Shown here: positions 1 to 9,737 of the stretch, in pieces
How positions within the stretch are numbered: position 1 is the stretch's first letter
Layout of the letters: each line of letters starts with the position of its first letter
NCBI GenBank assembly: GCA_020049615.1
Contig: JAIFKN010000265.1
Coordinates: forward strand, 1 to 9,737
Length of the DNA: 9,737 nucleotides
Direction of reading: 5' to 3'
DNA from: a bacterium
GTDB taxonomy: Bacteria; Planctomycetota; UBA11346
Translations under genes and position numbers: made by a program
Notes under the pieces: generated by a model
Seen by the model: the letters and a program-made list of their open reading frames with translations, nothing else
Told to the model about the DNA's origin: nothing
The model's database searches: none

Positions 1-788
1 CCCGCGCCGCCTACGCCTGGGCCCAGGCCCATCCCACCCCGGGCATCGACAAGGCCTACTACGGGATGCACGTCGCGCCGTCGCGGGCCTATGCCGCGGC
101 CCAGCTGCTGCGCACCACCGGCGAGCGCTCCTTCGACGCCGACTTCCAGGCCGAGGCGGTGTGGTCGCGCAAGGAGGACGCCGATGTCGAGGACTACGGC
201 CGCTACAACATGGCCGATGCCGCCCAGGCCTACGCCCTGTGCCCGGACGGCCTCGCCGACGAGACCATGCGGGGGCGCGTGCGACGCGCCATCATCGCCA
301 AGGCCGACGCCTTCATCCGCTACTGCACCCCGCAGGCCTACGCCTTCGTCCGCCACCCCTGGGCCCCGATCACCTGGGGTACCGGCGCGTACCACAACTG
401 GCTCGGCCAGGTGCATGTCGCCTACCGCCTCACCGGCGATGCCGCCTACCTCGCCTGGATGGTGCGCACCAGCGACAACGCGCTGGGCGCGAACCCGCTC
501 AACCTCAGCTGGATCACCGGCCTGGGCTCGCGCACCATCCGCGCCCCCCTGCACAGCAGCCTCTACGGCGCGACGGGCCGCGCCGCCCCCGGCCTGCAAT
601 GCCAGGGTCCCAACCAGCGCGGCGACGGCTACCGTATCCTCGAGACCTTCTTCCCCAAGGTCCGCGACGGCTTCGCCGTGCTCTACACCTACGCCGACGT
701 GCGCTTCAACGTGGTGATGAACGAGGGCACGACGCCGAACATGGTCAACAGCCTGGCCGCCTTCGGCCTGCTGCTGCCCGACCGCTGA
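1..788 (+). CDS. GH9 family glycoside hydrolase (cellulase-like), C-terminal part, 5' end outside window
   Basis: Only the last 261 codons are present; the reading frame starts at base 3 and is open from the window edge, so the real start lies upstream. The visible part is the second half of a GH9 (alpha/alpha)6 barrel, a family of inverting enzymes that mostly cut beta-1,4-glucans. Visible family marks are AAYAWA near the left edge, a YHNWLGQ segment (residues about 130-136 of the visible part), NALGANPLNLSW (from about residue 159), and a C-terminal MNEGTTPNMVNSLAA in which Glu 241 (codon 723-725) fits the catalytic general acid of the canonical Asn-Glu motif. Where many GH9 enzymes have a PHHR-like motif this one reads RAPLHSS. 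The catalytic Asp pair would be upstream and cannot be seen, nor can a signal peptide. It ends TGA at 786-788, directly abutting the stop of the opposite-strand gene. Substrate unknown. Confidence 0.88.
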   Translation, partial: RAAYAWAQAHPTPGIDKAYYGMHVAPSRAYAAAQLLRTTGERSFDADFQAEAVWSRKEDADVEDYGRYNMADAAQAYALCPDGLADETMRGRVRRAIIAKADAFIRYCTPQAYAFVRHPWAPITWGTGAYHNWLGQVHVAYRLTGDAAYLAWMVRTSDNALGANPLNLSWITGLGSRTIRAPLHSSLYGATGRAAPGLQCQGPNQRGDGYRILETFFPKVRDGFAVLYTYADVRFNVVMNEGTTPNMVNSLAAFGLLLPDR

Positions 789-2993
789 TCAGACGACGGG
801 CTCCAGCCGCCAGAGGTGGCAGGTCAGCGGCGAGGTGCGCAGTTCGACCGCCTGCGTGGCGGTTTCGGCGACCCAGCGGCCCTCCCACAGGTCCCACACC
901 CGGGCGGGCCGGCGCAGCCGCACCGTCCGCACGGGGGCCGCTCCGGCGTAGAGACCGAGGAAGCGGTCGTTGGCGTAGACCAGGTCGCCGGGCGGGGCGT
1001 AGGCGTGCGCGCCGCATGCCGCGGCGAAGGCCGCCAGCTGGGTCTCGGGCAGAAGCGGGCCAGCGTTGAACAGGCTGGGGAAGCCCAGGCGGTCCGTGCG
1101 GACCAGCGCCGCCTCGCCGCCATCGTCCCACACCGCCAGGGTGCGGTCGCCCGGGCCAGGCGCCAGGGCCAGCCGCGGCGCGGTGGCGAAGGCCGCCGCC
1201 GGCGGATAGCCGCGCATCAGCGGTTCGTACTCGGCGCGCAAGGTGCCGGTGCCGTAGCACGGGCCGTCCCGGCCGACCACGCGGCAGGTCCAGTCGCCCG
1301 CCGCCGGCGCGGTCCAGCGGGCCGACACGCCGGTGAGCCCGGCCACGGCGTCCAACCCGTCCTGCGCCCCCGGCCACAGCGTCCACAAGGCGCCGCAGTC
1401 CGTGGCCCGCAGACGCGCATGGATCCGTGCACGGCGTGCGGAGTCGCAACGGAACAGGTTGACGAAGCTGGCGAGCTTCGCCGCCGGCCAGTCCCGGGCG
1501 AGGAAGTCGTCCAGGGTGGTCTGCGTCCACGGCGCACCCGAGCGCAGCAGATGCCACTGCTTCTGCACCGGGAAGAGCGGGACCGCCAGCGCCGTGCCCG
1601 GCGTGGTCCAGCGCAGGCTCTCCTCGTCCACGATCAGCAACTGCTCGGCCAGCGGTCGGCGCCGCAGGCCGGGCTCGGCGCGCGCGATGGCCTGCAGCCG
1701 CGCCAACGCGTCGGCCAGCTCGGGCCGGGCGAAGGCGCCGCCGAAGAGGTCGACCCAGGACTGCTCCTGGCCGCTGCCCAGGGCGGCGGCGAAGTCGCGT
1801 TTCATCAGCTCCACCGCCTCGGCCGCCGTGCGCGGCACGCGGATGTAGGACTGCCAGCCGTGCCGGTCCTCGGCCACCTTGATGTCGACCGAATGGATGA
1901 AGAGCTTGCCGTGGTCGGCCGCCGCGTCGGCGGGCGCCTGCGCGCTGCTGGCCCCGCCCAGGCCGCGATTGGTGTAGTCGAGCGGACTGGCGAGGAAGTC
2001 GACGTCGGCCGACTCCAGCACGCGCTGCAGGGCGAGGTGGCCGGCGCGCGCCGGCCCGAGGACGTCCTTCTGGCTCCACCAGTAGCCGTAGAAGCCCCCG
2101 ACCAGCCGCCGGCCGGGGAGGGCGGCCTTGGCGGCGCGGCACAGGCCGAGGAAGCAATCCACCTGGGCGTCGGACTGCGCCGCGACGAGATCCGCCGCCG
2201 GGGCCTGCCGCACCGGGTCGAGCAGCGGGTGGGCGTCGGCGGCGGGCCGCTGCGCGGGTTCCGGAAGCTCGACCACGTCGAAGCCGGCGATGGGCCGCCC
2301 CCACGCCGCAGCGAGATGCTCGACCGTGCCGTAGCGGGTGCGCAGCCAGCGCCGGAACCAGTCCCGCATCGGCACGCTGTAGTCGAACAGCACCTCGTCG
2401 GTGTAGGTGCCCCAGCCGAGCCATTCGTAGGACAGGCCGCCGCAGATGTAGTAGCCGAGGAAGCGGCCCGGGAAGCGCTCCTCGAGGTGGCGCAGCAGGG
2501 CCTGCAGGGCGGCGCAGGCCTCGGTCAGCCAGACGGCGGAGGCGAAGGAGTGGACGCAGGGTGGCTGCTGGTGGTGACGGTCGAAGTTGTCGAGAGCGGG
2601 ATCCGGGCGGTCGTCCGGCGAGGCTGGACGCGGCACGGCGGGGTGCCCGCCAGGGAAGGCGCCCGGTACGCGCGGCAACGGCAGGGCCCGTTCCTGCGCA
2701 TGGAGCAGCTCCCACCACTTCGTCTCCGGCCCGTCCATCCACAGCAGCGGAAACAGGCGGACGTCGGGTCCGGCGGCGCAGAAGGCCTCCACCGCCGCGT
2801 CGGTCTCGCGGTAGTCGTACTGGCCGGGGCCGCTCCAGCCGATGGGCAGCGAGAGGCGGAAGACACGGACGCCGGCGCGCACGAACTCGGCGAGGTGCTC
2901 GCGGTAGGTGTAGGCCATGACGCCTTCGAACGGCGCGCCGTCGAGGAACAGCCGCGGCGTGCCGTCGACGGTGCGGATCGCGACCTCGTCCAT
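789..2993 (-). CDS. GH42-like clan GH-A glycoside hydrolase (beta-galactosidase-like), probably cytoplasmic
   Basis: A 734-residue protein with three apparent parts. The first 400 or so residues look like a TIM barrel. The segment at 215-232 ([16 protein letters not shown]) closely matches the GH42 'YG....LN.AWG' signature. SYEWLGWG at 188-195 puts Glu 190 where the acid/base Glu would be expected. [18 protein letters not shown] at 330-347 and [10 protein letters not shown] at 361-370 follow patterns I know from PVC-type beta-galactosidase-like proteins; the nucleophile is not certain. Residues about 445-640 resemble the GATase-like trimerisation domain of GH42, with FVNLFRCD (510-517) and GALWTLWPG (534-542). 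A small beta-rich C-terminal domain contains [15 protein letters not shown] (670-684). The N-terminus is polar with no signal peptide, so the enzyme probably acts on imported oligosaccharides. The start ATG has no Shine-Dalgarno sequence in front of it. It is divergent from the pseudopilin gene, with a palindromic site between. The exact GH family (42 or a relative) and substrate are not settled. Confidence 0.75.
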
Positions 2994-3002
2994 GCCCGGA
3001 CG

Positions 3003-3008
3003 ATGGTA
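3003..3008 (-). promoter_or_regulatory. weak -10-like hexamer for the GH42-like gene
   Basis: Reading on the minus strand the hexamer is TACCAT, matching TATAAT at four of six positions. It ends 9 nt before the ATG, so transcription from it would give a leader of only 2-3 nt, that is, a nearly leaderless mRNA, which fits the missing Shine-Dalgarno sequence. Its distance to the palindrome centre (about 47 bp) equals that of the opposite promoter. Picked by eye in short sequence, so weak evidence. Confidence 0.25.
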
Positions 3009-3048
3009 GGATCTTCATCTTCGCCAAGATGCTGGCCGGAACCAAGGT

Positions 3049-3062
3049 TGCTGAATTCAGCA
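3049..3062. promoter_or_regulatory. 14-bp perfect palindrome, candidate operator (copy A)
   Basis: The sequence TGCTGAATTCAGCA is its own reverse complement over all 14 bases; symmetry stops at the next base pair. It sits near the middle of the 135-bp gap between the divergent GH42-like and pseudopilin genes, 55 bp from the first start codon and 66 bp from the second. An AT-centred palindrome is conspicuous in this GC-rich DNA. An almost identical palindrome lies in the other divergent gap at 6694-6707. The symmetry is what a homodimeric regulator would bind; the regulator family cannot be named from the site. Confidence 0.65.
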
Positions 3063-3084
3063 GACCGCAGCCGAGCGACTGGTG

Positions 3085-3102
3085 CCAGCAGACGAATGCT
3101 GG
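3085..3102. promoter_or_regulatory. inverted repeat CCAGCA-N6-TGCTGG abutting a -10 element
   Basis: Two 6-bp arms, 3085-3090 and 3097-3102, are perfect reverse complements around a 6-nt spacer. The repeat ends at the base before the -10-like TATATT, so it fills the spacer between -10 and any -35 of the pseudopilin promoter. It reuses the TGCTG/CAGCA half-sites of the 3049-3062 palindrome but with the opposite relative orientation. Position is typical for a repressor site; function is inferred only. Confidence 0.4.
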
Positions 3103-3108
3103 TATATT
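3103..3108 (+). promoter_or_regulatory. -10-like TATATT of the pseudopilin promoter
   Basis: TATATT matches the bacterial -10 consensus at five of six positions and stands out in GC-rich surroundings. It would start transcription near 3115 and give a leader of about 14 nt. No acceptable -35 hexamer is present 16-18 bp upstream (TGGTGC at 3080-3085), which suggests activator dependence. The palindrome centred at 3055.5 would then sit at about -60. Confidence 0.45.
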
Positions 3109-3114
3109 GCACGC

Positions 3115-3120
3115 GGGGAG
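3115..3120 (+). promoter_or_regulatory. ribosome binding site of the pseudopilin gene
   Basis: GGGGAG with 8 nt to the ATG at 3129 is a good Shine-Dalgarno match. It decides for the start at 3129 over an in-frame ATG at 3096, which has no such site and overlaps the promoter. Confidence 0.6.
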
Positions 3121-3128
3121 TCAGGCGC

Positions 3129-3929
3129 ATGCACCGCTCACGACAGGCTCCGGACGCAGGCGGCTTCAGCCTCATCGAGCTGCTGGTCGTCGTCGCCATC
3201 ATCGGCGTGCTGTCGGCACTGCTGCTCCCGGGCGTGCAGATGGTCAAGACCGCGGCCCGCTCCTCGGTGTGCCAGAGCAACCTGCGGCAGATCGGCGTCG
3301 CCGTCCTGGCCTACGCCCAGGACTGGGACGGGATGCTGGTGCCGGCCCGCGGCTACGCCGTGACCAGCCAGATCTACTGGAGCCAGAATCTCGCGCCATA
3401 CGTGCGTACGGGCGAGGACGCCGATTCCGTTGCCGGGACCGCCCGCGATGCGACCTCGGTGCTCAACCGCTGCCCGGAGTGGCGGCGGCTGAGCGACGGC
3501 GTCGTGCGTCTGGCGGCCAACAGCGACCCCTCGGTCGGCTATGGGCTCACCAACGAGCCGCACCGGCCCTACGATGCCACCGCGTACAAGATCAACGCGG
3601 ACTGGAGGCCTGGCTACTCGGTGCTGGCGCCCCCGGTCCCCGGCGGCAGCGACCTGTACCGTGTCTTCAGCCTCGGCTCCATCACCAAGCAGTCGAAGCG
3701 CATCATCGCCGGCGACTACAGCCGCTACACCTTCGGGCAGCTGGTGTGGAGCATGTCGACGTTCGATGCCAACAAGGACGGACCGGCCAGCAACGGGACG
3801 CCGGGGTTCGGCACGCGGCGGCACAGTGGCCGCTCCAACTGGCTGTTCGCCGACTTGCGCGTCGCGCCACTGGCGGTGCCGCAGGTCCGCCAGAGCTACT
3901 CTGACCCGTCGCTGCTCAAGCTGGAGTGA
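3129..3929 (+). CDS. pseudopilin / prepilin-like protein, H-X9-DG class (variant motif)
   Basis: A 266-residue protein with a type III (prepilin) signal. A short basic leader ends in Gly12, then [20 protein letters not shown] forms the methylation site and hydrophobic helix, with Glu17 at the conserved +5 position after the expected cut between Gly12 and Phe13. The next segment, [19 protein letters not shown] (50-68), is typical of the large pseudopilin families of PVC bacteria and Armatimonadota. The C-terminal hallmark H-X9-D-G is present as [15 protein letters not shown]: His232 and Asp242 have the right spacing but the usual Gly is Leu. After processing by a prepilin peptidase it should sit in the inner membrane or assemble into a pseudopilus. 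No pilus assembly genes are visible nearby. It stands between glycosidase genes and shares a divergent promoter region with one, so a link to enzyme secretion or substrate attachment is plausible but inferred. Confidence 0.9.
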
Positions 3930-3946
3930 GTGGCCACCAGCGAATC

Positions 3947-3975
3947 ACGGCCTCGTCTGACTGACGCCAGGCCGT
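3947..3975 (+). terminator. strong hairpin after the pseudopilin gene, likely terminator without U-tract
   Basis: Arms 3947-3957 (ACGGCCT followed by CGTC) and 3963-3975 (GACG, two unpaired C, AGGCCGT) form an 11-bp stem with a TGACT loop and a 2-nt bulge. It begins 18 nt after the pseudopilin stop and lies in the gap between convergent genes. No run of T follows on either strand, so it is not a classical intrinsic terminator; it may act as a U-less terminator or protect mRNA 3' ends. Confidence 0.5.
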
Positions 3976-4000
3976 AGCGGCGGAAGCGCACCAGGTAGGA

Positions 4001-4016
4001 CGGTGATCGATCACCG
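4001..4016. terminator. 16-bp perfect palindrome between convergent genes, possible bidirectional terminator or binding site
   Basis: CGGTGATCGATCACCG is perfectly self-complementary over 16 bases. As RNA it gives a 6-bp stem with a UCGA loop on either strand. It lies 4 nt beyond the stop of the minus-strand GH9 gene, the right place for its terminator, but no T-run follows. A protein-binding site is the alternative. It does not share the GAATTC core of the two promoter palindromes. Confidence 0.4.
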
Positions 4017-4020
4017 CGGT

Positions 4021-6642
4021 TCACGGCAGGTGCCAGCGCCCGAAGAGGTGCGACGGATGACGCGGACCGGGGGGCGGGCCGGGAGGCTGCCAGCCGTCGG
4101 GGACGAGGATGCCGGCGGTCAGGGCCGCAGCCGCCATCGTCTCCCAGACGGTGAATTCGCACTGCGCCGTGTTCAGCTGCGAATGTTGCGACCAGCGCCG
4201 CCATACCGGGATGGTGCCTGGGTCGGCGACCGCAGGCATGCCGGGGGCGCCGTCCGCACCGGGCAGCGCAGCGCGCCAGACCTGCTCGCGCAAGGCACCG
4301 AAGAATCCGTCGGTCACCCCGTAGATGGTGAGGCCGGGAACCGGGTCGTCGATGCCGTCGTTCTCGCTGCTCCAGTGCTGGATCACCGCCGGATAGGCGC
4401 AGCCGAGTCCGGTGGTCCACGACAGGCCGAGCGGGTTGGCCCCGAGCATGGCGGCGGCATTGGCGAGGATGGCGCGCCGGAAACCCGGGTCGGGGTCGAG
4501 CGTCTCGGCGATCCACAGCGCCCGGTTGGCGTTGTACATGCAGGTCGCGCCCCAACCCATCCAGTAGTCCTTGTCCCGCTTCCACGACATGCGGTAGGGC
4601 ATGGTCTCGACCAGGCCGGCCAGCTCGCGGGCCGGCAGGACCAGGCGCTCGGCGAGGGTGCGGCCGAGCTCGGCCGGGAGGCGGGCGCGCAGCGCCGCCA
4701 GGCGTTCGGCGGGCACGCCCGGCAGACTGGCCGCGCCGGCCGCCGGCGTCGCCAGCAGCTGGACGAAGTAGCCGGAGTGGTCGCGCGTGCTCCAGGGCCA
4801 TTCATAGGGTTTGGGCGCGCGCGCCGCCAGCTCGGCGAGGCGCGCGAGATAGGCCTCGTCGCCGGTCGCCAGCCAGAGCTGCTGGCGGGCGAGCAGCTCG
4901 TACGGCTCGCTCATCGCGTCGGTCTCCTCCCAGGCGACCTCATAGGCGGCCCCGCGCCCGCGCTCGCGCTTGGCGGGGATGGCGATACGCCCCAGGCTGT
5001 TCGCCGGATCGCCGCCCCAGGCGAAGGCGCGACGCGATGCCTCCAGGTAGCGCTGGGCCAGCGCCGGCGCGGTGGCGGTGGCATGGCGGGCGTACCACGC
5101 CGCGGCTGCGGCGAAAATCAGGCTGGAGAAGCGGGTACGCCGCGAGAAGGCGTAACGGGCGGCTGGATCGTCGCCGCGGTAGTGGCTGTTCGCCTCGATC
5201 ATGCCCGACACCGCCCCGGCGGCGTCCTGGCTGGCGAGCCAGCAGCGCAGGCCGAACTCGATCTCGTCGAGCACGTCTGGCACCCCGTTGCCGCTTTCCG
5301 GGATCGCCAGCTGGCGGTCGGGAAAGGCGCCCGGACGCCGGTCGAGCAGGGCGAGCTGGTCGAAGGCGATGGTGTAATGCGCCAGGTTGCGATCCCAGTC
5401 CGCGGCGTCGTAGTAGCCGCCGACGACCTCGGGCGTCGAGCGGCTGGCGTCGAGCGTCGCACCGATGACATCGAAACGCTCGTAGCCCTTGGGGCCGCCG
5501 AGACCGCCGGCTCCGAAGGGGATGTGCAGGGACTCGTAGACCGGATCGGTGTGCAGCCGCGGCCGGGTCCAGGCGGTGCAGGCCCGCTCGAGGGCGCTGC
5601 TGCCGCGCTGCTGGAAAAACCCGCGCATGGTCGTGTACCACGCCTCGCCGTAGACGTCGTCGGCGATGCGGATCGGCCACGAGCAGCCGAACCCCTCGAC
5701 CACGAGGACGTAGCTGCCTGGCTGCGACACCGCGGAGAAGTCGGCCTCGAACAGCCGTTCACCGGTGATCAGCGGCCGCTTCGCCGGATCATCCTGCTTG
5801 TCCGGGCGCGGCGCGCAGCGGGCGGCGTCATCGCGCAGCGCGCAGACCCCGGCGGCGGACTCCCGCCCCGCCTGGTCGAGCAGGCGCCAGCGCGGCCGGT
5901 CGGGGATCGGCAGCGGGCCGACGCCAGGAATCCAGGCGCCGAGGTAGGCGACCTTGAGCGGATCGCCACTGCGGTAGCCGACCTGGTTGACCTTGATCGC
6001 CGAGGACCGCGTACGCTGGGGTTCGTAGCGGATGGCGCACGAGCGCGGCCCCGCCGGCGCCTCCAGGGCGATGCGATAGGTCCGCCCCGCCTGCATCGCC
6101 GTAGGCAGCTCGAGGTAGGTCTGGCAGCCATGCAGGATGCGCGGCGTGCCGTCGTGGTCGCCGCCCTGGCCCAGGCTGATGGGCAGTCCGGCGATGCGCA
6201 GCGGGGTGATCGGCGCGGCATAGCGGGGATCGTCCGGGCTGGACACGCGCCAGGATCCGGCCACGGCCAACGCCGTCTCGCCGGCCGCCGCGCGCGCCGC
6301 CGGCCACAGCCGGTCGCGCAGTTCGTGCATCCGCTTGCGCGCACCCCAATTCGGCTTGCCGCCCTTTTCCGAGGCCACCCACGCGTCGATCGCGGCCTGG
6401 TAGGTCCCATCGCTGAGCCGCTCGACCTCGGCGCGGATGCGCGGCGTCAGATCGATGCCGATCACCACCCAGCGGTCGGAGAGGACGTGCACGGCATCGA
6501 TGCCCTGCAGCTCCCCGGCGACCGGCGCCACCGGCAGGCCGAAGCGCACGAATGGCGGCGGCGCCTCGCCGGCGGGCAGCAGTGCGATGGCGAATAGCAG
6601 GAGGCCCAGCGGCAGGCGCGGAGCAGGCGTGCGAGAAAACAT
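4021..6642 (-). CDS. secreted GH9 family glycoside hydrolase with long N-terminal extension
   Basis: An 873-residue protein. MFSRTPAPRLPLGLLLFAIALL (1-22) followed by PAGEA is a clear signal peptide and fixes the start at this ATG; the frame stays open upstream to a GTG at 6714, but that would bury the signal peptide and the palindrome inside the gene. Residues about 30-210 are an extension I do not recognise, part helical (65-120) and part beta-like. Residues 213-330 form the Ig-like domain usual before GH9 barrels, with SSAIKVNQVGYRSGDPLKVAYLG. The catalytic barrel follows: GGYYDAADWD (408-417) carries the Asp412/Asp415 pair, then IPESGNGVPDVLDEIEFGL (447-465), then MLGANPLGLSWTTGLG (732-747). 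Glu829 in QCEFTVWE is the likely general acid, without the canonical preceding Asn. It ends in a Pro-rich tail with no dockerin or CBM. It acts outside the cytoplasm on a beta-glucan-like polymer; exact substrate unknown. There is no Shine-Dalgarno sequence before the ATG. Confidence 0.9.
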   Translation of the reverse strand: MFSRTPAPRLPLGLLLFAIALLPAGEAPPPFVRFGLPVAPVAGELQGIDAVHVLSDRWVVIGIDLTPRIRAEVERLSDGTYQAAIDAWVASEKGGKPNWGARKRMHELRDRLWPAARAAAGETALAVAGSWRVSSPDDPRYAAPITPLRIAGLPISLGQGGDHDGTPRILHGCQTYLELPTAMQAGRTYRIALEAPAGPRSCAIRYEPQRTRSSAIKVNQVGYRSGDPLKVAYLGAWIPGVGPLPIPDRPRWRLLDQAGRESAAGVCALRDDAARCAPRPDKQDDPAKRPLITGERLFEADFSAVSQPGSYVLVVEGFGCSWPIRIADDVYGEAWYTTMRGFFQQRGSSALERACTAWTRPRLHTDPVYESLHIPFGAGGLGGPKGYERFDVIGATLDASRSTPEVVGGYYDAADWDRNLAHYTIAFDQLALLDRRPGAFPDRQLAIPESGNGVPDVLDEIEFGLRCWLASQDAAGAVSGMIEANSHYRGDDPAARYAFSRRTRFSSLIFAAAAAWYARHATATAPALAQRYLEASRRAFAWGGDPANSLGRIAIPAKRERGRGAAYEVAWEETDAMSEPYELLARQQLWLATGDEAYLARLAELAARAPKPYEWPWSTRDHSGYFVQLLATPAAGAASLPGVPAERLAALRARLPAELGRTLAERLVLPARELAGLVETMPYRMSWKRDKDYWMGWGATCMYNANRALWIAETLDPDPGFRRAILANAAAMLGANPLGLSWTTGLGCAYPAVIQHWSSENDGIDDPVPGLTIYGVTDGFFGALREQVWRAALPGADGAPGMPAVADPGTIPVWRRWSQHSQLNTAQCEFTVWETMAAAALTAGILVPDGWQPPGPPPGPRHPSHLFGRWHLP

Positions 6643-6648
6643 GCCGCC

Positions 6649-6654
6649 ATGATG
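6649..6654 (-). promoter_or_regulatory. weak -10-like hexamer for the minus-strand GH9 gene
   Basis: On the minus strand it reads CATCAT, four of six matches to TATAAT, ending 6 nt before the ATG. Transcription from it would start at or next to the A of the start codon, giving a leaderless mRNA in line with the missing Shine-Dalgarno sequence. The palindrome centre is about 46 bp upstream. Low-information match chosen by eye. Confidence 0.2.
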
Positions 6655-6693
6655 GCCGGCGTCGCGCGGGCGCCACGGCCGGCACCCAGGGGG

Positions 6694-6707
6694 TGATGAA
6701 TTCATCA
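6694..6707. promoter_or_regulatory. 14-bp perfect palindrome, candidate operator (copy B)
   Basis: TGATGAATTCATCA is perfectly self-complementary over 14 bases. It equals the 3049-3062 palindrome except for the symmetric positions 3 and 12, giving the joint pattern TGMTGAATTCAKCA. It lies in the 135-bp gap between the two divergent GH9 genes, 51 bp from the minus-strand start and 70 bp from the plus-strand start. Two other GAATTC hexamers in the window (4153-4158 and 9237-9242) are inside coding sequence and extend to only 6 and 8 symmetric bases, so the 14-bp symmetry belongs to the promoter regions. Confidence 0.65.
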
Positions 6708-6741
6708 GCGACACGGATAGACCTCGGGTGCAACCACAGGC

Positions 6742-6767
6742 CTTCCGCTATGCTGCGGCAGCGGAAG
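6742..6767. promoter_or_regulatory. 8-bp inverted repeat over the -10 region of the plus-strand GH9 gene
   Basis: CTTCCGCT (6742-6749) and AGCGGAAG (6760-6767) are exact reverse complements around a 10-nt spacer. The spacer region contains the -10-like TATGCT (6749-6754, four of six matches), and the right arm touches the Shine-Dalgarno sequence. As DNA this is placed like a repressor site; if the transcript starts further upstream, it would be a hairpin next to the ribosome binding site. No convincing -35 hexamer is present. From this -10 the start point would be near 6761, putting the 6694-6707 palindrome at about -60. Confidence 0.4.
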
Positions 6768-6772
6768 AGGAG
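6767..6772 (+). promoter_or_regulatory. ribosome binding site of the plus-strand GH9 gene
   Basis: GAGGAG with 5 nt to the ATG at 6778 is a strong Shine-Dalgarno match and supports that start. The signal peptide begins directly at this Met. Confidence 0.65.
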
Positions 6773-6777
6773 ACCAC

Positions 6778-9711
6778 ATGCGCTGCATCTTCAGCCTCGC
6801 CTTGCTCGCCACCCTGCTCGGGGCGGGCGAGCCGGTCCATCTCGACCTCGGCCCGGCGCTGAATACCGCCGCGGTCGATGACGGCATCCCCGGCAACGGG
6901 CAGGGCGGGTGGACGGACGAGGGCATCAACGACATGTTCACCTACCCGCCGCCGGCCCCCGGCGTGCAGGAGGTCAACGGCGTGCGTTTCCGTCTCGCCG
7001 ACCCGGCGCAACACGGAGGACGCGCTGCCGCCGTGCTGCGCGGGCACCGCATGCCCGGGGCGCCGGCCTCGCTCGAGATCGCCGGCGGCGGGGCCGTCGG
7101 CCGCTTCGTCTACCTCGTCCTGCATGGCATCTCCAGGCCGGAGGGCCTGGCCAAGGAGGCGGTGGTGGCGACCTGGCGCCTCGACTACGCCGACGGCAGC
7201 AGCGCCAGCGGTGAGCTGCGCAGCGGGCGGGAGGTCCGGCACTGGTGGGCCGGGGCGTGGTGGGACAACAGCGGCGCCGAGGCCTGGCCGGTGCTCATGG
7301 GCCAGAACCCCTACACCGCCAAGTGGGGCAGCTGGATCGGGCTGTGGGCGACGCGCCTGGAGCATCCGCACCCGCAGCGGCCTATCGCCAAGCTGACCCT
7401 CACCTCGCTCGGCACCGTCGCCATCGCGGTGTGGGCCGCGACCGTCGACGAACGCGATTACGCCAGCGTGCTCGGCGAGGGCTTCAAGCTCAGCCGGCCG
7501 CCGGGCGCGCCGGCCGGCTACTTCGACGAGCGGCTCGCGATCGAGAACCGCCAGGTCGGCAATGAGATGCGCCGCCTGGGACTGACCCGCGGGGTGCGGT
7601 CGCTGGAGGTGATCCGGCCGGATCTGCTGGCCGTGACCATCGACGCGGCGGTGTCCGATGGTCCCGGTCCCGGCGCCGCCGCGGCAGCGGCCCTGCAGAC
7701 GCCCGAGCGCTTCGCCGTGACGGGCCGTGAGCCGCTGCGCGTCGAACGCGTCGGCCGCCAGTCCATCCTGCACGAGACCGCCGACGCCGGGATCTTCCCC
7801 AGCAACCACATCCACTGGCACACCTACTTCCTGCGCCTGTCGCGAGCGCTGGCGCCGGGTGAGACCGCCCGCGTCGCGGTAGCCGGGCTGCCCCAGGGCT
7901 GCGTCGCCAGCAGCGAGGTCGTCTTCGACCCCGCCGCCACGATCTCGCCGGCGATCAAGGTCAACCAGGGCGCCTACGCGCCGGGCCGCCGCCGCTTCGC
8001 CTATATCGGCTGGTGGGCCGGCGATCTCGGCCAGGTCGATTTCGCCGACTGCACCGCCTACGAGGTGGTGTCCGAGGCCGACCGCAGCGTCGTCCTGGCC
8101 GGGGCGGTCGCCGCCCGCCGCGCCACCGAGCAGAGCAAGCGTCCGCCGGCTCCTGATGGGCACGACCCGATCAGCGGCGAACTGGTGCGCGAGATCGAGC
8201 TGTCGGCGCTGCCGCCCGGGCGCTACCACCTGCGCGTGCCGGGCCTCGGCCGGTCCTGGCCGTTCGCCGTCGGTGGCGAGGCCCAGCGCGGCCTGGCGCT
8301 GACCCTGCTGCGCGGCCTGTTGCACCAGCGCTGCGGCTGCGAGCTGACCCCGGCCATCACCGCCTATCCCCGGCCGGCCTGCCATGTGGCGGTCTACGAA
8401 CACGGGCATCTTGTCGGCGGACTGATGGAACACCGGGTCGACGGCGTCCTGACCGTGGCCAACCCGCCCCTGCGGCCCGACGAACCGATCCGCCGCTTCC
8501 ACGGCGGCTACCACGATGCCGCCGACTTCGACCTCTTCGCCGGCCATCTCCAGGGCGCCGCCCGCCTGCTCGACGCCTACGAGGCCGCGCCGGCGGCGTG
8601 GGCCGCCGACGACCTCGGCCTGCCCGAGAGCGGCAACGGCGTGCCCGACCTGCTCGACGAGGTGCTGTGGGGGATCAGCTTCTATGCCGCCCATCAGCAG
8701 GCGGACGGCGGCATCCCGGCCGGGCGCGGCAACGACGAGGACTACCAGCGCAAGGAGTGGCAGCACGAGGGCGCGCCGCAGCATGGCGCGAATCCGCCCT
8801 TCGGCGTGTTCCCGCCGACGCGCTCCTCCACCGCCACCTTCGCCGCCGCGGCGGCGCAGCTGGCGCGGGCGCTCGCCCCGCACGACGCCAAGCGGGCGGC
8901 AGACCTGCTCGCCCAGGCCGAACGGGCCTGGGTCTGGGCCGCAGCCGACACCACCGACGCCTACCGCAACGCGGGCGTGGCCTACGCCGCGCTCAGCTGG
9001 CCGCGGACCCTGTTCTGGGCCGCCGCCGAGCTGTGGGAGGGCACCGGTGCCGAGCGCTACCGCCGCCATCTCGAGGAGCACCGCGAGGATCCGCAGATCT
9101 GGCGCAGCACCTGGAAGGATGCCGCCATCATCCCGCTGCTGCACTGGAGCGTGGCGAAGGTCCAGCGCCCGGGCCTGCCGGCCGGCATGCAGGATGCGGC
9201 CAAGGCCGCCATCCTTGCCGCCGCCAGCGGGGCGCGGAATTCCATCGAACGCCCGTCCTACCGCCTCAGCGCACGCCCCGACGGGGCTGGCGGCTGGGGC
9301 TCATTGGCCGGCGGCGCCGAACCGGGCACCCTCCTGCTGCTGGCCTGGCGGCTGACCGGCGACGCGGCGTGGCTGGATGCGGCCTCGTTGGGCGCCGACT
9401 ACCAGCTCGGCTGCAACCCGCTCGGCCGCAGCTTCATCAGCAGGATCGGCGCGCACCCGCCGGAGCGTCCGCAGTTGCGGCCGTGGCTCTACGACGCCGA
9501 CCGCCGGCCGTCGCCAGGCGTGCCCATCTACGGCCCGGGCGGCGGACCCAAGGCCATGCGCGACCCGTATCCGGCGGAGGTCCCGCCGTGGCGCTGCTAC
9601 CAGGACAACGCCTCGTCCTCGACCATCCACAGCGAGTTCGACGTCGTGCGCCAGCAGGGCATGGCCGCGTTCTACGCCATGCTGTGGGGCGCCGCCGCCG
9701 GCGGGAAATGA
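6778..9711 (+). CDS. secreted GH9 family glycoside hydrolase with large N-terminal accessory region
   Basis: A 977-residue protein. Residues 1-17 (MRCIFSLALLATLLGAG) look like a short signal peptide. Residues about 18-225 start VHLDLGPALNTAAVDDG, with GGWTDEGINDMF (43-54) and VNGVRFRLADP (67-76), a beta-rich accessory domain pattern I know from PVC glycosidases and possibly carbohydrate binding. Residues 226-385 are a second accessory stretch I do not recognise. SPAIKVNQGAYAPGRRRFAYIG (390-411) opens the Ig-like domain, which runs to about 498. The GH9 barrel then shows GGYHDAADFD (576-585) with the catalytic pair Asp580/Asp583, LPESGNGVPDLLDEVLWGI (615-633), LGCNPLGRSF (877-886), GPGGGP (919-924), and Glu953 in IHSEFDV as probable general acid. 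Like the neighbouring minus-strand enzyme it has EF after the position where most GH9 enzymes have Asn-Glu. It shares a promoter region with that divergent GH9 gene. Extracytoplasmic; beta-glucan-like substrate inferred from family only. Confidence 0.9.
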   Translation: MRCIFSLALLATLLGAGEPVHLDLGPALNTAAVDDGIPGNGQGGWTDEGINDMFTYPPPAPGVQEVNGVRFRLADPAQHGGRAAAVLRGHRMPGAPASLEIAGGGAVGRFVYLVLHGISRPEGLAKEAVVATWRLDYADGSSASGELRSGREVRHWWAGAWWDNSGAEAWPVLMGQNPYTAKWGSWIGLWATRLEHPHPQRPIAKLTLTSLGTVAIAVWAATVDERDYASVLGEGFKLSRPPGAPAGYFDERLAIENRQVGNEMRRLGLTRGVRSLEVIRPDLLAVTIDAAVSDGPGPGAAAAAALQTPERFAVTGREPLRVERVGRQSILHETADAGIFPSNHIHWHTYFLRLSRALAPGETARVAVAGLPQGCVASSEVVFDPAATISPAIKVNQGAYAPGRRRFAYIGWWAGDLGQVDFADCTAYEVVSEADRSVVLAGAVAARRATEQSKRPPAPDGHDPISGELVREIELSALPPGRYHLRVPGLGRSWPFAVGGEAQRGLALTLLRGLLHQRCGCELTPAITAYPRPACHVAVYEHGHLVGGLMEHRVDGVLTVANPPLRPDEPIRRFHGGYHDAADFDLFAGHLQGAARLLDAYEAAPAAWAADDLGLPESGNGVPDLLDEVLWGISFYAAHQQADGGIPAGRGNDEDYQRKEWQHEGAPQHGANPPFGVFPPTRSSTATFAAAAAQLARALAPHDAKRAADLLAQAERAWVWAAADTTDAYRNAGVAYAALSWPRTLFWAAAELWEGTGAERYRRHLEEHREDPQIWRSTWKDAAIIPLLHWSVAKVQRPGLPAGMQDAAKAAILAAASGARNSIERPSYRLSARPDGAGGWGSLAGGAEPGTLLLLAWRLTGDAAWLDAASLGADYQLGCNPLGRSFISRIGAHPPERPQLRPWLYDADRRPSPGVPIYGPGGGPKAMRDPYPAEVPPWRCYQDNASSSTIHSEFDVVRQQGMAAFYAMLWGAAAGGK

Positions 9712-9737
9712 GGAGCTGGCAGGCTGCGTTTTCCGCA

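What the first reader, a model, noticed from the sequence alone, without database searches (positions are those of the whole stretch)
3049..6707. Two near-identical 14-bp palindromes mark both divergent promoter regions: a shared operator for a glycan-degradation regulon
TGCTGAATTCAGCA (3049-3062) and TGATGAATTCATCA (6694-6707) are each perfectly symmetric over 14 bp and differ only at one symmetric pair of positions. They occur only in the two divergent intergenic gaps. The other two GAATTC hexamers noticed are inside genes and lack the extended symmetry. A compensated change that keeps perfect symmetry is what selection by a dimeric DNA-binding protein leaves behind. This would tie two GH9 enzymes, the GH42-like enzyme and the pseudopilin to one regulator that is not in the window.
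Basis: partly seen in the sequence, partly recalled or inferred. Interest (0 to 1): 0.85.

Follow-up and report, generated by a model that had tools for sequence, protein, structure and literature searches.

The report
Shared switch between cellulase gene pairs
Two almost identical 14-letter mirror-image DNA sites sit near the middle between back-to-back gene pairs that include sugar-polymer-degrading enzymes, probably a landing pad for one unidentified regulatory protein; this is a familiar kind of gene switch, but its even spacing to four putative promoters is unusually neat.

Summary
TGCTGAATTCAGCA (3049-3062) and TGATGAATTCATCA (6694-6707) are perfect 14-bp palindromes, differ by one compensated pair, and are the window's only matches to TGNTGAATTCANCA within two mismatches (0.03 expected). 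They lie in its two divergent gaps, both 135 bp and otherwise dissimilar, so promoter duplication is unlikely. A new feature emerged: in all four arms the only match of at least 4 of 6 to TATAAT lies 46.5-48.5 bp from the palindrome centre (0 of 200,000 shuffles, 3 of 60,000 Markov sequences). That puts the centre near -60 of each inferred start, close to the class I activator position. Best reading: one dimeric regulator, more likely an activator than a simple repressor, controls both gene pairs. The regulon claim is untested: no genome is held for this window and the closest relatives' DNA was out of reach. In 455 genomes of two phyla the motif is sparse; 26 of 28 exact copies examined lie in predicted coding DNA; 0 of 11 distant GH9 homologues examined has such a palindrome upstream. 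The regulator and its family are unknown. A new member of a known kind.

The parts
3049..3062 (.). palindrome 1, TGCTGAATTCAGCA: candidate operator, centre 3055.5, between GH42-like(-) and pseudopilin(+)
6694..6707 (.). palindrome 2, TGATGAATTCATCA: candidate operator, centre 6700.5, between GH9b(-) and GH9c(+)
3003..3008 (-). -10-like hexamer TACCAT of GH42-like gene, 47.5 bp from palindrome centre (inferred)
3103..3108 (+). -10-like hexamer TATATT of pseudopilin, 47.5 bp from palindrome centre (inferred)
6649..6654 (-). -10-like hexamer CATCAT of GH9b, 46.5 bp from palindrome centre (inferred; weakest of the four)
6749..6754 (+). -10-like hexamer TATGCT of GH9c, 48.5 bp from palindrome centre (inferred)
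789..2993 (-). GH42-like protein, 734 aa (PF02449 at 20.9 bits, cut-off 21)
3129..3929 (+). pseudopilin-like protein, 266 aa (PF07963 N_methyl and PF07596 DUF1559)
4021..6642 (-). GH9b, 873 aa (PF00759 and PF02927)
6778..9711 (+). GH9c, 977 aa (PF00759 and PF02927)

Best explanation
The two palindromes are operators for one homodimeric transcription factor encoded outside this contig. One dimer binds near the middle of each 135-bp divergent gap, about -60 from the start points of both flanking promoters. From there it most likely contacts RNA polymerase on each side (class I-like activation) and switches the GH42-like/pseudopilin pair and the GH9b/GH9c pair on together, presumably in response to a glycan-derived signal. 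Shown here: the sequences, their rarity in the window, their placement, and the nearly common distance to four -10-like hexamers. Inferred: that a protein binds, that it is one protein, that the hexamers are promoters, that it activates, and what signal it senses.
For: Two exact matches against 0.03 expected at up to two mismatches. Expected number of matching palindromes in a 135-bp gap 4.5e-6. The gaps show no similarity outside the 14-mers: best local score 18, 622 of 2000 shuffles as good. In each of the four arms the single TATAAT match of at least 4 of 6 lies 46.5-48.5 bp from the centre: 0 of 200,000 mononucleotide shuffles, 3 of 60,000 Markov-1 sequences. A threshold-free score gives 0 of 40,000 at window widths 3, 4 and 5, and 4 of 40,000 at width 2. 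CRP at class I promoters sits at -61.5, or -60.5 with a consensus RNAP site (passages of PMC2859248, and PMC6301791). With the usual -12 to -7 placing of the -10 box (general knowledge), these sites would be at -58.5 to -60.5. A CAZyme precedent for the operator idea is CelR in actinobacteria: palindromes upstream of glycoside hydrolases, with related 14-bp palindromes changed at one base per half-site (passages of PMC3377646).
Against: Only two sites, and no transcript or binding data. At window width 1 the -10 coincidence is not significant (3239 of 40,000), so the register is shared only to within 2 bp; CRP activation at class I promoters falls off within a base pair or so (fold activation 9.05 at -61.5, 3.85 at -60.5, table in PMC6301791). 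CATCAT in GH9b is a poor -10; without that arm the score is reached in 11 (width 2) and 23 (width 3) of 40,000 shuffles. I saw the spacing in the two plus arms before I tested all four. The scan for whole sigma-70 promoters found 0 where 0.3 is expected by chance, so it neither supports nor excludes promoters. The motif is sparse in 455 genomes of two phyla and absent upstream of the 11 distant GH9 homologues examined. No regulator gene was found.
Confidence: 0.6

Rival explanations
1. The palindromes are operators of a repressor of the LacI/CelR kind that blocks both promoters until a sugar is sensed.
For: CelR of Thermobifida fusca is a LacI-family regulator of cellulases; its palindromic sites lie upstream of glycoside hydrolases, and relatives carry compensated variants (passages of PMC3377646). 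[quoted passage not shown] TG...CA ends as in CelR-type palindromes.
Against: Of 1251 LacI-family TFs with even palindromes in that study (16, 18, 20 or 22 nt long), 1173 have a central CG pair and 49 another pair; here the centre is AT and the symmetry spans 14 nt. A single site near -60 of both inferred promoters is far upstream for simple steric repression (general knowledge).
Confidence: 0.22
2. The palindromes act as RNA hairpins (5-bp stem, AAUU loop) in 5' untranslated regions, and the compensated change keeps the stem.
For: Both fold as TGNTG/CANCA stems with a 4-nt loop, -5.1 and -3.1 kcal/mol.
Against: A hairpin loop need not be self-complementary, yet AATT is in both. The inferred starts lie downstream of the palindrome on both sides. 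No Rfam family reaches its gathering score in the window. The hairpins are weak.
Confidence: 0.04
3. Chance, or a repeat unrelated to regulation (mobile-element end, restriction site, chromosome-organisation site), that happens to lie in both gaps.
For: The pattern was picked after seeing the sequence. Elsewhere the same 14-mers lie mostly in predicted genes (26 of 28 examined). GAATTC as such is over-represented in the window (4 against 0.50 expected).
Against: (background: 2 of 85 divergent gaps hold a palindrome of 14 bp or more). No similarity outside the core. The nearly common distance to -10-like hexamers.
Confidence: 0.1

Closest known systems
CelR/CebR cellulase operators of actinobacteria (LacI family)
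   Same: 14-bp palindromes with TG...CA ends, upstream of glycoside hydrolases; [quoted passage not shown] The CelR site TGGGAGCGCTCCCA itself is recalled; as a search term it occurs in three papers of the listing, which I did not open.
   Different: Central AT in place of CG and a different half-site; here centred between divergent genes about 47 bp from each -10-like box; no regulator gene on the contig; host lineage unknown.
Class I CRP/FNR-type activator sites
   Same: Dimer site centred near -60 of the inferred start (CRP: -61.5; PMC2859248 and PMC6301791 passages). The 5-4-5 dyad resembles the FNR site TTGAT-N4-ATCAA (recalled).
   Different: The half-site TGNTG is neither the CRP nor the FNR half-site (recalled); here one site would serve two promoters; starts are inferred; no regulator identified.

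Membership tests
LacI-family operator (CelR type) | even palindrome with central CG pair (1173 of 1251 TFs, PMC4052901) | tested here: not met
   centre is AATT in both sites; 49 of those TFs have another central pair, so this does not exclude it
LacI-family operator (CelR type) | recognised by a LacI-family protein of the same organism | not testable with these tools
   no home genome is held; the Pfam matches of the window's five proteins show no regulator
LacI-family operator (CelR type) | multiple copies upstream of glycoside hydrolases in the home genome | tested here: inconclusive
   2 sites beside four genes in 9.7 kb; rest of the genome not held
[quoted passage not shown]
   centre 46.5-48.5 bp from four -10-like hexamers; transcript starts not mapped
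CRP/FNR site | half-sites TGTGA (CRP) or TTGAT (FNR), recalled | tested here: not met
   half-site is TGNTG
IclR-family site | consensus GKTYCRYW3-4RYGRAMC or TGRAACAN1-2TGTTYCA (PMC8222616 passages) | tested here: not met
   TGCTGAATTCAGCA and TGATGAATTCATCA fit neither (compared by eye)

The most novel reading that the evidence does not exclude
One dimeric activator, with a half-site that I could match to no family, binds near the middle between two divergent promoters and drives both at the same near -60 geometry, repeated at two loci. It so ties a DUF1559 pseudopilin to GH9/GH42-type glycan degradation in a high-GC lineage without a held genome. The minus-side genes would be leaderless or nearly so, the plus-side genes Shine-Dalgarno-led.
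Probability: 0.3. Interest if true: 0.55.

Novelty: new member of a known kind. Interest (0 to 1): 0.36.

Why it matters
DUF1559 pseudopilins are common in uncultured bacteria (3095 proteins related to this one at E <= 0.001 among 7025 candidates) and I know of no settled role for them. A shared operator would be evidence that one of them belongs to a polysaccharide-degradation programme. The symmetric design gives a simple, testable promoter model for a lineage without a held genome.

Tried and rejected
Whole-genome enrichment in the home genome: not possible, no genome held. tblastn of the window's GH42-like protein and pseudopilin against the 87 loci then held: no hit at 1e-5. The closest proteins, P0002 (80%), P0003 (68%) and P0155 (56%), were available only as proteins; P0003 and P0155 list a longest contig of the same length (24,259), which I take to be one contig. 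G157 holds a 61% GH42-like orthologue (no other at 1e-100 in the 17 genomes of its order), but its contig begins 73 bp before the match (about 55 bp before the start codon), too short to show the palindrome. G157 has 23 sites with at most one mismatch; of the 15 given as loci, 13 overlap an ORF of 150 aa or more. GH9b searches in groups that I name from the titles of the loci that gave the handles: Planctomycetota 1 of 343 and its class 1 of 29 at 1e-60 (both the known G005), Armatimonadota 20 of 291 at 1e-40, class of G157 13 of 268 at 1e-60, none closer than 44%. Viral contigs: 7 distant GH9 loci, nothing for pseudopilin or GH42-like. Papers holding either 14-mer: one, on pig cells, seen in the listing only. 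Papers with pseudopilin, Lentisphaerae and glycoside hydrolase, or prepilin-type N-terminal cleavage, Lentisphaer and polysaccharide: none in that library. Promoter duplication as the source of the two sites: rejected (the masked test was flawed because masked letters matched each other). Consensus sigma-70 promoters in 2900-6900: none found, 0.3 expected.
Full report
What is there. The window is 9737 bases; the protein search lists 9737 as the longest contig for the window's own proteins (P0001, P0121, P0154), so it is probably a whole metagenome contig. The pseudopilin is listed on 2 contigs, of which 9737 is the longer. No genome is held for the window. It encodes a partial GH9 (3-788, +), a GH42-like protein (789-2993, -), a DUF1559/N-methylation pseudopilin (3129-3929, +), GH9b (4021-6642, -) and GH9c (6778-9711, +). 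The GH42 assignment is borderline (20.9 bits, cut-off 21). There are two divergent gaps, 2994-3128 and 6643-6777, each 135 bp, with 60% and 68% GC against 73% in the genes.

A 14-bp palindrome alone is not rare: the window has 8 of 14 bp or more, three of them between genes. What is rare is two almost identical ones in the two divergent gaps. Markov simulations give P = 0.012 (gap 1, 400,000 runs) and 0.016 (gap 2, 100,000 runs) for any 14-bp palindrome, and with independent bases the expected number of palindromes equal to the first or changed at one half-site position is 4.5e-6 per gap. In 82 loci of at least 6 kb, 2 of 85 divergent gaps of 60-400 bp (14,662 bp) held one of 14 bp or more, one of these an A/T run (simple ORF calling). 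The palindromes are not left over from a duplicated promoter: with the cores masked, the best local alignment of the gaps scores no better than shuffles (622 of 2000 as good).

A further regularity. The palindrome centre is 62.5 and 73.5 bp from the start codons in gap 1, and 58.5 and 77.5 bp in gap 2. I then looked for -10 boxes. I first noticed TATATT and TATGCT on the plus side by eye, then scanned all four arms. In every arm there is exactly one match of at least 4 of 6 to TATAAT: TACCAT at 47.5 bp (GH42-like), TATATT at 47.5 (pseudopilin), CATCAT at 46.5 (GH9b), TATGCT at 48.5 (GH9c). TANNNT occurs in three of the four arms, once each, at those places, and not in the GH9b arm. A common 3-bp window occurred in 0 of 200,000 mononucleotide shuffles and 3 of 60,000 Markov-1 sequences. 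A threshold-free score gave 3239, 4, 0, 0 and 0 of 40,000 shuffles at widths 1 to 5; without the GH9b arm it gave 11 (width 2) and 23 (width 3) of 40,000. So the distance is shared to within 2 bp, not exactly.

What it suggests. If the hexamers are -10 boxes at -12 to -7, each palindrome centre is 58.5-60.5 bp upstream of the transcript starts. CRP at class I promoters acts from -61.5 (passages of PMC2859248), or -60.5 with a consensus polymerase site (passages of PMC6301791). One dimer on a symmetric site midway between two promoters could touch polymerase on both sides. A repressor that simply blocks polymerase would be expected closer in (general knowledge). The scan for whole sigma-70 promoters found none where 0.3 is expected, which says little. 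On the minus side the -10-like hexamer ends 9 nt (GH42-like) or 6 nt (GH9b) before ATG and I see no Shine-Dalgarno sequence. That is like the leaderless genes of Deinococcus, whose -10 motif lies about 6-7 bp upstream of the ORF (passages of PMC12340547). The plus-side genes have purine-rich stretches at the usual place (read from the sequence).

Tests against other organisms. In 387 genomes drawn from G157's phylum the exact pattern occurs in 132, with at most 6 copies per genome; in the 68 genomes of G004's phylum, in 17, with at most 3. I classified the 28 places in those two listings that bear exactly one of the two 14-mers (the listing is capped, so there are more): 26 of 28 are inside predicted ORFs, 2 are between tandem genes, none is in a divergent gap. 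By hand, 31 of the 76 plus-strand sites listed are fully symmetric; I made no test of that number. Upstream of GH9b homologues, 0 of 11 examined loci had a palindrome of 12 bp or more from about 260 bp before the projected start up to the match; 4 of the 11 had one of 10 bp, unlike this motif (these are 11 that I chose of the 87 loci then held: the seven closest bacterial ones, one more, and three from viral contigs; 28-42% identical). 1 of 87 GH9-relative loci (L075) has an exact match anywhere, not followed up. So the motif is not a widely shared operator. This does not speak against a lineage-specific one, because all these relatives are distant.

Which protein. No regulator is seen in the window. 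The site resembles CelR-type operators of actinobacteria in length, TG...CA ends and position before glycoside hydrolases, and the variation at one base per half-site has a parallel there (passages of PMC3377646). But LacI-family even palindromes nearly always have a central CG (1173 of 1251; passage of PMC4052901) and this one has AT. It fits neither IclR consensus (passages of PMC8222616). Its 5-4-5 dyad is like FNR or LexA sites (recalled) but the half-site differs. I leave the family open.

Verdict. A real, non-random pair of operator-like sites with a repeated promoter geometry; most likely one regulator for both gene pairs, activator more likely than repressor. The wider glycan regulon remains an untested extrapolation. 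As a kind of thing it is ordinary; the symmetric geometry and the pseudopilin link give it some interest.

Noticed in passing
window 4001-4016: A third perfect palindrome, CGGTGATCGATCACCG, in the convergent gap between the pseudopilin and GH9b stop codons; could be a weak bidirectional terminator hairpin (-6.9 kcal/mol) without a T run.
   Followed up: partly
window 2993-3008 and 6640-6654: GH42-like and GH9b lack a visible Shine-Dalgarno sequence and have a -10-like hexamer 9 and 6 nt before ATG: possibly leaderless genes, opposite Shine-Dalgarno-led partners.
   Followed up: partly
window 789-2993: The GH42-like protein is just below Pfam's GH42 cut-off and has no NCBIfam match at 0.001, yet relatives of up to 62% identity exist: a little-described family.
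   Followed up: no
window 3129-3929: Among the 120 listed matches of the pseudopilin (of 3095), besides its own entry only P0155 and P0156 exceed 50% identity over most of its length.
   Followed up: no
window 3034-3064 and 6677-6709: Left of the two palindromes an unmasked alignment pairs GGCCGG-ACC stretches; outside the core the gaps are no more alike than shuffles.
   Followed up: yes
listing: 31 of 76 listed plus-strand matches are symmetric at the N positions, perhaps more than chance; not tested.
   Followed up: no
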